64,000 nt of DNA from Nesterenkonia sedimenti (GTDB taxonomy: Bacteria; Actinomycetota; Actinomycetes; Actinomycetales; Micrococcaceae): NCBI RefSeq assembly GCF_012641515.1, contig NZ_JABAHY010000001.1:496001-560000 (forward strand), read 5' to 3'. The first letter of the stretch is position 1; every line of letters begins with the position of its first letter. Below are positions 1 through 64,000 of this stretch, piece by piece. A program made the position numbers and the translations under genes. The notes beneath the pieces are model-generated. The model saw only the letters and a program-made list of their open reading frames with translations, was not told where the DNA came from and did no database searches.

Positions 1-67
1 CTCCCGTGAGGCGGAGTCCCAGGCTCCCCGCGGTGAGCGCAAAGCCACCGCCCAGTCCCGTTACTGA
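1..67 (+). CDS. C-terminal end of an unidentified protein (partial)
   Basis: An open frame enters from the left edge and stops at TGA (65-67). The visible end is about 21 residues, polar and charged, ending in SRY. It converges on mfd and stops just before a shared hairpin, which supports a real gene end. Nothing in so short a tail identifies the family. Confidence 0.4.
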   Translation, partial: SREAESQAPRGERKATAQSRY

Positions 68-74
68 GCGTTTC

Positions 75-88
75 GCCCCTGACGGGGC
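75..88. terminator. Hairpin between convergent gene ends
   Basis: GCCCC-TGAC-GGGGC is a perfect 5-bp stem with a 4-base loop. It sits between the stop of the left-edge gene and the stop of mfd. The position suits a bidirectional terminator, but there is no T-run, so termination is inferred. Confidence 0.45.
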
Positions 89-3000
89 CTACTGCTTGAA
101 CAGGGCCTCGTAGACCTGGCCCAACCATTCCAGCAGTGGCCCGTCAGTGAGGTCCTCCCCGCCGATCTTCTTGGTGGTGGGCTTAGTCAGCAGCACCTGT
201 TTCATCGCAGCCTTATGTTGCCCGCTGTACATCCGCTCCATGCGCAGCTGACGTGATTCGGCCAGCTCTTCGACCGGACCGAACCGGATGAACTTGCCCT
301 GAACTCCGACATCGGTGATGCCCACTGCCCGCATGCGGTTGCGGAACCTGGAGACTTCCACGAGGTTCTTCACCGGTTCGGGCAGTTCGCCGTAGCGGTC
401 ACTCCACTCAGCCACGACCTCATCGACCTTCTCATCGGTATCGGCTGCGGCCAGCTTCCGGTAGCCCTCCAGGCGGAGGGGTTCACTGGGCACGTATTCG
501 GCCGGGAGGTGAGCGTTGATCGGCAGTTCGATCTTGACCTCCTCGGGGTGGGTGTCCTCCTCGCCCCGGTAGTCCGCCACAGCCTCGCCGACCATCCGCA
601 GATAGAGATCGAAGCCGACTCCTTCGATATGTCCGGACTGTTCTCCGCCCAGGAGGTTTCCGGCTCCCCGGAGCTGGAGGTCCTTTTTGGCCAGCTGAAA
701 TCCGGCGCCGAGTTCGTTATGCGCTGCGACCGCTTTGAGCCGTTCCAGGGCGTCCTCGCCCAGGGGTTTCTCCGCGGGGTACAGAAAGTAGGCATAGGCC
801 CGTTCCCGGGACCGGCCGACTCGTCCACGCAGCTGGTGCAGCTGGGAGAGCCCGAAGGCACTGGCCTTGTCCACGATCAGGGTATTGGCGTTGGAGATAT
901 CGAGGCCGGTTTCGATGATGGTGGTTGAGACCAGCACATCGAAGCGGCGTTCCCAGAAGTCGTTGACGATGCGTTCCAGCTGGGTCTCCCCCATCTGGCC
1001 GTGGGCGACCTCCACCCGGGCCTCGGGGACCAGTTCACGCACCCGTGCGGCGACCCTATCGATATCGGCGACTCGGTTGTGCACGTAGAAGACTTGGCCT
1101 TCTCGCATGAGCTCGCGCCGGATGGCAGCCGAGATCTGTTTATCGGTATAGGGGCCCACATAGGTGAGCACCGGGTGGCGCTCCTCCGGTGGGGTGTTCA
1201 GCTCGGAGGTCTCCCGGATCCCGGCCAGGGACATCTCCAGGGTCCTGGGGATGGGGGTGGCGGTCATGGCCAGCACATCCACATTGGTCCGCATCTTCTT
1301 CAGCTGTTCCTTGTGCTCGACGCCGAAGCGCTGCTCCTCGTCGATGATCACCAGGCCGAGGTCCTTGAACTGAACCTCTTTGCTCAGCAGACGGTGGGTT
1401 CCGATGACGACGTCGATAGTCCCCTCTTTGAGACCGTTGAGGACATCCTTGGACTCCTTGGCGGTCTGGAACCGGGAGAGCGCCCGGACTCGGACGGGGA
1501 ATCCGGCATAGCGTTCGGTGAAGGTCTCATAGTGCTGGGAGACCAGCAGTGTGGTGGGCACCAGGACCGCAACCTGTTTGCCGTCCTGGACTGCTTTGAA
1601 GGCTGCCCGGATGGCGATTTCGGTTTTGCCGAAGCCCACATCCCCGGAGATGAGCCGGTCCATGGGGACCTCGGCTTCCATATCCCGTTTGACCTCGTCC
1701 ATGGCCGAGAGCTGGTCGGGGGTCTCCACATAGGGGAAGGCGTCCTCGAGCTCGGACTGCCAGGGGGTGTCGGTCTGGTAGGAGTGGCCGCGGGATGCCA
1801 TCCGGGCCGCATAGAGCCGGATGAGCTCGGCGGCGATCTCCTTGACCGCTTTACGGGCTTTGCGTTTGGTGGCTGCCCAGTCGGAGCCGCCCATTTTGGA
1901 GAGTTTGGGGGCATCCCCGCCGACGTACTGGGAGACCTGGTCCAGCTGGTCGGTGGGGATCATCAGCCGGTCCTTGGGTGCCCCGCGTTTGGAGGAGGCG
2001 TATTCCAGGACCATGTATTCGCGCATTCCGGCGGTCCCGGCGCGGATGGACTGCGGGGATCCCACCGGACGCTGGATGAGTTCGACGAACTGGCCGATGC
2101 CGTGCTGTTCGTGGACCACATAGTCCCCCTTGGCCAGGGAGAGCGGGTCCACGGGGTTCTTCTTCCGGCGGGTGGCGCGTTTCTTCCCGGCCCGGGAGTC
2201 CTGCCGGATGGAGCGGCCCAGCATCTCGGATTCGGTCAGCAGGGCGAGTTGCAGGGAGTCCACCCCGAAGCCCTCGGCCACATTGGCAGTGGTGACGGTG
2301 ATCTTCCCGGCGGCCGGGGCGTCGTCGAGGGTTTCTGCCAGCTCGTGGGGGACGTTGTGCTCTTCGAGCAGTTCACCCACGCGGATGGCTGAGCCGGAGC
2401 CGGCGGTGGTGACCACAACGGACCACTTATCGGCAGCGCGCTGGGCGAGGAATTCCATGACCTGTTCCACTGATCCCCGGTACCCGATGGGTTCCCGGGA
2501 GTCGATGGAGATGATATCGGCATCCTGTTCGAGGTCCTCGTCCAGGCCCAGGGAGGTGATCGACCACCAGCCGGTGCCGTTCTCCAGGGAGGATTCGCGG
2601 GTTTCGGTCAGGGACGCGAAGGCCCCGGATTCCAGGGAGGATTTTTCCTGCGCGGTGACATCGATAGGGGCTGAGGCGCCGTCGGAGCTTGCCTGCCAGG
2701 CGGCGGCGAGGAACTCCTCATTGGTGGCGGCCAGGTCATGGGCGCGGGTGCGGACCTTCTCGGGTTCCACCACCACGGCCAGGGAGCCTTCGGGCAGTTG
2801 GGAGACCAGCGGGACCATCCGCTCGGCCAGCACGGGGGCCAGGGATTCCATCCCTTCCACGGCCTGGTGCTGGCTGATCTTCTCCAGCATGTCCACCGCA
2901 TGGGGCATGGTGGCCATCAGCTCTTTGGCCTTGGCGGCGATCTCATCGGTGATCAGCAGTTCGCGGCAGGGTACGGCGTGAACGGTGGTGGGGGCATCAT

Positions 3001-3691
3001 CGGTCTCGATGGAGAGCTGGTCGGCCACGGCGAAGTGCCGCATCTGTTCGACCTCGTCACCGAAGAACTCCACACGTACCGGATGGGTCTCATTGGGTGG
3101 GAAGACATCGAGGATGCCGCCACGGACGGCGAACTCGCCGCGCCGGGTGACCATATCCACCCGGGAGTAGGCGGCTGCGGCCAGTCGGGTGACGACCTCA
3201 TCGAATTCGTAGAACTCACCGGTGGACAGGCTGACCGGTTCGAGGTCACCGAGACCTTCGACCAGCGGCTGGATGACCGCCCGGATGGGGGCGACGACGA
3301 TATCGAGTCCACCGGCATCTTCAGGATGGGCCAGCTGCCGCAGGATTCCCAGCCGGCGCCCGACTGTATCCGAGCGTGGGGAGAGCCGTTCATGCGGGAG
3401 GGTCTCCCAGGAGGGGAAGTGTCCGACCCGTGCCTGTGGGGCGTAGCAGCTGAGCGCTGATTCCAGCTCATCGGCTTCGCGATCGGTTGCGGTGATCGCC
3501 AGGGTGACGGCCTGACTGTGGTGTTTGCGCAGGTTCTCGGTGATCTCGGCCAGCAGCGCACCGCGCAGCCCCGAGGTAGCAGCGATCTGCACCTCATCGG
3601 TGCGTTCAGCTGCAGGGTGGCCCGCCGCAGATGCCACTCGGGCATACGACGACGCCTCCGCCAATGCGGCTCGCAGACCTTTCAGAGACAC
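89..3691 (-). CDS. mfd: Transcription-repair coupling factor Mfd
   Basis: Mfd is the DNA translocase that removes RNA polymerase stalled at lesions and recruits UvrA. The 1200-residue product has the expected full length. It shows an N-terminal UvrB-like region, the RNA-polymerase-interaction region with [12 protein letters not shown] (about 523-534), Walker A GDVGFGKT (683-690), Walker B DEEQ (784-787), the helicase motif RGRVGRS, and a C-terminal TRCF domain. The start is GTG with GAGGTG seven bases upstream. In many actinobacteria pth lies directly upstream; here about 17 kb of accessory genes separates them. Confidence 0.97.
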
Positions 3692-3716
3692 AAGAACACC
3701 TCACCACAGAACTGAA

Positions 3717-3737
3717 GGGGAGAAAATAGACCTCCCC
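3717..3737 (-). terminator. Hairpin between the fused remnant and mfd
   Basis: GGGGAG, nine bases, CTCCCC forms a perfect 6-bp stem in the short gap after the fusion ORF and upstream of mfd. It may end transcription of the remnant before mfd. There is no clear T-run on the minus strand, so an mfd control element is also possible. Confidence 0.4.
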
Positions 3738-3741
3738 TACA

Positions 3742-4113
3742 TTACCGGAGATAACCCTGGGAGTAGGCTGCGGCAACTGCTGCAGCGCGGTCCTTGACCC
3801 CGAGCTTTGTATAGGCATGTATGAGATGGGTCTTCACTGTGGCCTCACTGATGAACAGTTCTTTAGCTGTTTCTCGATTGGTCAGCCCTGAGAGGTCCGA
3901 TGGGTTGCGCTGGGGGTCCAGTCCGCAGACGGTGACGGAGCCGCTGTCGGGGCTCCGCAGCCCGGAGATGCACTCGACTGTGGTGGTCTTTCCAGCACCG
4001 TTCGGTCCGAGGATGCCGAAGATCTCGCCTTTGCTCGCGCTGAAGCTCACATCGTCCACGGCCGTGTGCCCGCCATAGCGTTTGGTGAGGTTTTTGATGT
4101 TGAGGATCGTCAT
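3742..4113 (-). pseudogene. ABC-transporter ATPase N-terminus fused to a LuxR-type HTH (deletion scar)
   Basis: From the likely ATG at 4113 the ORF gives 123 residues. The first ~73 are the start of an ABC-type ATPase: TKRYGGHTAVDDVSF, then Walker A GPNGAGKTTT, then GLDPQRNPSDL. The protein then switches abruptly to the end of a NarL/LuxR response-regulator HTH: GLTNRETAKELFISEATVKT and KLGVKDRAAAVAAAYSQG. Signature motif, Walker B, D-loop and receiver domain are all missing. The usual cassette order ATPase, permease, histidine kinase, response regulator explains this as one in-frame deletion that kept only the two ends. The join lies near 3885-3897. Any expressed product is unlikely to transport or respond to phosphorylation, although the HTH is intact. 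Confidence 0.85.
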
Positions 4114-4192
4114 ATATCCAGACTGTCGCTCCCAGCACGAGGGCACATCGACGATCTGGGTGGAACTGGACAGCCCTTCGGCTGAGTCACAT

Positions 4193-4210
4193 ATCCACCG
4201 ATCGGTGGAT
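4193..4210. promoter_or_regulatory. Perfect 18-bp palindrome at a gene start
   Basis: ATCCACCGATCGGTGGAT is a perfect palindrome that overlaps the first possible ATG (4209) of the downstream gene. It lies between the divergent ABC/LuxR remnant and the maleylpyruvate-isomerase-like gene. Symmetry and position suit a dimeric repressor operator. No regulator gene is adjacent today; the lost response regulator of the collapsed cassette is one possibility. Confidence 0.55.
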
Positions 4211-4934
4211 GCGGGGTATGCTCCACAACGTGATCTCTCCCACTGGACGGCCGTGGTTGGATGAGCTGGCCTCGGCCACTGAACAGTTTCGGGCGGTTAT
4301 CGCCTCAGCAGAGAACCACGACGCCCTGAGCACCCCAGTTGCTGCCTGCCCGGGGTGGGATCTGCAAGAGCTGGCGATTCACGTGGGACGGACGCATCTG
4401 TGGGCCACTCAGATCCTGGCCGGGGCGGATCCCCGCGATCGGCCACAGGATAATCCCAAGGGTCCATTGGCGCCCTGGTATGCCGGCATAGCGGAGAATC
4501 TGCGGCATGCCCTGGCCGAGGCAGGTCCCCATGCACCCTGCTGGACACTGGTGAAGGAGCAGCGCACGGCCTTGTTCTGGCAGCGTCGGCAGGTACATGA
4601 GACCTTGGTGCATCTCTGGGATGCCCGCTCTGCCCTGAGCCAACAGACAGAGTTCGACAAAGCCCTGGCCTTTGACGGCATCGCCGAGATCCGCGATGTC
4701 ATGTATCCGCGTATGCTCCGCGCCGGCCGGGTGGATCCACTGCCGGTGAGCCTCGCAATATCAGCGACCGATCTCGAGGCTGAGCTCGTGGTGATCGGCG
4801 AGGCCCCGGAGGAGGCTGTCTTAGAGGGACCAGCCGCGGAGCTTCTGCTTCTGCTCTGGCACCGACTCCCCTGGGACGATACTTACGGGGATCAGCGAGC
4901 TGCCGATCTCGTTGCTCAAGCATTGGTGCCCTGA
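4209..4934 (+). CDS. Mycothiol-dependent maleylpyruvate isomerase-like protein (DinB/MDMPI fold)
   Basis: The 241-residue protein begins with the helical pattern of the TIGR03083/MDMPI family: LDELASATEQFRAVI, then TPVAACPGWDLQELAIHVG with the conserved PGW and HVG elements, and a later QRRQVHETLVHLWDA segment with the metal-binding-type His. Members are actinobacterial DinB-fold proteins; some use mycothiol as cofactor, and most have no known substrate. Two ATGs are possible (4209, 4218). The first overlaps an 18-bp palindrome and neither has a strong ribosome-binding site. The stop overlaps the next start (TGATG), so the two genes are probably co-translated. Confidence 0.75.
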   Translation: MRGMLHNVISPTGRPWLDELASATEQFRAVIASAENHDALSTPVAACPGWDLQELAIHVGRTHLWATQILAGADPRDRPQDNPKGPLAPWYAGIAENLRHALAEAGPHAPCWTLVKEQRTALFWQRRQVHETLVHLWDARSALSQQTEFDKALAFDGIAEIRDVMYPRMLRAGRVDPLPVSLAISATDLEAELVVIGEAPEEAVLEGPAAELLLLLWHRLPWDDTYGDQRAADLVAQALVP

Positions 4935-5584
4935 TGGCCCTCCACCGCCCCCAGTTGGACCTGCGTGAGCCCAGGCATCTGGTGCCTGGCACCAGCAGTG
5001 AGCTGCTAGGCGAGGCCGAGGGGCTGAGCTTCGAGGGTCAGGAGTTGGTCGGTGAGGACATCAGCGGGGGCAGCTTTGTTGAATGCTCACTGCAGAACCT
5101 CTATGTCATGGATTCTGATCTCTCGGCGGTGACCATTGCTGAGACTTGGATCCGCGGGTTGAATGCCCCGCATCTGTCAGCTCCTCGCTCCTCCTGGCGG
5201 GATGTACTGCTGACCGGCTCCCGGATTGGTGCTGCTGACCTCTATGACGGTGTCCTGGATTCGGTGCATATCCAGGGCTCTAAATTGGACCTGGTGAATC
5301 TCCGTGGGGCCAAGCTGTCCGATGTCGTCTTCGAAAACTGCACTATCGGGGAACTTGATCTCGCCGGCTGCAGCGCCAAGCGGGTGCAGTTCATCGGCTG
5401 TCAGGTGGAGACCTTTGCAGCGACACAGGCCAGTTTCGCCCATGTTGATCTCACCGGCGCCGAGCTGAGCAGGATTATCGGTATTGATTCGCTTCGAGGT
5501 GCTGTGATCAGTCCGATGCAGCTGAGCGAACTGGCCCCGAGTCTCGCTGAGCATCTGGGGCTGACCGTTCTGGAGGACATCTAA
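4934..5584 (+). CDS. Pentapeptide-repeat protein
   Basis: The 216-residue protein is a run of short A(D/N)LXX-like units, for example VNLRGAKLSDVVF, LDLAGCSAKRVQF and VDLTGAELSRI. Repeats of this kind fold into a right-handed quadrilateral beta-helix. No signal peptide or membrane segment is visible, so it is probably cytoplasmic. Some relatives mimic DNA and protect gyrase, but most have unknown roles, and no such role is shown here. The start overlaps the previous stop by one base (TGATG), which indicates translational coupling. Confidence 0.85.
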   Translation: MALHRPQLDLREPRHLVPGTSSELLGEAEGLSFEGQELVGEDISGGSFVECSLQNLYVMDSDLSAVTIAETWIRGLNAPHLSAPRSSWRDVLLTGSRIGAADLYDGVLDSVHIQGSKLDLVNLRGAKLSDVVFENCTIGELDLAGCSAKRVQFIGCQVETFAATQASFAHVDLTGAELSRIIGIDSLRGAVISPMQLSELAPSLAEHLGLTVLEDI

Positions 5585-5613
5585 AAGGCAATGTCCGATT
5601 TCCGCTGGACAAG

Positions 5614-5631
5614 CCACCGGGCAGGCGGTGG
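5614..5631. terminator. Perfect 6-bp hairpin before the ada-alkA gene
   Basis: CCACCG-ggcagg-CGGTGG lies in the 56-base gap between the pentapeptide gene and the alkylation-repair gene. It could end the upstream operon. It could also be an operator for the repair genes, because there is no T-run after it and the next start codon follows within ten bases. Confidence 0.35.
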
Positions 5632-5640
5632 GATGGGAGT

Positions 5641-7227
5641 ATGCAGGCACAGGCGGCACTGACCGAGGATCCGGATTTCACCCGGCGGTATCGTGCTGTG
5701 AAGTCTCGAGATCCCCGGTTTGATGGCCAGCTGTTCTTGGCGGTCTCAACCACCGGTATCTACTGCCGACCCTCCTGTCCGGCGCGAACCCCGAAACCGG
5801 AGAATGTCACTTTCTACACCACCTCGGCGGCTGCCCATGAGGCCGGCTACCGCGCGTGCAAACGGTGTCTGCCCGATGCGACCCCAGGCTCCCCGGAGTG
5901 GAATCTTCGCCAGGATCTCGCCGGCCGGGCCATGCGGCTGATCCGTGAGGGTGTGATGAACCAGGGCGGGGTCGAGGCGCTGAGCACACGATTGGGCTAC
6001 ACCAGCAGGCACCTGCACCGGATTCTGCGCGCGGAATTGGGTGCCGGTCCCCTGGCACTGGCTCGGGCACAGCGGGCGCATACCGCCCGGGCCTTATTGA
6101 GCACCACGGAGCTGTCAGTATCGGATGTGGCTTTCGCCGCGGGGTTCTCCTCGGTGCGCCAGTTCAATGCCACCGTCCGTGAGGTCTTCGACTGCTCTCC
6201 CTCACAGATCCGCAGCCGCACCCAGCACCTTGAGGTCACTGCGCAGCAGGCCCCGGATACTCCTCTGGTCTTGACTCTGGACTTGCCCGTCCGGCAGCCC
6301 TTTGATGCTCCCGGGGTTTTCCGCTTCCTGGCCGAGCGGGCGATAGATGGAGTGGAGGCCGCAGAGCTCAGAGCGCGCTATCTACGTTTTGCTCGGACCG
6401 TACACCTGCCACAGGGGCCTGGAGCGTTGGAGGTCACCGCGCAGCTGGTGGAGGGAGAGTGGCTGCCCCGGCTGTCCTGTGAGCTCAGTTCCCTGGCCGA
6501 TGTGCCCTCCGCAGTGGCTGCCGCGCGCAGGCTCCTGGACCTCGATGCTGATCCGCTCGGGATTGATTCCGCCCTGTCCGAGGACCCTGTCCTGCAGCCG
6601 CGAGTATCCGCGGTTCGAGGAATCCGGCTGCCAGGCACAGTTGAGCCTCAGGAGTATCTGGTCCGGGCTATTGTCGGTCAGCAGATCTCGGTCTCAGCGG
6701 CCCGGGCTCATCTCTGCCGTCTGGCGGGGCTCTTGGGGACGCCTTATGAGTCCAGGATTGCGGGGCTGAGCAGGCTGTTCCCCTCCCCCGCTGAGATCCT
6801 GGCGGGTGTGCCGGAGCCTGTTTCGGGGCAAACCCCTGACCCCCAGCGGCCGCTGAGGCTGCCGGCACGGTCGGTGAAGACAATCAGGACCGCATGCGCA
6901 GCCCTGGTGGAGGGGCAGTTGGATATGCACAGTGGTCGTGAGCCTGCTGCGATGCGTGAAGAGTTGAAATCAATGCCGGGTATCGGTGAGTGGACGGCTG
7001 CTTATCTGTCGCTGCGCCTGCTCGGGGATCCCGATGTGTGGATGACCGGAGATGTTGCACTGATCGCCGGTGCCAAGAAGCTGGGCCTGATCCCAGATGA
7101 CCTCCTCAAGGCGGCTGCCCACCGGGAACTTGCTGAGACTGCCAACCGCTGGTCGCCCTGGCGGTCCTATGCCGCTATGCACCTATGGGCTGCTGCATCT
7201 GCCCAGAAGGAAGGACCTCACCCATGA
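5641..7227 (+). CDS. alkA: Ada-AlkA fusion: alkylation-response regulator and 3-methyladenine DNA glycosylase
   Basis: The 528-residue protein joins three parts. The N-terminal Ada methyl-phosphotriester zinc domain has C42, C46 (CRPSC), C73 and C76 (CKRC). An AraC-type helix-turn-helix follows at about 95-200 (STRLGYTSRHLHRILRAELG; SVSDVAFAAGFSSVRQFN). The AlkA part has an N-terminal fold and a helix-hairpin-helix (MPGIGEWTAAYLSLR) followed by TGDVAL, where the catalytic Asp is expected. The same layout is known in mycobacterial AlkA. It should sense alkylated DNA backbone, activate transcription and excise alkylated bases. The stop overlaps the next start (ATGA), tying it to the methyltransferase. 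Confidence 0.93.
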   Translation: MQAQAALTEDPDFTRRYRAVKSRDPRFDGQLFLAVSTTGIYCRPSCPARTPKPENVTFYTTSAAAHEAGYRACKRCLPDATPGSPEWNLRQDLAGRAMRLIREGVMNQGGVEALSTRLGYTSRHLHRILRAELGAGPLALARAQRAHTARALLSTTELSVSDVAFAAGFSSVRQFNATVREVFDCSPSQIRSRTQHLEVTAQQAPDTPLVLTLDLPVRQPFDAPGVFRFLAERAIDGVEAAELRARYLRFARTVHLPQGPGALEVTAQLVEGEWLPRLSCELSSLADVPSAVAAARRLLDLDADPLGIDSALSEDPVLQPRVSAVRGIRLPGTVEPQEYLVRAIVGQQISVSAARAHLCRLAGLLGTPYESRIAGLSRLFPSPAEILAGVPEPVSGQTPDPQRPLRLPARSVKTIRTACAALVEGQLDMHSGREPAAMREELKSMPGIGEWTAAYLSLRLLGDPDVWMTGDVALIAGAKKLGLIPDDLLKAAAHRELAETANRWSPWRSYAAMHLWAAASAQKEGPHP

Positions 7228-7730
7228 CAAGTCTGTATACCTCCCAGATGGATACCCCTGATGGGGCCTTCAGCATTGTGACCGATGAATCGGCGGTATT
7301 AGCCTCGGGGTGGACCGAGGATGTCGACCTCCTCATCTCGCTGGTCCACCCATCCCTGCGGGGCACAGCAGTGGATTCAGAGGGCCCCCGGGTCTTGGCG
7401 GAGGCGCAGGATGCAGTGACCGTCTATTACGACGGCGACCACTGGGCTCCGATGCGCGTTGCAGTGCATCAGCAGTCGGGGCCGTTTCGGCAGCATGCTT
7501 GGGAGGTGCTGCGTGAGGTCGAGCCGGGAGCTCCAGATACGTATGCGGAGTATGCCGCACGGTCGGGGAACCCGGGTGCTGTACGTGCGGCGGCAGGGGC
7601 CTGCGCGAAGAATGCTGCTGCCCTGTTCGTGCCGTGTCATCGGGTGATCCGGACAGGCGGCTCCCTGGGTGGGTTCCGCTATGGATTGCGGATCAAGGAA
7701 AGCCTGTTGAAACGGGAGTCGCGCTCTTAG
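7224..7730 (+). CDS. ogt: Methylated-DNA-protein-cysteine S-methyltransferase (Ogt)
   Basis: The 168-residue enzyme takes the alkyl group from O6-alkylguanine onto its own cysteine in a suicidal reaction. The active site VPCHRVI places the acceptor at C138. The preceding YAEYAARSGNPGAVRAAAGAC is the family's DNA-binding and arginine-finger region. The start at 7224 is fixed by the ATGA overlap with ada-alkA, giving a two-gene direct-repair plus base-excision operon. Its last 38 bases overlap the convergent HNH gene, so the two 3' ends are interlocked. Confidence 0.93.
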   Translation: MTSLYTSQMDTPDGAFSIVTDESAVLASGWTEDVDLLISLVHPSLRGTAVDSEGPRVLAEAQDAVTVYYDGDHWAPMRVAVHQQSGPFRQHAWEVLREVEPGAPDTYAEYAARSGNPGAVRAAAGACAKNAAALFVPCHRVIRTGGSLGGFRYGLRIKESLLKRESRS

Positions 7731-9078
7731 GCACCTCAAGGTAGCCATGGGACTTCATCTTGTGGTGGCGTCTGCACAGTGCCCAGAGGTTTGAGGCGGT
7801 GGTTGCCCCAGCCCGCTCGAAGGGGATTTGGTGGTCGAGATCGCTGCGTTCGGCCGAGACCACGCATCCGGGTGCCTGACATGTTCCGTCTCGGAAGATG
7901 ATGGCATCGCGGAGGCTGTCCGGTGGGAACCGGCCGTTGTAGACGACGCTGAGGATGTCTCGTTCTGCTTCTTTGGGGTTGGGTCGTGTTCCTGCGGTGT
8001 ACCACTGGTGTTCGGCGGCGGGGTCCGCAGCTAGCTTTCGGAACTCTGGGGCGGGGAGGACCCATGACCTATCGGCGCCGATGGCCGGCTCATTGGATTC
8101 TCCGGTCAGGGTTTCCTCTGGGACCATCACGCAGATCTTTGCCGAAATGGGCACGCCATAGCAGTGCCCGTCTCGCAGCCAGGCGCTGAAGAGGTCGGCC
8201 TCTCGCTGCTGCAGGGTTCGCTCATCGGTCTGATCACCATAGAGCAGAGGGTCGTGGCCCTGATAGCGACCGTCGTGGTCGATATCCCGCGATGGGGGTT
8301 CTGCCACGGGCTGGTGGGGAGCCAAGGGGTCGGTCAGGGTCTCTGCAGCAGCCGGTGGCGGCGGAACTTCACAGTCTTTGGGTCTGGCCCGGTCCATGGA
8401 TCGGGCTGCTGCACGGAGTTTCTTGGCAATGGCCTCTGCTTCTGGGGTGGGCAGCAGAGCTTGAATGAGGCTGACACCGTCTTCACCGTGGCGGACGCTC
8501 ACGTACCGGTCTTGGACGGCTTTCTCGACCTGGGCTTCGAAGAGTTCGATATCCAGTGTGGGGATTTTACGTTTCAGCCAGCGCTTGAGTTCCGCAGGGG
8601 TCTTCCCTGGGGCGATCTCGGCTACATCTGTGTCCAGGATTTCCAGGAGGTCGGGGCGGTCTTCGATGGGTCTGATGGCTGATCCGAGAGTACAGAGTTT
8701 TTCCCGGTCCACGGCACCGGAGGTGAAGAGTCCCCAGAAGATGGGCATTGTGTCGCGGATGAGTTTCGCCTCGGTGAGCAGGCCGGCGGCGGTGTATTCA
8801 CTCATCTCCAGGATGAAGGAGGCGTCTTTGACTGCTGCTTGCTCGGCAACCAGTTGCGCAAAGGCATTCTCCTTCTCAGCTTCCTTACTGCAGTGCTCCC
8901 AGTAGGCCAATAATTGAGCGACCTGCTCAGCACAGCGACGCCGGAATTCAACACCTGTATTCCAAGCAGCGGCAAGCTGTGGCTCAACCATAAGAGAGGC
9001 CACACGCTCCGGCACTTTGGGCCGGTTCTGCCGCTGTTTATCTTTCATACTTGCCACACTAACCAGGGGCCCGGACAT
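7693..9078 (-). CDS. DUF222 / HNH endonuclease domain protein
   Basis: The 461-residue protein has the actinobacterial layout of an N-terminal helical DUF222 region (about 30-250), a Pro/Ala-rich linker with PPPPAAAE, and a C-terminal HNH nuclease fold with CQAPGC, DLDHQIPF, NLWALCRRHHKMKSHG. The Cys pairs and the DH/H residues for metal binding are all present. These genes occur in many copies in actinobacteria, and their role is not settled; mobility or defence is often suggested. Start: ATG at 9078 with AGAAGGAA upstream. The 3' end overlaps ogt by 38 bases. Confidence 0.88.
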   Translation of the reverse strand: MSGPLVSVASMKDKQRQNRPKVPERVASLMVEPQLAAAWNTGVEFRRRCAEQVAQLLAYWEHCSKEAEKENAFAQLVAEQAAVKDASFILEMSEYTAAGLLTEAKLIRDTMPIFWGLFTSGAVDREKLCTLGSAIRPIEDRPDLLEILDTDVAEIAPGKTPAELKRWLKRKIPTLDIELFEAQVEKAVQDRYVSVRHGEDGVSLIQALLPTPEAEAIAKKLRAAARSMDRARPKDCEVPPPPAAAETLTDPLAPHQPVAEPPSRDIDHDGRYQGHDPLLYGDQTDERTLQQREADLFSAWLRDGHCYGVPISAKICVMVPEETLTGESNEPAIGADRSWVLPAPEFRKLAADPAAEHQWYTAGTRPNPKEAERDILSVVYNGRFPPDSLRDAIIFRDGTCQAPGCVVSAERSDLDHQIPFERAGATTASNLWALCRRHHKMKSHGYLEVPKSATPVSTGFP

Positions 9079-9127
9079 GCCGATATTCCTTCTGATCCGG
9101 CAGGCCGAACTGCTCCAGCAGCGGTGA

Positions 9128-9553
9128 TCAAGCCACGTCTTGAAAGAGGGTTATCTGCAGTCCCGCGGGCGCTTCGAGCCGGGAGTTCAGGGAGCCCCAG
9201 GGAGTCAGCGTTGGTTCTGCGGTGAGCTGCGCCCCGGCTGCTGTGGCCTGCTGTGTGTGGATTGCGGCGTCGTCGACCTCAAAGGCCACTCGCAGTCTCG
9301 CACTGGGCTGGCCCTGGGCTTCTACTGAGTCGATCATCCGCACCTGTTCGGTATTGGCCAGCTCCAGGGTGGCGCGTCCGGCGTCGAGGATCCCTACCCG
9401 TGCATCACCGTCACCCTCGTAGGCGGCCTCTTCGGGCAGCCGCAGCACGTCTCGGTAGAAGGTCAGGGCTGATTCGAAGTCCTCGGCGTGGACGACCAGG
9501 CGCAGTTGACGCACCGGGGAAGTGTTCTGTGGTGGTGTGTTGTTGTTCTCCAT
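9128..9553 (-). CDS. VOC (glyoxalase/bleomycin-resistance fold) protein
   Basis: The 141-residue protein from ATG 9553 shows the two-module VOC pattern: RQLRLVVHAEDFESALTFYRD at the N-terminus and VAFEVDDAAIHTQQATAAGA with APAGLQITLFQD at the C-terminus. Such proteins bind or transform small molecules at a metal site; the substrate cannot be read from sequence. The start was chosen at the ATG 7 bases after a TAGCCT -10 box. It is divergent from a MerR regulator only 45 bases away, which probably controls it. Confidence 0.82.
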   Translation of the reverse strand: MENNNTPPQNTSPVRQLRLVVHAEDFESALTFYRDVLRLPEEAAYEGDGDARVGILDAGRATLELANTEQVRMIDSVEAQGQPSARLRVAFEVDDAAIHTQQATAAGAQLTAEPTLTPWGSLNSRLEAPAGLQITLFQDVA

Positions 9554-9560
9554 AACCCAG

Positions 9561-9592
9561 AGGCTAGAACCTGACATTGGTGTGAGGGGCAA
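9561..9592 (-). promoter_or_regulatory. MerR-type promoter with 20-bp spacer for the VOC gene
   Basis: On the minus strand TTGCCC (9592-9587) is followed by a 20-base spacer and TAGCCT (9566-9561). The ATG follows seven bases later. Over-long 19-20 bp spacers are typical of promoters that MerR proteins activate by twisting DNA, and a merR gene starts on the other side. A transcript from here would have almost no leader. Confidence 0.5.
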
Positions 9593-9598
9593 GAGGCC

Positions 9599-9961
9599 AT
9601 GCGCATTGGAGAGTTGGCGGATCGAACGGGTGCAAGCGTTCGTTCTCTGCGGTACTACGAGGAGCGTGGGCTGATCGCTGCCCAACGCAGTTCCACCGGT
9701 CAGCGGCTGTTCGCAGAGGACTCCGTCCAGCGAGTGCGGCTGATCCGCGGTCTACTCTCGGCCGGGTTGGGCACCGAGGCCATCTCTGATGTGCTGCCGT
9801 GCCTCAGCGAACCAGCCACTCAGACCTCAGAGCTGACTAGGCGGTTGATCCAGGAGCATGATCGGCTGGTGGAGGAGATCCGTCAGCGGGAGACCATGCG
9901 CTGTGCCCTGCAGCAGATCATCGATGAGTCCCCACCTCTGGGCGCGACAGACATACAGTGA
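9599..9961 (+). CDS. MerR-family transcriptional regulator
   Basis: The 120-residue protein opens with the classic winged-helix MerR head, MRIGELADRTGASVRSLRYY followed by EERGLI, then TGQRLFAEDSVQRVRLIRGLL and a long dimerisation helix (about 80-110). There is no cysteine cluster, so it is not a metal or redox sensor of the SoxR/MerR type; a small organic ligand or stress signal is more likely. It is divergent from the VOC gene and four bases upstream of an aminoglycoside-kinase-like gene, so it may control both. Confidence 0.9.
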   Translation: MRIGELADRTGASVRSLRYYEERGLIAAQRSSTGQRLFAEDSVQRVRLIRGLLSAGLGTEAISDVLPCLSEPATQTSELTRRLIQEHDRLVEEIRQRETMRCALQQIIDESPPLGATDIQ

Positions 9962-9965
9962 GACT

Positions 9966-10670
9966 ATGAACGAGCTGCCTGCTGTGGCCCGCGACCTTGC
10001 TGGCGGGGACGCCATCGAGCCGGTCTGGCACAACGAGCTTGGCGGGGTCACGTTCAAACTCTCCGGCGGTGAGGGTGTCCGTTACCTCAAGTGGCAGCGC
10101 TATTCGGGGCTGAGCTCTATCCACCGCAGCCACGTGAACCTCAAGGCAGAGGCAGACCGCCTGTCCTGGGCGGGACAGTTCATATCCGTGCCCGAGGTTC
10201 TACAAGTTGGCGACGACGATGAGGCTGCATGGCTGCTGACCACGGGGATCCAAGCGCTGCCTGCTGTCCATCCACGCTGGCAGGCCGAGCCGGAGACTGC
10301 CGTACGTGCCATCGCTTCAGGTCTGCGGCAACTGCACAACACCCTGCCTGTGGACGAATGCCCCTTCCAGGGCAGCTGGGCGGAGGCGGAGGGGGTCGAC
10401 CTTCCAGAGCCGGAGAAACTCGTGGTCTGTCACGGCGATCCCTGCGTGCCGAATACTCTGGTACATACCGATGGAGGCTTCGCTGCCCATGTGGATCTGG
10501 GACAGCTTGGCGTTGCAGACCGCTGGGCGGATCTGGCGATCGCCACCTACAGCATCAGCTGGCAGATCAACTTCGGCCGCAGCTACGATGACCTCTTCTT
10601 CGCCACCTACGGGGTGGAGCCAGACGAGGAACGCATCGCCTTCTACCGAAACCTCTGGGATGCGAGTTAG
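9966..10670 (+). CDS. Aminoglycoside 3'-phosphotransferase-like kinase
   Basis: The 234-residue protein has the APH catalytic loop CHGDPCVPNT (H-G-D-x-x-x-x-N form) and the metal-binding HVDLGQLGVADRWADLA (DxG). The N-terminal lobe has the lysine-bearing strand VRYLKWQRYS. True APH(3') enzymes are about 265 residues, so this copy is short and its first lobe looks trimmed. Drug resistance is possible, but many genomic relatives phosphorylate other small molecules. It starts 4 bases after merR, so they are co-transcribed. Its stop overlaps the convergent thiamine-binding gene by four bases. Confidence 0.82.
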   Translation: MNELPAVARDLAGGDAIEPVWHNELGGVTFKLSGGEGVRYLKWQRYSGLSSIHRSHVNLKAEADRLSWAGQFISVPEVLQVGDDDEAAWLLTTGIQALPAVHPRWQAEPETAVRAIASGLRQLHNTLPVDECPFQGSWAEAEGVDLPEPEKLVVCHGDPCVPNTLVHTDGGFAAHVDLGQLGVADRWADLAIATYSISWQINFGRSYDDLFFATYGVEPDEERIAFYRNLWDAS

Positions 10671-10975
10671 CTGAGGCCGCCCAGCTCCTGCTCGACTCGC
10701 TTGACCTTCTCAGTGAGCTGGTTGGTGTGGCCGGGGCGGATATCAGCCTTGATGACCAGGGAGGTGCGTGGGGCGGTTTCGGCGACCACGTCAGTGGCTC
10801 GTTTGATCACCTCGAAGACCTCATCCCACTCGCCTTCCAGAATGGTGAACATCGAGTTCAGCTCATACGGAAGCCCGGAGTCCTTGACGACCTTCACTGC
10901 GGCAGCCACGGCCTTGGTGACGGAGCCGTCGTCGCTGTCAGTACTGCTGGGTGCAACGGAGAACGCTACTAACAT
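10667..10975 (-). CDS. MTH1187/YkoF-family thiamine-binding protein
   Basis: The 102-residue protein matches the DUF77/MTH1187 fold: LVAFSVAPS at the start, VVKDSGLPYELNSMFTILEG in the middle and an amphipathic C-terminal helix (QLTEKVKRVEQELG). Relatives are small ferredoxin-like proteins that bind thiamine or related compounds, probably as oligomers. No thiamine transporter or riboswitch is adjacent, so its partner is unknown. It overlaps the convergent kinase-like gene by four bases. Confidence 0.82.
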   Translation of the reverse strand: MLVAFSVAPSSTDSDDGSVTKAVAAAVKVVKDSGLPYELNSMFTILEGEWDEVFEVIKRATDVVAETAPRTSLVIKADIRPGHTNQLTEKVKRVEQELGGLS

Positions 10976-10976
10976 G

Positions 10977-11001
10977 CCCCCAGGCTACGCCTGAGCTGGG
11001 G
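10977..11001 (-). terminator. Hairpin after the TetR gene
   Basis: CCCC-AGGC-tac-GCCT-gagct-GGGG forms an inner 4-bp stem and an outer 4-bp stem. It lies between the TetR stop (11022) and the start of the thiamine-binding gene (10975), both on the minus strand. It may be a terminator or part of the downstream promoter region. Confidence 0.35.
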
Positions 11002-11021
11002 TTATGTGAACAGCCCACTCC

Positions 11022-11549
11022 CTATGGATTAGCCCCCGTCATCAGGGTCTTCAAACATTTGGCAACCTCGTCATATGCCGGCAGAGATTCAGCACCGTAG
11101 GTGACAGCCCGGAGCATGAAGCCATCGAGGACAGGCGAGAGCAATTCCGCCTCTTCGGCGGGGATACCGGCTGTCGCCAAGAGGGCAGCCAGTTCTTCAC
11201 TGAGTCGACGGTTAGCTGCTGCAGTCTCTTCGGGACGAGCAAACTGCAGGTGATACCGGGCGGTCTGCACAGTCCGCATAGGCTCCTGGGCGCTACGAAA
11301 GACGAGTTCCGTCAACATTTCAGAGAGATCAGCACTTCGCGGGATCTTCGCCCACTGACTGCGGTCGGCCTCCTCCATATGGTCCACAAGTGCCCCCATG
11401 AGGTCATCCCGTCGGCTGAAGAGGTTCGCAGTACTTCCCAGCGGCAGACCGGCTGCCTTATCCACGGCACGGTGGGTGAGCCCCCGTGGGCCCTGGGCAC
11501 CTAGGACACGGATAGCGGCATCAAGAATTTCCTCACGACGCGAAGGCAT
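11022..11549 (-). CDS. TetR-family transcriptional repressor
   Basis: The 175-residue protein has a standard TetR DNA-binding head: REEILDAAIRVLGAQGPRGL, then THRAVDKAAGLPLGSTANLFSRR. The helical C-terminal half is the ligand and dimer domain. ATG 11549 was chosen because it gives the normal N-terminus just before the first helix. The gene is divergent from a FAD monooxygenase, and the 59-base gap holds two matching inverted repeats. The natural reading is a repressor of the monooxygenase and of itself. The target gene is now broken. Confidence 0.9.
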   Translation of the reverse strand: MPSRREEILDAAIRVLGAQGPRGLTHRAVDKAAGLPLGSTANLFSRRDDLMGALVDHMEEADRSQWAKIPRSADLSEMLTELVFRSAQEPMRTVQTARYHLQFARPEETAAANRRLSEELAALLATAGIPAEEAELLSPVLDGFMLRAVTYGAESLPAYDEVAKCLKTLMTGANP

Positions 11550-11563
11550 GCCCCCATAGTCGC

Positions 11564-11602
11564 ACAACATCCGTTGTACGTAAACAACAAGTGTTGTACA
11601 TT
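11564..11602. promoter_or_regulatory. Twin TetR operators overlapping a leaderless promoter
   Basis: Two copies of ACAAC-N4-GTTGT lie at 11564-11577 and 11584-11597, with centres exactly 20 bp apart, so both face the same side of the helix. For the plus strand, TTGTAC (11574-11579), a 17-bp spacer and TACATT (11597-11602) form a good promoter, and the ATG follows six bases later. Both operators cover this promoter. Confidence 0.75.
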
Positions 11603-11608
11603 TTCGAT

Positions 11609-12396
11609 ATGACCACTGTTCACATCGTCGGAGGTGGCGTCTCCGGGTTGGCGCTGGCCAGCTGCCTTCCGACCGACTGGGATGTTCATCTTCATGAGGC
11701 CCAGTGGCAGACCCGTCAGGTGCCGACTCTCTTCGGCCTGCATAAAGGTGGCCAGGAGGCACTTCGGGCCCTGAGCATCTACACAGTGTGGTGCGGAGTC
11801 ATTTCTGGGGGACCGCCTCCGCGCCACGCCCCTTGGGCGTCACTGTTATCCGCGGGATCATCCGCGAGGAGATCGAAATAAATGCGTTGGAGGAGATCTG
11901 GCGACCGGATGGGCTCTTAGGAGTCACACCACATCCAGATGGGGGCGCCAATTGGTTCGCCACCGTCCCTCAGACGAGATTCGACAGCCCAGCTCAAGCC
12001 CTCGAGGCCCTGCACCAGCGCTGGAAGGATCATTCGGAGCTTCCTCAGACTGTTCTACGCTTCGCCTCGCCGGAGCACACCCTGGTCAACGATCTTTGGG
12101 AGTCCCGCTGGCCCCGCCGGCTGAACCGGAGGAATGCTGTACTGCTAGGCGATGCGGCACATGCAATGTCTCCGAATCTGGGCCGTGGAGCCAATGAGTC
12201 GCTGATCGATGCGGTCACGCTCGGCTCGGCCCTGAGCGGGACTCCGCTGAGCCTCCGCCGGGCAATCAGGCAGTATCAACGACGACGCAGCCTGCCGCCG
12301 CATATGATCCGCATCGCTTCCAGGGTGATGCTGAGACTTGCCTCTACTTCTCGTGAGGGCCTGCGCGATGCTCTGTTCTGGAGAGCCAGTCGGTAA
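11609..12396 (+). pseudogene. FAD-dependent monooxygenase with internal deletion and frame change
   Basis: Two frames together encode the ends of a PHBH-type flavin monooxygenase. Frame one (from ATG 11609) has the FAD-binding VHIVGGGVSGLALAS and continues to about 57 residues (EALRALSI). The frame then changes near 11775-11785, where a second frame resumes with HSVVRSHFWGTASAPRPLG, the segment that normally follows GADG. It carries LLGDAAHAMSPNLGRGANES, the second FAD motif, to the end. About 90-100 central residues expected in the family are missing, so one deletion that changed frame explains it. The promoter and TetR operators remain intact. Confidence 0.85.
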
Positions 12397-13040
12397 GGTC
12401 GGCACTCAGCTGGTTGGGGGCATCGAGTTGGATGATGTGGCCGGCGTCGTCGACCTCGGTGAGGGTTGAATGGGGAATGAGCTCATGGAGTCTGCGAGCG
12501 CGGTCGGCCGGGATCCAAGTGTCCTCGGTGCCCCAAATGATATGCACGGGCTCGTAGATGGCATCCAGTCGGTCTTCAACCTCCTGGGTGTAGCGCTCAT
12601 CGGCCTGGGCGATCTGCCTGTAGAAGGCTGACTGTCCAGCCTCAAGCCAAGGGCTCACCAGCATCTCGAGCTCTGCTGGGGTGAGTCCCCGGTGGCTGGC
12701 GGTCTGGATATAGGCCTCGACTGCTCCGCGGTGCACTGCTGCCGGCAACTGGGTGAAGACCTCGGCATGGTCTTTGACCAGATTGAAGAAGGCTGATCCC
12801 CATGGGCGGAGTGCCACGACATCCACCTTGCTCGGGCTCCTTGGAGGACTGCCCGTAGCCGGGCATATCCCAGAGGTAGACAGTAAATCGGCTGCTCAGC
12901 GACTCCGCAATGGGCCTCCAGAGCGCAGAGGACCAGGGTGTCCCGTGTAGGAACACCAGGGGTGGGCCCTGACCGAAGCGGTCCCAGGCAACTGTTCGTC
13001 CCCGCCATTGGAGGCGGCAACTCAGCGATATCTGCGCCAC
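12344..13040 (-). pseudogene. Alpha/beta hydrolase lacking its nucleophile segment (internal deletion)
   Basis: The N-terminal part (likely GTG 13040, seven bases after TAGGCT) has the oxyanion-hole motif LVFLHGTPWSS and WDMPGYGQSSK. In another frame the C-terminal part begins at VDVVALRPWGSAFFNLV and includes IIWGTEDTWIP and DDAGHIIQLDAP, with the acid and histidine of the triad. The stretch between, about 50 residues in relatives and containing the nucleophile elbow, is absent, and the frame changes near 12826. The protein cannot be catalytic. The last 53 bases overlap the convergent monooxygenase remnant. Confidence 0.85.
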
Positions 13041-13074
13041 AGGTTGCAGCCTATCCGCACTCCCCCAACCTGTA

Positions 13075-13524
13075 CTAGGGAAAACGGCGGGGACCTGGCC
13101 CCTGGGCTCCCAGTTCATCGTTGGGGTTCGATGCGGGGCAAGCTTTCAGGGAGAGGCATCCGCATCCGATGCAGTTGGAGAAGGAGTCTCGCAGGGCGGT
13201 GAGGTAGTTGATCCGCTCGGTGAGATCGTCTCTCCACTGTCGGGAGAGACTGGCCCAGTCCCGCTTGGTGGGCACAGTGTCCTCGGGCAGCTGGTCCAGG
13301 GCCGCCTTGATCTGATCCAGGGAGACTCCTACCCGTTGTGCGGCACGGATGAAGGCCAGCATGCGCAGCACATCCCTACGGTATTCGCGCCGATTGCCGG
13401 CAGTGCGGCGGCTCTGTATGAGGCCCTGGCTCTCGTAGTAATGCAGTGTCGAGACCGCCACTCCTGCACGTTCGGCCACCTGGCCAGGTTTCAACCAATT
13501 CCGGCCCTCTGGCAGCTGCGGCAT
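13075..13524 (-). CDS. soxR: SoxR-type redox-sensing MerR regulator
   Basis: The 149-residue protein has a MerR head (KPGQVAERAGVAVSTLHYYE, then SQGLIQSRRT) and the SoxR iron-sulfur ligand cluster CIGCGCLSLKACP near residue 120. In SoxR the [2Fe-2S] centre is oxidised by redox-cycling compounds, which switches on target promoters. It is divergent from a quinone oxidoreductase-MFS operon, and SoxR-like repeats lie between them. The actinobacterial SoxR regulon often contains just such reductases and exporters. The gene looks intact. Confidence 0.92.
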   Translation of the reverse strand: MPQLPEGRNWLKPGQVAERAGVAVSTLHYYESQGLIQSRRTAGNRREYRRDVLRMLAFIRAAQRVGVSLDQIKAALDQLPEDTVPTKRDWASLSRQWRDDLTERINYLTALRDSFSNCIGCGCLSLKACPASNPNDELGAQGPGPRRFP

Positions 13525-13545
13525 CAGGACTCCTCTGTGGACCTC

Positions 13546-13595
13546 TTGACGTCAAGTCCACTTGATGTAGTCAACTTTACCTGAAGCTCACTTGA
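13546..13595. promoter_or_regulatory. SoxR-type operators in the soxR / oxidoreductase gap
   Basis: TCAAG-TCCA-CTTGA (13552-13565) is a perfect inverted repeat of the SoxR kind. A second, imperfect copy TGAAG-CTCA-CTTGA lies at 13582-13595. The first begins right after TTGACG (13546-13551); a 19-bp spacer leads to TCAACT (13571-13576), the long spacing expected of MerR-family promoters. CTTGACGTCAAG at 13545-13556 is also palindromic. Confidence 0.6.
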
Positions 13596-13612
13596 CGAAC
13601 AGGACTCCACTG

Positions 13613-14542
13613 ATGAACAGCATGAATGCCGCCGCGGTAACAGACTTCGGCCCCGCAGAGAACTTAAGAACCATGCAGCTGCCGGTCCCGATCCCGGGGC
13701 CCGAAGAAGTCCAGGTGAAGGTGGCTTATGCCGGTGTTCAGCCCGCCGACGCCGCAGCACGAGCCGGATGGCGGCTACCGGGCAGCAGCCCAAGTATGCC
13801 GATGGTTCCAGGCAATGACTTCTCCGGTGTGGTCACTGACGTTGGCTCGGAGGTCAGCTCCTTTGAGCCTGGGGATGAGGTTCTGGGCTACAGGATGCTT
13901 GGCTCATACGCGGAGTATCTGACCGTCTCCGCTGACCAGCTTGTACCTAAGCCGCCGTCAGTGGGTTGGGCTGAGGCCGCGGCACTATCAGCTTCCGGGC
14001 AGACCGCAGATACAGTTCTTGACGCCCTGCGGGTGACCGCAGGAGAAACTCTTCTTGTCCACGGTGCCGCCGGTGGGGTGGGGTCCATGGTGGTTCAACT
14101 GGCGTGGAACCGTGCAGCCGTAGTTATCGGCACGGCCAGTCCACAGAACCATGCCCATCTGCGACAGCTGGGCGCTACCCCAGTCAGCTACGGGGAGGGT
14201 CAGCTGGAGAGGATCCGTGAGGCTGCCGATGGCCCCATCCACGCGGCCCTGGATGCCAGCGGGCAGGGCAGTCTGCATATCGCCACCCAGGTAGTCCCAG
14301 ACACCAGCCGCATTGCCACTATTGCTGATCCTCAACTCGCCGAGGAGTTGGGACTGCAGATGCTGCGCAGCGACCGGTCTGCGGCTCGGTTGGGCCGCCT
14401 GGTGGATCTGGTGTCCACCGGTGACCTCCAGATGTATATTCGCCGGATTTATCCCTTGGCGGAAGCCGCTGAAGCACACCGTGAGATCGAAACCGGGCAT
14501 GGCCGGGGCAAAGTGGTGCTGAGCATCGGCGGTGACCTATGA
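13613..14542 (+). CDS. Quinone oxidoreductase-like zinc-independent medium-chain dehydrogenase
   Basis: The 309-residue protein belongs to the MDR/QOR family. It has the N-terminal GroES-like fold (GPEEVQVKVAYAGVQPADA; MVPGNDFSGVVTDVG) and the NADPH-binding LLVHGAAGGVGSMVVQLA. No catalytic or structural zinc cysteines are visible, as in quinone and enone reductases. ATG 13613 was preferred to an upstream TTG because AGGA sits eight bases before it. It is the first gene of a SoxR-controlled operon and overlaps the MFS gene by ATGA. Confidence 0.88.
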   Translation: MNSMNAAAVTDFGPAENLRTMQLPVPIPGPEEVQVKVAYAGVQPADAAARAGWRLPGSSPSMPMVPGNDFSGVVTDVGSEVSSFEPGDEVLGYRMLGSYAEYLTVSADQLVPKPPSVGWAEAAALSASGQTADTVLDALRVTAGETLLVHGAAGGVGSMVVQLAWNRAAVVIGTASPQNHAHLRQLGATPVSYGEGQLERIREAADGPIHAALDASGQGSLHIATQVVPDTSRIATIADPQLAEELGLQMLRSDRSAARLGRLVDLVSTGDLQMYIRRIYPLAEAAEAHREIETGHGRGKVVLSIGGDL

Positions 14543-15900
14543 AGTTATGGACCCTACAGCGCGCCCCGTTTCTGTGCAGCGCTTTGGGGCTGATGACTTT
14601 CATCGCCCTGGAGTTCTTTGCGGTGACCACAGTCCTGCCCTTGGTAGTGGCCGACCTCGACGGCCAGCAGTGGTACGCCCTAGCCTCAGCAGGGGCTGTG
14701 GTCACCGGTCTGCTGGGCATGATCCTGGCCGGTGGATGGGCGGATCGGGCTGGTCCGCGTCCACCTCTTGTTATCGGTGGGATCCTCTTCGTCACCGGAA
14801 TAGTGCTCTGTGCCGCGGCACCGCATATCAGCATCTTTGTGCTCGGGCGGCTGCTGCAGGGCATCGGCGGGGGCCTGAATTCAGTGGTGATCTATGTGCT
14901 GATCGGACGCAAACTTCACGAGGATCTGCGTCCAGCACTCTTCGCCCTGTTCTCTGCGGCCTGGCTTCTACCCTCGATGGCTGGCCCGCTGGCCGCAGGA
15001 ACTCTGGCGGAACTGACCTCCTGGCGGATTATGTTCGGCATCGTCAGCATCGGCGCGGCCCTGTCTTTGATCGGTCTGATCCGCAGCACACGCACCGAGA
15101 AACCGTTGGAAACCTCTGGGAGCGGTGCAGCGGACCGGGTGCTGCTCAGCCGCAGCATGCTCTGGGCGCTGCTGGCCGCCGGGGCTGCCCTGGCACTGCA
15201 TCTGGGCGGACAGTCCGATGGCGCCTTGACCACTGTCACAGCTCTGCTCCTGGGCGGACCCCTGCTGATGCTGGCTGCCTCACGGCTGCTGCCGGCCGGG
15301 ACCCTCCGCTTGGTCCGCGGGGCCCCGCGGCTGGTGGTCATTCGGGCCGTTCTCGCGGCATCCAGTGGGGCCACTGAGATTTTCCTCGTGCTCTATATGC
15401 AGAGCCACCGGGGGCTCTCAGCAACTATCGCCGGTCTGGTCATCGCCGTCGGAGCCACCGGCTGGGCGGTGGGCGCTTGGTATCAGGGGCGCAGCCAGAC
15501 CGATGAGAACACCGATTATCGGTTGATCACCACCGGTGCGGTTTTGGTTCTCGCCGGCCCCATGGCCGCCCTGCTCTACGTGACCGGAAATGCGCCTTTA
15601 GGCGTCGTCGTCGCCGGTTGTGCGCTGATGGGCGCAGGCTTCGGCACCCTGTATCCGCGGATCACTTCGGCAACCCTGCGGCTGGCTCCGCAGGAGCAGC
15701 ATGGCCGGTTCAGCTCCGGTCTTCAGGCCGGTGAGAGTATGGCCACTGCGGGGATGCTGGCCTTAGCCGGGGCGGCGGCCACCACCTTCTCAGCACCGGC
15801 CAGTTTCATCCTGATCAATACATTCGCCGTGGCGGCAGTGGGCTTCGCGGCCACGCTCACGCTGTCCAGACCTCCCCTTCAACCGGCCGTTGTGCCATGA
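14539..15900 (+). CDS. MFS transporter, probable drug/proton antiporter
   Basis: The 453-residue protein is hydrophobic throughout, with about 12-14 membrane segments. The loop after helix 2 reads GGWADRAGPRPPLVIGG, the MFS signature, and GRLLQGIGGGLNSVVIYVLIG is the drug-antiporter helix-4/5 pattern. It should export a small hydrophobic compound using the proton gradient. The start overlaps the reductase stop (ATGA), so SoxR probably controls it: a reductase plus an efflux pump against redox-active compounds. Confidence 0.88.
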   Translation: MKLWTLQRAPFLCSALGLMTFIALEFFAVTTVLPLVVADLDGQQWYALASAGAVVTGLLGMILAGGWADRAGPRPPLVIGGILFVTGIVLCAAAPHISIFVLGRLLQGIGGGLNSVVIYVLIGRKLHEDLRPALFALFSAAWLLPSMAGPLAAGTLAELTSWRIMFGIVSIGAALSLIGLIRSTRTEKPLETSGSGAADRVLLSRSMLWALLAAGAALALHLGGQSDGALTTVTALLLGGPLLMLAASRLLPAGTLRLVRGAPRLVVIRAVLAASSGATEIFLVLYMQSHRGLSATIAGLVIAVGATGWAVGAWYQGRSQTDENTDYRLITTGAVLVLAGPMAALLYVTGNAPLGVVVAGCALMGAGFGTLYPRITSATLRLAPQEQHGRFSSGLQAGESMATAGMLALAGAAATTFSAPASFILINTFAVAAVGFAATLTLSRPPLQPAVVP

Positions 15901-15935
15901 TCGAAACAGCCCCCGACCTTAGGCAGGAGCACCTC

Positions 15936-16661
15936 ATGACAACCCTTCCGCTCTATGACGACACCGGGATCAGCCGCGTTCTGTGCGTGGTGGCCCATCC
16001 CGACGATATGGAATATGGGGCCTCCGCTGCTGTGGCCCGCTGGACTGCCGCTGGTGTGGAGGTCGCCTATCTGCTGCTGACTGCCGGTGAGGCGGGGATG
16101 CGCAACCGTCAGCCCTCTGAGGTCGCAGCCCTGCGTACTGAGGAACAGCGTGCCGCATGTGCGGAGGTCGGCGTCGAGAATCTCACGGTCTTGGATCTCC
16201 CCGATGGCATGCTCGAGCCTGATCTTGAGACCCGCCGGCAGATCGCTCGACAGATCCGGATTTTCCGCCCCGATGTGGTGCTCACCCAGCCCTGGGAGCT
16301 CAAAGTCGGCTGGGGTCTCAACCATGCCGACCACCGGGCCACCGGACTGGCTACCGTCGATGCCATCCGCGATGCCGATAACCCCTGGGTCTTCCGTGAC
16401 CTTCTGGATAAGGAGGGGCTCGAACCCTGGGGTACCAGTACGCTGATCGTGCCCAATACTGAGCCGAACTACCTCATCGATGTCTCCGGGGAGCCTCTGG
16501 AGCAGGCCATCCGATCCCTGGAGGCCCATGAGGCTTATCTCGCAGAACTCGACCACCCCGAGCCCCGCCCCATGTTGGAGGGGATGACCAGTGAGGGCGC
16601 GGCCCTCAGCGATGACCCCAATGTCACTCACGCCCTTGCTGTGCATGTCTATCCCATGTGA
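15936..16661 (+). CDS. PIG-L/LmbE-family N-acetylglucosaminyl deacetylase-like hydrolase
   Basis: The 241-residue protein has the zinc-binding motif VVAHPDDMEYGA near the N-terminus and the third ligand region GLNHADHRATG. The family removes acetyl groups from GlcNAc conjugates; MshB and Mca of mycothiol metabolism belong to it, but this copy lacks features that fix its substrate. ATG 15936 was chosen because AGGAG sits six bases upstream. An earlier ATG (15897) overlaps the MFS stop but has no ribosome-binding site. It is downstream of the SoxR-type operon. Confidence 0.87.
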   Translation: MTTLPLYDDTGISRVLCVVAHPDDMEYGASAAVARWTAAGVEVAYLLLTAGEAGMRNRQPSEVAALRTEEQRAACAEVGVENLTVLDLPDGMLEPDLETRRQIARQIRIFRPDVVLTQPWELKVGWGLNHADHRATGLATVDAIRDADNPWVFRDLLDKEGLEPWGTSTLIVPNTEPNYLIDVSGEPLEQAIRSLEAHEAYLAELDHPEPRPMLEGMTSEGAALSDDPNVTHALAVHVYPM

Positions 16662-16726
16662 GTAATTCCTCTGCTCTGGGCAGAAGCTCGATTCAGGATC
16701 ACACCGACATGGGTAATGTGAGCGGC

Positions 16727-16829
16727 ATGGATGAGCTCGCCCAGCGCAGACTGCACCGCCAGGACTCTTCGGCCGACCAGCCACTCTGGCGTGAGGTTCT
16801 CGGGGCCAGGCTGCGCCGGTTGCGCAATA
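16727..16829 (+). pseudogene. N-terminal remnant of an XRE-type Clp-gene regulator (ClgR/PopR-like)
   Basis: From ATG 16727 about 33 residues read MDELAQRRLHRQD, then QPLWREVLGARLRRLR, the stretch that precedes the helix-turn-helix in ClgR/PopR-like regulators. The frame then runs directly into the antisense of the clpP remnant, so the helix-turn-helix and the rest are lost. Such regulators sit next to clpP pairs in other actinobacteria. One deletion that removed the 3' ends of two convergent genes explains both truncated halves. Identification rests on a short match. Confidence 0.65.
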
Positions 16830-17037
16830 TGGCCACGCAGGTGGTGGCCACCGGGGCCTTGATGTACTGCATCGTGTCGTAGATGGCCATCGTCGCCGAG
16901 GGGTCCCCACCCTCACAGTTGATATAGAGATTCACCGGGCTGTCCACGGATTCGGCCAGCAGGTGCGAGTAGACATCCATCACCCGTTCCCCACGCCAGT
17001 CCCGGGTGATGACATTCGGAATCGTATAGGTGCTCAT
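16830..17037 (-). pseudogene. Truncated ClpP protease subunit remnant
   Basis: The first ~69 codons of the ORF read MSTYTIPNVITRDWRGERV, then MDVYSHLLAES, NLYINCEGGDPSATMAIYD and VATTCVA, a ClpP N-terminus that stops just before the segment carrying the active-site serine. Between LLAES and VDSPVNLYI about 25 residues found in other ClpPs are missing, so there is a second, in-frame deletion. After CVA the sequence belongs to the convergent regulator remnant. The ATG overlaps the stop of the intact clpP (ATGA), so this was the second gene of a clpP pair. Confidence 0.85.
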
Positions 17038-17705
17038 ACCTGTTCTCTTTCATCAGAGAACGACGACGCCGGCTGGATAGTGGAGGTCAACCCCACCGGC
17101 TGTCTGGCTGCGCTGGGTGAGATGTCATGGAAATTGGTGACGATATGGTCGATGAAGCCGTAGTCCTTGGCTGCCTCTGCGTTGTTCCAGCGGTCCCGCA
17201 GGGAGTCTTCGAAGACTCTGTCCACCGGTTGGCCGGTGTCGGCTGCGATCAGTCCCAGGACGGTATCGCGCATATCGCGGAGTTCCCCGGCGGCCAGCTC
17301 TACATCGGCCGCTGTGCCGCCGATTCCTGAGGATCCCTGATGCAGCAGGATCTTCGAATGGGGCAGGCCATAGCGGTGACCGGGTTCTCCCGCCGAGAGC
17401 AGGATTTGGCCTGCGCTGGCGGCCATGCCCAGGGCGAGTGTGGAGACCCGGTTGGGGATGCTGCGCATGATGTCGCGGATGGCCAGCATGGCAGGCACCG
17501 ATCCGCCCGGGGAATTGATCCACAGCCAGATGCCCCGGGTTGGTTGGTCCGCGGCGAGGGTCAGCAGTTTGGACATCAGCCAGGCGCCGTTGTCGTCCTC
17601 CAGCACGGAGTCCAGCATCAGCACCCCACGGTGGGCCAGTTCCTCGCGCATCTGACCGGTGACATACTGCCCGGTGTTCTCTTCATTTCTGAGTTCTTCG
17701 CTCAT
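17034..17705 (-). CDS. clpP: ATP-dependent Clp protease proteolytic subunit (second, accessory-type ClpP)
   Basis: The 223-residue ClpP has its triad in place: S97 in GMAASAGQ, H122 in KILLHQ and D171 in SLRDRW. The GIWLWINSPGGSVPAM and LPHSKILLHQGSSGIGG segments are typical. ClpP forms tetradecameric chambers fed by Clp ATPases; actinobacteria usually need two different subunits. Here the partner encoded next in the operon is destroyed, so this subunit must act alone, pair with a ClpP from elsewhere, or be idle. Three tandem 15-bp repeats lie just upstream of its start. Confidence 0.92.
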   Translation of the reverse strand: MSEELRNEENTGQYVTGQMREELAHRGVLMLDSVLEDDNGAWLMSKLLTLAADQPTRGIWLWINSPGGSVPAMLAIRDIMRSIPNRVSTLALGMAASAGQILLSAGEPGHRYGLPHSKILLHQGSSGIGGTAADVELAAGELRDMRDTVLGLIAADTGQPVDRVFEDSLRDRWNNAEAAKDYGFIDHIVTNFHDISPSAARQPVGLTSTIQPASSFSDEREQV

Positions 17706-17740
17706 GCCCCCCAGTCTTGGCGGCAGAGAAAGAAACCGCG

Positions 17741-17785
17741 GGGTTAATCTGCCCTGGGTTGATCCGCTCTGGGTTGATCTGCTGT
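17741..17785. repeat. Three tandem 15-bp direct repeats upstream of clpP
   Basis: GGGTTAATCTGCCCT, GGGTTGATCCGCTCT and GGGTTGATCTGCTGT follow one another without gaps. They occupy the clpP upstream region between its start (17705) and the serpin stop (17792). Regular 15-bp spacing and partial conservation suit repeated binding sites for the lost Clp regulator. No function is proven. Confidence 0.7.
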
Positions 17786-17791
17786 GGGCAG

Positions 17792-19066
17792 CTACTCCCG
17801 GGTGGGGTCGTTGATCACGGCCATAAACAGCGGGAGGTTGGTCTCATCGTGGACGATGCGCAGGGTGTAGGGCCGGTCCACGGTCATCTCCACTGGTTCG
17901 GTCTCCTCCTCACCAGGTGCTGAGGAGACCATGCCGATCTCGGTGACCGCTGCCGCGACAGTGCCCTCCTCATCGATCGCCAGCACTGCCTGCTGATTGA
18001 CTGTCCCGACCCAAACCGGTCCCAGGGGACTGAGATCATCACCGGAGTAGATGGGACCCAACCCCTGGTCCTGGAGAACGCCGTCGAGAGCGGTATCAGT
18101 TCGGGCCTCCACCTTCGGCAGGGTCAGCTCCACCTCCGCAGTAGGCTCCTCGGCGAAGGCCTCATCCACTGCTGTCCAGTCCTCGGCGGTGAACTCCTCG
18201 GGGCTGTGCCCTTCGGCCGGCAGAACCACATCCATGGCGAAGCCCTCTGAATAAGGCAGACGAATGATCTGGGCGTCGTCGTACTCGGTGTAACGGACTG
18301 AACCGTAGTCATGACGCATCATCTCCGCCTCAACCTCCTCACCTGAATCGGTGGTGAAGGGCAGATCATCGGTGCGTTCGGGGTCGAAGGGCGCCCGCCA
18401 TTCGGCGGCAAAGAGCACCGCATTCTGCAGGGTGAAGAGCATTTCGGGGTCGGGAGCCTCGATGGCGGATTCCTCGATCAGTCCCCCGGTGTTCTCCGAG
18501 ACCCAGGAGTCCAGGAGCTCTTTGCTCTCTTCAGAGGCGAAATCGGTCTCCACGATCCCGGCGTCGAAATACTGCCCGAGGTTATTCAGAACTTCCTGAT
18601 CTGGTTCCTCTCCCTCCTGCATGACCAGCTGATTGGCCAGGTGGAGCACAGGGACCTCGGGGAGCTCGTCTTCTTCGACCACGCTGGGATCCCCGGCGTA
18701 CTCCCCCAGTGCTGCCTGCAGGGCGCTGAAGGCCTCGCGCCGGTCCTGGTCACTGGCCCCGAGGAAATCCGAAAGGGCTTCATCGGCGGGACCCTCTGCT
18801 CCTTCGGCCAACATGGCCAGGGCCAGGCTCAGCGAAGCCGGGGAGATCACCGTATTCTCACCTGGCTCGGAGTCCTGGCTCAGGATCTCTGTAGCAGTGG
18901 CCAGGGAGGCTGCCACGGCGTCGTCGATAGCTGTCGCCTCACTGAGGGCCACCGGTTGGTAGTCGACCTCGGCGGTAAGCTCCTGAGGTTCCTCGTCAGT
19001 ACTGCAGGAGGTCAGAATCAGGGCAGCGAGCACCCCGGCAGTGGCAGAAATCCGTGGAGGCTCCAT
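17792..19066 (-). CDS. Serpin (serine protease inhibitor), lipoprotein
   Basis: The 424-residue protein has a signal peptide ending in the lipobox LTSC (C21), so it should be anchored outside the membrane. The body shows the serpin order: VISPASLSLALAMLAEGA, LQNAVLFAAEWRAPFD, and the hinge AIDEEGTVAAAVTEIG followed by the C-terminal RPYTLRIVHDETNLPLFMAV. The small-residue hinge (EEGTVAAAVT) is that of an inhibitory serpin. Counting from it puts P1-P1' near Ser-Ala in MVSSAPG, which would suit elastase- or subtilisin-like targets. Serpins are sparse in bacteria. It follows the antiporter gene by nine bases. Confidence 0.93.
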   Translation of the reverse strand: MEPPRISATAGVLAALILTSCSTDEEPQELTAEVDYQPVALSEATAIDDAVAASLATATEILSQDSEPGENTVISPASLSLALAMLAEGAEGPADEALSDFLGASDQDRREAFSALQAALGEYAGDPSVVEEDELPEVPVLHLANQLVMQEGEEPDQEVLNNLGQYFDAGIVETDFASEESKELLDSWVSENTGGLIEESAIEAPDPEMLFTLQNAVLFAAEWRAPFDPERTDDLPFTTDSGEEVEAEMMRHDYGSVRYTEYDDAQIIRLPYSEGFAMDVVLPAEGHSPEEFTAEDWTAVDEAFAEEPTAEVELTLPKVEARTDTALDGVLQDQGLGPIYSGDDLSPLGPVWVGTVNQQAVLAIDEEGTVAAAVTEIGMVSSAPGEEETEPVEMTVDRPYTLRIVHDETNLPLFMAVINDPTRE

Positions 19067-19075
19067 GACCCGATA

Positions 19076-20254
19076 CTAGGTCATGCTGTGACTGGTTTCA
19101 GCTGCTTTCTGGGATTCGACTTTCCGTCTGCGGTGGTTGCGTCCCAATTCATAACCGGCCATCGCGGTGATCCAGACGGCACTGATCGGCAGGACGAACC
19201 AGAGCATGGCGGCGCTGAAGGGCCGCAGCGCGGTGTGATCCGCGGCGGCCAGGACGAGGTAGACCACATAGGCCACATACATCCCGAAGAGGACATAGCC
19301 CTCCCAGCGGGCGATGGCCTGGCCGGTGAATGCCAGGGGCAGCAGGACAAGTGCGACTGCGATCATCACCGGCAGATCGAAGTTGATGGCAGCCGATTCC
19401 ACCTGGACGCCGGTGGGCGAGATGAGACCGGTGAGCCCCAGGACACCGCCGATATTGAAGATATTTGAGCCCACGAGGTTACCCACGGCCATATCCCGTT
19501 CCCCGCGGACGGCGGCGATGACCGAGGTGGCCAGTTCGGGAAGGGAGGTTCCGATGGCCACGATGGTCAGGCCGATGATGAGGTCACTGACCCCTAGGGC
19601 TGCGGCGATATCGGTGGCTGCCCGCACCAGCAGCTGGGCGCCGAAGACCAGCATGGCCACACCGGCGCCGATGAGGATGACATCCACTGTGGTGGAGCGC
19701 AGTTTGGTGGCTCGTAGTTTTGCTGTGAGTTTCCCGGTGCCCTCGCTGAGCACCTCTTCGACGCCGAGCTGGGGGTCATCCCCTGCCTGTTTGCGGCGGC
19801 GGGAGTACCAGATGGTTCCGATGAGGTAGACCAGCAGGAGGCTGAACAGAACGATGCCGTCGACTGTGGAGAAGCTGCCATCGGCGGCCAGGATCAGCGC
19901 GAGCACCGAGAGCGCAATCATGAAGGGGATATCAGCCTTGATCAGCTGGACCCGGACCAGCAGGGCACCGAAGACGGCGGTGAGCCCCATGACGAAGAGA
20001 ATGTTGGCGATATTGGACCCCACCACATTGCCGACCGCCAGTCCCGGTGAGCCGCCGATGGCCGCTCCGAGGCTGACTGCCAATTCGGGGGCTGAGGTGG
20101 CGAAGGCGACGACGGTGAGACCGATGACCAGTGAGGAGAGGCCTACGGTCTTGCCCAGGGATGCCGCACCGCGGACCAGGGCTTCACCGCCGAAAACAAG
20201 AAGAACAAAACCGCTGATCAGCAAGAGGATGGTGGGGAGAGTCACCGCACCCAT
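19076..20254 (-). CDS. Calcium/sodium antiporter, CaCA superfamily (YrbG-like)
   Basis: The 392-residue membrane protein has two homologous halves, each with an alpha-repeat: FATSAPELAVSLGAAIGG with GNVVGSNIANIL, and GTSLPELATSVIAAVRGE with GNLVGSNIFNIGG. The acidic residues in PEL and the GSN motifs form the cation site. It exchanges Ca2+ for Na+ or H+ across the membrane. ATG 20254 was chosen because AGGAGG lies five bases upstream; a longer reading frame lacks one. The serpin gene follows on the same strand. Confidence 0.92.
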   Translation of the reverse strand: MGAVTLPTILLLISGFVLLVFGGEALVRGAASLGKTVGLSSLVIGLTVVAFATSAPELAVSLGAAIGGSPGLAVGNVVGSNIANILFVMGLTAVFGALLVRVQLIKADIPFMIALSVLALILAADGSFSTVDGIVLFSLLLVYLIGTIWYSRRRKQAGDDPQLGVEEVLSEGTGKLTAKLRATKLRSTTVDVILIGAGVAMLVFGAQLLVRAATDIAAALGVSDLIIGLTIVAIGTSLPELATSVIAAVRGERDMAVGNLVGSNIFNIGGVLGLTGLISPTGVQVESAAINFDLPVMIAVALVLLPLAFTGQAIARWEGYVLFGMYVAYVVYLVLAAADHTALRPFSAAMLWFVLPISAVWITAMAGYELGRNHRRRKVESQKAAETSHSMT

Positions 20255-20365
20255 GCTACCTCCTGCTATACGAAAGTTGACCTCCTGGCAGCCGGTGTTT
20301 CTGGCCACAATCCGGATAGGATGGCAGAGTCATTGCAGCCGCATACCGAACCTCAAGGAGCAATT

Positions 20366-20869
20366 GTGGCACTTGAAGCTGAAAAAGTGATTCCCCACTC
20401 GGTCGAGGCCATTGTGGAGGCATATGCCTCACGGGCTTTCCACGAACATCTGGCAGAGAAGGTCGGCTCCGAGCTGCAGAGCTTTGAGGTGACCCGTCAG
20501 GATGACGGTGGTCTGGTGATCAGCTCAGTGCAGGCCATGAGTGCGGACCGACTCCCCGATCTGGCTAAGAAGGTCATCAAGGGCACCGTGACAGTCAACA
20601 TCACCGATACGTGGAGCGCCCCCGATGCCGGAGGTTCCCGGCGTTCCGATACTGCGGTCAACGTTGAGCGCGCCCCGGTGAAGGCCACAGCCTCACAGAA
20701 CCTGCACGTCCGCGGCGAGGAGGAGACCCTCTCGACCGTGCGCGGAGATGTTGATGTGAAGGTTCCGCTGATCGGTAAGAAGCTCAAGGCCCAGGCCGAG
20801 CCTTATATGGCAAAGTTCGTGAACCTGCAGGCCAAAGAGGTCTCCAAGTTCATCAAGGGCCAGGCCTAG
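20366..20869 (+). CDS. DUF2505 family protein
   Basis: The 167-residue protein fits the actinobacterial DUF2505 family, which has a START/Bet-v1-like fold predicted to hold hydrophobic ligands: VIPHSVEAIVEAYASRAFHE, ITDTWSA, VRGDVDVKVPLIGKKLKAQA. The function is unknown. GTG 20366 was chosen because AAGGAG lies five bases upstream; the longer ATG reading frame has none. Its stop overlaps the convergent pth by four bases. Confidence 0.82.
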   Translation: MALEAEKVIPHSVEAIVEAYASRAFHEHLAEKVGSELQSFEVTRQDDGGLVISSVQAMSADRLPDLAKKVIKGTVTVNITDTWSAPDAGGSRRSDTAVNVERAPVKATASQNLHVRGEEETLSTVRGDVDVKVPLIGKKLKAQAEPYMAKFVNLQAKEVSKFIKGQA

Positions 20870-21444
20870 TGGAACTTATTTTGTGCCGTGGTGAGGTCCT
20901 CCAGCAGGATTGACTCCACGGCGTCGGCGGCTTTGCCGATCACCGCGGGCAGTTCCTCCTGCTCCTTGACGGAGAACTTCTGCAGGACATAGTCGGAGGT
21001 GTCCATCTGCCCCGGTGGTCGGCTGATGCCTACTCGCACACGGATATAGTCGCGGCTGCCGCTGAGGTGCTGGGTGATGGATTTCAGTCCGTTGTGTCCG
21101 CCCTCGGAGCCGCCGCGTTTGAGTTTGAGTCGGCCGAAGTCGATGTCCAGCTCATCGTGGACGACGATCAGCTGTTCGGCTGGGACTGAGAAGTAGTCCA
21201 TCACTTTCCGGATCGGCTTGCCGGAGGTGTTCATATACCCTTCAGAGATCGCAAAGATTGCCTTGGGGCCTCCGTCGCCGAGCCGGGCGCCGACAGCTTT
21301 GGCGCCGACTTTAGTGCGGGTGTAACTTGCGCCCATCCGGTCCAAGAGTTCGTCGAGGACCATCTGGCCGATATTGTGCCGAGTGTGCTGATAGCGGGCC
21401 CCAGGATTCCCGAGACCCGCTATCAGCCATGCGTTTTCTGCCAT
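20866..21444 (-). CDS. pth: Peptidyl-tRNA hydrolase
   Basis: The 192-residue enzyme frees tRNA from peptidyl-tRNA that has dropped off ribosomes. It has GLGNPGARYQHTRHNIG with the catalytic His, EGYMNTSG, and VVHDELDIDFGRLKLKRGGS followed by GGHNGLKSI, all diagnostic. Length is normal. It follows rplY on the same strand after 35 bases, the common glmU-prs-rplY-pth order. Its usual downstream neighbour mfd is displaced by about 17 kb. Confidence 0.97.
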   Translation of the reverse strand: MAENAWLIAGLGNPGARYQHTRHNIGQMVLDELLDRMGASYTRTKVGAKAVGARLGDGGPKAIFAISEGYMNTSGKPIRKVMDYFSVPAEQLIVVHDELDIDFGRLKLKRGGSEGGHNGLKSITQHLSGSRDYIRVRVGISRPPGQMDTSDYVLQKFSVKEQEELPAVIGKAADAVESILLEDLTTAQNKFH

Positions 21445-21479
21445 GCCGACCAGTGTACTGATCAGGCGGTGGCCAGTGC

Positions 21480-22133
21480 TTATTCGGAGTCGCCGGACTC
21501 CTCGTCGCCGGACTCCTCGGACTCGCCTGCGGCGGACTCTTCGCCCTCGCCCTCGGCCTCGGCGGCCTCTTCCTCGGTGTCCTCTTCGAGCTCCACTTCC
21601 TGCGGCTCGTAGATGGAGACGATCGGGGACTCGAGGTCGGTCAGGGCCAGCTCGGCACCCTTGGGCAGGATGAGCGCATCGGGCAGAGCGTTCTCGTCCA
21701 GGCCGGTGATGTCGATGCCGATGGACTCGGGCAGATTGAGGGCGTCGGCCTCGACCGGCACGGTGGGCTGGTCGAGCATGTACTCGTAGCCGTCTGCGGG
21801 GTCACCGGTGACCTCGACGGGCACGTCGACGACGATCTTCTCACCCTTGCGCACCGCCAGGAGGTCCAGGTGCACGATCCAGGGCTTGATGGGGTCGCGC
21901 TGGATGTCCTTGGGGACGACCATCTGCTCGTCGCCCTCGATGTCCAGGGTGATCAGAGCGTTGGGGTTACGCACGGCCAGGGCGGTCTCGTGACCGGGCA
22001 GCAGCACGTGGCGGGGGTCATCGCCGTGGCCGTAGATGACGGCGGGGATCTTGTCGGCGCGGCGTGCGCGGCGTGCGGAGCCCTTGCCGAATTCGGTGCG
22101 GGTCTCGGCCGCGATCTCAATCTTGTCAGCCAT
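21480..22133 (-). CDS. rplY: 50S ribosomal protein L25/general stress protein Ctc
   Basis: The 217-residue protein is the long Ctc form: an N-terminal 5S-rRNA-binding L25 domain (AAETRTEFGKGSARRARRAD, IPAVIYGHGDDP) and a C-terminal TL5-like domain (VEVTGDPADGYEYMLDQPTV). It ends in an acidic, repetitive tail (about 180-217) rich in E, S, G and D. The protein binds 5S rRNA in the large subunit. Its place between prs and pth is the conserved one. Confidence 0.96.
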   Translation of the reverse strand: MADKIEIAAETRTEFGKGSARRARRADKIPAVIYGHGDDPRHVLLPGHETALAVRNPNALITLDIEGDEQMVVPKDIQRDPIKPWIVHLDLLAVRKGEKIVVDVPVEVTGDPADGYEYMLDQPTVPVEADALNLPESIGIDITGLDENALPDALILPKGAELALTDLESPIVSIYEPQEVELEEDTEEEAAEAEGEGEESAAGESEESGDEESGDSE

Positions 22134-22235
22134 GATGTTCCTTTTGTCAGTGGTCGGTTATCGCCAGGCTGACAGAAGGAGAGAGAACGACGCCGGCAGC
22201 TTGCCTCGCCGTGAAAGTCTCGCCTCGTCGATTAC

Positions 22236-22255
22236 GGGGCAGCAGATGCCGCCCC
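22236..22255 (-). terminator. Imperfect hairpin between prs and rplY
   Basis: GGGGC-agcagatgcc-GCCCC pairs its five outer bases, and a further three bases inside can pair after one mismatch. It sits in the 155-base gap between prs and rplY. It may partly separate the two genes; the strength is uncertain and there is no T-run. Confidence 0.3.
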
Positions 22256-22288
22256 CTCGCCTGGGCACAAAGACTTACTATACCCGGT

Positions 22289-23269
22289 TCAGGCCTGGCC
22301 GTCGAAGAGGGTGGTGACCGAACCGTCGGTGAAGACCTCGCGGATGGCCCGGGCGAGCACTGGTGCGATGGAGAGCACGGTGAGCTGGTCGAAGCGTTTC
22401 TCGGGCGGGATCGGCAGGGTGTTGGTGACCACGATCTCCCGGGCCCCGGAGTTGGAGAGCTTCTCAGTGGCCGGCGGGGAGAGAATCGCGTGGGTGGCGG
22501 CGATGATGACATCCTTCGCCCCGGCGTCCTTGAGGATGGAGACCGCCCCGGCGATAGTCCCGCCGGTGTCGATCATGTCATCGATGAGCACGCAGGTGCG
22601 GCCTTCGATATCGCCGACGACCTGCTTGGACTCGGCCTTATTGGGCTGGGTGAGATCGCGGGTCTTATGCACGAAGGCAAGGGGCACACCACCGAGCCGG
22701 TCGGCCCAGCGCTCGGCCACCCGGACGCGTCCGGTATCCGGGGAGACCACTGTGACTTCCTCGCCGGCGACCTGTTCGTGAATGTAGTCGGCCAGCACCG
22801 GAACACCGAAGAGGTGGTCCACCGGACCGTCGAAGAAGCCCTGGATCTGGTCAGTGTGCAGGTCCACGCTCATAATCCGGTCTGCACCGGCGGCCTTATA
22901 GAGATCTGCGACCAGGCGGGCGGAGATGGGCTCGCGGCCACGGCCCTTCTTGTCCTGCCGTGCATAGGGGTAGAACGGCGAGACCACGGTGATCCGCTTG
23001 GCTGAGGCGCGCTTCATGGAGTCGATCATGATCAGCTGTTCCATCAGCCAGTTGTTCAGCGGAGCGGGATGGGACTGGAGCAGGAAGACGTCCTTACCGC
23101 GCACTGACTCGGAGGAGCGGACGTAGATCTCACCATTGGCGAAGTCGTATGCGCTCATCGGCAGCAGCTCGGTGCCGAGCTCGGAGACGATCTCCTGGGC
23201 CAGTTCGGTGTGCGCCCGCCCAGAGGCCACAACCATCGTCTTCTCGGTGCTCTGCCTGATTTCGTCCAT
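22289..23269 (-). CDS. prs: Ribose-phosphate pyrophosphokinase (PRPP synthetase)
   Basis: The 326-residue enzyme makes PRPP from ribose 5-phosphate and ATP for nucleotide, His and Trp synthesis. It shows FANGEIYVRSSESVRGKDVF, the flexible-loop/ATP region SPFYPYARQDKKGRGREPIS, the metal site VDLHTDQIQGFF, and the PRPP-binding loop VLIDDMIDTGGTIAGA. Length is standard for class I enzymes. It is 33 bases downstream of glmU. Confidence 0.97.
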   Translation of the reverse strand: MDEIRQSTEKTMVVASGRAHTELAQEIVSELGTELLPMSAYDFANGEIYVRSSESVRGKDVFLLQSHPAPLNNWLMEQLIMIDSMKRASAKRITVVSPFYPYARQDKKGRGREPISARLVADLYKAAGADRIMSVDLHTDQIQGFFDGPVDHLFGVPVLADYIHEQVAGEEVTVVSPDTGRVRVAERWADRLGGVPLAFVHKTRDLTQPNKAESKQVVGDIEGRTCVLIDDMIDTGGTIAGAVSILKDAGAKDVIIAATHAILSPPATEKLSNSGAREIVVTNTLPIPPEKRFDQLTVLSIAPVLARAIREVFTDGSVTTLFDGQA

Positions 23270-23302
23270 TCGGCGGGGTCCTCTTTCAGTCCGTTGCTGT
23301 GA

Positions 23303-24775
23303 TCACTCAGCGGTGTCGTCGTTTTTGGCTTTTTTCGCCGCTTCAGCTGCTGCTGAACCGGGACGTTTGTTCTCTACCCAGTCCTCGGAGTTGCGCTGGG
23401 GGGCTACCGAGAGCGCGAGGGCTCCCGGGGGCACATCCTTGCGGACTACCGCTCCGGCTCCGGTATAGGCGCCGTCGCCGACTTCCACTGGGGCGACGAA
23501 GACAGTATTGGAACTGGTGCGCACATGGGAGCCGATGACGGTGCGGTGCTTATTCTCGCCGTCGTAGTTTGCGGTGATGTTGCCGCAGCCGATATTGGTG
23601 TACTCACCGATTTCGGCATCCCCGGCGTAGCCGAGGTGGCTGAGCTTGGAGCCGCGGCCGATGGTGACGTTCTTGGTCTCGTAGAAGGCGCCGATCTTGC
23701 CCTCCTCCCCCAGGACTGTGCCAGGGCGGAGGTAGGTAAAGGGCCCGACCGTGGCATCGGCACCGATCCGGGCACCGGAGCCGTGGGTGCGGGTGACGGT
23801 GGCATTCTCCCCCACCACCACATCGGTGAGGGTGGTATCAGGACCGACGACGGCGCCGCATTCGACATGGGTGCGCCCGTGCAGCTGGGTGCCAGGCAGG
23901 ATGGTGGTGTCCTCTTCCAGGATCACTGTGGCGTCGATCCAGGTGGTGGCGGGGTCGATGACCGTGGTGCCGTGGCGCATCTGCCAGCGCACGATCCGCC
24001 GGTTGAGCTCAGCGCCCAGGGCTTGGAGCTGGATGCGGTCATTGGCGCCTTCGACCTGCCAGCGGTCCTTAGTGGAGACTGCGGCGACCCGGCGGCCTGC
24101 CGCCCGGGCGATGCCCAGCACATCGGTGAGGTATTTCTCCCCCTGGGCGTTATCGGTGGAGACCTCCGCCAGGGCCTCGGTGAGCACCTGGGCGTCGAAG
24201 GCGTAGATCCCGGAGTTGATCTCCTTGATCTCCTGCTGTTCGGCAGTGGCGTCCTTCTGCTCAACGATTCCGGTGACCGAGCCATCGGCATCGCGCAGAA
24301 TGCGTCCATAGCCGGTGGCGTCCTCGAGGATGGCGGTGAGCACGGTGACCGCATTGCCCTCGGTCTCGTGTGTGCTGACTAGTTTGCGCAGCAGATCGGT
24401 GGTCAGCAGCGGGACGTCACCATAGGTGACCACGACCGTGCCAGTTACCGGCAGGGCGTCCTGGGCGGCCAGCTGTTCGAGGCCGCATTCCACAGCCCGG
24501 CCGGTGCCGGGGACCTCATCCTGGTCAGCGATGGTGATATCCACATCATGCCTCTCACCCCAGGCGGTGATGTGATCGGCGACCTTCTCCCGCTGGTGGC
24601 GGACCACAGCGACGAGGTGTTCGGGGTCGAGGTCCCGGGCTGCACCGAGGGCATGGCCGATCATGGAGACCCCGCAGAGGGTGTGCAGGATCTTGGGGGT
24701 GCGGGATTTCATCCGGGTGCCGGCCCCCGCCGCCAGGACGATGACTGCTGCGGGACGTACAGCACTCTCAGACAC
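23303..24775 (-). CDS. glmU: Bifunctional GlmU: GlcNAc-1-P uridyltransferase / GlcN-1-P acetyltransferase
   Basis: The 490-residue enzyme makes UDP-GlcNAc for peptidoglycan and mycothiol. The N-terminal uridyltransferase has LAAGAGTRMKSRTPK and YGDVPLLT. The C-terminal left-handed beta-helix carries hexapeptide repeats and the acetyltransferase residues (YETKNVTIGRGSKLSHLGYAG region; GCGNITANYDGENKHRT). The C-terminus is Ala/Lys-rich. The start is GTG at 24775. tRNA-Gln lies just upstream on the same strand. Confidence 0.97.
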   Translation of the reverse strand: MSESAVRPAAVIVLAAGAGTRMKSRTPKILHTLCGVSMIGHALGAARDLDPEHLVAVVRHQREKVADHITAWGERHDVDITIADQDEVPGTGRAVECGLEQLAAQDALPVTGTVVVTYGDVPLLTTDLLRKLVSTHETEGNAVTVLTAILEDATGYGRILRDADGSVTGIVEQKDATAEQQEIKEINSGIYAFDAQVLTEALAEVSTDNAQGEKYLTDVLGIARAAGRRVAAVSTKDRWQVEGANDRIQLQALGAELNRRIVRWQMRHGTTVIDPATTWIDATVILEEDTTILPGTQLHGRTHVECGAVVGPDTTLTDVVVGENATVTRTHGSGARIGADATVGPFTYLRPGTVLGEEGKIGAFYETKNVTIGRGSKLSHLGYAGDAEIGEYTNIGCGNITANYDGENKHRTVIGSHVRTSSNTVFVAPVEVGDGAYTGAGAVVRKDVPPGALALSVAPQRNSEDWVENKRPGSAAAEAAKKAKNDDTAE

Positions 24776-24807
24776 GTAAACGCTCCTGCATGGTCAGTGT
24801 TATTCCG

Positions 24808-24878
24808 CTCCGCCACCAGGACTCGAACCTGGACTCACGGTACCAAAAACCGGTGTGCTGCCATTACACCATGGCGGA
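24808..24878 (-). tRNA. tRNA-Gln (anticodon TTG)
   Basis: The minus strand folds as a cloverleaf of 71 bases: acceptor arms TCCGCCA/TGGCGGA, a D arm with GTGTAATGGCAGCAC, an anticodon loop TTTTGGT with TTG at the anticodon, and a T arm CCAGG-TTCGAGT-CCTGG. The discriminator is G and CCA is not encoded. TTG reads CAA and CAG. It is a common neighbour of glmU in actinobacteria and marks the edge of the second accessory block. Confidence 0.95.
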
Positions 24879-24957
24879 ATATTCAGCCCCACTAGGGTAC
24901 CGCACACAGACTACCTGCGAGACGCGGTCTACAGAGCCACCCCAACGACCTATGTGA

Positions 24958-25037
24958 GCAACGAGCGATAGCGACGTTGCGACTTCAGGCGTGAAGTTCC
25001 GCGTTAGCGGAACGAGAGGCGAGCGGGGTTTCCCCGC
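24958..25037. repeat. Array of four adjacent hairpins between tRNA-Gln and the XRE gene
   Basis: Within 80 bases lie four perfect inverted repeats: GCAACG-N11-CGTTGC (24958-24980), ACTTCA-ggcg-TGAAGT (24982-24997), GTTCCGC-gtta-GCGGAAC (24996-25013) and GCGGGG-ttt-CCCCGC (25023-25037). No ORF with coding character covers them. They could be terminators for the XRE gene, a REP-like repeat or a structured RNA. The gap from 24879 to 25050 contains nothing else recognisable. Confidence 0.7.
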
Positions 25038-25050
25038 CGCCGGGACCAGC

Positions 25051-25581
25051 TCAGAACAGGTCCTTATGTTTGGTGAAGTGCTCCATTGCGGGGTGGCTGG
25101 GGCCGGTTCCGTAGGTGCTGAGGACCTCGGCAATCCGGGGGTAGTTGGCCGATAGCTGATCGGCGGCATCGCGCAGTTCTGCCCCGGAGGCCACTGCACG
25201 CAGCAGATTGCGGATACCGGCGACGACGGCGGCGTCGCTGGCTTGGTCTGCCATCAGCTGGGTGGTCCGCCCAATGGTGCCCTTGGAGTTCTTAATCTGC
25301 TCGAGCCGATCAGGCACATCATCGGCGCCGATCTGGCCGGAGGCCAGCTGGTCAGCGAGTTCGGTCAGCTGGTGCACCCTGGAGAGCACGGCGGGGTTGC
25401 CGATTTTGACCCGGTGGGCGCTGTTGAGCTGGGAAAGCATAGGCGCTGAGATCCCGAGGATCGCGGCCAGCCCGGCCTGGTTCAGACCGAAGGCCTGCCG
25501 GATCCGGTCGAAGGTCTCGTTCAGCGGCTCCCCATAGGCCGCCCGCTGGGCTTCCCTATTGGCCTCTACCGGGTCACTCAT
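25051..25581 (-). CDS. XRE-type helix-turn-helix DNA-binding protein
   Basis: From ATG 25581 the product is 176 residues. The helix-turn-helix is at about 25-60 (IRQAFGLNQAGLAAILGISA, then PMLSQLNSAHRVKIGNP). The rest is helical and may dimerise or bind a ligand: VHQLTELADQLASGQI and a second unit around VVAGIRNLLRAVASGAELRD. AAAGGAG precedes the start. It is divergent from the VWA gene cluster, and TTTGC-N4-GCAAA repeats lie in between, so it probably controls that cluster and itself. Confidence 0.82.
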   Translation of the reverse strand: MSDPVEANREAQRAAYGEPLNETFDRIRQAFGLNQAGLAAILGISAPMLSQLNSAHRVKIGNPAVLSRVHQLTELADQLASGQIGADDVPDRLEQIKNSKGTIGRTTQLMADQASDAAVVAGIRNLLRAVASGAELRDAADQLSANYPRIAEVLSTYGTGPSHPAMEHFTKHKDLF

Positions 25582-25637
25582 GATCAGATCACTCCTTTGC
25601 GAATCCTTTGCTGCCGTAAATCCTACACGCAATATGC

Positions 25638-25678
25638 TTGACTTTGCTCCTGCAACCTCATAGATTTGCTTATGCAAA
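25638..25678 (+). promoter_or_regulatory. Sigma-70 promoter of the VWA cluster with two operator-like repeats
   Basis: TTGACT (25638-25643), a 17-bp spacer and TAGATT (25661-25666) make a strong promoter reading toward the VWA gene. TTTGC-tcct-GCAA (25643-25655) lies in the spacer and TTTGC-ttat-GCAAA (25665-25678) covers the -10 and start point. Their centres are about 22 bp apart. Binding there would block RNA polymerase, so the divergent XRE protein is the likely repressor. Confidence 0.7.
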
Positions 25679-25733
25679 CACAGGCAGGGGTCCTGCTGCG
25701 GGATCCGTCACCTTGATACGAGGAAAGACAGAT

Positions 25734-27905
25734 ATGCAAAAGCACAAAGCTTCACTGGGGTACAGCACCCACCCTCTTCGCACGTTCACCGGTGCCGGAC
25801 TGGCGGCTCTGATGATTGCCGGGTTCGCACCTGCGGCTGCTGCGGATCAGGAGGAGCCCGAGGAGGTCGAGGAGGCCGGAGCCTCCGATGAGCTCGACCA
25901 GCCCGAGATGGAGGATGCCGAACTCCTGCTGGTGATGGACGCCTCCGGTTCCATGAGCGCCGATGACGCCGGCGGCCAGACTCGGATCGCTGCCGCCAAG
26001 GAGGCGCTGACCGGAGTGGTGGACTCCCTGGGTGATGACCAGGAGGTGGGCCTGCGCATCTTCTCCGGAGAGGTCACCGACTCCGGCCACCCGGACGCCT
26101 GCGAGGACTCCCACCTCGCGGTGGATATCGGCACCGATAACCGCGATGAGCTCGCCGGGGCCATTGATGACTACGACGCCGTCGGAGCCATGACACCCCT
26201 GGCCCACGCCCTGGAAGAGGCCGCCGAGGACTTCGACGGTGATGGGCCCCGGACCATCGTGCTGGTCTCCGATGGTGAGGAGAACTGCGATCCTGAACCC
26301 TGTGAGGCCGCCCAGGCGATTGCCGATCAGGGTATCGACCTGCAGGTGCACACCGTCGGTTTCAATATTGATGAAGAGGACTCCGATGCCGCTGTGGCCC
26401 GCGAGCAGCTGCAGTGCATTGCCAATGCCGGCGGTGGGGACTACTACGACGCCAATGACGCTGAAAGCCTCTCGGTGGTTCTGGAGCGGCTTTCCCTGCG
26501 AGCCTTTGAACCCTTCCAGCTGGAGGGTGAGGAGGTCGAAGGGGCAACTCACTTCGCCGATGACCGGCCGGTGCTGGAACCCGGTGGGCAGTATTTGGAC
26601 ACTATCCACCCGGATAACCGGTACTACACCATCCCCCGCACGATGGAGGGCTCGACCCTGCATGTGGGTGTCACGACCCTTCGCGATCTCGACAGCGACC
26701 GGGCCTTCAGCCATATCAAGGCCAATCTCGGCACCAGTGAATGGGACGGCAATGACTCCGGTGGGTCGCGGACCGGAATGTGTGAATGGGTCTACCTCAC
26801 TGAATCCACCCGCGCCCGTGCCGTGATGGCCCGCACCGGGGGTCTGACCTCGGTGCCGGATCCCGGTGGCACTCATGAGGACTGCGGTTCTGATGACGAG
26901 ATGATCCTCTCGGTGGAACTGCAGGAGGATGACGAGGCCTATGCGGGCAAGCCCTTCGAGATTGTGGTCTGGGAGGAGCCCCCGGCAGAGAACGCCGAGG
27001 AGCTGCCTGAGCGCTACTCCGACAATATCGGCTCGGTCGAATGGCACGATATGGAACTGGATGAGCGCAGCGAGAACGAGGTGCTGGGCGGTAACTCCTT
27101 CAATAACGCAACCCCTCTGGACCCCGGGGAGACCTATGCCGGGACCTCCCTTCTCGGTGAGACCCAGGTCTTCCGGGTGCCGGTGGACTGGGGCGAGCAG
27201 CTGCAGGTGGAGCTGCTCTTCCCCGAGGATGCTGATGTGCCCAGCCCCCTTGGCATCGGCGGCAGCGAGCTGCAGGTCATCAACCCCCACCGCGGGGATG
27301 TGGTGCCCAACCAGTCCAGCGCGAATCACCCGCACCGGGTCTGGGATATCAACTTCGCCCAGGGCGGCCGGCAGACCGCCCAGGTGCAGACCTATCCGGT
27401 GCAGTACAACAATCGCACCCCCAATAACTACGGCCGCACTGCTCCCGGTGATACCGCCGTGGCCGGGGACTACTACGTAGTGGTCAATGTGGGTGAGTAC
27501 TCCGATCCCAATGTCAGCACCCAACTGCCCTTCTACCTCCACGTCGAGACCTTCTCCGATGGTTCCACCGGCGAGGTTGAGCCGGTCTACGCCGAGACCA
27601 CCGGCGGCCAGAGCGAGGACGGCAGCTGCGTTCCGCCCGAGGAGGATGAGGAGGAGGCCGGCGTCGGCTGTGTTGCCCCGCCTGAGGAAGAGGATGAGGA
27701 CGACGGCGCCGATGAGGCCTCTGCCGAGGCGCAGACAGCCGGCACCGGAACCGAATCCGAGGATCCGGCTCCCTCCGAGGCCGCTGATGAGGAGGACAGC
27801 TTCTTCTCCTCAACCACAGGCCTCATTGTGGGGCTCAGCGCCTTCGCCATGCTGCTGCTGACCGCCGGTGGACTCGTGCTGGCCCGCGCCCTGCGGAAAT
27901 CCTGA
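25734..27905 (+). CDS. Secreted, membrane-anchored VWA-domain protein
   Basis: The 723-residue protein has a signal peptide (about 1-37, ending AAAAD), a Glu-rich linker and a von Willebrand A domain (about 62-255). The full MIDAS is present: D69-A-S-G-S-M-S, T154 and D180, so it should bind a divalent metal and a protein ligand. A second, larger domain (about 260-640) contains YYTIPRTMEGSTLHVGVT. An acidic Pro/Glu-rich stalk precedes one membrane helix (TGLIVGLSAFAMLLLTAGGL) and a basic end. The second domain is shared with the gene at 28159. GAGGAAAG precedes ATG 25734. The function is unknown. Confidence 0.87.
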   Translation: MQKHKASLGYSTHPLRTFTGAGLAALMIAGFAPAAAADQEEPEEVEEAGASDELDQPEMEDAELLLVMDASGSMSADDAGGQTRIAAAKEALTGVVDSLGDDQEVGLRIFSGEVTDSGHPDACEDSHLAVDIGTDNRDELAGAIDDYDAVGAMTPLAHALEEAAEDFDGDGPRTIVLVSDGEENCDPEPCEAAQAIADQGIDLQVHTVGFNIDEEDSDAAVAREQLQCIANAGGGDYYDANDAESLSVVLERLSLRAFEPFQLEGEEVEGATHFADDRPVLEPGGQYLDTIHPDNRYYTIPRTMEGSTLHVGVTTLRDLDSDRAFSHIKANLGTSEWDGNDSGGSRTGMCEWVYLTESTRARAVMARTGGLTSVPDPGGTHEDCGSDDEMILSVELQEDDEAYAGKPFEIVVWEEPPAENAEELPERYSDNIGSVEWHDMELDERSENEVLGGNSFNNATPLDPGETYAGTSLLGETQVFRVPVDWGEQLQVELLFPEDADVPSPLGIGGSELQVINPHRGDVVPNQSSANHPHRVWDINFAQGGRQTAQVQTYPVQYNNRTPNNYGRTAPGDTAVAGDYYVVVNVGEYSDPNVSTQLPFYLHVETFSDGSTGEVEPVYAETTGGQSEDGSCVPPEEDEEEAGVGCVAPPEEEDEDDGADEASAEAQTAGTGTESEDPAPSEAADEEDSFFSSTTGLIVGLSAFAMLLLTAGGLVLARALRKS

Positions 27906-27915
27906 AGGTGAAGTC

Positions 27916-28089
27916 ATGGCAGATTCCGCCGAACAGCAGACCTGGGCGGTCCAGGCCCCGGTGAAAACTCTGATCGGTATGCTCCTGGTCGGGCTCTTGG
28001 TGGTGGGCCTGATGCCCACCGCCAAGGCCGGGGCCGGCAGTCATACCCAGTCCGAGGAAGTAACCCAAATGGAGGACAGGGCTGACTGA
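27916..28089 (+). CDS. 57-residue single-span membrane protein of the VWA cluster
   Basis: The ORF begins at ATG 27916, ten bases after the VWA stop, with GAAGGTGAA ahead of it. The product has a short polar N-terminus (MADSAEQQTWAVQAPVK), one hydrophobic helix (TLIGMLLVGLLVVGLMPTA) and a polar tail. It could be a signal-peptide-bearing small secreted peptide or a small membrane partner of the neighbouring proteins. Tight spacing inside the cluster is the main support. No family is recognised. Confidence 0.65.
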   Translation: MADSAEQQTWAVQAPVKTLIGMLLVGLLVVGLMPTAKAGAGSHTQSEEVTQMEDRAD

Positions 28090-28158
28090 CGAGTACTCTG
28101 GTGACTGCACTGATCACCGCACCGCATGGGAACTGCAGAGGCCGAGGACGGAGAACTG

Positions 28159-29523
28159 ATGACTTTGCCGCAGAGCTCCCTTATGTCTCCCCTGAGGGCG
28201 CTCGCCGGTTTTGCAGCAGTAGCCGGGCTGGTGACGGCTTCCTCCTCCCCTGCACTGGCGGTATGGGCGATGGATGACACCGAGGAGGAGACCTCGGAGG
28301 TTCCAGAGGGTGTTGAGCGGGTGGAATCGGGCACCAACCAGGACAGCGCTCCCCTCCTGGAACCGGGGAATCGGTATATCTCCAATTTCGAGCAGGACAA
28401 TATGTTCTTCCGGGTCTCGCGGACCATGGAGAACTCCACCCTGCATGTGGGCCTGGCCTATACCGATCCTGAAGGCGATATGCTCACCAATGCCACCCTG
28501 GAGCTGAGCACCTTCGACGGCAGTTCCTGCGACTCCTCGGATCTCGGCTGGGAGGCCTCCCCCGCCGGTTATCTGCAGCGCGGAGCGCAGGTGCTGGCCA
28601 CCCCGGACCAGGACCCCGATCGGTATAACGCAGTTCCAGAATGCGGTTCCCTAGATCAGCTGCTGCTCTCAGTCCAGCCCGAGGGCGATGAATTCTCCGG
28701 CCGGGACTTCGAACTGGTGGTCAGCGAGGAACCGGATCCCACCAATGGGGATCAGCTGCGGTCCTCCTTCGATGACGACCGCAATCACTGGGGTGATGAC
28801 GGCCTGGAGTGGTTCACGATGGAACGCGACCGGGATGCCAATAACCCCATCGAGCCCGGCAGCTCCATCTATAACGCTCCCCTGTTGGAGACCGGGACCA
28901 CCTATGACGCACAGCTGCAGCCCGGAGAAGCGCATATCTACCGGGTCGAGGCCGACTGGAATGACCAGATTCAGGCTGAGGTCTTCTTCCCCGAACCGGC
29001 CAGTGAGCTCTCCGATGAACTCGAGCGCAGCTGGGCTGAGGCTCAGGTCTCGATCATCAGCCCCTATTACGGATCGACGATGCCCGGCAGCAACCGGGCC
29101 TCAGATGAGCAGAACCTCTCTGCCACTATCGACGAAACCCACGCCACAACCCTGCGGGCCCAGTCCTATCCGGTGACCTGGACCGGCCGGTTCGCCTCCA
29201 GCGCCGGGGATAATGCCCGCAATGCCTCCGTCCCCGGGGAGTACTTCGTGCTGGTGGCTATGGACCCCGATGTCGGGGAGAGCTCGCTGAATGTCCCCTA
29301 CCGGCTGACCACCGGAGTCTTCGAAGGCGCCAATGAGCCGCTGCCTGAGTATGACGAGGAACCGGTGGAGCCCGAAGCTGCCGGTGAACAGGCCCAGGAC
29401 GGCGTAGACGCCTCAGGCAGTTTCGGTACGTATCACTGGCTGGCCCTGGGGCTCGGCGCCCTGGGTGTGGGCCTGATTGCCTTCGGCGGGGTCTCCCTGC
29501 TGAAGGGTCTGCGCCGGCGCTGA
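28159..29523 (+). CDS. VWA-less paralogue of the VWA protein, membrane-anchored
   Basis: The 454-residue protein (ATG 28159, GGAG upstream) has a signal peptide ending SSPALAV, the shared domain (APLLEPGNRYISNFEQDNMF, then FRVSRTMENSTLHVGLAY), an acidic Pro/Glu stalk and a C-terminal helix (ALGLGALGVGLIAFGGVSLL) with a basic RRR end. It matches the VWA protein from its second domain onward but lacks the VWA domain, so it looks like an internal duplicate of that half. Both would project outward from the membrane. The function is unknown. Confidence 0.82.
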   Translation: MTLPQSSLMSPLRALAGFAAVAGLVTASSSPALAVWAMDDTEEETSEVPEGVERVESGTNQDSAPLLEPGNRYISNFEQDNMFFRVSRTMENSTLHVGLAYTDPEGDMLTNATLELSTFDGSSCDSSDLGWEASPAGYLQRGAQVLATPDQDPDRYNAVPECGSLDQLLLSVQPEGDEFSGRDFELVVSEEPDPTNGDQLRSSFDDDRNHWGDDGLEWFTMERDRDANNPIEPGSSIYNAPLLETGTTYDAQLQPGEAHIYRVEADWNDQIQAEVFFPEPASELSDELERSWAEAQVSIISPYYGSTMPGSNRASDEQNLSATIDETHATTLRAQSYPVTWTGRFASSAGDNARNASVPGEYFVLVAMDPDVGESSLNVPYRLTTGVFEGANEPLPEYDEEPVEPEAAGEQAQDGVDASGSFGTYHWLALGLGALGVGLIAFGGVSLLKGLRRR

Positions 29524-29537
29524 TTAAGCCCGGGCGG

Positions 29538-30869
29538 CTAGTCCAGGGCGAGGAACAGCACTGCTGCGATGGTGACAAAGCCCAGGCCGAAGAGGATCAT
29601 CGCCACGGCCAGGCCCTGTCCCCGTTTGGGCTGATGGCGAGACCGGCGGGTGGCCGCCGGTGCTGCCGGTGCAGCCGCAGTGGGACTATAGGCAGCGTAG
29701 TTATGCTGGGTCTCCGCCTCTCGGAATGGTGATTCCGTTGTGGCGTACGGCGCCGCCTCGGCACCCTGGTAACCGGGGTTCTGATAGGCGTGGCTGGGTA
29801 CTGTCTGCGGCTCGTTCACACCCAGCTGGGGTACTGGGGCATAACTCTGCTCGGCAAGTGCATTGGTGGAGGGTGAGGCTGGTGTGCCCGGGGAGACCGG
29901 TGGCGGAGGTGTCGTATTGGCGCCCATCAATACGGTGGGCACCTCGGCGGGCACCTCCTCGGGATCCGGCTGCGCCTCGGCAGTCTCGCCCAGGGGTCCG
30001 GAATCGCCCCAGCCATCCGGCAGCGGCGGGATATGTTCGAAGACTTCGACCTCGCCCAGGACCTCCTGGGCAGAGGATGCGTAGACCAGGCCGGTCTCAC
30101 GCAGGGCCGCCCGGGCGTGGGAGGCCGTTCCGTAGCGGTCGGTGATCTGGGGGCGGGTAAGCCGGTCGATGACCCCGATCAGCTCGCCCGGGACTGGGTC
30201 CGGTCGTTCGGCGAGATGGATGGCCTCGGCCGCATCGGTATCGGTTACCGGGGAGAGCCCGGTGAGCATCTCCACTGCACACATACCGGCTGCGTAGAGA
30301 TCTGCCCGGGAATCGGGCTGCCAGCCCTGGTGCAGGCATTCCGGGGCCACATAGCCGGGGGTGCCCATGGCGTAGGGGCCCTGGGTCAGGCGTGGGGCGT
30401 CGTCGCCGGCTGCGATGCCGAAATCGCCCAGCCAGAGCCTGGGCATCCGATCTCCGGTGGCATCGAGCATGAGATTGGCCGGTTTCACATCCCGGTGCAC
30501 GATGCGTTCGGCGTGGATGGCCTCCAGTGCCGCCAGCAGCTGGTCTAAGAGAACGGCGGTCAACCGCACTGGCAGGGGGCCGAAGTCGCTGACCAATGTT
30601 GCCACCGAGCCGCCGCGGACAATGGGCATGGTGAACAGGACTTTCTCGTCCTCCCCTGCCCAGCCGGTTGGGGCCAGCACATGCGGATGGTCCAGTCGCA
30701 TGGACTGTTCCCGCATGAAGCGCAGCAGGGAGGATGCGTCCACCTGGCGCAGGACCTTCGCTGCCACATAGTGCTGGCGTTTGCGGTCCCAGGCGCGCCA
30801 GACCACGCCGGCCCCGCCCTCGCCGAGGGGGTCGACTAATTCGTAGCGTCCAGCGAAAACATCACCCAT
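29538..30869 (-). CDS. Membrane-anchored serine/threonine protein kinase (PknB-like catalytic domain)
   Basis: The 443-residue protein has a Hanks-type kinase domain at about 8-265: glycine loop GEGGAGVVW, K38, catalytic HRDVKPANLM (D127), and DFG (D149), followed by GTPGYVAPE. A long Pro/Ala/Ser-rich linker (about 280-415) leads to one membrane helix near the C-terminus (VAMILFGLGFVTIAAVLFLA). It has no PASTA or other outside sensor, so its signal must come through partners. It converges on the VWA cluster with 14 bases between the ends; the two may form one signalling unit. Confidence 0.92.
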   Translation of the reverse strand: MGDVFAGRYELVDPLGEGGAGVVWRAWDRKRQHYVAAKVLRQVDASSLLRFMREQSMRLDHPHVLAPTGWAGEDEKVLFTMPIVRGGSVATLVSDFGPLPVRLTAVLLDQLLAALEAIHAERIVHRDVKPANLMLDATGDRMPRLWLGDFGIAAGDDAPRLTQGPYAMGTPGYVAPECLHQGWQPDSRADLYAAGMCAVEMLTGLSPVTDTDAAEAIHLAERPDPVPGELIGVIDRLTRPQITDRYGTASHARAALRETGLVYASSAQEVLGEVEVFEHIPPLPDGWGDSGPLGETAEAQPDPEEVPAEVPTVLMGANTTPPPPVSPGTPASPSTNALAEQSYAPVPQLGVNEPQTVPSHAYQNPGYQGAEAAPYATTESPFREAETQHNYAAYSPTAAAPAAPAATRRSRHQPKRGQGLAVAMILFGLGFVTIAAVLFLALD

Positions 30870-30875
30870 TGGTAG

Positions 30876-30896
30876 CCACCCTATACATAAGGGTGG
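30876..30896 (-). promoter_or_regulatory. Hairpin covering the kinase ribosome-binding site
   Basis: CCACCCT-atacata-AGGGTGG is a perfect 7-bp stem with a 7-base loop just upstream of the kinase start (30869) and after the stop of the DUF11 remnant. On the mRNA the AGGGTGG arm is the likely ribosome-binding site, so the hairpin may both end upstream transcription and limit kinase translation. Confidence 0.5.
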
Positions 30897-30898
30897 GG

Positions 30899-32404
30899 TC
30901 AGTCGGTGCTGTTGGTCCGGCGTGCGCGTCGGGGGCCATGATCCTCGGTGCCGGGAGTGTGTTCCACTGTGGTTTCAGTCTCCGCCTCAGCGGCGTCCTC
31001 GGTGGGTTCCACGGCCTACCGATGTCACAGGTCTGACCATCGGTCATGGTCGCGGAGGCGGCGCGCAGTTCGGCCGTCAGCTCGTCGATGACGACGACGC
31101 CGTTGGCGGTGGAAGGACCGTCGTTGGTGACCGTCAGGGTGACATTGAAGGTCTCACCTGGGATGATCTCGTCACCTGGCAGGGTGTGGACCTTCTCGAT
31201 GCTGAGGTCAGCCTGCGGCCGGGCCGTCTCGCCACCGGGTACACCGGCGGTGGTGGTGTTATTGGAGTGGATTGGATCCTGGTCCGTCTCCTCCGGCCAC
31301 ACCTCAGCGCGGTTGACGATATCGGAGCCGTCACCGGTGTACTCGGGGTTCAGATGAACCTCAACGGTCACGGTCACCGTCTGATCGATCTCCACGGTCG
31401 CCAGCAGGCAGCTGACGGTGGCGCCGTATTCATTGGCGCCCTCGCAGGTCCCGGAGTCCACGGTGACGGTGTCACCCTCCCCCTCTGCGCTGGGCACGGT
31501 CACGGTGTACTCTGCGCCTTCGAACCGCAGGTGGCTGGGCAGCACATCCGTGATCTGGACATCGTGGGCGGTGGAGGGGCCGTTATTCGTCACAGTGAGT
31601 TCGTAGGTGAACTCAGTACCGGGAACCACCGGGTCACTGCCGGAGGCTTCCTTGGCGATGGCCAGGTCAGAGACGGGATCGCTGGTGCCCATGGAGAACG
31701 ACTAGTAGTCGTGACGGACTCCACCAGTGCCGCCAGCGCAGGCGGACTTGTTGACCTCGGCGCCCGCTCGAATCTGCCCACCGGTGAACTGGGTGTCAAC
31801 ATTCCAGCAGACCCCTGTAGGGTTGCGGAAAGAGCCGGGAGCGATATTCGCAGTGCCCTGACGCTGATAGTTCCACTCATTGACATTGGGGTTATCGCCG
31901 CAGACGTTGGTCAGCTGAATACCCACCTGAGCCAGGCCGCCGCCGTAGTTGTCGATGCACCTGTCACCTCGGGATGAGGTGTTGCCGCCACCAACGATCA
32001 GGTGGACTCGGTGGGCGGAGGTGTAATTCCACCGCTGAAGATCGTCCAACAGCGACCCCTGACCCGGACCCCCCCGGCTCCGTGGCGCAGCGCTGCAGGG
32101 TCAACGCCCTGTCGGTATTGCGCATATTGCCATTGGAGGCAGAGGGTGTCTGGTTCGGGTTGAAGAATCAGTTCACCGCTGTGAGGCAGAGACTGCGGTC
32201 GTAGGAGGGGCGAATCTGCACGTTCGACATCGTGCCCTCGATGGGTGAGGCATCGGCCTCTTCAGATTCAGTCGCCGCAGGCAGCATCACAAAGGCCGCG
32301 GCCATCAGAGGAACTGCTACCAGTGCAATCAGAACACTGGTGGACATCATCTTCGCAAAAGGGCCCGAATCATAACGGGTCGCTCCGATCAATGGTGCGT
32401 GCAC
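30899..32404 (-). pseudogene. Decayed DUF11-repeat surface protein gene
   Basis: Successive frames encode one secreted protein broken in several places. It begins with a membrane/signal segment (MMSTSVLIALVAVPLMAAAF), then meets an in-frame TGA (32168). Reading continues (FFNPNQTPSASNGNMRN) until a run of seven G on the coding strand (near 32085) shifts the frame into the LLDDLQRWNYTSAHRVHLIV region. A TAG at 31702 follows, in frame with two DUF11 domains (FTYELTVTNNGPSTAHDVQI; FNVTLTVTNDGPSTANGVVV). Near 31020 the frame changes again to an acidic tail ending at 30899. A fragment could start at ATG 31692, but without a signal peptide. Confidence 0.75.
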
Positions 32405-32622
32405 GGAGGTACGAGCTGCCTCCTACCTTAGTGATAAAGACCGAAAGCGCAAGGGTCTATTCTGCTGGCGACCAGGTTGCCACAAGTATTACAACACTCT
32501 GACCTAGCACTTTAAGCTCACAGTCAGATTCCAAGTCCTTCAGAGATTTTTAGGCGTTATCGCAACTTTTACCTGATGTTTCCCTGAAGGTGGAAAATCT
32601 CCAGGCCAGCAACCCAAAGGAA

Positions 32623-33075
32623 TCAGCGCACCTGATGCCCACTCATGATCGAAATGGTGTTGAAGGCAGAGATCGCCACTGCCATCCACAGCACCGCGGC
32701 AGTGGCCTCATCACCAAGAACTGCGCGGGCGTCGTCGTAGTCTTGGGTATTCTCCACCGCCGGTTTCTCTGCAGCCATCTCCGCCAGCGACAGGGCAGCA
32801 CGTTCCTGCTCGGTATAGATTCCTGCTTCACGCCATGCCGGCAGCAGGGCCAGCTTCCGGCTATCTGCGCCGCGCTCATCAGCGCGGCGGGTATGGATCT
32901 CTAGGCAGAAGGGGCAGCCGTGGATCTGCGAAATCCGGATATTGATCACTTCCATGAGCTCTCGCGATAGCCCCGCCTCCTCCATGGCAGCTGCGGCCTG
33001 TTTGGCCACACTGCTCTGCGTCCGGTACAGCTCAGGGTTCTGATTATCCAGGTGAAGACGCTCATGCTGACTCAT
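32623..33075 (-). CDS. AhpD-like carboxymuconolactone decarboxylase family protein
   Basis: The 150-residue protein has the CMD/AhpD active-site pattern HGCPFCLEIHT: a CxxC pair followed by His three residues on. It sits in the all-helical fold (VINIRISQ; ERAALSLAEMA). AhpD-type members act as peroxidase partners or disulfide reductases; this short form is typical of actinobacterial relatives of unknown substrate. TAGGCT lies six bases before the ATG, suggesting a leaderless mRNA. It is divergent from an FMN reductase. The 218-base gap on the other side (32405-32622) holds only a GGAGG-N9-CCTCC repeat near 32405. Confidence 0.87.
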   Translation of the reverse strand: MSQHERLHLDNQNPELYRTQSSVAKQAAAAMEEAGLSRELMEVINIRISQIHGCPFCLEIHTRRADERGADSRKLALLPAWREAGIYTEQERAALSLAEMAAEKPAVENTQDYDDARAVLGDEATAAVLWMAVAISAFNTISIMSGHQVR

Positions 33076-33161
33076 CCCCCAAGCCTATCCACGTCCCGGG
33101 GCTTCGCTAGGCTGGGCAGCGGAAGTATCCCTGGACCAACCACCACGTAGGGAGAGACACC

Positions 33162-33701
33162 ATGGTGAAGATCGGATACATCGTCGGCAGCCTGGCCCCG
33201 GACTCCATCAACCGGAAGCTCGCTAAGGTCATTGTTGCCCAGGCCCCGGAGCGGGCAGAGCTGATTGAGATCAGCATTGCGGAGCTGCCGCTCTACGACC
33301 GGCACCTCGACGAGGACTTCCCCGAGGTGATGACCAAGTTCAAACAGGAGGTCGAGGCGGTGGACGGGCTACTTCTGGTCACCCCGGAACATAACCAGTC
33401 CTTCCCCGCGCCGGTGAAGAATGCCATCGATATCCTCTCCCGCGGCGGCAGCTTCCAACTGGCCGGTCTGAGACTGGGCATTGTGGGGGCCTCTCCGGGA
33501 CGCTTCGGCACCATCAACTCTCAGTCCCAGCTGCGGCAGTCACTGCCGCCTCTGGGCGTGAAACTCATGGGCACACCCGTGGTGGCCGAGACTGTCAGGG
33601 AGAACACCTTCAACGAGGACGGCACCGCCGCCGAGGGAACCACCAAGCGGGCCAAGGACTACATCGAGGCATTCACGACTTTCGTGGAGACCACTCCGTA
33701 G
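33162..33701 (+). CDS. NADPH-dependent FMN reductase
   Basis: The 179-residue flavodoxin-fold protein shows the FMN-phosphate loop GSLAPDSINRKLAK near the N-terminus, LLLVTPEHNQSFPAPVKNAI in the middle and VGASPGRFGTINSQSQLRQ later, the standard pattern of this reductase family. It should transfer electrons from NADPH to FMN or quinones. GGGAGA lies seven bases before the ATG. The neighbouring AhpD-like gene suggests a shared redox or oxidative-stress role. Confidence 0.9.
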   Translation: MVKIGYIVGSLAPDSINRKLAKVIVAQAPERAELIEISIAELPLYDRHLDEDFPEVMTKFKQEVEAVDGLLLVTPEHNQSFPAPVKNAIDILSRGGSFQLAGLRLGIVGASPGRFGTINSQSQLRQSLPPLGVKLMGTPVVAETVRENTFNEDGTAAEGTTKRAKDYIEAFTTFVETTP

Positions 33702-33717
33702 CCTTCACTCCCCTCCT

Positions 33718-35637
33718 TTAGGATTCAGCGATTTCGCTGGCCTCCAGCCAAGCCTCCTCGGCCTCGGCGAGTTCAGCGTCAATACTGCTGAGCCGTTCCT
33801 GGAGTGTGCCGAGCTTCTCCAGATCCACGGACTCCGAGGCTGCAGCCATCTGGTCATGCAGTTCGGTCTGCTGCGCTGAGAGTTTCTCCATCTGTTTCTC
33901 CACCCGCTGCATATCCTTACGGGCCTGGCGCTTCTGCGCCTCGGAGTAGGCAGAATCCCCCGACGAGGCAGGCTCAGCTGTAGAGGGCTCCGCCGGGGCA
34001 GACTGTGGCGCCCCAGTGTTCGCCGGCGCATGGGAAGTCGCCGCCGCAGCCGAGGAACTCTGCCCCCGGTAGGTGCGGCCATCAACGCTCGGGGCTGGTT
34101 CCTGGCCAGAGCGGATTCGCAGATACTGCTCCACTCCCCCAGGCAGGGCGCGGATCTTGCCATCACCCAGCAGGGCAACCTGGTGATCGGTGACCCGCTC
34201 CAGGAGGTAGCGGTCATGGGAGACCACCACCAGAGTCCCGGGCCAACCGTCCAGGAGGTCCTCCATGGCCGCCAATGTATCGGTGTCCAGATCATTGGTG
34301 GGCTCATCGAGCATAAGCACATTCGGCTCACCGGTCATCAGCTTCAGCAGCTGCAGGCGACGCCGCTCACCACCGGAAAGATCCCGGACGGGGGTCCACT
34401 GCCTCGACCGGGAGAACCCCAGGGTCTCCAGAAGCTGGGCGCCCGAGAGCTCCTTCCCGCCGACCTCAAAAGTGGACTTCTCCTCGGTCATCACCTCGAG
34501 AACGCGCATATGCTCACGCTCCCGCAGCTCGGTCACCTCCTGGGTGAGCACCGCGGTACGGACAGTCTTACCCCGTTTCACCCGGCCGGACTGAGGCTGA
34601 ATCCGGTCATCGAGCAGGCGCAGCAGGGTCGATTTCCCGGCGCCATTGACCCCGACGACGCCGACCCGCTCCCCCGGGCCAAGCCGGAAGGTCACGTCAT
34701 CGAAGAGAACGGGCTGCTCCACCTTCCCCTCAGCTGTGTCCTCCTCTGAGATCCGGTAGCTGAGGTTCTCCAGGTCCAGCACATCCTTGCCCAGCCGGGC
34801 AGTGGCCATCTTCTTCAGCTGGACCTCGTCCCGGTGAGCCGGAACATCATCGATCAGAGCATTGGCCGCATCAATGCGGAACTTCGGTTTCGAGGTACGG
34901 GCCGGGGCACCACGGCGCAGCCAGGCAAGCTCCTTCTTCACCAGCTGCTGACGCTTCTGCTCTGCCACCGCCGCTGCCCGGTCCCGTTCGGCACGGGTCA
35001 AGGTATAGGCAGCGTAGCCGCCGTCGAAGGAGTCCACAGTCCCGTCATGGACCTCCCAGGTGGTGCTGCAGACCTCGTCCAGGAACCAGCGGTCGTGGGT
35101 GACCACCAGGAAGGCACCCTCCGTCGGTTTCCACCGGGTCTTCAAGTGATTGGCCAGCCAGGCCACACCCTCGACGTCGAGGTGGTTGGTGGGCTCATCG
35201 AGCATGATGACCTCAGCGTCACTCATCAGCAGTTTCGCCAGGGCGGCACGACGCCGCTGCCCACCGGAGAGCGACCCCACCGGGGCGTCCCAGGAGATGC
35301 CGCCCAGAAGCCCGGAGGCCACATCCCGCATCCGGGGATCAGCCGCCCACTCATGCTCGGCCATCCCGCCCAGGACAACTTCGGCCAGGGTAGCGCTGTG
35401 GTCCAGGATGTCCTGCTGGTCCAGGAAACCCACGGTGGTGCCCCCGCGCCAGGTGACCCGGCCGTCATCGGGGGTTGTGGATTTGGCCAGGATGCGCATC
35501 AGCGTGGATTTGCCGTCGCCGTTGCGGCCGACGATGCCGATTCTGTCCCCGGCGTCGATGCCGAGTGTGATGTTGTCGAGCACAGTGCGTGTGCCGAAGG
35601 TGATGGAGATGCCTTCGGCGCCGAGAAGATGAGCCAT
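33718..35637 (-). CDS. ABC-F family ATPase (ribosome-associated, Uup-like)
   Basis: The 639-residue protein has two ABC domains and no membrane segments. Domain 1 has Walker A GRNGDGKST, signature LSGGQRRRA and IMLDEPTNHLD. Domain 2 has GVNGAGKST, LSGGERRRL and LMLDEPTNDLD. A linker joins them, and the C-terminus ends in a charged coiled coil (about 570-635: KRQARKDMQRVEKQMEKLSA), as in Uup. ABC-F proteins act on ribosomes. Being next to ispE and rsmA is usual in this phylum; in many relatives glmU would follow, but a 9-kb accessory block lies there. Confidence 0.93.
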   Translation of the reverse strand: MAHLLGAEGISITFGTRTVLDNITLGIDAGDRIGIVGRNGDGKSTLMRILAKSTTPDDGRVTWRGGTTVGFLDQQDILDHSATLAEVVLGGMAEHEWAADPRMRDVASGLLGGISWDAPVGSLSGGQRRRAALAKLLMSDAEVIMLDEPTNHLDVEGVAWLANHLKTRWKPTEGAFLVVTHDRWFLDEVCSTTWEVHDGTVDSFDGGYAAYTLTRAERDRAAAVAEQKRQQLVKKELAWLRRGAPARTSKPKFRIDAANALIDDVPAHRDEVQLKKMATARLGKDVLDLENLSYRISEEDTAEGKVEQPVLFDDVTFRLGPGERVGVVGVNGAGKSTLLRLLDDRIQPQSGRVKRGKTVRTAVLTQEVTELREREHMRVLEVMTEEKSTFEVGGKELSGAQLLETLGFSRSRQWTPVRDLSGGERRRLQLLKLMTGEPNVLMLDEPTNDLDTDTLAAMEDLLDGWPGTLVVVSHDRYLLERVTDHQVALLGDGKIRALPGGVEQYLRIRSGQEPAPSVDGRTYRGQSSSAAAATSHAPANTGAPQSAPAEPSTAEPASSGDSAYSEAQKRQARKDMQRVEKQMEKLSAQQTELHDQMAAASESVDLEKLGTLQERLSSIDAELAEAEEAWLEASEIAES

Positions 35638-35710
35638 AGGGGATCTAGCTTATCTACCTGGGGAGGTAATGTGGTCAGCTGGGATATGCCCCAGAGAGAA
35701 CGAGGTGATG

Positions 35711-36472
35711 ATGGGCGCTGAGCTCACAGTGGCCCTGGCCATTATTGGTCTGGTCGTATTGGCTGCCACACTGCAGCGCCTCACCGGAATCGGTTTCGCC
35801 ATGATGATGGCCCCATTCCTGGTGGTCATGATCGGTCCCCATGGCGGGGTGATGCTGACGAACCTGCTCAGTTTCCTCGCCCCAGCCCTGATGATCCCCG
35901 TTGTCTGGCGTGACATCGAGTGGCGTAAGGTCGCCGTCATCGGTCCTGCCGCAGTGCTGGTGATGCCGCTCTTCGGCTGGCTGGCAGCCATCTCCCCGCA
36001 GGGGCCGCTCTATATTGTGGTGGCCAGCCTGGTGATCCTGGGGCTGAGCATCTCCCTGATCGTCAGCCGGATCAGTGCAGCCGTGGATGGTCCCATCGCC
36101 CGGGTGCTCACCGGTGTGGGGGCCGGTGGTGGGGTTGTGCTGGCCGGTGTCGGCGGTCCCGCAATGGCGATCTACTCGGTGGTCTCCCGATGGGATGTGC
36201 GGAAATTTGCTGCCACCCTCCAACCGCTGTGGGTGCTGATGGCCGTCAGCGGGTTCCTGACCAAACTGACCTTCAGCGGCAATGAGATCCCAGCGTTCCC
36301 CTGGTGGTTCTGGCTGGGCAGTCTCATCGCCATTCTGGTGGGTATGCGGATCGGCACCTTGGTGCGCACGATGATCAGCGACTCCTGGGCCCGCCGGATT
36401 GTGATTGTGCTGGCCTTCATCGGCGCCGGGATCTCCCTGGTGATGGGGATCCGCGAGACCTTCTGGGTCTAG
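35711..36472 (+). CDS. TauE/SafE-family sulfite or organic-anion exporter
   Basis: From ATG 35711 (GAGG five bases upstream) the product is about 253 residues with some eight membrane helices. The first repeat reads LQRLTGIGFAMMMAPFL and the second VLTGVGAGGGVVLAGVGGPAMAIY, the paired glycine-rich motifs of TauE/SafE transporters. The transported compound cannot be told. Its stop overlaps the convergent ispE by four bases (CTAG). Confidence 0.87.
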   Translation: MGAELTVALAIIGLVVLAATLQRLTGIGFAMMMAPFLVVMIGPHGGVMLTNLLSFLAPALMIPVVWRDIEWRKVAVIGPAAVLVMPLFGWLAAISPQGPLYIVVASLVILGLSISLIVSRISAAVDGPIARVLTGVGAGGGVVLAGVGGPAMAIYSVVSRWDVRKFAATLQPLWVLMAVSGFLTKLTFSGNEIPAFPWWFWLGSLIAILVGMRIGTLVRTMISDSWARRIVIVLAFIGAGISLVMGIRETFWV

Positions 36473-37491
36473 AGCAGCCGGGCTCCGTGGGCGGGGCCGC
36501 TGACCGGGATTGCCCAGACATCCAGACGTTCCTGAAGGCCCGTGGCCAGCTGGGTGGCGGCCTGGGCGTCGCGGGCCAGGAACAGCACGGTCGGCCCGGA
36601 ACCGGAGACCATACCCTGCATGGCCCCCTCGGTGAGTCCTGCATCCATCATGTCTTCCAGGGCACCGAACATGGAGACTGCCGGGGCCTGGAGGTCATTG
36701 GCCATGAGGCTGGCCACCATCTCGGGATCGGAGGTGCAGGCCGCCCGGACGAGATCGGCGTCGAGTTCCGGCACATCCGACTGAACTGAAGAATATGCCC
36801 GCATCTCATCGAGCCTGCGGTAGACCTCAGGAGTGGACAGTCCCCGTGAGGAGGGCACGATCACCAGGTGCAGCTCCCCGGGGGTCAGCAGCGGGGTGAG
36901 CTCCTCCCCGGCCCCCTGGCCCACGGCCGCACCGCCTAGGATGGAGAAGGGCACATCTGCTCCGAGCTGGGCGCCAAGTTCAGCAAGCTGTTCCTTGGTG
37001 AGACCGGCTTCCCAGAGTGCGGAGCAGGCCACCAGGGTCGCAGCCGCATCGGCGGAGCCGCCGCCCATTCCGCCTGCGATGGGCACGTTCTTGGTGATGC
37101 TGAGGTCCACCCCATAGCTGGGTGGTTCGGCGCCTGGGAAACTCAAGGTGGCGGCGTCGCGGTTCTGCAGGGTCTCCCGCAGCAGGACTGCCGCCTGATG
37201 GGCGAGGTTGCGCTCATCCAGGGGGATCTCGGCCTTGGAAGGCTCACCAGTTTCGGGGTCCTTGGTGTAGATGCTGGTGAAGGCTGAGCGTTCTGAGATG
37301 GAGATGGTGATCGCATCATCCTCACGCGGGGTCGCAGTGACCTCCTCATAGAGGGAGACCGCGTAGTAGAGACTGGCCACATCGTGGTAGCCATCGGCAC
37401 GCAGCGGCCCCACCCGCAGACCCAGGTTCACTTTGCCCGGGGCCAGGGCGGTGACATGCCCGTAGAACTCGCTGTCTCGCATCATGCTCAA
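36469..37491 (-). CDS. ispE: 4-diphosphocytidyl-2-C-methyl-D-erythritol kinase
   Basis: The 340-residue GHMP kinase catalyses the ATP step of the MEP isoprenoid pathway. It shows ALAPGKVNLGLRVG, the ATP loop VPIAGGMGGGSADAAATL, and MVSGSGPTVLFLA near the C-terminus. The start is either TTG 37491, which has GGGGGA at good spacing, or the ATGs at 37485/37482. It follows rsmA by 36 bases in the conserved tatD-rsmA-ispE order. Confidence 0.95.
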   Translation of the reverse strand: MSMMRDSEFYGHVTALAPGKVNLGLRVGPLRADGYHDVASLYYAVSLYEEVTATPREDDAITISISERSAFTSIYTKDPETGEPSKAEIPLDERNLAHQAAVLLRETLQNRDAATLSFPGAEPPSYGVDLSITKNVPIAGGMGGGSADAAATLVACSALWEAGLTKEQLAELGAQLGADVPFSILGGAAVGQGAGEELTPLLTPGELHLVIVPSSRGLSTPEVYRRLDEMRAYSSVQSDVPELDADLVRAACTSDPEMVASLMANDLQAPAVSMFGALEDMMDAGLTEGAMQGMVSGSGPTVLFLARDAQAATQLATGLQERLDVWAIPVSGPAHGARLL

Positions 37492-37527
37492 CGGTATCCC
37501 CCGCTGGGGACACGGTGATGTTCCGCC

Positions 37528-38382
37528 TCACCCATCCTGGTCCCGCAGGGCCTCGGCGATCTTGGCGAAGGCCCGCACATCCAGGGTCTCTCCCCTGGCC
37601 TGGGGGTCCACACCGGCCTCACGCAGGGCAGCCTCGGCGGCCGTACCGGATCCGGCCAGACCACTCAGTGCTGCCCGGAGAGTTTTGCGCCGCTGGGCGA
37701 AGGCAGCATCCACCACAGCGAAGACCTCCTGGCGGCTGATCGCATCGGTGACCGGCTCACTGCGGTCGAAGCGCACCAGTCCTGAGGAGATCCGTGGTTC
37801 GGGCCAGAACACCTTCTTGCCGACGACGCCGACCTTCCGGGTTTGGGTGTCCCAGGCGATCTTCACGCTCGGCACCCCATAGATCTTGGAGCCGGGGCCT
37901 GCGGCCAGGCGGTCGGCCACCTCCTCCTGAACCATGACCAGGCCCTTGGTGAGGCTGGGCAGCACCTGCAGCAGGTGCAGCACCACCGGCACCGCCACGT
38001 TATAGGGGAGGTTGGCGACCAGAACACTGGGCTCACCGAGCTCCTCCGGTGCGATCTTCAGGGCGTCCTGGCGAAGGACGGTGAGATTCTCAGCCTTCTC
38101 AGGACGCATCAGCTGCACTGTCTCAGGAAGCTGGGCGGCCAGTTTCGGATCGATCTCCACGGCGGTGACCTCGGCGGCCTCATCCAGCAGGCCCAGGGTC
38201 AGCGAACCCAGCCCTGGTCCGACCTCCAGGACATGCTCTGTGCCCTCGAGCTCGGCCATGCCGACAATGCGTCGGATGGTATTGGGGTCGATCACAAAGT
38301 TCTGTCCCCACTGTTTGGTGGGGCGGATGCCCAGCCCATCGGCGAGGTCACGGATATGGGCTGCTGAGAGAAGCTCGTTCAT
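37528..38382 (-). CDS. rsmA: 16S rRNA dimethyladenosine methyltransferase RsmA (KsgA)
   Basis: The 284-residue enzyme dimethylates two adjacent adenosines near the 3' end of 16S rRNA. It has [18 protein letters not shown], the SAM motif [16 protein letters not shown] and the catalytic [16 protein letters not shown] 38382 overlaps the tatD stop (ATGA), which fixes the start against a longer frame. The C-terminal helical domain ([20 protein letters not shown]) is complete. Confidence 0.96.
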
Positions 38383-39344
38383 ACCCACTGCCCGTAGGCC
38401 TGGTTGGTGTTGAACATGACCTGCTGGCACAGCTGACCCAAGTCGGCCTCTCGCACATCAGCCATCAGCCGCATGGTCTGCGGGATCATATAGGGCGCAT
38501 TGGGCTGGCCGCGGTAGGGGTGCGGGGTCAGGAAGGGGCAGTCGGTCTCCACCAGGATCAGCTGGGGATCAGCGATGGCGAGCGCCTCCCGCAGACCCTC
38601 GGCGTTCTTGAAGGTCACGGTACCGGCGAAGGACATGTACCAGCCGCGCTCATTGCAGATCCGGGCCAGCTCGGCATCTCCGGAGAAGCAGTGGAAGACC
38701 ACCGAGCCGGGCAGCTCGGGGGCGTCGTCGAGGACTTTGACGACATCGGCATGGGCATCCCGGTCGTGGATCTGCATGGCCAGTCCGCGCTCAGCGGCCA
38801 GGGCGATGTGGTCGTAGAAGCTCTTGCGCTGGGACTCCCGGCCCCATTCCCCGGTGCGGAAGTAGTCCAGCCCGGTCTCTCCGATGGCCACAACCTGACC
38901 GTCCCGGGAGAGCTCATCGATCCGGGAGAAGGCCTCCTGGTATTTCCCGTCCTCGGCCAGCCGCGGGGCGTCATTGGGATGCAGGGCAACGGCTGCTTTG
39001 GCCCGGGGCTCCTCCCCTGCGGCCTGCACGGAGAATTCGGAGCTGGCCACGTCATAGCCGACCAGGATGGCCCCGCTGACTCCGAGGGCCTCGGCGGTAT
39101 CGAGATGCTCGGCCACGGTGACCTTAACCAGCCCGTCCCGGAAGTCGAGGTGGGCGTGGTTGTCCAGAACCGGAACCGGCAGCGGTTCAGGGGCCGGCGG
39201 GTATTCCAGCCGGCGCTTCTTCTTGGACTTCTCCTCGGTCTGGTCCCGGACCGGACCGCCTGCGCCGTCGTCGTTGTTCTGCCCCGTGGGCAGATAGGCA
39301 GGCGGTGTCTGGCCCGGGGTGATCTGGGCAGTCTCGGTACTCAC
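38379..39344 (-). CDS. tatD: TatD-family metal-dependent hydrolase/DNase
   Basis: The metal-dependent TIM-barrel hydrolase shows [12 protein letters not shown], the [12 protein letters not shown] metal site, [15 protein letters not shown] and [19 protein letters not shown]. An unusual extra N-terminus of about 55 residues (Thr/Pro/Gly-rich, then KSKKKRRLE) precedes the catalytic core and may be disordered. GTG 39344 was chosen over a further-upstream GTG at 39383. The stop overlaps rsmA. Confidence 0.93.
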
Positions 39345-39379
39345 AGCCCACCAGTCTAGCCGCGGAGCCGCCGGAGAGA

Positions 39380-39634
39380 TCACATACGCTCGAGAATCAG
39401 TTCAGCGAGCTCAATCTGAGCTTCCAGCTGCTCCTCGCTGGGGCCAAGATCTCCAGTGCTCTCGAATCCCGTTGAGGGCAGGCTGAAGACGAAGTAACCC
39501 TCATCCCCCACATCGCCGTCTCCACGATCGGTGACAGCCTCCTCCCACTGCTCTTCTGGAGAGGAGTAGTCCTGAAAGGCGAACAAATGGATGTCAAAAT
39601 ACAGGCCATCGGCGACGTCACTATCGTTACGCAT
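39380..39634 (-). CDS. Small acidic hypothetical protein
   Basis: The 84-residue product (ATG 39634, AAGGAAAA upstream) is acidic and rich in Asp, Glu and Gly: DGLYFDIHLFAFQDYSSPEE, VTDRGDGDVGDEGYFVFSLP, and a C-terminal helix EEQLEAQIELAELILERM. No signal peptide or membrane helix is present and no family is recognised. The layout looks like a small soluble protein. It lies between tatD and the acyl-CoA ligase on the same strand. Confidence 0.6.
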   Translation of the reverse strand: MRNDSDVADGLYFDIHLFAFQDYSSPEEQWEEAVTDRGDGDVGDEGYFVFSLPSTGFESTGDLGPSEEQLEAQIELAELILERM

Positions 39635-39719
39635 CACAGTTTTCCTTCCAGTATTAAATGAGATGATGCGCATTACATTGGCGCAGAAACCTGGAAGGTT
39701 ACTGGATACTTCCCCTGAG

Positions 39720-41588
39720 CTAGGAGTAAATCTCCTTGATGGTATCGGCGAAGTCTTCGATGACCTTGCCGCGGACCAGTTTCATCGAGGGGGTCAGATG
39801 CCCGGAGTCCTCGGTGAGCTCCGTGTCGAGGATTCGGAACTCGCGGATAGATTCCGCCCGGGAGACCTCATCATTGGCTGCATCGACTGCCTTCTGGACC
39901 TCAGCCTCCAGGGCCTTAGCCGCATCGGCGTCCTTCAGCGCCTCGGAAAGGGTGAGATCCCCCAGTCCGTTGCGTTGGGTCCAGCCGCGGATCGACTCCG
40001 GGTCCAGGGTCACCAATGCGGAGACAAAGGGCTTCTCATCCCCGACGACGACGACCTGAGCCACCAATGGATGAGCCCGGACCTTCTCCTCCATGGGAGT
40101 GGGGTAGACGTTTTTGCCACCGGCGGTGACGATCAGTTCCTTCTTCCGGCCGGTGATGGTCAGGAAGCCGTCTTCATCGAGCTGCCCGAGGTCACCGGAG
40201 CGGAAGTAGCCCTCCTCGTCGAATGCCTCGGCAGTGGCTTCCTCGTTGTTGTGATAGCCGGCGAAGACAACTGGTCCCTTCAGCAGGACCTCGCCGTCGT
40301 CGGCGATTTTGACCGTATTTCCCGGCACCGGCAGGCCCACTGTGCCCACCCGGGTGGCACCGGGGATGTTCAGGGTGATCGGGGCGGTGGATTCGGTCAG
40401 CCCGTAGCCCTCCTGGACCGGAACTCCGATGCCGGTGAAGAAATGGCCGATCTCCGGGTTCAGCGGGGAGGCGCCGGAGACCATATGGGTGACCTCGCCG
40501 CCGAGTTTATCCAGCAGTTTGGAGTAGACCAGGCGGGAGAAGAGGGCATGTTTGGCCCGCAGACCGAGGGAGGGTCCACGTCCGCCGGCAGCGGCTGATT
40601 CCAGGGCCTTGGAGAAGTCGATGGCGGTCTGGCAGGCGGTGTTGAAGATCCTGCCCTTGCCCTCGGACTCCGCTTTGGCGGCCGCGGAGTGATAGACCTT
40701 CTCGAAGACCCGCGGGACGGCCAGCAGCCAGGTGGGATGGAAGGTCCCGAGGTCATCCAGCAGGGTCGAGGTGTCCCCGGTATGGGCGACCTGGATGCCG
40801 CGGTGCAGGCAGATCAGCTGGACGGCCCGGGCCAGCACATGGGCCAGAGGCAGGAAGAGCAGGGTCCGGGATTCGCCCTCGCCGAGGATATCGGAGGCGA
40901 AGGGAACAATATTGGCCGCACCCTCGGCGAGGTTGCGGTGGGTGATGCGCACTCCCTTGGGTTTGCCGGTGGTCCCGGAGGTGTAGACCAGGGTGGCCAC
41001 ATCATCTGCCCCGGCCCCGGAGCGGGCCTTCTCCAGGGTGGCGTCCTTGACGGTATTGCCATTGGCGGCGATCTCCTCGAGATCGGCGGTACTGGCGATG
41101 GGGTAGATCTCGGTTCCGGAGTTCTTCCCTCCGGACATATTCGCCCCGGACTGGACCTTGGCGCGCAGCTGGTCATCTCCGATGAGCACCATACGTGCCT
41201 TGGAGTCGGCCAGCAGCGGGGCGACCTGGTGTGCGGAGCTGGTCTCATAGATGGGCACCGAGATGGCTCCGGCGAACCAGATGGCCTGGTCCACCACTGC
41301 CCAGGGGTAGCTGGTCGCTGACATCACCGCGACCCGATCCCCGGGCTGGACACCGAGTCCGATGAGCCCCTTGGCTACGGAGCGCACCTGCTCCAGGAAG
41401 GCGCTGATGGTGACGTCCAGCCAGCCGCCGGCCCCGTTGCGCACGGCGTAGACCGGGTGTTCGGGGGCGTGCTCGGCCAGGGCGAGCACCCCGTCGGTGA
41501 CGTTGACGCTGTCATCGATCCGGGCGACCTGTTCGGTGCTGGACTCCCGGATTCCGGTCTGTTCAGTGGTCTGGGTTTCATCACTCAC
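39720..41588 (-). CDS. Long-chain fatty-acyl-CoA ligase (FadD15-like)
   Basis: The 622-residue adenylate-forming enzyme activates a long-chain fatty acid with ATP and CoA. The AMP-binding P-loop is LVYTSGTTGKPKGVRITHRN. The later motifs are QEGYGLTESTAPITLN, FRSGDLGQLDEDGFLTITGR and KNVYPTPMEEKV, with the C-terminal catalytic lysine region near the end. Length and order match FadD15 and plant-type LACS relatives. The start is GTG at 41588. Confidence 0.93.
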   Translation of the reverse strand: MSDETQTTEQTGIRESSTEQVARIDDSVNVTDGVLALAEHAPEHPVYAVRNGAGGWLDVTISAFLEQVRSVAKGLIGLGVQPGDRVAVMSATSYPWAVVDQAIWFAGAISVPIYETSSAHQVAPLLADSKARMVLIGDDQLRAKVQSGANMSGGKNSGTEIYPIASTADLEEIAANGNTVKDATLEKARSGAGADDVATLVYTSGTTGKPKGVRITHRNLAEGAANIVPFASDILGEGESRTLLFLPLAHVLARAVQLICLHRGIQVAHTGDTSTLLDDLGTFHPTWLLAVPRVFEKVYHSAAAKAESEGKGRIFNTACQTAIDFSKALESAAAGGRGPSLGLRAKHALFSRLVYSKLLDKLGGEVTHMVSGASPLNPEIGHFFTGIGVPVQEGYGLTESTAPITLNIPGATRVGTVGLPVPGNTVKIADDGEVLLKGPVVFAGYHNNEEATAEAFDEEGYFRSGDLGQLDEDGFLTITGRKKELIVTAGGKNVYPTPMEEKVRAHPLVAQVVVVGDEKPFVSALVTLDPESIRGWTQRNGLGDLTLSEALKDADAAKALEAEVQKAVDAANDEVSRAESIREFRILDTELTEDSGHLTPSMKLVRGKVIEDFADTIKEIYS

Positions 41589-41628
41589 GGTGGCCAGTTA
41601 ACCACGCCAGGCTGTGCCCTTGCCTGAT

Positions 41629-42519
41629 TTAACGCGGAATGACCCTGGTTGCGGCGTCGTAGAGCTCGCTCGCACTGTAGGGGGTGGTGGCCGCCAGCTC
41701 CTTGGCCACGGCTTTCAGACGCTGCCCGGACCGCTGGGAACGTTCGACGACGAGGCCGGCAGCCTCCTCGAGACTGAGCTCTTCCTCCCCGGCATTTCCG
41801 CTGGTGCCGGCCAGCACCAGGACGAATTCACCTTTGATCCGTGAGGCGGCCTGGCGCCGGGCCAGCTCGGCATGCAGTTCACCGAGACTGCCGCGGAGGA
41901 TCTCCTCGTATTTCTTGGTCAGCTCCCGGGCCACAGCGGCCTGCCGATCCTCCCCCAGTTCCGCGCTGAGCAGTTCCACAGTGGCGGTGACCCGGTGCGG
42001 GGATTCGAAGAGGACGGTGGTCCATTCCTCGGACTGCAGCCGGGTGATCAGGGCGGTCTGCTCGGACTGCTTCCGGGGGAAGAAGCCGCCGAAGGTGAAC
42101 TGTGCGGTGGCCAGTCCGGACAGGGCCAGGGCGGTTGTCACTGCGGAGGCGCCAGGCGCTGCGGTAACCGGCACCCCGGCTTCTACTGCTGCGGAGACCA
42201 GCCGGTGCCCGGGATCGGAGACAGCGGGCATTCCGGCATCGGAGACCACCAGAATCCGTTCCCCGGCTGCGGCACGGTCTACCAGTTCTGCCGAGCGTGA
42301 GGCCTCATTATGTTCGTGGAGGCTGATCAGTTGGGCATCAGTGCTCACAGCCAGGGACTGGATCAGCCGCCCGGTGCTGCGGGTGTCCTCGCAGGCAATG
42401 AGATCAGCGGTGCTGATGAGCTGTTTGAGCCGATCGGTGGCGTCACTGAGATTCCCGATGGGGGTTGCGGCCAGCACCACGGGTGCATCCCATAGCCAAT
42501 GCGCAGCGTGGTGGGTCAT
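41629..42519 (-). CDS. rsmI: 16S rRNA 2'-O-methyltransferase RsmI
   Basis: The 296-residue enzyme 2'-O-methylates cytidine 1402 of 16S rRNA. It shows VVLAATPIGNLSDATDR, ACEDTRSTGRL, the SAM-binding VVSDAGMPAVSDPG and VTAAPGASAVTTALALSG, plus FESPHRV. The ATG at 42519 has TATGCT seven bases upstream and no ribosome-binding site, so a leaderless mRNA is likely. It is divergent from pmt with only 19 bases between the start codons. Confidence 0.96.
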   Translation of the reverse strand: MTHHAAHWLWDAPVVLAATPIGNLSDATDRLKQLISTADLIACEDTRSTGRLIQSLAVSTDAQLISLHEHNEASRSAELVDRAAAGERILVVSDAGMPAVSDPGHRLVSAAVEAGVPVTAAPGASAVTTALALSGLATAQFTFGGFFPRKQSEQTALITRLQSEEWTTVLFESPHRVTATVELLSAELGEDRQAAVARELTKKYEEILRGSLGELHAELARRQAASRIKGEFVLVLAGTSGNAGEEELSLEEAAGLVVERSQRSGQRLKAVAKELAATTPYSASELYDAATRVIPR

Positions 42520-42525
42520 GGCAAG

Positions 42526-42532
42526 TAGCATA
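42526..42532. promoter_or_regulatory. Overlapping divergent -10 boxes for rsmI and pmt
   Basis: TAGCAT (42526-42531, plus strand) and TATGCT (42532-42527, minus strand) share five of six positions. Each is followed by exactly seven bases and then a start codon: GTG 42539 for pmt and ATG 42519 for rsmI. The two promoters cannot be used at the same instant. Confidence 0.6.
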
Positions 42533-42538
42533 TCGAGG

Positions 42539-44164
42539 GTGAGTCAGGCCGATACCACCGAGAAACGCCGGAAGCTGGAGCTGCGGCTGGGGGCTGACCG
42601 CTTCTCCCCCGGCTGGCTGGGCGCAGTCGTTCCAGCAGTGGTGGCGGTCTTTGCCGCATTATTACGTTTCCCGGGGCTGAGCGACCCCCATGCGCTGATC
42701 TTCGACGAGACCTATTACGCCAAAGATGCTTACGCCCTGCTGGAGGCCGGCTATGAGCTGGAATGGCCTGAGGGGGCCGATGATGTCTGGCTGGCTGAGG
42801 GCGAGACCCCGCAGCCGGGGGCAGCTGGTTCCTATGTGGTGCATCCGCCGCTGGGCAAATGGCTGATCGCCATCGGCATCCATCTCTTCGGCATTGAGCA
42901 GGCCACAGGTTGGCGTTTCGCCCCCGCCCTGGCCGGGGTTCTGGGCACTCTGCTGGTGGCATTGGTGGCCCAGCGGATGTTCCGCTCGGTATTCCTCGGC
43001 GGTGTGGCCGGTGTGCTCACCGCGGTGGAGGGCCATCATCTGGTGATGTCCCGGGTGGCGCTGCTGGATATCTTCCTGATGCTCTTCGTCCTGGCAGCAT
43101 TTGCCGCGCTGCTGGCCGATCGGTACAGCGGACGACGACGCCTGGCCGCCTGGGCAGCCGAGACACCAAGTGATTCACAGCTCTGGACAGCAGGCCCCTG
43201 GCTGCTGTGGCGGCCATGGCGGCTGGTTGCCGGGGTCCTGCTGGGCTGCGCGGTGGCTGTGAAGCTCTCCGGTCTGGCCTTCATCGCCGTCTTCGGGATC
43301 ATGGTGGTGCTCTGGGATATCGAGGCCCGCCGCACCTTGGGGATCCGGCGTTGGCTGCTCGGCGGCCTGCTGCGTGATGGCCTGCCGGCAGTCCTGACCG
43401 TCCTGCCGATGGCCCTGCTGACCTATCTGGCCTCCTGGACCGGTTGGCTGCTCGGTGAGCGGGGCTGGGACCGGGACGCCCATCCGAATCCCTTGGTGTC
43501 GCTGTGGCGGTATCACAGCTCGGCCACTGATTTTCACACCGGTCTGGACTCCGAGCATGAGTACGCCTCCCATCCCTGGACCTGGCTCTTCGCCGGCCGG
43601 CCAGTGTCGATGCACTATCAGTCCCGGGAGGAGGGCGAGGCCTTCGAGCACACCGCCATCGGCGGTGAGCCGGCGGTGGTCTGCCCCTATGACCACTGCT
43701 CCTCGGCAGTGCTGGATCTGCCGAATCCGCTGATCTGGTGGACCGGGGTGATTGCCCTACTCCTGGTGCTGCTGCTGTGGTTCGGGCGCCGAGATTTCCG
43801 CTATGGGGCAATCCTCGCCGGCTGGGTCGGCGGTTTCTTCGTCTGGCTGCTGGTCCTGATGTTCGGTGAGAACGACCGGACCATGTTCTTCTTCTACACC
43901 ATCAGCTACCACCCCTTCCTGATCCTGGCGATCACGGCGGTGGCGGCCCTGGTGCTGAGAGTCGGAACATCCCCAGTGGGCCGCGATGGCCAGTCACGGC
44001 CCAAGAGTCAGATCATCAGCGCCCAGCAGCGCAATACGGTGATGGTGCTCTGTTTCGTCCTGTTGGCGATTGCGGTCTCGGCCTATTTCTGGCCGCTGTG
44101 GACCGCTGAGATCATCCCCTATGAGCAGTGGCGCCAGCGCATGTGGCTGCAGTCCTGGATCTGA
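42539..44164 (+). CDS. pmt: Dolichyl-phosphate-mannose protein O-mannosyltransferase (PMT)
   Basis: The ~541-residue polytopic membrane enzyme transfers mannose from polyprenyl-phosphate-mannose to Ser/Thr of secreted proteins. It has the catalytic FDETYYAKDAYALLEAGYEL near residue 45, AVEGHHLVMSRVALLDIFLM, and many membrane helices. GTG 42539 starts the conserved part; the long frame upstream is only the antisense of rsmI. It overlaps the next gene by one base. It would glycosylate lipoproteins and stalk-type proteins such as the VWA pair. Confidence 0.93.
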   Translation: MSQADTTEKRRKLELRLGADRFSPGWLGAVVPAVVAVFAALLRFPGLSDPHALIFDETYYAKDAYALLEAGYELEWPEGADDVWLAEGETPQPGAAGSYVVHPPLGKWLIAIGIHLFGIEQATGWRFAPALAGVLGTLLVALVAQRMFRSVFLGGVAGVLTAVEGHHLVMSRVALLDIFLMLFVLAAFAALLADRYSGRRRLAAWAAETPSDSQLWTAGPWLLWRPWRLVAGVLLGCAVAVKLSGLAFIAVFGIMVVLWDIEARRTLGIRRWLLGGLLRDGLPAVLTVLPMALLTYLASWTGWLLGERGWDRDAHPNPLVSLWRYHSSATDFHTGLDSEHEYASHPWTWLFAGRPVSMHYQSREEGEAFEHTAIGGEPAVVCPYDHCSSAVLDLPNPLIWWTGVIALLLVLLLWFGRRDFRYGAILAGWVGGFFVWLLVLMFGENDRTMFFFYTISYHPFLILAITAVAALVLRVGTSPVGRDGQSRPKSQIISAQQRNTVMVLCFVLLAIAVSAYFWPLWTAEIIPYEQWRQRMWLQSWI

Positions 44165-44778
44165 TGTCAATGACGGAGCCCTCCCCCGCAGCAGCTAAGG
44201 CAGAGGTACGACGACGCCTCCGTACCGCCCGCAGGCAGCTCACCGCAGAGGACCTCCGCAGCCGTGGCGAACAGCTGGCTGAGGTCCTGACCGCACTCAT
44301 CCCCGCCGATGCCGTCCTCGCTGGCTTCCTCCCAATCCCCGGAGAGCCAGATCTGCTGCCGTTTCTGCACCGGCATATCAGCCGCGGCGGGGTGGTCTAT
44401 CTGCCGGTGATCGCCGATGCTGAGAACCGGCTTATGCAGTGGACTGCCTGGTCGCCTCAGACTCCCCTGCAGCCCAGCCCCTTTGCTCCGGTGAGCGAAC
44501 CGGCAGGCCCCAGGATCAGCACTGAGGAGCTCATCGGTGGGAAGCTGACAGTCCTGGTACCGGCCCTGGCAGTGGATACCTCAGGTGCCCGGCTGGGCCA
44601 GGGCGGCGGCTATTACGACACGCTCTTCCAGCAGAACCCGAAGCTGGCCACCAGGGCTCAGCTGCTGGCTGTGGTTCACTCCTGGGAGGTTCTTTCCCCG
44701 GGCAGTTTCCCGGTGGAGACCCATGATCTGCGGATCCAGCAGGCGGTGACCGAGACCGGAGTCCTCTCCTTGGGCTAG
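44164..44778 (+). CDS. 5-formyltetrahydrofolate cyclo-ligase
   Basis: The 204-residue enzyme turns 5-formyl-THF into 5,10-methenyl-THF using ATP. The N-terminus is basic (AAAKAEVRRRLRTARRQLTA), the middle has GFLPIPGEPDLLPFL, and the C-terminal substrate loop is DTSGARLGQGGGYYDTLF. The ATG overlaps the pmt stop (TGATG). Its stop lies inside the -10 box of the next gene, so the two units abut. Confidence 0.93.
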   Translation: MSMTEPSPAAAKAEVRRRLRTARRQLTAEDLRSRGEQLAEVLTALIPADAVLAGFLPIPGEPDLLPFLHRHISRGGVVYLPVIADAENRLMQWTAWSPQTPLQPSPFAPVSEPAGPRISTEELIGGKLTVLVPALAVDTSGARLGQGGGYYDTLFQQNPKLATRAQLLAVVHSWEVLSPGSFPVETHDLRIQQAVTETGVLSLG

Positions 44779-44780
44779 AA

Positions 44781-44807
44781 TTAGCACTCGATACTTCTGA
44801 GTGCTAA
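44781..44807 (+). promoter_or_regulatory. Perfect CIRCE element (HrcA operator) before fmdB
   Basis: TTAGCACTC (44781-44789), nine bases, GAGTGCTAA (44799-44807) is an exact match to the CIRCE operator of the heat-shock repressor HrcA. TAGAAT (44776-44781) immediately before it can serve as the -10 box, so transcription would begin inside the element. The first codon of fmdB follows 17 bases later, after GGGAGA. Confidence 0.93.
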
Positions 44808-44824
44808 CCCCGGGAGACTGGAAA

Positions 44825-45124
44825 ATGCCTACCTATGCCTATGCCTGTAAGGACTGCGGTCACGCCTTCGATATCGTGCAGTCCTTTACGGAGGATTCAC
44901 TGACTGAATGCCCCGAATGCTCCGGTGTGCTGCGGAAGAAGTTCGGCAATGTCGGTGTGACCTTCAAGGGTTCAGGCTTCTACCGCACCGATTCCCGCGG
45001 CAGCTCCTCCAGCAGCGATTCCAGCACCAGTTCCTCCGGTGAGTCCTCCAGCACCTCCTCGAGCTCCAGCAGTTCTAGCAGTTCCAGCAGCTCAACTGCG
45101 GCTGCCTCAACCTCCAGCTCTTAG
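44825..45124 (+). CDS. FmdB-family zinc-ribbon protein with Ser-rich tail
   Basis: The 99-residue protein starts with the FmdB zinc ribbon: MPTYAYACKDCGHAFDIVQ and LTECPECSG, two CxxC pairs for one zinc. KKFGNVGVTFKGSGFYRTD completes the conserved region at about residue 58. The remaining ~40 residues are almost all Ser with some Thr, Ala and Gly, written with mixed codons, so not a simple slippage tract. The role of the family is unclear. The perfect CIRCE element upstream puts it under probable HrcA heat-shock control. Confidence 0.9.
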   Translation: MPTYAYACKDCGHAFDIVQSFTEDSLTECPECSGVLRKKFGNVGVTFKGSGFYRTDSRGSSSSSDSSTSSSGESSSTSSSSSSSSSSSSSTAAASTSSS

Positions 45125-45981
45125 TCCTCCTCTCCGACGAGACTGAGGTGCAGCCGGCCGCTGTGGGTGGCCTCAGCGATGGCCTCAGCGGTCTGGGCAT
45201 CCACGGCGAGGATCACCACATTCTGCGCCTCGGTTCCGGCACCGAGCCAGTTCTCCGACTCCTCCTGCGGCACCCACAGCACCGGCACAGATTCGGCAAT
45301 CCGCCGCGGTCCGGTGTCCTCCTCGGGGATATCGGCTGAGGCTGTGACATCGACTCGTTGGCCTGGGGTCAGCATCCCGATGATGGCAGTATCTGCCGGC
45401 CGAACCGGAACCGCCACAGTTCCGGGATCGAAGCCTGCCAGGAGGCCGGGGCCCACCAATTGTGCGGGGTGCGCGATCGCCCCGGCAGGCAGTGTGGTGG
45501 CCGTTGTCTGGCCCAGGAAGTCTTCCAGCTGCCCGGAGTGGCCCTCGGGGACTGCGGAGGAGTCGATATCGGCGATCTCAAGGTGCTCTGCCTCCAGCCT
45601 CTCCCCCACTCCGATATCGGTGGTGACCCGCACCGCCTGGGTGGTCTCCAGCTCGGGGGCCTCAGCCGCCAGCAGCACTGCCGCTGCGGCTGCCAGGGCC
45701 AGGGTTATGGCCACCGGTATCCGGAATCTGCGGATCCACCGGTAGAGCCCACCGGGTTTCAGCCGGCGGCTGACCCGCGGCGGCTTGCTCCGCTGCCGCC
45801 GTCGTCGTTGTCGGTCACGGGAGGCAGAGCGCCTGCGGGTCTCCACCGGCGCTTCCGGCCGGGGTGCAGCATGCTGAGGTCTGCCCGGCGTGAAGGGGAC
45901 ACTCTTCTCAGTCACTGGCCTCGGTCTGCGGATATGCCGCCGGCGCGCCGGGGCGATGGCTGAGAAGGTCTCACTGCTCAT
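45121..45981 (-). CDS. SAF-domain membrane protein (CpaB/RcpC-like)
   Basis: The 286-residue protein has a basic, Arg-rich cytoplasmic N-terminus (about 1-85), one membrane helix (IPVAITLALAAAAAVLLAA) and an outer SAF-like domain (VTTDIGVGERLEAEHLEIAD; LPAGAIAHPAQL) followed by TPGQRVDVTASAD. The arrangement recalls CpaB/RcpC of Flp/Tad pili, but no tad genes are in view. It could be a lone sugar-binding or pilus-base protein. It converges on fmdB with a four-base overlap. Confidence 0.82.
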   Translation of the reverse strand: MSSETFSAIAPARRRHIRRPRPVTEKSVPFTPGRPQHAAPRPEAPVETRRRSASRDRQRRRRQRSKPPRVSRRLKPGGLYRWIRRFRIPVAITLALAAAAAVLLAAEAPELETTQAVRVTTDIGVGERLEAEHLEIADIDSSAVPEGHSGQLEDFLGQTTATTLPAGAIAHPAQLVGPGLLAGFDPGTVAVPVRPADTAIIGMLTPGQRVDVTASADIPEEDTGPRRIAESVPVLWVPQEESENWLGAGTEAQNVVILAVDAQTAEAIAEATHSGRLHLSLVGEED

Positions 45982-46085
45982 ACCGGCCAGCATGCAGCCG
46001 AGCGCACCCCGCGCCTGGGCCTATGGGCCGGACTGTGGAGACACCGGAGTGTCCCAGGGACCCTTACTGGGGCTGGGGAAAACCC

Positions 46086-46268
46086 TCACCAATGCGGTGG
46101 GCGTTCGGCCTTCATCCATTCACCCCGGGCATCCTCCTGCGGGAGTTCCTCCGGGGACTCAGCGCTCTCCACCGGGGAGATGAGCCCACCCTGGGCTTCG
46201 ATCTCCTCGGCCCGTTCGGCAGTGCCGGGGGCAACTACTCGCCGATGGCGGCGTCGTTCTGTGTTCAT
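46086..46268 (-). CDS. Small conserved actinobacterial-type protein ending in PPHW
   Basis: The 60-residue product is polar: an Arg-rich start (MNTERRRHRRVVAPGT), an acidic middle and a terminal KAERPPHW. Short proteins of this shape, basic at the front and ending PPHW, commonly follow the large helicase-like ATPase in related actinobacteria, which is my basis for calling it real. It begins nine bases after the ATPase stop on the same strand. The function is unknown. The stretch 45982-46085 holds no gene. Confidence 0.65.
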   Translation of the reverse strand: MNTERRRHRRVVAPGTAERAEEIEAQGGLISPVESAESPEELPQEDARGEWMKAERPPHW

Positions 46269-46277
46269 CTCGGTCTT

Positions 46278-49200
46278 TCAGGGCCGCCGCTGGTTGGGGC
46301 TGGGCCACCGCTTATGCCGGCGGTGGGCCTCCTCATCGGACTCATCAGCGGCTCCCCCGAAGGTGACCGGCCCCGTGGTGTTGGTCAGTCGCCCACGGCC
46401 GTGCTGGGCGAACTCCGGACCGGAGCCCAGTCCCACCTTCTCAGCGACCATCTCAGTAGCCGCTGTGGGATCGGTGAAGACCTCGATGGTCCACAGCACC
46501 ATGTACTCCCAGCCCAGCTGCTCGAAGCGGGCAGGGCGCTGCCGGGCGCGTTCACGCACGGAGAGCCCTGCATAGGAATCCGTTCCGTCAGAGACCATGG
46601 CAATTGGACGGACCGTGGACTGAGCGGTGATCCGGCGGGGGCATGCCGCCAGGTCCAGGGTGCCGCGGAAACCGTCCTCGACCCGGCCGCCGCGGGCCCT
46701 GATCCGGTCCACCAGATCCAGCACCAGGGGGTCGGCGAGATCGGCCGAACCGCTGGGATTGGTCTCTGTGCCATCGGCAAGCTGCAGGAGCTTATGCAGC
46801 AGTTTCGCAGCCGGCTGCAGCTTCTCGGGGTCGAGGTCCTCGGCCTTGATGGAGCTGACCACGGTGAGCCGGCCGCGGGCGCGGGTGAGCCCCTGGGCGA
46901 TGTACTCGGGACCGCGGGGTCCGGAGAGCTCTCCCCAGTCGTGGGCGGCCTCGCCCTTGGCGGAGCGGCCGAAGCCCAGGGAGAAGATCACATCATCGCG
47001 GACCAGTGAGTGGCAGCGTTCCACAGGGGCGACGACGAATTTCTCACCGGTGCCGATTCCTGCGGCCCCGGCTCCGGAGCCGCCGGGCACACCGGCTGCT
47101 CCGTGTTCGAAGAAGGGCGCGGCCCAGGGGTGGTTGGCCAGGTGGAGCCGGATGGCATCGGCGACTCGCTTGGCATGCCATTCGGATCCGGTGACCACGG
47201 CCAGGGAGCGGTTGCGGTGGGCCCGGACATGTTCGAAGACCAAGTCCACCACCCGGTTGACCTCGGCGGTGGGCGACTCCACCGGTTCCCGTCCGCCGGT
47301 TCCGTTGACCTGTTCGAAGCGCAGGCGCCGGCCCTGACCGGTCAGCTGGGCGGCATCGGGCAGGCGGACCAGCCGGCTCTCGTAGAGGGAGTCAGACAGC
47401 AGCTGGGTCAGCTCCTGGTCGACCCCGCGGTGGACCTCGGAGAGCCGATAGGTGGGCAGCACACGCTCCAGCTCCTGGTAGATGGAACCCGGCACCTGGG
47501 CCTCGGCCTCGCGGGCGATGGGATCGGCGGAGACGATCATCGGTTTGGGCGCACCGGAGACCGGATCACCGAAGGCCACCACCTGTTTGGCCCGGGAGAC
47601 CGCGCCCAGTGCCGAGGGCACATCCAGGGTTTCGGCATCGAGCAGGATCACTGTATCGAAGCTGGGGGTGCCGGGTTCACCGGCGGGGAACTGGGAGGCC
47701 AGGCCTACCGGTGAGGTCGCCCAGATGGGCACCAGCGGCTGGGTGATCTCCGGTGCCACCGATTCCAGGGCGGCCACAGTGGGAACGGAGTCCCGCAGGA
47801 GGCTGCGCAGATGGGCGGCGGCATCGGGATGGGACTCCACGGCGGACTTCCAGCGCACTGCCAGAGTGTGGTTCAGCCGCTGGGCACCGGATTCGATATG
47901 GGAGGCATCGGCACTGCGGAACTCGGCTTCGGTCCGCCGGAGGTTCTCCCCGGTGGTCATCGCCAAGTACTCATCCCCGGAGATCATCGCTTCCAGGGCG
48001 GACTGCCACCAGGCCAGCTCCAGCTCATCGGCGACCTGGGCGGCTGGGACCTCACGTTCGGCGAGGTCCTCCAGCAGCTCGGCGAAGCCCTGTTCGGTCA
48101 GCTGCTCGGCCAGCAGAGTGCGCTCTGGGAGGGTCAGCAGCGAATGCTCGTCCTCCTCCAACTGTTCGATAGTGCTGATCAGCTCTTCAACGGGGAGGTC
48201 AAAGAGGGTCTGGTCACCTGGGCGCAGCACGCCGACGAGTTTCTGCAGCCGGGTCTGGACCTCGCCGACCCTATTGATGAGGGAGTCGAGGTTCTTCGGG
48301 ACCCGGGGCAGTCCGGCGTCGTCGTTATTCTCATCGATCCAGCCGGTCCATTCCTCACGTTCGGACTGGACATCGACTAAGGAGGAGTGCAGATCGTTGA
48401 TGGAGACCCCGGAGCGGATGTATTCCTTGGCCACCCGGCGCAGCCGGGAGCGGGCCATGGAGCTCATCTCCACGTTATTCTGCCGGCGCCACCAGCCCGG
48501 TGCGGTGGCGGCGATGAGATCGTCGACGTCGCGGGCGTAGATATCGTGGCTGAACCGGCCCAGGGATTCCTGGACCCTCTGGAAGAGCAGCACCTGGGAG
48601 TGCCATTCGGAGAAGGTCTTCCCGGGGCGGACTCCCACGGCAGCGCAGGCGGTCTCCATCTGTTCGCGGAAGCCGGGCAGCTCCTCGCGCAGCTGGCTGA
48701 CCAGGGCCTGGGCGTCGGTGGTCTCCTGGCGGTTGGAGAGCTTCGCGCCGAACCAGGCACTGGAGCGGGTCTCGGCCGAGAATTCTCCGAGCTCGGCGAT
48801 CCGCTTCAGCTTCACGGAGACCCCGCTGCGGTCCACCGTGTTGTCCAGTACCGAGCGCTTCAGCCGGACATTGGTGCCCGGTGCGGGGCTGAGACTGGTC
48901 AGGGCTGCCAGGGCCTGCATGGCCTGGTACGGAGAGCAGTTCCAGCGCTGGCGGACCTTATGCAGGCTGGCCACATGGTCACGCAGCTGGTGGCGGCGTT
49001 CGCTGACCCGACTGTGCAGCTGGCTCAGCCGCGGGGGTTCGGCCCGTTCGGCGCGTTTGATCGCCCGGACCACCTGGGTGCGCAGCTCCTCCGAGGGCGA
49101 GGAGGCCGAGAGCGGGCCGGCGGTGACACTGACGGCCAGGGTGCCGGCTTTGGCTGCCGAGAGCCGCTGGGTGAATTCGGTGAGTGTATCGGCCCGTTCG

Positions 49201-50165
49201 GCAATGACCAGCACGCGTTTGCCCGACCAGGCCAGTCCTGCTGCGGCGTTGACCGCGGTCTGGGTCTGCCCGGTGCCCGGCGGGGTGGAGACCACTGCCG
49301 AGACTCCGGAGAGGATGGCGTCCAGTGCGGCCTGCTGGTCGGCGTCGGCGTCGGTGATCAGCCGTTCGTCCTCAGGTGTGCGCTCATCCACCGGATCCAG
49401 GGCCTCAGCGGCCTCCAGGGGCTCAGCCTGGTCGAGTTCCTCGCCGCTGCTCAGGGCGGTCAGCACCGGATGCTGAAGGTCCAGGCTCTGCGGGTTTCCG
49501 AGGTCGGCGAGATCGGCGAAGGTGGAGACATAGAGCTGTTTCCAGACCTGCAGGGATCCCAGGGGGCCATCGCCCTCGGTATTGGCGGCGATGCGGGAGA
49601 GTGCATCGGCGGTGCGGTGGGGGTCGAACCGGGCGGTGACATAGCCGGTGGCCTGGAACTCATCGGGGTCCAGGACTATCCCATGCCGCTGTTTCAGGTG
49701 CCGGGCCAGGGCGGGGTTGAGCTGGGCGGGTGCAGTGAACTGCAGCTCGTAGTCGGTATTGCCCACGCTGGTGGCCTCGGCACGGCTGCGCAGGGCAATG
49801 GGCACCAGCATCACCGGGGCGGTGAAGGACTCGGTACCGGCATCGGTGGTCTCGGACCAGGAGGCGATCCCGGCGGCCAGACAGCCGACTTCGATACCGC
49901 GCTCTTCGCGCATCTCGCGGATTTTGGTGCGGATATTTCCGGCAGCTTTGGCCGCGGGGTCGAAGACCGAGGGGTTGTTCAGCAGCGTTGAGAGCCGTGT
50001 GCGGCGCCCGCCCAGCAGCTGCATCAGACCTGAGGCGTTGGCCTCTGTGAGGTCGATGGCATTGTGCTGGCTGGGGGTGAACCGCAGCATGGTGTCGTTC
50101 TCAGTGCCGGTGCCCTGGGACTCGATCCAGGCTTCAGCCGACGCGGCGGACTCCTTGGCGCTCAC
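46278..50165 (-). CDS. Large SF1 helicase-like ATPase (DNA2/NAM7 type) with altered Walker A
   Basis: The 1295-residue protein has an N-terminal region of unknown fold, then a helicase core. Walker A reads TPPGTGQTQT at 294-303, where the usual lysine is Gln (Q300, CAG). Walker B is also unusual (VILLDAET rather than DEA). Later motifs are VVAFGDPVSGAPKPM, LVRDDVIFSLGFGRSAKG and QGLTRARGRLTVVSS. The last ~120 residues contain RPARFEQLGWEYMVLWTIEV, like Vsr/DUF559 nuclease-type ends. Loss of the lysine suggests weak or no ATP hydrolysis, but I recall a similar motif in relatives, so it may be normal for this family. The start is GTG with GGAGG upstream. Confidence 0.8.
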   Translation of the reverse strand: MSAKESAASAEAWIESQGTGTENDTMLRFTPSQHNAIDLTEANASGLMQLLGGRRTRLSTLLNNPSVFDPAAKAAGNIRTKIREMREERGIEVGCLAAGIASWSETTDAGTESFTAPVMLVPIALRSRAEATSVGNTDYELQFTAPAQLNPALARHLKQRHGIVLDPDEFQATGYVTARFDPHRTADALSRIAANTEGDGPLGSLQVWKQLYVSTFADLADLGNPQSLDLQHPVLTALSSGEELDQAEPLEAAEALDPVDERTPEDERLITDADADQQAALDAILSGVSAVVSTPPGTGQTQTAVNAAAGLAWSGKRVLVIAERADTLTEFTQRLSAAKAGTLAVSVTAGPLSASSPSEELRTQVVRAIKRAERAEPPRLSQLHSRVSERRHQLRDHVASLHKVRQRWNCSPYQAMQALAALTSLSPAPGTNVRLKRSVLDNTVDRSGVSVKLKRIAELGEFSAETRSSAWFGAKLSNRQETTDAQALVSQLREELPGFREQMETACAAVGVRPGKTFSEWHSQVLLFQRVQESLGRFSHDIYARDVDDLIAATAPGWWRRQNNVEMSSMARSRLRRVAKEYIRSGVSINDLHSSLVDVQSEREEWTGWIDENNDDAGLPRVPKNLDSLINRVGEVQTRLQKLVGVLRPGDQTLFDLPVEELISTIEQLEEDEHSLLTLPERTLLAEQLTEQGFAELLEDLAEREVPAAQVADELELAWWQSALEAMISGDEYLAMTTGENLRRTEAEFRSADASHIESGAQRLNHTLAVRWKSAVESHPDAAAHLRSLLRDSVPTVAALESVAPEITQPLVPIWATSPVGLASQFPAGEPGTPSFDTVILLDAETLDVPSALGAVSRAKQVVAFGDPVSGAPKPMIVSADPIAREAEAQVPGSIYQELERVLPTYRLSEVHRGVDQELTQLLSDSLYESRLVRLPDAAQLTGQGRRLRFEQVNGTGGREPVESPTAEVNRVVDLVFEHVRAHRNRSLAVVTGSEWHAKRVADAIRLHLANHPWAAPFFEHGAAGVPGGSGAGAAGIGTGEKFVVAPVERCHSLVRDDVIFSLGFGRSAKGEAAHDWGELSGPRGPEYIAQGLTRARGRLTVVSSIKAEDLDPEKLQPAAKLLHKLLQLADGTETNPSGSADLADPLVLDLVDRIRARGGRVEDGFRGTLDLAACPRRITAQSTVRPIAMVSDGTDSYAGLSVRERARQRPARFEQLGWEYMVLWTIEVFTDPTAATEMVAEKVGLGSGPEFAQHGRGRLTNTTGPVTFGGAADESDEEAHRRHKRWPSPNQRRP

Positions 50166-50169
50166 CTAT

Positions 50170-50205
50170 TTCCTCCACAACAGTCACAGCAAGGGTTTGG
50201 AGGAA
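50170..50205 (-). promoter_or_regulatory. Inverted repeat pairing the helicase-gene ribosome-binding site
   Basis: TTCCTCCA (50170-50177) and TGGAGGAA (50198-50205) are an 8-bp perfect inverted repeat separated by 20 bases, in the gap between guaA and the helicase-like gene. On the mRNA the arm next to the GTG holds GGAGG, the ribosome-binding site. A hairpin here could close that site or end guaA transcription. Confidence 0.45.
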
Positions 50206-50213
50206 GGTTACCC

Positions 50214-51824
50214 CTATTCCCATTCAATGGTCCCTGGGGGTTTCGAGGTCACGTCGAGGGTTACTCGGTTGATCTCTTCGACCTCGTTGGTGATGCGGTT
50301 CGAGATGGTCGCCAGCAGCTCGTAGGGCAGCCGTGACCAGTCGGCGGTCATCGCGTCTTCGGAGCTGACCGGGCGCAGCACCACGGGGTGGCCGTAGGTG
50401 CGGCCATCGCCCTGGACACCGACTGAGCGGACATCTGCCAGCAGGACCACCGGCATCTGCCAGACCTCGGCGTCGAGGCCGGATTCGGTCAGCTCCTCGC
50501 GGGCGATGGCATCGGCGGCACGCAGGATCTCCAGACGGGATTCGGTGACCTCGCCGATGATCCGGATGCCCAGGCCGGGGCCCGGGAAGGGGTGGCGCTG
50601 GACGATCTCTGCCGGCAGGCCCAGTTCGGCACCGACAGCGCGGACCTCGTCTTTGAACAGGGCGCGCAGAGGTTCGACCAGTTGGAACTCGAGATCCTCG
50701 GGCAGCCCACCGACATTGTGGTGGGATTTGATATTTGCCGCACCTTCTCCCCCGCCGGATTCGACGACGTCGGGGTAGAGAGTGCCCTGAACCAGGAATT
50801 CGACCTTGGCGCCTTCGGCCTCGGCCTCCTCCAGGATATTGCGCTCGGCCTCCTCGAAGGCGCGGATGAATTCCCGGCCGATGATCTTGCGCTTCTCCTC
50901 AGGGTCGGCGACTCCGGCCAGTGCGGTCAGGAAGCGTTTCTTCTCATCGGCGATGTAGAGCTTGGCGCCGGTGGCGGCGACGAAGTCTCGTTCGACCTGT
51001 TCGGCCTCACCTTCGCGCATCAGACCGTGGTCGACGAAGACACAGGTCAGCTGGTCACCGATGGCTTTCTGGACCAGGGCGGCGGCCACGGCGGAGTCCA
51101 CTCCCCCAGAGAGCCCGCAGATAGCGCGGGCATCGCCGACCTGCTCGCGGATGGCCGCGACCTGTTCTTCGACGATATTGCCGGTGGTCCATTCTGGGGT
51201 CAGGCCTGCCCCTTCGTAGAGGAAGTTCTCGATGACCCGCTGGCCCTGAGGTGAGTGTTTGACCTCGGGGTGCCACTGCACCCCGTAGAGACGGCGGTCC
51301 TCATCGGCGAAGCAGGCTACTGGGGCGGCATCGGAGACCGCGAGAACTTCGAAGCCCTCGGGCGCTTTGGTCACCGCATCCCCGTGGCTCATCCAGGTGG
51401 TCTGGACGGCATCGGTGCCGTCGAGCAGACCATGGGGGACGTTGGTGGCGCGGACTTCAGTCTTGCCGTATTCGCGGTCGCCGGTGCGGGCGACTTCGCC
51501 GCCCAGGGAGTGGGCCATGGCCTGGAACCCGTAGCAGATGCCCAGTACGGGGATCCCGGCCTCGAAAAGTTCACGTTCCACGGAGGGTGCGCCCTCGGCG
51601 TAGACGCTGGAGGGGCCTCCGGAGAGGATCACGGCTGCCGGCTGGCGGCTGATGATCTCGGCTGCCGGCAGGGTGTGCGGAACCACCTCGGAGTAGACCC
51701 GGGCCTCGCGGACTCGGCGGGCGATCAGCTGGGCGTACTGGGCGCCGTAGTCGACCACCAGCACAGTCTGCGCGCTGTGGTCTGGACGTTCGGCAGCAGG
51801 GGCTTGGGTCTCAGCAGAAGTCAC
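50214..51824 (-). CDS. guaA: GMP synthase (glutamine-hydrolysing)
   Basis: The 536-residue enzyme converts XMP to GMP. The N-terminal class-I amidotransferase has the nucleophile in [17 protein letters not shown] and the His/Glu pair in [12 protein letters not shown]. The ATP pyrophosphatase loop is [14 protein letters not shown]. The C-terminal dimerisation domain includes [13 protein letters not shown] and ends with the family's PPGTIEWE. Length is normal. Confidence 0.97.
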
Positions 51825-51861
51825 CCGTACATCCTATCTGTGTTGGTCAGGACCGCGTTGG

Positions 51862-52407
51862 TCAGTACCGCGATGCGGCCTCTGGGGCGGCGTCGAGGTC
51901 GCGGCGCACGGCGGCGACGATCTTGCGCTCGACGAAGAAGCTGAAGAAGGGCACCAGGCCGCCGGAGATGATCAGTGCGATCTTCGCCCCGCCCCAGCGC
52001 ATCATGTACCAGAGCCGGAATCCGGCCACGAGGTAGACGATATAGGCCACACCGTGGGCCTGAGCGATCAGAGTGGAGGTGGACCGGGCATCCTGCAGGG
52101 AGTCAGCCGGGTAGAAGCCGATGGCATTGGACTCACCGGTAACGGTGGTGCCGCCGATGTAGAGCTCCTGGCCGCCTTCCATGAAGACCCAGCCGAAGAG
52201 GGAGCCGCTGATCAGGATCTTGGCGACCATAATGAGCAGGAAGATACCGGTGATGAAAGCCATGACCCGGTAGAAGGTCCGGGTGCTGCGGATCTGCTCT
52301 GCGGTGCCGTAGAGCCGGCGATTGGTGCCCTTGGGGCGCGGCGGCGGGTTGCCCAGTTCAGTCTCCTCGGCTACACCCTGAGCCTCATTCTGATTCTTCT
52401 CAGTCAT
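51862..52407 (-). CDS. DUF3817 membrane protein
   Basis: The 181-residue protein has a polar N-terminus (MTEKNQNEAQGVAEETELGN), then membrane helices at about 46-64 (FYRVMAFITGIFLLIMVAKI), 115-135 (AQAHGVAYIVYLVAGF) and 140-160. The HG in the second helix is typical of DUF3817 proteins, whose role is unknown. ATG 52407 overlaps the SURF1 stop (ATGA), so they are one operon. It lies upstream of guaA on the same strand. Confidence 0.87.
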   Translation of the reverse strand: MTEKNQNEAQGVAEETELGNPPPRPKGTNRRLYGTAEQIRSTRTFYRVMAFITGIFLLIMVAKILISGSLFGWVFMEGGQELYIGGTTVTGESNAIGFYPADSLQDARSTSTLIAQAHGVAYIVYLVAGFRLWYMMRWGGAKIALIISGGLVPFFSFFVERKIVAAVRRDLDAAPEAASRY

Positions 52408-53282
52408 GCCTGGTCCTTCGTTTCGGTGTTTGTTGCCCGGGCCGCTTGGAGTTTGGCCAGCTGTTCGGCCCGCCACTGCTCTTCCCATTCGCGGTCCAGC
52501 CGGGCTTCCTCCTGCTGGCGGATGTGATCGTCCTTGACCAGTCGCCACCACATATAGAAGGCGAAGGCTGCGAAGACGATCCACTCAATGGCGTAGAAGA
52601 GGTTCTGCCAGTTGATCTCGCTGTCCTCGGGCTGGGGTCCCACCCAGACCGGTTCAAGGGTCGATGACGCCCCGATCGCCTCTTCGCTGAAGTCGACGAC
52701 GAATCCGGAGTAGGAGTCCTCACCCCAGAGGTTGATCAGCTCGGCCACGGAGAGGGTCGGAAGGACTCCCACGGGCAGTTCCCGCGGACCAGGCCCGGGG
52801 GCCTCAGTCGGCAGCAGCCGTCCCTGCAGTTCCAGCTGCCCCTGCGGTGGTGGGCCGGCGTCGTCGTAATTTTCACTCCAGCCGCGGACCACCGGGATCA
52901 CCTGACCATCCGGGGAGCCGGCCACACGGAAGGCTGCCACTGCCCAGTAGCCGTCCTCGCCGTCCTGGAGGCGGTCGGCGATCATCACCTGGGTGTCCTC
53001 GACGAATTCTCCGCGCAGGTTCACGATCCGGTCGGCGACGTCGAGTCCGATGGGACGCACCGGCTCGTAGACCTCGGTGAGTTCCACGGCTTCTTCGGTG
53101 TCGTGGTCATAGGTGTGCTCGCTGCGGGAGGCGTCGAACTGCCAGGCCGATAATGCGACGAATACTGTGGCGATCACCAGGGCCAGCAGGAGCATAGCGA
53201 TCCATTTGGGCTGGCGGGCGGTGGCCATCAGCGAGGGAGCGGAATCTGGCACCACACCAGAATACGCGCCGTGACGGACCAT
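52404..53282 (-). CDS. SURF1 family protein (cytochrome oxidase assembly)
   Basis: The product of up to 292 residues has two membrane helices, one near the N-terminus (IAMLLLALVIATVFVALSAW) and one near the C-terminus (FYAIEWIVFAAFAFYMWW), with an outer domain between: QVMIADRLQDGEDGYWAVAA and IPVVRGWSENY. This is the SURF1 pattern; the family helps assemble haem-copper oxidases. The C-terminal tail is a charged helix. The start is uncertain: ATG 53282, GTG 53255/53252 (TATTCT is nearby) or ATG 53228. Confidence 0.87.
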   Translation of the reverse strand: MVRHGAYSGVVPDSAPSLMATARQPKWIAMLLLALVIATVFVALSAWQFDASRSEHTYDHDTEEAVELTEVYEPVRPIGLDVADRIVNLRGEFVEDTQVMIADRLQDGEDGYWAVAAFRVAGSPDGQVIPVVRGWSENYDDAGPPPQGQLELQGRLLPTEAPGPGPRELPVGVLPTLSVAELINLWGEDSYSGFVVDFSEEAIGASSTLEPVWVGPQPEDSEINWQNLFYAIEWIVFAAFAFYMWWRLVKDDHIRQQEEARLDREWEEQWRAEQLAKLQAARATNTETKDQA

Positions 53283-53284
53283 TT

Positions 53285-53299
53285 TCTACACGACGTAGA
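53285..53299. promoter_or_regulatory. Inverted repeat upstream of SURF1
   Basis: TCTAC-acgac-GTAGA lies in the gap between the divergent SURF1 and glyoxalase-like genes, next to the first possible SURF1 ATG. It may be a binding site for a small dimeric regulator. Nothing further can be said from sequence. Confidence 0.3.
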
Positions 53300-53358
53300 G
53301 AAACTGAATTCTTGGGCGTCGATTTCGGCTCATCGGTCCCCGGTGTCAGGATAGGACC

Positions 53359-54003
53359 ATGATGCGACTGGACCACGTCTCCTTTGCGGTAGGCCCCGAT
53401 GGCATGGACGCCACTGTGGCACGGATCACCGATCAGCTGGGTGTTGACCGGGTCAAGGGTGGGATCCACCCCCGGTTCGGCACTCAGAGCGCGATCATCC
53501 CCCTAGCCGATCACCGGTACCTGGAGATTGTGGAGGTGTTGGACCACCCCAGCGCGGATAAGGCCCCGTTCGGCCAGGCTGTGCGTAACCGTTCGCAGAT
53601 CGGCGGCGGCTGGATGGGCTGGTGCGTCACAGTCGATGACCTCGAGCCCTTTGAGCAGCGTCTGGGCCGCCGGTCAGTTCCGGGCAACCGGAAGTTCCCC
53701 GATGGCCAGGAGCTGACCTGGCAGCAGATCGGCATCAAGGGTCTGATCGCTGACCCACAGGTCCCCTATCTGCTGCGCTGGGATGAGGGCACTGAGCATC
53801 TGCATCCCTCGCGGGCCTATCAGCCCCAGGCTCAGCTGCTGCGGCTCTCGATTGCCGGTGACCCCCAGCGGGTGGCTGACTGGTTGGGTCAGCCCGATGC
53901 TGATCCCTTCGACGATGTCGACGTCGACTGGGTCGCCCCCTCGGGAACTCCCGGCATTATGAGCATCACCTTCTCCTGCCCCAAGGGCGAGATCACTATC
54001 TGA
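53359..54003 (+). CDS. Glyoxalase-like (VOC) domain protein
   Basis: The 214-residue protein has a VOC-like start (MRLDHVSFAVGPDGMDATVA), then GGIHPRFGTQSAIIPLADHR and YLEIVEVLDHP, the pattern of the PF13468 glyoxalase-like group. A second module near 155-205 is less conserved. The metal ligands His and Glu are plausibly present. The substrate is unknown. Confidence 0.82.
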   Translation: MMRLDHVSFAVGPDGMDATVARITDQLGVDRVKGGIHPRFGTQSAIIPLADHRYLEIVEVLDHPSADKAPFGQAVRNRSQIGGGWMGWCVTVDDLEPFEQRLGRRSVPGNRKFPDGQELTWQQIGIKGLIADPQVPYLLRWDEGTEHLHPSRAYQPQAQLLRLSIAGDPQRVADWLGQPDADPFDDVDVDWVAPSGTPGIMSITFSCPKGEITI

Positions 54004-54031
54004 TCTGCCCTCGGGGCGGCGGTGTTACTGC

Positions 54032-55270
54032 TCAGATGGCGCGGGCCTGCTCCTCGAGCTTGGCGCGCTTGCGTGCCTGCACCTCTTCCAGCCGCTCGGC
54101 GCGCAGTTCGCGGCGGCGCTTGGTGGGCCAGGTCATCAGCAGTGCGATGAGGCTGAACAGGATCAGGAAGCCAGCCAGCCAGATACCTGCATCGACCCAG
54201 AACTGTCCTGGGTAGAGGCGGATGAGGTTTCCGCCGTCGAATGCCCAGTTGCCCTGCGGGAAGAACAGGTGGTGGAACTCCTCGAAGAAGAACTGCCAGT
54301 CCCAGATGGCCAGGGCGGCAAGGGCGATGACCAGGGCGATTGTCGCCCAGGCACCGGCGAAGATACCGCGGGCCAATCCGCCGGGGCGCCATGCCCGAAG
54401 CATCAGTCCCAGCAGCAGGGTCAGCACCAGAAGTCCGACGCCGACTGCCATGGCGTACCAGATGAGGACCTTCACATCGATCATGTGGGAGACCTCGTTT
54501 TCGGTGAAGAGAGCTTCACCACCGGGCGCCAGCTGTGAGAGGTAGCGGGAGTCGGAGAGGTTGAATAGGAAGTCGGTGCCGTAGGAGCCGTAGAGCAGCC
54601 GTTCCGAGAGCCCCCATCCATCGGGGTCCGCGGGGAAGCCGGGGCGGGCGTAGGTCACGTAGAGGAACAGCGGGGAGCCCACCAGCCGGATGGCCAGCAC
54701 AATGAACATCAGCGGGGTGAAGATCGCCACCAGCACGGTGAAGAACCGGGAGATGCCGCGCTTGGACTTTGCGGCTTCCTCGGCGATGTCCTGTTCGGTC
54801 AGCTCGTCATTGGGGGCAACATCGGCAGGACGCTGTGGCGGTCCACCGACATGCGGGGCGGCACGGTAGGGCTCGCGGGGTTCCCGCTCCTGGCGAGGCT
54901 CTTCCCGCTCGAGTGTGGTGGTCTGCTGCTCACGCTGCACCGCAGCCGCGGCGGCAGCACCGCCGAGAGCGGTGGTGTGCTGAGGCTCGTCCTCCTCAGG
55001 AGACCGGGCGGGGCTGGCGGCCACGGGGCTGGTAGCCGCAGGGCTCTGGGCCGGGCGGGCAGCACCGGTTCCGGCCACCGGCGGGACGACCTGGGTGGGC
55101 TCGTCCTCCTCGGCGGGGCTTTCAGCCTGCTCGGTCTCGGGAGTATCCTCGCCGAGCCGCTCCTCGGGGAAGTCGGGTTCCTCGGAGGCGAAGGCCCCGT
55201 AGTCCAGGCCGGACTCGAAGTCCTTCTCCTCCGCGTTGGTCTCACGCGATTCGTCGGGGTTCTGACTCAC
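54032..55270 (-). CDS. TIGR01906-family integral membrane protein (DUF1461)
   Basis: The ~412-residue protein begins with an acidic, Pro/Glu-rich cytoplasmic region of about 170 residues, followed by four or five membrane helices (RFFTVLVAIFTPLMFIVLAI; WYAMAVGVGLLVLTLLLGL; GAWATIALVIALAALAIWDW; GIWLAGFLILFSLIALLMTW). The motif FFFEEFHHLFFPQGNWAFD is diagnostic of TIGR01906. The function is unknown. GTG 55270 is preferred because GGAGAGG lies eight bases before it; the ATG at 55291 has no such site. Confidence 0.87.
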   Translation of the reverse strand: MSQNPDESRETNAEEKDFESGLDYGAFASEEPDFPEERLGEDTPETEQAESPAEEDEPTQVVPPVAGTGAARPAQSPAATSPVAASPARSPEEDEPQHTTALGGAAAAAAVQREQQTTTLEREEPRQEREPREPYRAAPHVGGPPQRPADVAPNDELTEQDIAEEAAKSKRGISRFFTVLVAIFTPLMFIVLAIRLVGSPLFLYVTYARPGFPADPDGWGLSERLLYGSYGTDFLFNLSDSRYLSQLAPGGEALFTENEVSHMIDVKVLIWYAMAVGVGLLVLTLLLGLMLRAWRPGGLARGIFAGAWATIALVIALAALAIWDWQFFFEEFHHLFFPQGNWAFDGGNLIRLYPGQFWVDAGIWLAGFLILFSLIALLMTWPTKRRRELRAERLEEVQARKRAKLEEQARAI

Positions 55271-55355
55271 TTCAATCGCCTCTCCACGCATTACTTGCCA
55301 ACTTCAAGAGTACGGGCAGGCGCCTGGCCTGGGGCGGAACACGCTCGGAGAGTCG

Positions 55356-56345
55356 CTAGGCGGTCAGTTCGTGGCTTCCGGAGTCATACCGGCCGAGGTC
55401 TCCGGTCACCCCGGCTTTGGCCGCTCGGGAGCCCAGCACGAGGGTATAGACCCAGTAGGCCAGCAGCACCAGGGCACCGATGCCGATGCGCAGCCAATCC
55501 GGCCAGGGCGCGGGGGTGACGAAGCCCTCCACAATGCCGGAGACCAGAAGTACGACGACGAGGCCCAGCACCACGGTGAACAGCCGGCGCGCCTCCCCCG
55601 CCACTGAGGTCAGCCGTTTCTGCTGGCCGGGGGCGACCCAGGCCCAGAAGATGCGCAGCCCGGCGGCTGCGGCGATGAACACTGCGGTCAGCTCCATCAG
55701 CCCATGCGGGAGGATATTAACCCAGAAGTCTGCGGCTGCGTCCTGTTCATGCATGATGCCCCCGGCGACTCCGACGTTGAACCCGTTGAGCCCCAGGATG
55801 AACACCGGCCAGATCCCGGTGATACCGAAGGCGATGCATTGGGCGGCAATCCAGGCGTTATTGGTCCAGACCTGGGAGGCGAAGGATGAACTGGGGTGCT
55901 CAGAGTAGTAGGAGACGAAGTCAGCCTGGGCGTACTGCTGACGTTCGGCCTCAGGCATGATGAGGTCCAACTGTGGGTGGTGGTAGGTCCACCAGCCCGC
56001 CCAGAGCGCCAGGGCGAGGAATGCGGCACCGATGATCACCGTCAGCCACCGCAGCCGGTAGAAGGCCACCGGGAGGGACTGGGTGAAGAAGAAGCCGATT
56101 CCCGCCAGGGGGTTCTCCCCGGTGCCGGTCAGATGCGCCCGGGCCCGTCCGATCTGGGCGGAGAGCTGAGCAGCCACCTGGGAATCAGGTTCCACCGCCT
56201 GGATCATCGAAAGGTGTGTGGAGGCCCGCTGGTAGAGCTGGAGCAGTTCATCGGTCTCGGTGGCGTTGAGCCGCCGGCGCCCAGCGAGATACTCCAGCCG
56301 GTCCCACTGCGGCTGGTGTACGGCGATGAACGCATCAATGTCCAC
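55356..56345 (-). CDS. Stage II sporulation protein M-like membrane protein (SpoIIM/DUF95)
   Basis: The 329-residue protein has an N-terminal helical part (RLEYLAGRRRLNATETDELL) and five or so membrane helices with LNGFNVGVAGGIM and LPHGLMELTAVFIAAAAGLR, typical of SpoIIM-like proteins in non-sporulating actinobacteria. It is divergent from an RDD protein, a pairing common in this phylum. The start is GTG 56345. Confidence 0.9.
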   Translation of the reverse strand: MDIDAFIAVHQPQWDRLEYLAGRRRLNATETDELLQLYQRASTHLSMIQAVEPDSQVAAQLSAQIGRARAHLTGTGENPLAGIGFFFTQSLPVAFYRLRWLTVIIGAAFLALALWAGWWTYHHPQLDLIMPEAERQQYAQADFVSYYSEHPSSSFASQVWTNNAWIAAQCIAFGITGIWPVFILGLNGFNVGVAGGIMHEQDAAADFWVNILPHGLMELTAVFIAAAAGLRIFWAWVAPGQQKRLTSVAGEARRLFTVVLGLVVVLLVSGIVEGFVTPAPWPDWLRIGIGALVLLAYWVYTLVLGSRAAKAGVTGDLGRYDSGSHELTA

Positions 56346-56347
56346 TC

Positions 56348-56367
56348 CCCCAGCCTATAAGCTGGGG
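56348..56367. promoter_or_regulatory. Shared divergent promoter palindrome for the SpoIIM-like and RDD genes
   Basis: CCAGC-CTATAA-GCTGG (56350-56365), extended by near-matching G/C flanks, fills most of the 25-base gap between GTG 56345 and GTG 56371. The A/T centre gives TATAAG in one direction and TTATAG in the other, each about nine bases from its start codon. Both genes would be leaderless and compete. Confidence 0.5.
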
Positions 56368-56370
56368 ACT

Positions 56371-57186
56371 GTGAAAACTGTGGTGACCGGCGAGGCAGTC
56401 AGTCTCGACCTGCCCTCTGTCTCACTGATCACCCGCGGGGCTGCTCTTTTGGTGGATCTGATCATCTACTGGGCCGCCCTGCTGATTCTGTTCTTCCTGC
56501 TGGGCATCAACGCCGGGGCCTTCGGCTATCTCGACCCCGCGATGGCGGCGGCGGTCTCCTTGGCAACTGTGGTGCTGTGCCTGGTGGCGGTGCCGGTGAC
56601 CATTGAGACTCTGACCCGGGGCCGTTCGGTGGGCAAACTTGCCTTTGGCATCCGGGTGGTCCGCGACGACGGAGGCACCATCCGGTTCCGGCATTCCTTC
56701 ATCCGAGGACTGGCCGGTTTCGGGGAGTTCTATCTGACCCTGGGGCTGATGCCGCTGTTGGCGGCGATCTTCAACCCTCGGGGAAAGCGGATGGGTGACA
56801 TTATGGCCGGCACCTATGCGATCAAGGCCCGTCATCCCAGAGTGCGGCCGATGATGCTGCCGGTGCCTGGCCCATTGGCTGCCTGGGCGCAGATTGCCGA
56901 TATCGGCCGGATCCCGGATACCACCGCCGCCCAGGCCGCGAGGCTGCTGCGCACAGTCGAGCGCGGTGGGACCAGTATTGATCGGCCTGCAGTGCTGCAG
57001 GTGGCCGATCGGCTGGCCGATGAGATCTACGGGTATATCGCCCCGGCCCCGCCGCCTACTGGTTCATTGGATTTTCTCAGCGCGGTGATGGCTGAGCGGC
57101 GCAACCGCGAGTACCAGCGCATGGTCCAGCAGCAGTCACGCCAGCTCAGCCTCCAGCAGCGCCTCCACGCCCTGCCCTACTCCTAG
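56371..57186 (+). CDS. RDD-family membrane protein
   Basis: The 271-residue protein has the RDD pattern: [20 protein letters not shown] with the R-x-x-x-x-x-x-D pair, a second helix ([20 protein letters not shown]) and [19 protein letters not shown] long cytoplasmic C-terminus of about 120 residues, rich in Gln and Arg near the end, follows. The role is unknown; some RDD proteins act as ion exchangers. Its stop overlaps the convergent ahcY by four bases. Confidence 0.9.
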
Positions 57187-58658
57187 TACCGGTAGTGGTC
57201 GGGCTTATAGGGCCCGGCGACATCGACGCCGAGGTAGTCAGCCTGTTCCTTGGTGAGTTCACTCAGCCGGGCACCGAGAGCATCCAGGTGGAGGCGGGCG
57301 ACCTTCTCATCGAGCACCTTCGGCAGGGTGTAGACCTGGTTCTGGTAAGTGTCGTGACCGCTGTGTCCGGATTTATGGGATTTCGCGAACAGTTCGATCT
57401 GGGCGATGGTCTGGTTGGCAAAGGATGAGGACATCACGAAGGAGGGGTGTCCGGTGGCGTTGCCGAGGTTCAGCAGGCGGCCTTCAGAGAGCACAATGAT
57501 GGATTTTCCGTTCTCGAAGACCCATTCATGCACCTGGGGTTTGATCTCGATCTTCTGAATCCCTGGGGTCTTCTCCAGTCCGGCCATATCAATCTCGTTG
57601 TCGAAGTGGCCGACATTGCCCACGATGGCCTTATCCCGCATCCGGGACATCTGCTCTGCGGAGATGATGTCCTTCCCTCCGGTGGAGGTGATGAAGATAT
57701 GGCCCTCTTCGACGACGTCGTCGAGGGTTGCGACCTGGAATCCGTCCATGGCCGCCTGCAGGGCGTTGATGGGGTCGATTTCGGTGACCACCACTCGTGC
57801 GCCCTGGCCGCGCAGCGCCTCGGCGGTTCCCTTGCCGACGTCACCGTATCCGCAGACCACGGCGGTCTTGCCGCCCAGCAGCACATCGGTGGCGCGCATA
57901 ATGCCATCGGGCAGGGAGTGCCGGATGCCGTATTTATTGTCGAACTTCGATTTGGTCACTGAGTCGTTGACGTTGATCGCGGGGAAGAGCAGCCGCTCGT
58001 CCCGGGCCAGCTGGTAGAGCCGGTTGACCCCGGTGGTGGTCTCCTCGGTCACGCCTTTGAGCTCACCGGCGATTCCGGTCCAGCGCTGGGGGTTCTCGGC
58101 CAGGGAGTCGCGCAGGGTCTGCAGGATGATCCGGTATTCCTCGGGGTCCTCATCAGTTGCTGAGGGCACAGCCCCGGCTGCTTCGAATGCGACACCCTTA
58201 TGCACCAGCAGGGTCGCGTCCCCGCCGTCGTCGAGGATCATATTTGCGCCCTTGCTGGGGTCCTGGTCGACTCCGGGCCAGGCGAAGATCTGGGTGGCAG
58301 TCCACCAGTACTCTTCGAGGGTTTCGTTCTTCCAGGCGAAGACGGGAACGCCCTGGGGGTCCTCCGGGGTGCCGTTGGGGCCGACGACGACGGCCGCGGC
58401 GGCCTCGTCCTGGGTGGAGAAGATATTGCAGCTGGCCCAGCGCACCTCAGCACCGAGTGCGGTGAGGGTTTCGATGAGCACAGCGGTCTGCACGGTCATA
58501 TGCAGGGAGCCGGCGATCCGCGCACCGGCCAGGGGCAGTTCCTCGGCGTATTCTTCACGCAGGGCCATCAGGCCGGGCATCTCATGTTCGGCCAGTCGGA
58601 TCTGGTGGCGGCCTGCCTCGTGGAGGGAGATGTCGGCGATTTTGTAGTCAAAGCTCAT
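57183..58658 (-). CDS. ahcY: Adenosylhomocysteinase
   Basis: The 491-residue enzyme splits S-adenosylhomocysteine into adenosine and homocysteine, relieving product inhibition of methyltransferases. It has [16 protein letters not shown], the NAD site [37 protein letters not shown] and the C-terminal PDHYRY end. Length matches the actinobacterial form. It follows the Trm112-like gene by nine bases; both relate to methyltransferase function. Confidence 0.97.
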
Positions 58659-58667
58659 AGGTGGTGG

Positions 58668-58832
58668 TCATCCGTTCGGTAGAAGTTTGGGCACACCCTG
58701 GTCAATGGGGTACCGACGGGCGGGATCGTCCACGGTGACCAGTTCCGAGCCCTCCTGTGTGAGGCGGCTGCCGGTGACCGGGCAGCGCAGGATTTCCAGG
58801 ACAGCAGGGTCAAGCTGCGGTGATGCGGGCAT
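58668..58832 (-). CDS. Trm112-family small protein
   Basis: The 54-residue product (ATG 58832) reads MPASPQLDPAVLEILRCPVT, then LTQEGSELVTVDD, RRYPIDQGVPKLLP, the bacterial Trm112 pattern (LEIL-CP, YPI-GIP). In eukaryotes and archaea Trm112 stabilises methyltransferases; bacterial partners are poorly known. It starts nine bases upstream of ahcY and would be co-transcribed with it. Confidence 0.9.
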   Translation of the reverse strand: MPASPQLDPAVLEILRCPVTGSRLTQEGSELVTVDDPARRYPIDQGVPKLLPNG

Positions 58833-58879
58833 AGTCCAAGCCTACAAGGCACAGGGCCCTGGTCAGAGCCGGCGGCGGT

Positions 58880-59245
58880 TCAGCGCAGCAGGTGCAGGTT
58901 TCCTCGGGATACCCCGGAGGAGGCGCCCTCCGGTGGGGTCAGCTTCTGGGGCGCCTGACGGGCGGCCGGGGCTTCGGGTTCGGGCTGGTCGCGCACGGCA
59001 TCGGCCAGGGCCAGGAGGTCGCCGTCGTCGTCGGGGTTCTTCCGCTCGTAGTCCAGTCGCAGCACTTCCCAGCCGCGGGGAGCGTTGACGGAGTCGGCGT
59101 GGTCGCCGCAGAGGTCATAGGTATGCGGTTCGGCATAGACGCTGATCGGCCCGACCACCACCGTGGAGTCGGCATAGGAGTAGGTCAGGGTTGCCACTGC
59201 CGGTTTCCCGCAGCTGGACTTGGTGCATCGGCGCTTGGAATCCAC
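58880..59245 (-). CDS. DUF3499 family protein
   Basis: The 121-residue protein (GTG 59245) starts with MDSKRRCTKSSCGKPAVATL and later has YDLCGDHADSVNAPRGWEVL. The CxxxxC, CxxH arrangement suggests a zinc-binding fold. DUF3499 is confined to actinobacteria and has no known function. The Pro/Ala-rich C-terminus looks disordered. TAGGCT lies eight bases before the start, so a leaderless mRNA is possible. Confidence 0.88.
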   Translation of the reverse strand: MDSKRRCTKSSCGKPAVATLTYSYADSTVVVGPISVYAEPHTYDLCGDHADSVNAPRGWEVLRLDYERKNPDDDGDLLALADAVRDQPEPEAPAARQAPQKLTPPEGASSGVSRGNLHLLR

Positions 59246-59308
59246 AGCCTCAGAGCCTACCCAGCCGGCACCCAGATTCGGCGGACCTCATCATCAGCCG
59301 TGTCTGGT

Positions 59309-59811
59309 TCAGTCCTCGATCTCGGCCAGTTGGTCTTCGATGTACTCGGCGATTTCATCCAGGCTGTTGCGGATGACTTCGGCGTCGGTTCCTTCACTGT
59401 GGAGGGTGACGGTGGTGTGTTCGCCGTAGACGCCGGCCAGTACGCCTGTGACTTCGCCGCGGTCAGTCTCCTGGAGCCAGCCGGTCATCTCGCCTGCTTC
59501 GAGGTCATCGACCTCCGCGTCCTCCAATCGCTCGCGGCAGATGCGTTCGTAGTTCTCCCGTTCTTCGACCGGGAAGGCAATGGCTGGATTATCTGCGATC
59601 TCGCCGTCCTCTGCCCAGTCGTCATACTGGTTGTGGAGCCCCTCAGCCTGATAAGTCTGCTGTTCCACGAACTCCGCAGTTTCTACGCCGTAGTCCCCGC
59701 CCTCGCTGTAAGCCCTGGGCTCGTATTCATCCCCGGATAATCGGAACCGCAGGCCGTCAAACCCAGAATTCCAACTACTCCAGCGGCTACCCACCCTGCT
59801 TTTCGATTCAT
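59309..59811 (-). pseudogene. Frameshifted lipoprotein gene
   Basis: From ATG 59811, which overlaps the previous stop (ATGA), the first frame gives a lipoprotein signal: MNRKAGWVAAGVVGILGLTA with the lipobox LTAC, then CGSDYPG. That frame stops soon after. The rest of a ~165-residue protein continues in the next frame from DEYEPRAYSEGGDYGVETAE to AEYIEDQLAEIED. The switch lies at a run of four C on the plus strand (59731-59734), consistent with loss of one base. Either the gene is disabled or this is a sequencing error. The protein family is unknown. Confidence 0.72.
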
Positions 59812-60185
59812 ATCTCTAGGACTTCTACAGTCCCGTCAGTCTCCTCGAGGCAGGCTATCGAATACTCAGCGTATCGATCTCGTCCCAGATCCAGAAGGGG
59901 GTCAGCTGAGCGGATGCGAATGTCCACCACTGATGAGTCCTCACCGGGGTAGGTGATGCTGCCCGAGGTTCGGATCTTTTCGGACTCATCCGCTTGGTAG
60001 TCGTCATAAAGTTCATCGACCATTCGATCTGCATCGAATCCCTCCGGCAGCGACACTGGCACAGTAAGGAGCTCCTCCACCTCTTCCTCGGTCAGTACTC
60101 GCTCGGGGGCGCTGTCACCACAGGCACTGAGAGCCAGCACTCCCCCGAATCCGGCAGCTACCGCCAGGTTTCTCCGTTCCTTCAT
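59808..60185 (-). CDS. Hypothetical lipoprotein
   Basis: The 125-residue product has a lipoprotein signal: MKERRNLAVAAGFGGVLALS with the lipobox LSAC. The mature part is acidic (ERVLTEEEVEELLTVPVSLP; YDDYQADESEKIRTSGSI). No family is recognised. It is coupled to the frameshifted lipoprotein by an ATGA overlap, so the two were a pair with matching fates outside the membrane. Confidence 0.78.
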   Translation of the reverse strand: MKERRNLAVAAGFGGVLALSACGDSAPERVLTEEEVEELLTVPVSLPEGFDADRMVDELYDDYQADESEKIRTSGSITYPGEDSSVVDIRIRSADPLLDLGRDRYAEYSIACLEETDGTVEVLEI

Positions 60186-60228
60186 GCATGTCAGCCTACG
60201 AAGGAAATTTGGAGGTTTCTGGACGGTT

Positions 60229-62040
60229 CTAGGGAACTAGCCACATGGGAACATATTGAGTCAGAGAGCCGATGGGGTTCAGTCCAATACTGGTGAACTG
60301 TCCTTGGGAGTCCACGGCGAGAATCCCGCCATAGGCCTCACCCTCGACATCAGTCACAACCAGCGCGAAGACCTCATCCAAACCGGCATCCTCTGCCTGC
60401 TCGGCGAGCTCATCAATCTCCACTACCGCACTGGTACCGGGAAGGATCTCCGCACTGAGCTCCTCTGAGGCATTGCCCGCCGCATCGAAGAGCCGGTAGG
60501 TCACCTCAGCGGGAGTTTCACCTGGTGGGGCCAACAGGCGAAGTTCACCCTCAGCCGCCTGGGGGAACAGAGCCCCAGAACCCTCTTGGAGTCCCTCCAC
60601 CGGCGCAGTCCAACTGAAGTCAGGGGCGGGTTCCCCCTCATCCTCCTGAGGTTCCAGGGGTTCGCCGGTGATCGGATCGAGCTCGGTCTCTTCCTCCTCG
60701 ACCTCCACTGCTTCACCGTCACCGGCGCTGCGCACTGCCGAATACAGCGGCTGATCGGAGTTCATGATCAGCTCATAGGTGCCGGTTTCCAGACCATGCA
60801 GCCCCAGCACCGAGACCTGCCCCGGGTCCAGGTGGAAGACCCCGGGTGTCTCCGTGGCGGCCTGACCGTTCTGGTTATAGGCCTGCAGCTCCACGGTCAC
60901 AACTTCATCGCTGGGATTGTGGAACCAGAGCTCGGGGTCCCGCTCCGGATGCCCCACCGGAACTCCCAAGTGGTGATGCTGCTGACGAGGTTCCGCCTGC
61001 CCGCTGAGCAGTTCGGTGCCTTCACCGGTGCCGCCATCGGCCCGAGAAGACTGAAGATGCGCGGCCACCGGGGCTCCGGTAGCAGCAACCTCTACAGCAA
61101 GGGAGTTCTCACCATCGGTGAGTGCGGCCATATTCACCGTGCGCACAGAATCCGCCGGCACCAAGAGGCTGGTCCGGCCGAGATCGCCCGTTGCTCCCTC
61201 GGGGCTGTAGGTGGTGACCTCCACGGTGGCGTCCCGGTCATAGGGATTCGCCAGGGTCAGCAGGGAGTTCGCTCCGGAACCGGTCTCCGGTCCCAGGAAC
61301 CACTGATTGCGCTGAGGCTCAACACATTCGGCTGCCGCCAGCCCGGTCACGGCACCGGAATCGGCCTGGTAGGTCAGCCCACTCAGGGCCGCCGGGGCAT
61401 CCTCAGGGGCGACCTCCTCCAGAGTCTGCACCTGCAGAACCGTGGAACCTGGACCCTCATCCTGAGCCAAAGGCGTGAGACTGCGTTCAGCCAGTGTAGC
61501 GGCGTCGTCGTTCTCTGAATCCTCACCAGCCTCGGTAATGGACTCGGCCTCCCCACGTCCTTCTTGGGTCAGTGGGACCCAGTCGGAGGCGGGGGTGCGC
61601 CCATCGGCGGCGGCGAAGAGCAGCCCGAGGCGCTGCAGCTGCGCGGAATCGTCCCGGTCGTCGTACTCCAGCACACCCTGTTCACTGAGACTGTCCGGCT
61701 CACCGGGCATAGGTGGGCAGACCAGTCGCTGCGGAACCGCCGGGGCTGGTTCGTAATGCGCCGAGACGGCCGACGGCTGGGAGGCGCCCCCATTGATGAA
61801 CTCCAGTCCGGCCGAACCTGCACCTGCGGCGATGATGCCAAGGCCGACGACAACGGCGCCTATCTGGCCCACCCGGTTGCCGCTGGTCTGCTCCTGTTTG
61901 GCTTCCAGCTCCTGGCGTTTCTCCTCGGGGAGTTTGGCCAGCTTCTCCTCTTGGCGGGCAGCACGCTGTTCCTGACGGGCCTGCTGTTTGCGCAGCTTCC
62001 GCTGGGCGCGGATATGCTTTTTGACCTTATTGGGGCTCAT
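60229..62040 (-). CDS. DUF5719 family secreted/membrane protein
   Basis: The 603-residue protein has a very basic, helical cytoplasmic N-terminus (about 1-55, KKHIRAQRKLRKQQARQEQR), one membrane helix (QIGAVVVGLGIIAAGAG) and a long beta-rich outer region with repeated LANPYDRDATVEVTTYSPEG and FHNPSDEVVTVELQAYNQNG modules, as in DUF5719. The function is unknown, but the gene is usually next to the large glycosyltransferase, as here. Four bases overlap that gene (ATGA). Confidence 0.9.
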   Translation of the reverse strand: MSPNKVKKHIRAQRKLRKQQARQEQRAARQEEKLAKLPEEKRQELEAKQEQTSGNRVGQIGAVVVGLGIIAAGAGSAGLEFINGGASQPSAVSAHYEPAPAVPQRLVCPPMPGEPDSLSEQGVLEYDDRDDSAQLQRLGLLFAAADGRTPASDWVPLTQEGRGEAESITEAGEDSENDDAATLAERSLTPLAQDEGPGSTVLQVQTLEEVAPEDAPAALSGLTYQADSGAVTGLAAAECVEPQRNQWFLGPETGSGANSLLTLANPYDRDATVEVTTYSPEGATGDLGRTSLLVPADSVRTVNMAALTDGENSLAVEVAATGAPVAAHLQSSRADGGTGEGTELLSGQAEPRQQHHHLGVPVGHPERDPELWFHNPSDEVVTVELQAYNQNGQAATETPGVFHLDPGQVSVLGLHGLETGTYELIMNSDQPLYSAVRSAGDGEAVEVEEEETELDPITGEPLEPQEDEGEPAPDFSWTAPVEGLQEGSGALFPQAAEGELRLLAPPGETPAEVTYRLFDAAGNASEELSAEILPGTSAVVEIDELAEQAEDAGLDEVFALVVTDVEGEAYGGILAVDSQGQFTSIGLNPIGSLTQYVPMWLVP

Positions 62041-64000
62041 GCCTTCACCTCCCCGGCGGTGACCTGTTGGAGCCGCCAGCTGCGTGGCAGGGGCAGGGCC
62101 ACCAGCAGGAAGATCAGCAGAACTCCGGCCACACCGATCAGGATGGGGTACTGGAACTGGGAGTTATGGCTGATGCTCAGCTGTCCCTGAAGCTCCCCGG
62201 AGGTCGCCTCCGCGGGAAGGTGGAACTGCCGGATCCAGCCCAGTTCCTCAGGATCCACATCGAGACTGTGTGGAGTCACCGGGCGGAGGCGGTCGCCGTC
62301 GAGCTCTGCATGCCAGCCGGCAGCTCGTTCAGCGGCGATCTCTACGTAGTAGTCCTGCCCTTCCTCCAGCGTCAGGGTGCTGCCATCAGCGGTGGTGACC
62401 TCGCTGAGGTCGAGGTTGAGCTGGTTGTTCTGGCTTGGCAGCAGTGCCACTGGTTCGCCCTCGGCGGTGACGATACGCGCCCAGGCAGTTCCGGTTCCGG
62501 AGATTCCGCCGGCTGTGGCCAGCCCTTCGGCTGGGCCAGGATCCAGGCGCCAGAGATTGCCGAAGCCAGTTTCACCCACCGGGACGAGACCCTCGGAGGT
62601 ATCGGCTGCTCGGCTCAGCGCAGTGCCCTGTTCCACCAGGACATAACCAATGCCCAGCTCTGCCATCAGGGGACTGACCTCATCGGAGCCGGGGATCACC
62701 AGCGCCGCGAGCAGTTCGGCCAGGCGCTCCTGGGTGCGGTCCAGTTCGCTGGCTGGCTGCGGTGGCTGCTCGGGGTCTGTCAGACCGGGGATATCGGTGG
62801 CCAGCAGGGGCAGATCATCTACCTCGGCCGCAGTGCGCACCTTATCCAAGGTCTTGCCGCTGCCGGAGACGATCTCTGCGGTGAGACCACCGCCGGGGGT
62901 GCTGTTGAGCACCAGGGTGCGCAGATTGGCTGGGCCGGTGCCCTGATCTGCCGCAGTGGCCGGCAGAGAACGGGTCTGACCGGGTTGGATCAGCACCTCT
63001 TGGCTGTTCACCGCAGTGACGGTCTTCTCATCCAGTGTGGAGTTGGGCAGCAGCCGGGGTGCGGCCCAGAGCACGGCTGAGGCGAAGATCGCCAGAATCA
63101 GGAGGGTCGTGGCCACCGGCGCGAAGATCCCGCCGAGGGAGGATTCGGCAGCAGTGGAGGTGTGCAGGGCACTGAGCCCGGCTGCGATGAGGCATAGCGC
63201 CAGGGCGGAGACCACCGGGCCGATATTGGCCGGGACGAGCTCACCGGCGACATCTCCTGTAGTGGCCCTGGCCGCCAGGGCAGAGTAGCCAAGGAGACCA
63301 CAGCTGGTGAGTCCCGCAGTGAGTACGAGGCCGCGGCGACCCACTGCCAAAAGCGCCAGCAGCGCGATGACCAGCAGAGGGGCTCCCAGAAGCAGTGCCA
63401 TGCGTAGAGACCAGAAGTCATCGCCCAATTCTGGGGGCAGCCAGGCGAGGTTGCCGTCGCCGCCGGTGCCGGGCAGGCCCTCTCGCGGGGTGAAGTAGTG
63501 GGAGAAGCCCAGCAGCTGCTGCCAGATCGCCGCCGGTGCTCCGGCTTCGCTGGTGGGCAGCAGTCTTCCCGGCTCAGAGAGCAGGGCCGCCAGGAGGTTT
63601 CCGCCACGGTCCACAGTGGAGATCACCATGGGCCCGAAGACCACCAGGGCCGGGATGGGCAGCAGCCACAGGACCCGTCCGGAGCGGCCCAGCAGCAGGG
63701 CGGCGATCACACAGCCCAGCACCACCGGCACCAGAAGGATGGGGGCGGCGGCCGTAACAGCCGCAAGCAGCAGGGCCGCGGCGGCGGCAGCTTCACGTCC
63801 AACGCTGAGTCCCCGGCGAGCCCGAACGGCTTTGACCGTGGCCAGCACTGCCAGCGGCAGCAGAATATGAGCCAGCACAGGACCGATCCGTCCCTGGCCC
63901 ACTGCGGTGTGCAGTCCCGGCAGCAGTGCCCAGATGGCGGCTGCGATCACCCGGTGGAAGGTCCTGGGACTCCACAGTCCTGCGGCCCACCAGGCAGTCA
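62037..64000 (-). CDS. Large membrane glycosyltransferase, C-terminal part (runs off the window)
   Basis: The window holds about 654 residues of a protein whose start lies beyond 64000; the frame is open to the edge (TAWWAAGLWSPRTFHR). It has about ten membrane helices (HILLPLAVLATVKAV; LLLGAPLLVIALLALLAVG; TTLLILAIFASAVLWAAP) and a long outer domain (LDPGPAEGLATAGGISGTG), then a last helix and a basic end. This fits the family-2 glycosyltransferases with a polytopic C-terminus that neighbour DUF5719 in actinobacteria, but the catalytic domain is not in view. Confidence 0.78.
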   Translation of the reverse strand, partial: TAWWAAGLWSPRTFHRVIAAAIWALLPGLHTAVGQGRIGPVLAHILLPLAVLATVKAVRARRGLSVGREAAAAAALLLAAVTAAAPILLVPVVLGCVIAALLLGRSGRVLWLLPIPALVVFGPMVISTVDRGGNLLAALLSEPGRLLPTSEAGAPAAIWQQLLGFSHYFTPREGLPGTGGDGNLAWLPPELGDDFWSLRMALLLGAPLLVIALLALLAVGRRGLVLTAGLTSCGLLGYSALAARATTGDVAGELVPANIGPVVSALALCLIAAGLSALHTSTAAESSLGGIFAPVATTLLILAIFASAVLWAAPRLLPNSTLDEKTVTAVNSQEVLIQPGQTRSLPATAADQGTGPANLRTLVLNSTPGGGLTAEIVSGSGKTLDKVRTAAEVDDLPLLATDIPGLTDPEQPPQPASELDRTQERLAELLAALVIPGSDEVSPLMAELGIGYVLVEQGTALSRAADTSEGLVPVGETGFGNLWRLDPGPAEGLATAGGISGTGTAWARIVTAEGEPVALLPSQNNQLNLDLSEVTTADGSTLTLEEGQDYYVEIAAERAAGWHAELDGDRLRPVTPHSLDVDPEELGWIRQFHLPAEATSGELQGQLSISHNSQFQYPILIGVAGVLLIFLLVALPLPRSWRLQQVTAGEVKA

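Follow-up and report, generated by a model that had tools for sequence, protein, structure and literature searches.

The redox-regulated chaperone Ruc (Rv0991c) of Mycobacterium tuberculosis, whose gene is repressed by HrcA, is the closest described counterpart of the locus studied here (PMC7448276). In that study, Ruc levels go up at 45 C and also when hrcA is mutated, and the SigH and HrcA sites overlap at the ruc promoter. The protein binds one zinc via the cysteines C8, C11, C29 and C32, is inactive when reduced and acts as a holdase when oxidised, for which its disordered tail is needed (PMC7448276). Ruc is also described as promoting refolding by Hsp70/Hsp40 (PMC7448276; review PMC8223512), and Rv0991c as SigH-dependent in M. 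tuberculosis, with GGAA-19-GTT as the SigH consensus (PMC4803200). The study of Ruc reports no strong virulence defect, finds ruc dispensable in several oxidative stresses tested and calls genomes without Hsp33 usual in Actinobacteria (PMC7448276). A survey of bifidobacteria gives GroEL, GroES and HrcA as the targets of HrcA, with neither FmdB nor ruc among them (PMC9004370). In Mycobacterium intracellulare under acidic and oxidative stress, an FmdB family protein was differentially expressed, in an entry that names neither HrcA nor CIRCE (PMC11022373). In the open-licence literature, covered mostly through titles and abstracts, we found no CIRCE at fmdB or ruc outside mycobacteria; the comparative pattern may be recorded elsewhere. 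The regulatory link and the function of Ruc are already published for one species, and what looks new here is the breadth of this link, the exchange of promoters and the absences that are specific to ruc.

In this study, we have analysed a stretch of 64 kb (the window), in which a perfect CIRCE operator lies in front of a small zinc-ribbon gene. The features of the locus are:

44164..44778, + strand: 5-formyltetrahydrofolate cyclo-ligase (MTHFS) gene, 5' of ruc (PF01812, 100.2 bits; TIGR02727, 105.3 bits)
44776..44781, + strand: predicted -10 hexamer TAGAAT, called from its position, its conserved offset in relatives and the same arrangement at this genome's own hrcA promoter (L005)
44781..44807, no strand assigned: CIRCE operator, predicted HrcA binding site, 0 mismatches, present at many orthologues
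44825..45124, + strand: ruc orthologue, labelled FmdB-family zinc ribbon, 99 aa (TIGR02605, PF09723)
45121-45993, - strand: CpaB/RcpC-like gene (Flp pilus assembly), convergent with ruc (ORF and profile matches)

The operator, TTAGCACTC-GATACTTCT-GAGTGCTAA at 44781-44807, is a 9-9-9 inverted repeat that ends 17 bp before the gene. The pattern TTAGCACTC-N9-GAGTGCTAA close to a promoter is the mark of the CIRCE/HrcA regulon. The exact CIRCE of the original prediction is borne out, as this site has 0 mismatches and, with up to 3 allowed, no other match turns up on the two strands of the whole window; 100 dinucleotide shuffles of the window gave a mean of 0.01 such matches, with one shuffle in 100 containing any. 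The final T of the TAGAAT hexamer is the first T of CIRCE. Its TAG doubles as the stop codon of the MTHFS gene, the 3' end of which contains the region upstream of the -10. A standard sigma-70 promoter scan called no promoter at ruc, because no -35 was recognised, and the assignment of the -10 therefore stands on the comparative evidence given below. The SigH/SigR-type motif GGAA-N19-GTT is absent from the 90 bp upstream of CIRCE in the window.

The gene behind the operator is, as had been proposed, of the fmdB zinc-ribbon type, its product scoring 66.4 bits against TIGR02605 (cut-off 31.3) and 56.4 bits against PF09723. The list of open reading frames puts its start at GTG 44801, within CIRCE; we adopted the ATG at 44825 because the profile match begins there. 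Cysteines 8, 11, 29 and 32 form two CxxC motifs with 17 residues between them in an N-terminal zinc ribbon, and 31 of the 48 residues of the C-terminal tail are serine, a composition compatible with a disordered and hydrophilic tail. This protein is almost certainly the counterpart of Ruc, an orthology based on cysteine positions, the serine-rich tail and the regulon, and FmdB is only a family label for the gene. The ends of ruc and of the convergent CpaB/RcpC-like gene overlap by 4 bp (45121-45124), because of which ruc is probably transcribed on its own, save for any read-through.

The proposed control also depended on an hrcA gene elsewhere in the genome. Our investigation confirmed that hrcA is present and intact (PF01628, E 4e-48), thereby ruling out a genome devoid of the repressor; the match to its DNA-binding domain is marginal (PF03444, 21.6 bits against a cut-off of 21). 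At up to 3 mismatches the genome holds six CIRCE-like sites, all with 0-2 mismatches and each matched on both strands, as expected of a palindrome; the reversed pattern gave 0. Besides the perfect site at ruc, with the genes identified from ORFs and Pfam, two sites precede groES (0 and 1 mismatches), two groEL (1 and 2) and one hrcA (1). From these sites, ruc is the fourth locus of a normal predicted HrcA regulon. An HrcA control that would tie this FmdB-type gene to folding stress is thus well supported, through hrcA itself, the sites at groES, groEL and hrcA and the conserved linkage described below; as a novelty the idea does not stand, the link having already been reported for Ruc in M. 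tuberculosis (PMC7448276).

To describe how widely CIRCE precedes ruc, we searched the 250 bp upstream of each orthologue and called a site when no more than 5 of its 18 positions were mismatched, a threshold fixed post hoc, after the upstream values had split into two ranges, 0-5 and 6-10. A class locus with 6 mismatches (L306) was scored as none, although its site may have decayed. The class sample comprises 148 genomes, of which 139 match TIGR02605 and 142 match HrcA (eight of these over the profile end only); counts use the best TIGR02605 match per genome, hence 139 loci. CIRCE was found upstream of the ruc/FmdB-type gene in 109 of these 139 genomes, as compared with 1/139 for the reversed pattern upstream and 0/139 inside or after the gene start of the same loci. 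At least one genome has CIRCE at ruc in 32 of the 37 sampled family codes of the class (family and genus codes, f and g, are the sample's group labels; the taxon names given to groups are our reading of them). Of 80 genomes from the window's family, 71 match TIGR02605 and 79 carry hrcA; a profile made from Ruc-type proteins of this same family assigns a Ruc-type gene to 68 of the 71. Forty of these 68 genes have CIRCE (controls: 1/68 reversed upstream, 0/68 inside the gene), so that the search for CIRCE before fmdB in other actinobacteria succeeded in both samples. The perfect operator also occurs in a congener (G383) with a 9-bp spacer that differs from the window's, and the CIRCE arms look constrained in this comparison.

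Other FmdB-type genes behave differently from the Ruc type: in the window's family, none of 20 paralogues has CIRCE, a set that consists of the low-scoring copy from three genomes of one genus and 17 second copies elsewhere, three second copies under the family cut-off being excluded. These paralogues (L240-L259), many of which start with MPIYEYRC or MPLYEFRC, also have no MTHFS neighbour, and they form a separate subfamily. At a broader scale, an exact core CIRCE followed by an FmdB start was found in at least 15 of the 246 genomes of a phylum sample (reversed control 0/246), the strictness of the pattern making this a lower bound, and a scan of named genomes gave at least 119 stretches with the CIRCE pattern before an FmdB-type start. 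Among the 80 of these that were listed by name are Streptomyces, Micromonospora, Amycolatopsis, Lentzea, Tsukamurella, Dietzia, Nesterenkonia, Acidimicrobiia, others and one Dehalococcoidia MAG. The latter (L048, ruc near 6160-6249), which falls outside Actinomycetota, encodes a divergent Ruc behind a perfect CIRCE that a TATAAT overlaps in the same way; misbinning is possible.

The promoter was compared across the same loci. When the 40 family ruc promoters with CIRCE were aligned on the operator, a single strong upstream block emerged, TAGAA followed by T. The exact TAGAAT lies at the window's offset in 33 of the 40 (window counted) and at no other scanned offset, and TANNNT in 37. At the same offset of 40 hrcA promoters of the family, TAGAAT is found in 9, TAGAAT or TAGACT in 29 and TANNNT in 35; this genome's own hrcA promoter has the identical overlap of TAGAAT and CIRCE. 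YANNNT occupies the -10 offset in 78 of 107 class loci (the 109 minus two loci of the window's own family, counted already), the next best offset having 13. Judged by this conservation, the -10 box predicted to overlap the first base of CIRCE is a real element. We also searched for a SigH-type promoter over the operator, defined as GGAA-19-GTT with the GTT starting at most 8 bp from the operator's first base, and found it in 19 of the 107 class loci and 2 of the 40 family loci (single-base shuffles gave means of 0.08 and 0.0, respectively); the motif also occurs further upstream in three class and four family loci. The 80 named loci listed, of at least 119, comprise 35 from Streptomyces and 45 from other organisms; a SigH/SigR-type promoter lies over CIRCE in 33 of the former and 10 of the latter, as against 3 and 19, respectively, for YANNNT at the -10 offset. 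From these differing counts, we read the operator as the constant part of the arrangement and the type of promoter as the part that varies: SigR/SigH-type in Streptomyces and probably in mycobacteria, housekeeping type in the window's family.

The link between HrcA and ruc is not universal. No CIRCE was called at 28 of 68 ruc genes of the family and 30 of 139 of the class sample, and on these counts the link is not essential to ruc. In the family, the genes without CIRCE fall in 10 genera devoid of any CIRCE at ruc and 3 mixed genera; the window's own genus is mixed, with CIRCE at ruc in 2 of 4 genomes and none in G413 and G437. We examined about 0.9 kb before hrcA in 40 family genomes, namely all 27 that combine hrcA with a ruc lacking CIRCE, and a sample of the others (3 of the 12 genomes that have no Ruc-type gene, and 10 of the 40 whose ruc has CIRCE). 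CIRCE precedes hrcA in every one of the 40 at up to 4 mismatches, including 27 of the 27 in which ruc has none; the reversed control reached 5 mismatches in one of 40 and 4 in none. As every hrcA promoter examined keeps its operator, the absence is, by this comparison, specific to ruc. Based on the breadth of CIRCE across the class, we infer loss rather than repeated gain.

Several of the loci without CIRCE deserve mention in their own right. Some retain TAGAAT, and in two of them (L232, L234) only about 6 bases lie between this hexamer and the GTG with which ruc starts, a distance so short that the ruc mRNA is likely to be leaderless. In eight genomes of one family code (f85), the HrcA profile matches at only about positions 123-215, in open frames of 243-254 aa, which possibly reflects a shortened or diverged HrcA; none of their loci (L147, L261, L318, L322, L323, L326, L327 and L328) has CIRCE at ruc. 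We draw no causal link to the partial HrcA match, since the two f85 genomes with full-length HrcA likewise have no CIRCE at ruc. Similarly, one genome with neither hrcA nor CIRCE (G374) was discarded as a natural test, since its congeners G404 and G430 have no CIRCE despite having hrcA. Finally, hrcA was not detected in three drafts (G265, G272, G355; 80-94% complete), which keep CIRCE at ruc with 3 mismatches; either the gene was missed, or its absence is recent, and these drafts were likewise set aside as a natural test.

We place at about 0.87 the probability that the window contains the control region of a ruc orthologue at which HrcA represses from CIRCE, stress releases this repression and oxidation activates Ruc. 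The operator, the -10, hrcA, the regulon sites, the orthology and the comparative conservation are shown by sequence comparison, whereas binding, repression, induction, start site, sigma factor and chaperone activity are what we propose for this organism. RNA polymerase with the housekeeping sigma factor would use the TAGAAT -10, and transcription would start, by the usual spacing, about 6-8 nt past it, within the left arm of CIRCE. Bound to CIRCE, a dimer of HrcA would cover the -10/+1 region and block initiation; transcription that runs on from MTHFS could partly escape this block. Heat or other folding stress would then inactivate HrcA through GroEL titration, through pupylation and degradation, or through both. 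GroEL titration of HrcA is known from Bacillus work. Pup is encoded in this genome, and pupylation-dependent degradation of HrcA has been described for M. tuberculosis (PMC7448276, PMC8223512). Once released, ruc would be expressed along with GroES, GroEL and HrcA, and the protein would stay a zinc-bound, inactive reservoir until oxidised; oxidation of the four cysteines would expel the zinc and yield a holdase that hands its clients to DnaK.

Other readings of the locus have to be weighed against this one. CIRCE might mainly control or end transcription of MTHFS, or form a hairpin in read-through mRNA, with ruc merely downstream. Two bases separate the MTHFS stop codon from CIRCE, and MTHFS precedes ruc in all 68 family loci, as one would expect on such a reading; yet those 68 include all 28 loci without CIRCE, and in the class MTHFS was found upstream at no fewer than 27 of 109 loci with CIRCE and 9 of 30 without it (lower bounds, at least 36/139 in all, from a single tblastn query, most loci having flanks of 900 bp). 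CIRCE therefore tracks ruc, not MTHFS. A terminator scan of the ruc locus also returned no terminator-like site, and the main transcript, if begun from the conserved -10, would have its 5' end within CIRCE and could not form the complete hairpin, so that we regard a role centred on MTHFS as very improbable. Hardly any credence goes to the idea of a relic site, still bound by HrcA in a system that no longer matters, with the family's control of Ruc shifting to other regulators. The 28 of 68 family ruc genes without CIRCE, in genomes whose hrcA keeps its own operator wherever examined (27/27), lend themselves to this idea, but the operator is perfect in both the window and the congener G383 though the 9-bp spacer between the arms differs, which makes the arms look constrained.

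It could also be that the product is not a Ruc chaperone and is instead an FmdB-type zinc ribbon with another role, for example in transcription or translation, recruited by HrcA. The name FmdB does stem from other contexts, a search of solved structures gave no credible relative (best E 0.33), and the chaperone activity found in the literature covered is that of the M. tuberculosis protein (PMC7448276). Against this, the window's protein has a serine-rich tail and shares the cysteine positions and the regulon with Ruc, and the FmdB paralogues, which have no CIRCE, score far lower on the Ruc-type profile, though this profile was itself derived from the Ruc-type proteins of the family. We consider a non-chaperone role unlikely and retain the reading of an HrcA-controlled ruc orthologue.

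In a wider sense, our results lead us to favour, with some reserve, a scenario in which the link between HrcA and ruc is old and widely kept in Actinomycetes, the sigma factor is exchangeable, and ruc has left the regulon repeatedly with hrcA remaining autoregulated. The link may be older still, given the perfect CIRCE and TATAAT overlap of the Dehalococcoidia MAG. By these data, a link described in one pathogen becomes a trait common in its class, and harmless model species come into view for its study; Nesterenkonia muleiensis (L063) is a culturable relative with CIRCE at ruc. If ruc has indeed left the regulon repeatedly, species in which heat governs Ruc can be set beside species in which it does not, and the natural absences in which hrcA and its own CIRCE are kept make it possible to ask cleanly what a redox chaperone gains from being under heat control. 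The same features help to sort FmdB-family genes into Ruc, CIRCE-bearing and serine-rich, and the paralogues.

In conclusion, the locus combines traits of three described systems. It resembles ruc of M. tuberculosis in its zinc ribbon with cysteines at 8, 11, 29 and 32, in its apparently hydrophilic tail, in an operator that overlaps the promoter and in a regulon shared with GroES and GroEL. The key distinctions are that a SigH site lies over the HrcA site in M. tuberculosis, where the window has a TAGAAT -10 instead, and that serine makes up most of the tail of the window's protein (31 of 48 residues). Its operator and repressor are those of the classical CIRCE/HrcA system (groESL, groEL, hrcA), and the TAGAAT-CIRCE overlap recurs at this genome's own hrcA; in contrast, the target is a non-ATPase redox chaperone and not a chaperonin, and a single CIRCE lies at ruc as opposed to the pairs at groES and groEL. 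Hsp33 (PF01430) has no match in this genome, and according to the study of Ruc its sequence similarity to that protein is limited to the four cysteines, but the two share an analogous four-cysteine zinc switch that produces a holdase upon oxidation (PMC7448276).
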